From Clostridia bacterium (GTDB taxonomy: Bacteria > UBA6262 > WVXT01 > JAUXBS01), in the NCBI GenBank assembly GCA_030618495.1, contig JAUXDE010000074.1:1-8870 (forward strand): a DNA stretch of 8,870 nt, given 5' to 3'. This document shows, in pieces, positions 1 through 8,870 of this stretch. The notes beneath the pieces were generated by a model. It saw only the letters and a program-made list of their open reading frames with translations. It did no database searches and was not told the origin of the DNA. Each line of letters begins with the position of its first letter. The stretch's first letter is position 1. Both the position numbers and the translations under genes were made by a program.

Positions 1-184
1 CTTTTCTTATCCTACTTAACCAATAAGTAGCAAACTTATTCCAGTTTGGTTTTTTAGAATAAGCATTTTTAATGTTTATTATGAAGTGCTTTTCTGGTTC
101 TAATAAAGAATTTAGAGAAATCACTTCACCAGAAAGTGTTCTATACTTTAGAGAATCTTTCAGTTTATTGTTTGTATTTTTCAT
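1..184 (-). CDS. Hypothetical protein, 3' end cut by window edge
   Basis: An open frame starts at an ATG (182-184) and runs 61 codons without a stop to the left edge, so the C-terminus is missing. The visible protein begins MKNTNNKLKDSLKYRTLSGE, is hydrophilic and basic, and ends at the edge with an aromatic segment (NWNKFATYWLSRIRK). I do not recognise the family. A very good ribosome binding site (AAAAAGGAG, about 7 nt before the ATG) overlaps the last codons of the 111-residue gene just upstream. Only 4 bp separate that gene's stop from this ATG, so the two are almost certainly one operon with coupled translation. Two short proteins behind a promoter with an operator-like palindrome fit a toxin-antitoxin or small regulatory pair, but nothing in the sequence proves this. 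There is no signal peptide. Confidence 0.7.
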   Translation of the reverse strand, partial: MKNTNNKLKDSLKYRTLSGEVISLNSLLEPEKHFIINIKNAYSKKPNWNKFATYWLSRIRK

Positions 185-188
185 GTTA

Positions 189-524
189 TTATCTCCTTTT
201 TATAAATATTACTTTACCTGCAATTGATAGATAAATACTCTTTTGCCTAAATTCCATTGCCACTTTTTTAAGTAACTTTTTCACTTCTACTATTTCCCCT
301 TCTTTAATAGCAACAGTATATTTTCTGGATTCATCTGGAACCATTTCATTTGTATCTTCATCTTTATATACTCCATTGTAATTCATCGGAGATTTTGTCC
401 ATCCTTCAAACGCAATATACAATTCTTTTTCAAGCCACTCCCATCTAGTATATGGGTGTAATTTACCATTCCCAATATACTTATCTTCTCTTATGGGAAC
501 AAAAAACTCAATTTCTTTCATCAA
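189..524 (-). CDS. Small hypothetical protein (111 aa), distantly DUF3574-like
   Basis: This is a soluble, probably cytoplasmic protein of 110-111 residues. Two starts are adjacent: TTG (522-524) and ATG (519-521). AAAGGA (534-539) lies 9 nt before the TTG and 12 nt before the ATG, so the TTG is slightly favoured by spacing, though both give nearly the same protein. The middle reads as a short beta-rich fold (FEGWTKSPMNYNGVYKDED, then DESRKYTVAI). A basic helix follows (about residues 75-93), and then FRQKSIYLSIAGKVIFI. The order 'F-G-T...G-W/V-Y-x-D-E...E-S-R-K-Y-V...F-R-Q-x-x-I-Y' resembles, from memory, DUF3574-like small proteins; that is a weak inference. No catalytic motif or membrane segment is visible. 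It is the first gene of an operon with the partial ORF at 1-184 and has its own strong promoter. Its high A+T content matches the accessory left end. Confidence 0.8.
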   Translation of the reverse strand: MMKEIEFFVPIREDKYIGNGKLHPYTRWEWLEKELYIAFEGWTKSPMNYNGVYKDEDTNEMVPDESRKYTVAIKEGEIVEVKKLLKKVAMEFRQKSIYLSIAGKVIFIKRR

Positions 525-549
525 TAACTTTTATCCTTTATTTAATACT

Positions 550-578
550 ATATTACCATATACTTGTCTATTTGTCAA
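550..578 (-). promoter_or_regulatory. Sigma70-type promoter for the 111-aa operon
   Basis: On the minus strand TTGACA (573-578) is followed after exactly 17 bp by TAATAT (550-555), a near-perfect housekeeping promoter. Transcription would start near position 543, giving a leader of about 20 nt that contains the AAAGGA ribosome binding site. Confidence 0.8.
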
Positions 579-580
579 GT
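562..580. promoter_or_regulatory. Imperfect palindrome over the -35 region, candidate operator
   Basis: ACTTGTCTATTTGTCAAGT has 5-bp perfect outer arms (ACTTG/CAAGT) and further matches inside. It covers the -35 box and most of the spacer of the promoter for the 111-aa operon. A repressor bound here would block RNA polymerase. TTGTC half-sites recur at 564 and 572, and within the 10-bp palindrome TTGTCGACAA at 613-622. Autoregulation by an operon product is an inference. Confidence 0.45.
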
Positions 581-639
581 AATATTTATGATTATAGATG
601 ATAAATAATTGTTTGTCGACAATAAATAGTCCTGTATTC

Positions 640-771
640 TGTAATCCAAAATTACCCCCTTTTTCCACAAATTGTTACCGGAAATGACCGGGAGTTGATG
701 AATGATATCGTCGGTAAATAAACAGGGTGGGGCAATATTAGATGACAATACCGGGTCATAATTTCATGACA
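640..771. mobile_element. Mini-element A, transposase-less, IS21-like ends
   Basis: This non-coding stretch of 132 bp is built from four 19-bp repeats of the type TGTAATnnAAAATTGACCC. Two point inward from the left (640-658 and 673-691, starts 33 bp apart). Two point inward from the right (729-747 and 753-771, read as TGTCAT... on the minus strand, ends 24 bp apart). Tandem copies of the terminal repeat at each end are a known trait of IS21-family elements, and the TGT...ACA outer ends fit. No transposase or other ORF fits inside, so it is a MITE-like deletion derivative or a relic. It matches the reverse complement of 1671-1804, including the internal words AAACAGGG and ATTGT. I saw no target duplication in the flanks. 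Confidence 0.6.
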
Positions 772-850
772 GAAAACACCATGGTACGCTCAAGTATGTT
801 CTGGTACAGGTTTTCTAAGAATAGGGTATAATATGACCTGAATGATAGGA

Positions 851-1444
851 TTAAATCATATTGTTGGGTAAATATATCTTTATTTGACTGGAAACACGTT
901 TAAAATCTTTATCACAAGTTGCTATTGCTTCTTTTTTATTAACTAATGCTGTTGCTATAATATAAGCATCAGGTGGAAGCATTTGATTTGTTTTAATAAG
1001 GTGTAATACCATCCTTCTTATTTCAAAACTTGATTCTTCTAATTTTCTATAACGAGATAATGAAATTAACTTATTATATATTTTCTCTAACTTCGGATAT
1101 ATGTCAGTCATTATGTCAGGATAAACCTTATAATAATCAATAGGTTTGATTGGTCTGCCTTTTATTATCCTGTCAAGTTCCCTTTGACGTTTGGGGATAA
1201 TATTTTCAAACGCTTGTTTTATATTTATCCCTGTAATTCTTTGAAGCACTTCTTGAATAACCCAATCAGTTATATATATTTCACAATTATTTTGCCTTAA
1301 TGAAATTGCAAAATATTCACATTCTGAAATATTGCTTGAAGGACAACCGGTTAATCTTGCGGTAAGATTTAAAATGTATGATGAATCTAATAGGATAGTT
1401 CCAGGAAGGTCTTTTGACTTGAAACTATAAATGTTTTTTGACAT
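851..1444 (-). CDS. PIN-domain ribonuclease-like toxin (VapC-like)
   Basis: This 197-residue cytoplasmic protein has the acidic residues of a PIN-domain Mg2+-dependent ribonuclease in the expected order. These are D20 in TILLDSSYI, E65 in WVIQEVL, D159 in LPPDAYIIATAL, and D178/D180 in ATCDKDF. All appear intact, so the nuclease site should be functional. The middle (about residues 70-145) is a basic helical insertion that makes it longer than a typical VapC of about 130-140 residues. The ATG has no strong ribosome binding site of its own and lies 20 bp inside the end of the 51-aa gene, so it is probably translated by coupling. In PIN toxins of TA modules the target is RNA (often tRNA or rRNA); the target here is unknown. 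The module sits between two inverted mini-elements in A+T-rich DNA, which suggests transfer. A house-keeping PIN protein is possible but less likely given the operon form. Confidence 0.85.
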   Translation of the reverse strand: MSKNIYSFKSKDLPGTILLDSSYILNLTARLTGCPSSNISECEYFAISLRQNNCEIYITDWVIQEVLQRITGINIKQAFENIIPKRQRELDRIIKGRPIKPIDYYKVYPDIMTDIYPKLEKIYNKLISLSRYRKLEESSFEIRRMVLHLIKTNQMLPPDAYIIATALVNKKEAIATCDKDFKRVSSQIKIYLPNNMI

Positions 1445-1580
1445 AATAATTGCCGTTGTGTTCTTCGGCTATTTTCTGAGATGTTTTTTTGTCTACCTTA
1501 ATAGAACCAGATAATTCTTTTATTATCTTAATATCCTTTTTCAACTCTTTATCTGCTTTCTTTTTTGCACTTTTAGTCAT
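1425..1580 (-). CDS. Small lysine-rich protein, probable antitoxin partner of PIN toxin
   Basis: This 51-residue ORF runs from an ATG at 1578-1580 to TAG at 1425-1427. AGGAG (1587-1591) stands 6 nt before the ATG, an ideal site. The protein starts MTKSAKKKADKELKKDIKII and ends EEHNGNYYVKKHL. It is highly charged and lysine-rich, with a likely helix in the first 22 residues and a second short segment (SIKVDKKTSQKIAEEHNG). Its stop lies 20 bp inside the PIN gene, the arrangement usual for antitoxin-toxin pairs. I see no clear ribbon-helix-helix, AbrB or Phd motif, so the type of antitoxin is open. The SxKVDKKTSQKIAEEHNG part could be a short DNA- or toxin-binding helix. Promoter and operator placement suggest that this protein, perhaps with the toxin, represses the operon; that is an inference. 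Confidence 0.75.
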   Translation of the reverse strand: MTKSAKKKADKELKKDIKIIKELSGSIKVDKKTSQKIAEEHNGNYYVKKHL

Positions 1581-1597
1581 TTTGTTCTCCTCTTGTC

Positions 1598-1619
1598 TGT
1601 ATGATTATATTATCATACA
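1598..1619. promoter_or_regulatory. Perfect inverted-repeat operator of the PIN module
   Basis: TGTATGAT (1598-1605) and ATCATACA (1612-1619) are perfect 8-bp inverted arms around a 6-bp A+T spacer. The palindrome covers the -10 box and the expected transcription start (about 1600) of the PIN operon. A bound dimer would block initiation, as in autoregulated toxin-antitoxin operons. Confidence 0.7.
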
Positions 1620-1635
1620 TTATAATATTTTGCAA
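1607..1635 (-). promoter_or_regulatory. Promoter of the antitoxin-PIN operon
   Basis: On the minus strand TTGCAA (1630-1635) and TAATAT (1607-1612) are separated by exactly 17 bp, a good sigma70-type promoter. The predicted leader is about 20 nt and carries the AGGAG site of the 51-aa gene. Confidence 0.75.
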
Positions 1636-1670
1636 GTAAAATAGTCATTGTCTATAGCCTGAGTGTGAAA

Positions 1671-1804
1671 TGTAATGAGAATTTGACCCAGGATTGTAAT
1701 ACAATTTTAACCCCCTGTTTTATTCCTATAGATGGTATTGGCTAATAGGGTAGGGTCATTTTTCAATTACAATCTGTAGATAACAGAGTCAATTTTCGAT
1801 TACA
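1671..1804. mobile_element. Mini-element B, inverted partner of element A
   Basis: This 134-bp non-coding element has the same plan as 640-771 but in the opposite orientation. Two 19-bp repeats point inward from the left (1671-1689 TGTAATGAGAATTTGACCC and 1695-1713, starts 24 bp apart). Two point inward from the right (1753-1771 and 1786-1804, read as TGTAATCGAAAATTGACTC on the minus strand, ends 33 bp apart). The outer left and outer right repeats agree at 14 of 19 positions by my count. It has no room for a transposase. IS21-family ends carry such multiple repeats; the family assignment is an inference from that design and from the TTGACCC core. Flanks (GTGTGAAA left, GTTTACAG right) show no convincing target duplication, suggesting age or decay. 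Confidence 0.65.
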
Positions 1805-1900
1805 GTTTACAGCGCGCGCCACCATATAATCCCTTTATATTTGATTATTTATTCTTCCTTGGAATTGTTACTAATTGGTAGGTTTATTACCCGTTATAGC

Positions 1901-4891
1901 TTAGAAACGAGATAATAATTCTCCGGCCACTCCCCCCATCCCGTTTCTTTCAAACACTTGTTTAATAATAGCATATGGTTCCGGATCGCTGTGGTTCATC
2001 CTAATGATTTCTTCAAGTTCTTTAATGGCTTCTTCTCTGTTCCCGGTTTCTGCGTAAATTTTTGAAAGGAAGAAATGAGATTCAAAGCTCTCCGGATTGA
2101 GGTAAGTAGCCTTCTTAAAACTCTCTATTGACTTGTCGTATAACCTTATTCCGTGGTAAAAAATACCCATACCTTCATGGGCTTTGTACCTTGTAGGGTC
2201 AAGCTCCAGAGCCTTCATAAAAAAGGTGGCAGCTTTTCGTATATAGTTATTGTTTAAGAACTTGTAACCCATGGAGATATCCCGGTTCAGTGAAGACATT
2301 TTTGTTAAGTTCAGGATGTTTTCAATGGACTTATCGCGCGGGTTTATAGAAGCTGCTTTCATGAAGTCCGAGTAAGAACCGTCATAATCCATTTCTATGT
2401 ATTTTAATATGCCTTTTATTATGACGGACGACGACTCCGAGTACTTCTGAAGCGCTACGTTGTCAGCTGGCTTGAACGACGGGCTTTTTGCGGCAAAAAA
2501 CCCGTAAACGTTCTTCTTGTATTTTGATATTTGCTGAAGATTGTCCCTCCATGTCTGAATGTCAAGTGTAGCGCTCAACGGCGCTGAAAACTCAAGTATC
2601 GGCATATCTTCCGTATTTATAGGCGCATCACCGCAATATTCCCTGATTTCATCCTTGGACATAATGAGTGAATCCAGCAGTTTATAGGGATCGCCAAGGT
2701 TTACCTGTTCAAGGTCCTCTTTCACTGCCAGGATGTTCCTGAACCATGCCTCCCTATCTATTGAAATTTCCCTGATTGTCCCTATCAGGTACACCTGCCT
2801 GTTTATACAGTTCGTCAAGTACCAGACGCTTGATTGGGGGAAAACCGATTGGAACGTTTTCAACACCATTTTAAAGTCATCCGTTGAAAGCTTCCACATC
2901 GGCAGCCATACGACAATTACCCCTGTTTCCGATAACCTTTCCCTGCATAATTCAAAGTAATCCCTGGTATACAAAGAAGCGTTACCAGCAAACAAGGGGT
3001 GTATTGAGTCAGTCATTATGACATCGTTTTTGGTTTTATCTCTCCTGAGGTAGTTCCTGCAGTCTTCAATTACCAGGTGAAAAAACGGCTTGTCGAAAAT
3101 GTTATGGTTAATTTCCGTAAAAACTTCTTTTGCCGCTTCAACCACTCCCGGAACCAGTTCAACGCATATAATTTCAACCGGATTATGGAGCGATGCTGAC
3201 CAGCTTGTCCCACCGCTCCCAAATCCCACCTGCAGTATTCTTTCCGCGCGTCGGCCGTTCATTGATTCATATATTAAGAGCGGAATATGCGCCAGCGCTT
3301 TCTGCGCGGTCTCTATCATATTGCCCGTCCCGGCGACTTCACAAATGTTTATCCTCAATAAAAGATTTTTTCCTTCAATCGTATCCATTCTCGTGACGGC
3401 TACGGTTGCCATGGCGTCCTCTTTGTAATAAATGAGTTCTTCGGAAGGGGACTTCTTAACCCAGAATAAGGAGTTTTTGGAGACGTATGCGGAAATCAGG
3501 ATAAAAAGTATAACCGTAACTGCGGGAATGGATATTTTCAGAATTTTGTTTTTTCCGCCCGAAACGAGCAGGAGTATTATCCCGAGTAAAATGTTTACTG
3601 ACGCCATTGCCAGTATGCTTCCCTGCATGCCAAGCAGGCTTATGAAAACAAAACCCGCCGCAAAAGCGCCGAACACCGAGCCGATTGTGTCATAAAAACC
3701 GACTACGCCTATTTTACCGAAGGCTTTCTCCGTGTTTGATAAATAAATCCTGCTTACGAGCGGGAAAAGCGAACCCATCAAAATGGTGGGAACGAGCATT
3801 ATCATGAAAGAAAATATTACTTCATATGTTGTTCTTCCGATAGGGACATCGGTGATGCTCGGGAGCAGGTTGCTGATTAAATAATTCGAGTTCCTGAAAA
3901 TATACAAAGACGCCACTGCGGATAACCCGATCAAAAGCTCTACTATAGCAAAAAGAAAGACGGTGTTCTTTATCCTGTCAACGAACCTTGAGATTATGAA
4001 ACCGCCGATGGCAAGTCCGGTTATGAACGTCGCGGATACCAATGCGAAGGAATATACAGTGTTCAGCAGCCTTGTGGCGCAGAGTATCCTTATCCATGAG
4101 ATTTCGTAAACCAGCGCAATAAAACCATCAATCCCGAAAAGCGCCAGCACCAGTAATGACAGGCGATTTGTTTTTTTTACGTTAACTCCTTCGGTTATGT
4201 GTTCGTGACTGTCGGCGTGAACGCCGAGCTCAAACATGAAAAACGCCACAAGTGCAATCAGGATATTTATCGCTGAAGAAAACATTATGGTCTTGGTTAC
4301 GCCGAATTTTTTTATCAAAAAGAATCCTGCAAGCAGGCATCCTGCCACCGCCCCGGAATTGTTAAAGAAATAAAGGTTGCCTGAATTTTTTCCTACTAGA
4401 TTGCCTTCTTCGGTAAGAAATTTAAACAGGACAGGCATAGTCCCGCCCATGAGAGCAGCAGGTATTACCAGGATAAGGGAACACGAGAAAAAACGCAGGA
4501 CATTCAGTGAATAGATGCCCAGGCTCATATTCCCGCCATATTTTGCATAAAAGACGGTGACAAGCCCCGTTAATGCAGGCATTAACAGGCCGTAAATTCC
4601 TATGCCTATTTCAAGTAAAATAAATATTCTTATGGGATGCTTTTTTTTGTCGGCGATTTTTCCAAAACAACATGAGCCTATAGCGAGACCGCCCATGAAT
4701 GAAGCAAGAACAGTGGCAACGGCAAAGGCAGATACACCGAAAACAGGGTCAAGCAGGCGTATCCATGCGACCTGATGGATAAGCGCGCTCATGCCTGAAA
4801 AGAAAAACAAGACCAAAACCACGAAGTAAGAAGATGAACTGATATTCATCTTACTATACCAAAATCTTCTACTGTAACACATTTTATCCAA
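1901..4891 (-). CDS. Fused MFS-like membrane domain, spermidine-synthase-like domain and TPRs
   Basis: This 996-residue inner-membrane protein has three parts. Residues about 20-470 are polytopic and duplicated: FSGMSALIHQVAWIRLL (32-48) is echoed by LFGIDGFIALVYEISWIRIL (251-270), the signature of fused MFS/spermidine synthases. Residues about 485-760 form a Rossmann methyltransferase fold of the spermidine synthase type. It shows ILQVGFGSGGTS (552-563, SAM-type glycine motif), ICVELVPGVVEAA (575-587, acidic E578), EDCRNYLRR (609-617) and DVIMTDSIHP (623-632). Residues about 820-985 hold four or five TPRs, the clearest at 903-935 and 936-969. The usual substrate-loop motif GxxQ is replaced by INICEVAGTGN (514-524), so polyamine synthesis is not assured; another aminopropyl or methyl transfer, or a membrane sensor role, is possible. 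The TTG start (4889-4891) is chosen because GGAGG (4899-4903) lies 7 nt upstream; the ATG at 4880-4882 is the alternative. Confidence 0.85.
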   Translation of the reverse strand: MDKMCYSRRFWYSKMNISSSSYFVVLVLFFFSGMSALIHQVAWIRLLDPVFGVSAFAVATVLASFMGGLAIGSCCFGKIADKKKHPIRIFILLEIGIGIYGLLMPALTGLVTVFYAKYGGNMSLGIYSLNVLRFFSCSLILVIPAALMGGTMPVLFKFLTEEGNLVGKNSGNLYFFNNSGAVAGCLLAGFFLIKKFGVTKTIMFSSAINILIALVAFFMFELGVHADSHEHITEGVNVKKTNRLSLLVLALFGIDGFIALVYEISWIRILCATRLLNTVYSFALVSATFITGLAIGGFIISRFVDRIKNTVFLFAIVELLIGLSAVASLYIFRNSNYLISNLLPSITDVPIGRTTYEVIFSFMIMLVPTILMGSLFPLVSRIYLSNTEKAFGKIGVVGFYDTIGSVFGAFAAGFVFISLLGMQGSILAMASVNILLGIILLLVSGGKNKILKISIPAVTVILFILISAYVSKNSLFWVKKSPSEELIYYKEDAMATVAVTRMDTIEGKNLLLRINICEVAGTGNMIETAQKALAHIPLLIYESMNGRRAERILQVGFGSGGTSWSASLHNPVEIICVELVPGVVEAAKEVFTEINHNIFDKPFFHLVIEDCRNYLRRDKTKNDVIMTDSIHPLFAGNASLYTRDYFELCRERLSETGVIVVWLPMWKLSTDDFKMVLKTFQSVFPQSSVWYLTNCINRQVYLIGTIREISIDREAWFRNILAVKEDLEQVNLGDPYKLLDSLIMSKDEIREYCGDAPINTEDMPILEFSAPLSATLDIQTWRDNLQQISKYKKNVYGFFAAKSPSFKPADNVALQKYSESSSVIIKGILKYIEMDYDGSYSDFMKAASINPRDKSIENILNLTKMSSLNRDISMGYKFLNNNYIRKAATFFMKALELDPTRYKAHEGMGIFYHGIRLYDKSIESFKKATYLNPESFESHFFLSKIYAETGNREEAIKELEEIIRMNHSDPEPYAIIKQVFERNGMGGVAGELLSRF

Positions 4892-4926
4892 TATACCCCC
4901 TCCCCATGGTAAAATATGTCCTCATA

Positions 4927-4953
4927 GAAAAAACATCTTTCCCCCCGAAGATG
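4927..4953 (-). promoter_or_regulatory. Hairpin with T-run in the leader of the 996-aa gene, possible attenuator
   Basis: On the minus strand CATCTT (4948-4953) pairs with AAGATG (4934-4939) around a G-rich loop and is followed directly by TTTTTT (4928-4933). This looks like a small intrinsic terminator between the promoter (5005-5033) and the gene start at 4891. The upstream AAGGAG could also pair with the T-run by A-U and G-U pairs. The six-base stem is short, so strong termination is not assured. No known riboswitch was recognised. Confidence 0.4.
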
Positions 4954-5004
4954 CTCCTTCCCCCGTATTTACATGTATTTATTTATTACGTAAAATCTAT
5001 AATT

Positions 5005-5033
5005 ATCATACCTCTTATTGAAAAAGCTGTCAA
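5005..5033 (-). promoter_or_regulatory. Promoter of the 996-aa gene
   Basis: TTGACA (5028-5033) and TATGAT (5005-5010) on the minus strand are 17 bp apart, close to consensus. Transcription should begin near 4998, giving an unusually long leader of about 107 nt that includes the hairpin at 4927-4953 and several G-runs. Confidence 0.75.
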
Positions 5034-5091
5034 GGTAATTGTTACACACGCCGAAAAACCGGATGGAACCTGACTCCATTTTCATCTATTC

Positions 5092-5460
5092 TCAGACAGG
5101 ACATAATTTCTTTACTACGCTGAGCAATTCATCACTACTAACAGGTTTCGTTAAATAAGCATGCGCGCCAATCTTTTCACTAATACCCTTATCAAGCTCC
5201 TTTGACCGTACAGTCAGGATTATAAAGGGTGGTATTTTTTCCAGTAATTCTTCATTTATAATTTTAAATATCATCTGGTATCCGTTAATATGCGGCATCA
5301 TTATATCGACTATAACTAATTCCGGTTTTTCCTTTTTTACTTTATTGATTCCTTCTATCCCATTCCCTGCGATAACAACTTCATATCCTCCATCTTCAAG
5401 CGTTTCCTTCAATAGCCCCAGAATGGTTTTATCATCATCAACAATCAATACTTTTTTCAA
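5092..5460 (-). CDS. Single-domain CheY-like response regulator
   Basis: This 122-residue cytoplasmic receiver domain has no output domain. All signature residues are present: the acidic pocket D8/D9 in VLIVDDDK, the phospho-acceptor D52 in LVIVDIMMP, T83 in IILTVRS, and K105 in YLTKP. It should therefore be phosphorylated by a histidine kinase and act through protein contacts, or pass phosphate on in a relay. The ATG at 5458-5460 has AGAGGA about 8 nt upstream. No kinase lies in the window, so its partner is elsewhere. A promoter sits at 5511-5540 and the gene is probably transcribed alone: the next gene has its own promoter. The frame directly upstream, in phase with this gene, is coding-like but broken by stops (see 5461-5637). 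Confidence 0.93.
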   Translation of the reverse strand: MKKVLIVDDDKTILGLLKETLEDGGYEVVIAGNGIEGINKVKKEKPELVIVDIMMPHINGYQMIFKIINEELLEKIPPFIILTVRSKELDKGISEKIGAHAYLTKPVSSDELLSVVKKLCPV

Positions 5461-5510
5461 TTATTTTATCCTCTTTAAAGAATTAATTTCTTCCTGCTCT
5501 TCTCTTATTT

Positions 5511-5540
5511 ATTATAACAACACTATCAGGTTATTTTCAA
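5511..5540 (-). promoter_or_regulatory. Promoter of the response regulator
   Basis: TTGAAA (5535-5540) and TATAAT (5511-5516) on the minus strand are 18 bp apart. The -10 is perfect. The leader would be about 45 nt and includes the AGAGGA site. Confidence 0.55.
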
Positions 5541-5557
5541 TAGCGGGATTAAAGTCT

Positions 5558-5574
5558 AACCTTTCATTAAGGTT
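5558..5574 (-). terminator. Small hairpin after the TMTC-like gene
   Basis: AACCTT and AAGGTT form a perfect 6-bp stem with a 5-nt loop, starting 16 nt after the stop codon at 5591. No T-run follows, so it could stabilise the transcript end rather than act as a true intrinsic terminator. Confidence 0.25.
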
Positions 5575-5590
5575 CTGCTGTATTTTACGG

Positions 5591-7804
5591 TTATCTATTA
5601 TGTTTGTCTCTTTTAATAACTCCCGTCTGTCCCGGCACTACCAGACTCATCAGATATTTTATATTGTTCCTGGCTTCCGTGTAACCGGGGTTTAGTTTCA
5701 ATGCTGTCTGGAATTCCCGTAAAGCTCTCTCATACATTCCCAGAATGGAGTAACAAACGCCAAGCATATTACGAGCAGCGACGTAATCCGGCTTGACATT
5801 AAGGGCTTTTAATATGCACCGGACCGAATCTTCATTGCGGGATATTCCGTACCAGGCGCATGAAATGTTGTAATAAGTTATTGCAGTATTCGGGTCAAGC
5901 AGGAAATCCGGTTCTTTGATGTTGTTGTCTTTGAAATGCTTCAGGAGTTCGCTGCATTCTTTTTCAGCATCATTTTTTATCCTCAATTCACGCCAGAAGT
6001 ACCCGTTACCGGGGTCGTTCCTCAGTATATTTTTATATTCATCCTTTATCTTTTCATACACATTATTCATGATAATATATTTCGCTTTCTTCTCTATCTC
6101 GGGCAGGTCCGGGCCTTCATAAAACAGCAGTAATTTGTTCATGATTGCCTTGTCCTCTTCAGAAACATTCCATTCATTCTTCTCCGCGTCCACAGCCGCG
6201 AGGGTATTTTCTCCACTGAGAATACCGTTTATATACTCTGTCTTATTGCGGGCTCCGGCATGCTCCGGAACCAACCTCAAAACCTGCTTAAGATATATCT
6301 CTGCTGACCTGTAGTACCCCTTGTAAATCATCGTCCGGGCAATATTCATAAGATTGTCAATATCATACGGATTGTACATGCACAAAAAACATAAAAAACA
6401 TTCTGCCCAGTCATACAGCTTCGCATCCAGGAAATACTTGCTAAAACTATTAAAGAAAATCATCCTGCAAAGCACTTTCTTCCTGGTCATCACCGGCAAA
6501 CCCGCTTCTCTCCCCTCCCATGATTGTTGAAGGGAACGCATTTCTCCTTCAATTAAGTACTCGTTTTCTATCATAATCCTTGCAATGCTTAGCAGGTAGT
6601 AAAACACCATATCGTTTTCAGCCGCCATGTGATATGTTTCCACGAGGCGTGAAGTGGCGTACACCTTGTTTTCAATTGTTCCCTTATGGGAAAGATAAAG
6701 TAAATGTTTCTTTGCATTGAAGTAATCCCCGGCTTCGTAATAACTGTTTGCAAGCTGGGCTCTTACCTGCTTAACAGGTAGTGACTCCCAGTACGATACA
6801 TCGGTCAGGTATCTTTTGTTTTCAATGATGGTTGCCGAAAAGTATACGGCAATCACTGCCACCGCAATAACTGTGAACACTTTTTTGTGTTTTTTTATTT
6901 TTTTTAATCCCAGGTAACACAAGAACGCTAAAAGGAAAGAATAAATAATCAGGGGAATGCACATTAACTCTTCAAACGGATAGCAGTTCGGACCGTTCTT
7001 GTACGGCCACAAAAATCTTCCCGAAAAGGAAATAATTGTTCTTAACGCAGCCAGTAAGTCGGTCAGGTATTTTTTTAATATAAATATATCCACCGGGAAA
7101 TAGGTGATGGGATACAGCTTTATGGCCGAAGTATACCTGTTAAAAAACAGAACCATATAAACAAAAGAAACCAGCAGAAACAGAATCCGCAGTGAATAAT
7201 GCCTTGTTTCCCCGGATACAAGCAAAACAAGAAAAATTAGAAGTACAGCCGGGAGCAGGAAGAGAACCGCATCGGAGTTGAAAAGACCGCAGATGAATAA
7301 CACTAAACTAAAGGCATAATAAACCGGTTTGTTCCTTTTAACGGCAAGTAACACAAGTATTGAAACGCTTAATAGCAGAATAGCATCAAGCAGGAAACTG
7401 ATGCTGTTAACCGAATTTACTACAGGCGCTGATAGAGGATGGACCGCAAATATCGCCGAGCCGATAAACGCGGGAAGGTTTTGCCTGAAAACAAGGAATA
7501 TCAATAAAAACAAGAGTGCCGCGCCTGCCGCATGAAGGGTTATCTGCAGTATTCTCCAGGCAATGGTACTCTTACCGCCCGATATCGCCCGGAAGAGCGA
7601 TACAACCGCAAAACTCAGGGGTTGGTACCGGGACTTGTAGTGCAGGATGGCTCTTGTGAAGATGAGGGGAGTGTTCCTTAATTCCTGCACAAGCGGAACG
7701 TTTACGATCGAATTATCGCCGGTTAAGAACGCGCGGTTGCCCAGTGAATTAAAATAAACGGCAAACCCGAGCAGTACGCATATAAGTAAAAGATACCTTT
7801 TCAT
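5591..7804 (-). CDS. TMTC-like polytopic membrane protein with C-terminal TPRs (GT-C related)
   Basis: This 737-residue protein has about ten membrane segments in residues 4-326, followed by a soluble half with TPRs. Recognisable repeats lie near 342-372, 483-516, 640-674 and 675-708. The N-terminal part resembles TMTC/DUF1736-type O-mannosyltransferases of the GT-C fold. Matching points are a luminal-loop acid (D30 in FLTGDNSIVN), RYQPLSF (59-65) where the family has YRPL, and FAVHPL (119-124). Two family features look eroded: the usual DD is only GD, and the Glu normally after HP (HTEAV) is P127 in LSAPVVN. It may therefore be a diverged transferase or a non-catalytic TPR anchor. The ATG at 7802-7804 follows the stop of the propeller gene by 6 bp, with AGGT 5 nt upstream, so the two form an operon. 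Work on a lipid-linked sugar donor at the membrane is inferred from the family only. Confidence 0.8.
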   Translation of the reverse strand: MKRYLLLICVLLGFAVYFNSLGNRAFLTGDNSIVNVPLVQELRNTPLIFTRAILHYKSRYQPLSFAVVSLFRAISGGKSTIAWRILQITLHAAGAALLFLLIFLVFRQNLPAFIGSAIFAVHPLSAPVVNSVNSISFLLDAILLLSVSILVLLAVKRNKPVYYAFSLVLFICGLFNSDAVLFLLPAVLLIFLVLLVSGETRHYSLRILFLLVSFVYMVLFFNRYTSAIKLYPITYFPVDIFILKKYLTDLLAALRTIISFSGRFLWPYKNGPNCYPFEELMCIPLIIYSFLLAFLCYLGLKKIKKHKKVFTVIAVAVIAVYFSATIIENKRYLTDVSYWESLPVKQVRAQLANSYYEAGDYFNAKKHLLYLSHKGTIENKVYATSRLVETYHMAAENDMVFYYLLSIARIMIENEYLIEGEMRSLQQSWEGREAGLPVMTRKKVLCRMIFFNSFSKYFLDAKLYDWAECFLCFLCMYNPYDIDNLMNIARTMIYKGYYRSAEIYLKQVLRLVPEHAGARNKTEYINGILSGENTLAAVDAEKNEWNVSEEDKAIMNKLLLFYEGPDLPEIEKKAKYIIMNNVYEKIKDEYKNILRNDPGNGYFWRELRIKNDAEKECSELLKHFKDNNIKEPDFLLDPNTAITYYNISCAWYGISRNEDSVRCILKALNVKPDYVAARNMLGVCYSILGMYERALREFQTALKLNPGYTEARNNIKYLMSLVVPGQTGVIKRDKHNR

Positions 7805-7810
7805 AGAGAC

Positions 7811-8870
7811 CTATTCAACCTTTATCTCTCTTGCCTGTTTAACGGTTTTACTGTTTAGTATTCTGTATAACTTGCTACTACTTATCCCTGGATCTTCCTT
7901 TTGGAATTCAGGCACGTTATAACTCTTCGCAATAAATTTCCTGTCCGGCAACATAACCGGGGGAGAACTTTTACCCTGTTCATCTATTTCCGTGAAATAC
8001 AGTCTCGCAAATGTCCCGTCGTCCCTCTTGGAAGTAAACACCAGCCACCTGCTGTTTGAAGACCAGCTATGCCATGAATCCGCCGCGTTAGCGTAATTGC
8101 ATTCAAGCCTTTTAACGGCGCCGTCTTCCAGGGAGTAGAGGTATATGTCGCTTGAGGGTTTTATCAGCGACCCGTAATTTGACCTGCAGAAAGAAAGCCA
8201 CTTTCCATCAGGGGAATACCGCGGATAATAATTGCTTTTACCGTTAAAGGACGCCCCTTTCAGCGGAACGGGCTCGCCGCCATTGCCGTCATTGTAAGGG
8301 ATGAGATGTATATTATATTTCTGCTTAAACCTGCCTTCTTCTGCCGTTTTATTCCTGTCCATGCAAAACGCGATGGTCTTCCCGTCCGTGGACCACCTCG
8401 GGTAATTTTCAAGTAAATCAGCGCTGCTTGCTCCGGGCAGCAGGGATATTGAATCATTCTTCGCATCGTAAACCGCTATATCAGCGGTAGGACTGTAGGC
8501 GTACTGGGTTTCCTGTGTTATGGGAAACAGGGTGCTCAATTTCTGTTTTACCGTCATCACAAGTTTTGTTGCGTCAGGAGACCAGCACATAAACGTGCTT
8601 CCACCAAGCGGGATCCCTACCTTTTTACCCTTCCCGGTTAATCGGTCGTACACAGTAAAACCCGCGCCTCCCTCCACCATGTTCCTCCACTGGACGCTAA
8701 CTTTCCTGCTTTTTGACTTTGAGGAAAAGGTGTGACAGCAGGTACAGTATCTACCCCCGCTCGGCAGGAACGGTTTTTTCTTGAAACTGCTTATGTGTCT
8801 CAGGTATATATCCGGGGTTTTTGCCGCGGAAAACATGGGCTTGACCAGCCTGTAAACGATAACGTCATCG
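7811..8870 (-). CDS. PD40/TolB-like beta-propeller with CXXCH haem motif, 5' end cut by window edge
   Basis: The frame is open to the right edge: before the ATG at 8836 it reads DDVIVYRLVKP, which fits the family, so that ATG is probably internal and the true start with its signal peptide lies outside the window. Numbered from that Met, CTCCH (31-35) is a CXXCH haem c site. Propeller blades follow: FMCWSPDATKLVM (82-94), YPRWSTDGKTIAF (145-157), YPRYSPDGKWLSF (204-216) and SWHSWSSNSRWLVFTSKRDD (254-273). The tail has RLYFTEID and SYNVPEF. This order (CXXCH, PD40 blades, WSSNSRW, SYN-PEF) is, from memory, that of exported proteins in Bacteroidota and relatives, often beside TPR proteins. Haem attachment would require export to the periplasm. 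The role is unknown; electron transfer, sensing or scaffolding are possible. The stop (7811-7813) is 6 bp before the TMTC-like gene, indicating co-expression. Confidence 0.85.
   Translation of the reverse strand, partial: DDVIVYRLVKPMFSAAKTPDIYLRHISSFKKKPFLPSGGRYCTCCHTFSSKSKSRKVSVQWRNMVEGGAGFTVYDRLTGKGKKVGIPLGGSTFMCWSPDATKLVMTVKQKLSTLFPITQETQYAYSPTADIAVYDAKNDSISLLPGASSADLLENYPRWSTDGKTIAFCMDRNKTAEEGRFKQKYNIHLIPYNDGNGGEPVPLKGASFNGKSNYYPRYSPDGKWLSFCRSNYGSLIKPSSDIYLYSLEDGAVKRLECNYANAADSWHSWSSNSRWLVFTSKRDDGTFARLYFTEIDEQGKSSPPVMLPDRKFIAKSYNVPEFQKEDPGISSSKLYRILNSKTVKQAREIKVE

Follow-up and report, generated by a model that had tools for sequence, protein, structure and literature searches.

We found that the PIN-domain toxin-antitoxin (TA) module in this DNA lies between two short elements, E1 and E2, that belong to a dispersed, non-coding family. 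E1 and E2 are probably two independent insertions of a non-autonomous, MITE-like mini-transposon family that an IS21/Tn7/Mu-type enzyme would have mobilised in trans. That they are mobile mini-elements is well supported; an affiliation with IS21 is plausible. The window, that is, the whole stretch of DNA analysed, is contig C126 (8,870 bp) of a draft genome (G000; 1.69 Mb, 98% complete). Comparisons were made with other contigs of G000 and with a sister species in the same genus (G001).

The original prediction described four 19-bp repeats in each element, in mirrored orientation, with repeats spaced 33 bp apart at the outward-facing end and 24 bp at the end next to the operon. Consensus matching, alignment and a hidden Markov model (HMM) bore out the repeats, and the spacing held for both elements. 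Seven of the eight repeats fit TGTNATNNNAANTTGACCC with at most 3 mismatches (chance expectation, 1.2), a number reached in 0 of 200 shuffles. The eighth, TGTTACCGGAAATGACCGG at 673-691, was read directly from the sequence and is clear by eye. The elements themselves stood, but their boundaries (640-771 and 1671-1804) did not. Comparison of copies revealed 7 more conserved bp at each end (TGTNNNN...NNNNACA), so E1 spans 633-778 and E2 spans 1664-1811. The features are:

633..778, minus strand: mini-element E1, subfamily A; 33-type end outward (left), 24-type end facing the TA module; TGTATTC...GAAAACA
640..658, plus strand: E1 33-end outer repeat TGTAATCCAAAATTACCCC; consensus match
661..669, plus strand: DnaA-box-like TTTTCCACA in the E1 33-end linker; from sequence
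673..691, plus strand: E1 33-end inner repeat TGTTACCGGAAATGACCGG, 33 bp from the outer repeat; read directly
729..747, minus strand: E1 24-end inner repeat TGTCATCTAATATTGCCCC; consensus match
753..771, minus strand: E1 24-end outer repeat TGTCATGAAATTATGACCC; consensus match
851..1444, minus strand: PIN-domain toxin-like ORF, 197 aa; PF01850, E=2.1e-6
1425..1580, minus strand: small ORF, 51 aa, overlapping the start of the PIN ORF; no family match
1664..1811, plus strand: mini-element E2, subfamily A; 24-type end facing the TA module, 33-type end outward (right); TGTGAAA...GTTTACA
1671..1689, plus strand: E2 24-end outer repeat TGTAATGAGAATTTGACCC; consensus match
1695..1713, plus strand: E2 24-end inner repeat TGTAATACAATTTTAACCC; consensus match
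1753..1771, minus strand: E2 33-end inner repeat TGTAATTGAAAAATGACCC; consensus match
1775..1783, minus strand: DnaA-box-like TTATCTACA in the E2 33-end linker; from sequence
1786..1804, minus strand: E2 33-end outer repeat TGTAATCGAAAATTGACTC; consensus match

The asymmetric plan shared by E1 and E2 is real. To avoid circularity, we trained an HMM solely on three copies from G001. It matched the window at 1664-1809 (E2, E=1.2e-33) and, on the minus strand, at 771-634 (E1, E=3.5e-17). End to end, E1 and E2 align with identical bases in 81 of ~134 columns.

The ORF list confirmed the predicted antitoxin-PIN operon between the elements, with the Pfam match identifying the PIN gene; the 51-aa ORF is a putative antitoxin, judged by its position and size. 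Beside E1, at 2-524 on the minus strand, two small adjacent ORFs (111 aa and 61+ aa) resemble another two-gene module; the 111-aa ORF matched neither Pfam nor NCBIfam, and the 61-aa ORF matched nothing in Pfam. On the other side, 1901-4891 (minus strand) encodes a protein in which TPR repeats and a spermidine-synthase-like domain are fused to a multi-spanning membrane region; G000 and G001 contain several paralogues of it.

We found ~21 dispersed copies of the family, ~12 in G000 and 9 in G001. The original prediction had proposed looking for the 19-bp repeat in the 33/24 arrangement, and profile searches with two sequence-only profiles (R1, plus R2 for a diverged subfamily) recovered the 24/33-34 plan in both genomes. 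Family members are ~134-174 bp long and have no coding capacity. Like MITEs, they have terminal inverted repeats, precise boundaries, and dispersed copies with flanks that differ in both genomes. As predicted, neither E1 nor E2 has a transposase; both are members of this dispersed family without one.

The copies fall into three subfamilies (A, B and C). The tip, the repeat order and the end plan are kept while the core varies, shifting from TTRACCC to GATACACC, and the TGT tip and the 24-bp spacing are common to all three. Subfamily A has the TTRACCC core, and most of its copies have the DnaA-box-like TTATCCACA in the long linker. Subfamily B has a GATACA/ACACAC core and a 33-end spacing of 34; subfamily C is ~160-174 bp long. 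In most subfamily-A copies (L020, L022, L054, L057) the 14-bp linker of the 33-type end contains the exact DnaA-box consensus, possibly a host-factor site. At one locus (G001:C133, L097 216-242), an extra, reversed subfamily-C end immediately adjoins a complete subfamily-B element; the two form a nested or hybrid structure.

Among the genomes searched, the family is almost entirely confined to one genus. Four genomes of the same order contained no convincing copy. When 386 genomes were searched by pattern, the 24-type end turned up only in G000 and G001, apart from one chance-like match with three mismatches. A scan of ~85,000 GTDB species yielded a single additional partial copy, a lone 24-type end with a TGTAAAT tip in an Elusimicrobia MAG.

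The end structure points to a class of enzyme. Each end has a 7-bp TGTNNNN tip followed by two 19-bp repeats, predicted to be binding sites of the transposase type. These sites are 24 bp apart at one end, and at the other the spacing is 33-34 bp, longer by about one helical turn. Tn7- and Mu-type ends have a TGT...ACA tip followed by several transposase sites, arranged asymmetrically between the two ends. The mini-elements share the tip, the multiple sites and the asymmetry. However, they are much shorter, have no linked tnsB or MuA-like gene, and lack a 5-bp duplication. A Tn7/Mu-type mobilising enzyme is possible; enzymes of this type have been compared with IstA (PMC10122671).

Of the three, IS21 is the most likely, given the 24-bp spacing and the ACCC-ending 19-mers. 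IS21-family ends have a terminal CA and carry paired direct repeats (L1/L2 and R1/R2), which in IS5376 are spaced ~23 bp (PMC10122671). The mini-elements likewise have short ends with two direct repeats each; in well-preserved copies these are 24 bp apart at one end and 33-34 bp apart at the other. Other differences are the absence of istA/istB, a different repeat sequence, and the 7-bp tip before the first repeat. The IS21-like label of the original prediction therefore survives as a resemblance in the paired-repeat end plan, but not for IS21 as the mobiliser, for which no full element with TGTAAT-type ends was found.

G001 contains one complete IS21 (istA/istB, C8). It has ACCC-ending 19-mers 24 bp apart at both ends, in contrast to the 24/33 plan of the family. 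Its ends are YGCTCACATAAANTACCCC, not TGTAATNNNAANTTNACCC, and its repeat sequence is not shared with the mini-elements. Since the sequence differs, the spacing is 24 at both ends and the searches gave no istA/istB element with TGTAAT ends, we regard the family as IS21-like in plan and not as a proven derivative. This IS21 (L043/L093) has ParB-like and other ORFs upstream of istA, by eye, and is apparently inserted in a DUF4143-like gene.

A full istA/istB element with the mini-element ends, which the original prediction had suggested seeking, was not found in G000, G001 or the 386-genome search. Pattern searches of the 386 genomes, viral contigs and plasmids also yielded no full element. IstB and rve searches for an autonomous partner in G000 yielded no more than distant AAA ATPases, a fragment resembling IS3, and a transposase of the IS481 type with a different visible 3' flank.

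An IS21 derivative would be expected to have a target duplication of 4-8 bp, and IS5376 makes one of 5 bp, whereas none of the 15 mini-element copies tested, including copies 95% identical to each other, had a target duplication of 4-9 bp. On G001:C81, the element directly adjoins a fragment of a Bro-N gene from which the first third of the domain is missing; this part does not turn up beyond the element either. The arrangement points to deletion or recombination at the borders of elements, events that would have erased target duplications. The border could also reflect a different insertion mechanism. Replicative inversion was considered and set aside: when the 5-mers flanking different copies were compared crosswise, all pairs together yielded only two matches.

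Paired repeats that look like protein-binding sites, located beside TA operons, might instead be regulatory or structured RNA elements of those operons and not mobile DNA. We consider this highly improbable. Copies are also found by galT, between galK and an rpoB-type gene, by coaD, and at the Bro-N fragment, and their distance and orientation relative to TA genes vary. No conserved RNA fold was common to the copies (z from +0.6 to -4.4 between copies), which argues that the constraint acts on DNA sites.

The original prediction proposed that 640-1804 could move as one composite carrying the PIN module. This would resemble TIME-COMP, formed by the Tn3-derived MITEs (TIMEs) of Pseudomonas, which have no transposase and, as pairs in either orientation, can bracket and mobilise the intervening DNA (PMC4133298). 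TA modules are bracketed by two copies both in the window and on G000:C127. Nevertheless, a composite PIN unit is unlikely. Target duplications were absent at the outer (633/1811) and inner edges of the E1-PIN-E2 unit. E1 and E2 are 61% identical to each other; identity to intact G001 copies is 79-83% for E2 and 64-69% for E1, so the two are not sister copies. Both outer ends are of the 33 type, a caution that the original prediction had itself raised. In addition, TA modules with one adjoining copy outnumber those that are bracketed. The neighbouring spermidine-synthase-like gene has a best G001 match of only 37-39% identity and there is no orthologous locus in G001, and hence no empty site was found. 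TIMEs also differ in structure, with single Tn3-type inverted repeats of 38 bp and a length of ~262 bp, and their movement was shown experimentally, whereas the PIN unit is known from sequence alone. Direct repeats are usual at MITE insertion sites, although often lost. Many TIMEs lack direct repeats, and only four known TIMEs have them (PMC4133298).

The pair on G000:C127 is a better composite candidate than the PIN unit. Here two copies, 92% identical and each other's closest relatives, bracket a Gp49/dnstrm_HI1420-type (HigBA-like) TA module. They are in direct orientation, so the outer ends differ in type. The second copy is at the very end of the antitoxin gene. This pair also lacks a target duplication (3091/4024). 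Just upstream of the first copy (C127a) is a truncated, tRNA-Leu-like 5' part (L095 ~3003-3050) that was not called by ARAGORN; it is possibly an old integration site.

The elements are frequently close to TA modules, and we regard this association as the most interesting lead. Ten of the 21 copies (8 of 19 loci) are within ~200 bp of TA genes, which by Pfam are of five unrelated kinds: PIN, Gp49/HTH, ParE/RHH, DUF4258/DUF2283 and zeta. The TA-adjacent copies are:

G000, PIN module (C126): two copies
G000, C127: two copies
C92: Gp49/HTH
C169: RHH/ParE
G001 C81: DUF4258/DUF2283
G001 C149: zeta-like gene
G001 C121: 5'-truncated PIN gene
G001 C133: decayed Gp49/HTH module with a deletion in Gp49

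The RHH/ParE module on G000:C169 (L094) is followed, at 4030-4274, by what appears by eye to be a C-terminal fragment of a tyrosine recombinase. A repeated portion of the antitoxin gene then closes the contig, a possible sign that several copies of this module were assembled.

The association might simply reflect tolerance of insertions, with elements and TA genes unrelated to each other and both accumulating in variable, non-essential intergenic DNA. This is a serious rival, since TA genes and MITEs share one variable region in Sulfolobus islandicus (PMC3718332). About half of the copies have no TA neighbour (C144, C52, C4, C105 and C122; C249, C250 and C178 in G001), and several neighbouring TA genes are decayed (the truncated PIN on C121 and the deleted Gp49 on C133). 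On the other hand, TA-type PIN and Gp49 genes occupy few loci, 8 in the two genomes (omitting two PIN proteins of ~335 aa), and 4 of these (5 with a weak, degenerate copy on C128) adjoin an element. The binomial probability of at least 8 of 19 loci ranges from 9e-9 to 1e-3 for assumed, uncounted densities of 20-100 TA loci per genome, with TA families picked after examples had been seen and a null not drawn from variable intergenic DNA. We consider insertion tolerance a real possibility, if short of an even chance. It concerns the TA association only and is compatible with the mini-transposon reading.

We found two TA modules at different loci in the two species. One Gp49/HTH module is at unrelated loci (G000:C128 and G001:C133), in one species on the groEL side and in the other on the MacB side. 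The DNA is nearly identical, the exception being a deletion inside the G001 toxin gene, and the antitoxins have 91% protein identity. The edges of homology are sharp, one immediately ahead of the promoter region and the other immediately past the antitoxin stop. Immediately upstream is an element in C133 and a degenerate element-like sequence in C128. The second module, whose ParE toxins are orthologous (87% protein identity), has an upstream element in G000 but not in G001. As judged from these comparisons, the Gp49/HTH and ParE modules move or are reshuffled; the elements are no more than candidates for a role in this.

These observations might also indicate a TA-cassette system, in which an unknown, duplication-free recombinase (integron-like or tyrosine type) uses the elements as sites to move TA modules. 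Such a system would fit the 8 of 19 loci adjoining unrelated kinds of TA module, the lack of target duplications in all 15 copies tested, and the near-identical, sharp-edged Gp49/HTH module with an element or element-like sequence upstream. It would not fit other features: element orientation and the end facing the TA genes vary, only two modules are bracketed, the upstream elements on C128 and C133 cannot be aligned as one copy, and the orthologous ParE module (G001:C165) has no upstream element. The ends match the site pairs of a DDE transposase and do not resemble attC or dif sites. We think this system quite improbable. The pdif (dif) modules of Acinetobacter plasmids are similar in that TA and other gene modules are flanked by recombination sites (PMC6449649), but dif is a 28-bp XerC/XerD site, whereas the mini-elements have four repeats and a length of ~146 bp. 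A pdif module was rejected for the window, which contains no pdif-like 28-bp XerC/XerD site. We also doubt a further notion, that this lineage has a mobility system, so far undescribed, whose ~146-bp elements, with two sites per end, serve as ends or recombination sites and spread TA modules from locus to locus without target duplications.

Our results are most consistent with a mini-transposon family whose copies would have been mobilised in trans by an IS21/Tn7/Mu-type enzyme absent from both assemblies. The copies may then have accumulated in TA-bearing variable regions, or helped to reshuffle them. The PIN module is a neighbour of two copies and not demonstrated cargo. Conservation of the 24/33-34 plan with a changing core suggests several co-evolving, so far unseen transposases. 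TA modules are widespread and their carrier is often unknown. A family found beside five unrelated kinds of TA module is a concrete, searchable marker for TA shuffling in a poorly known lineage.
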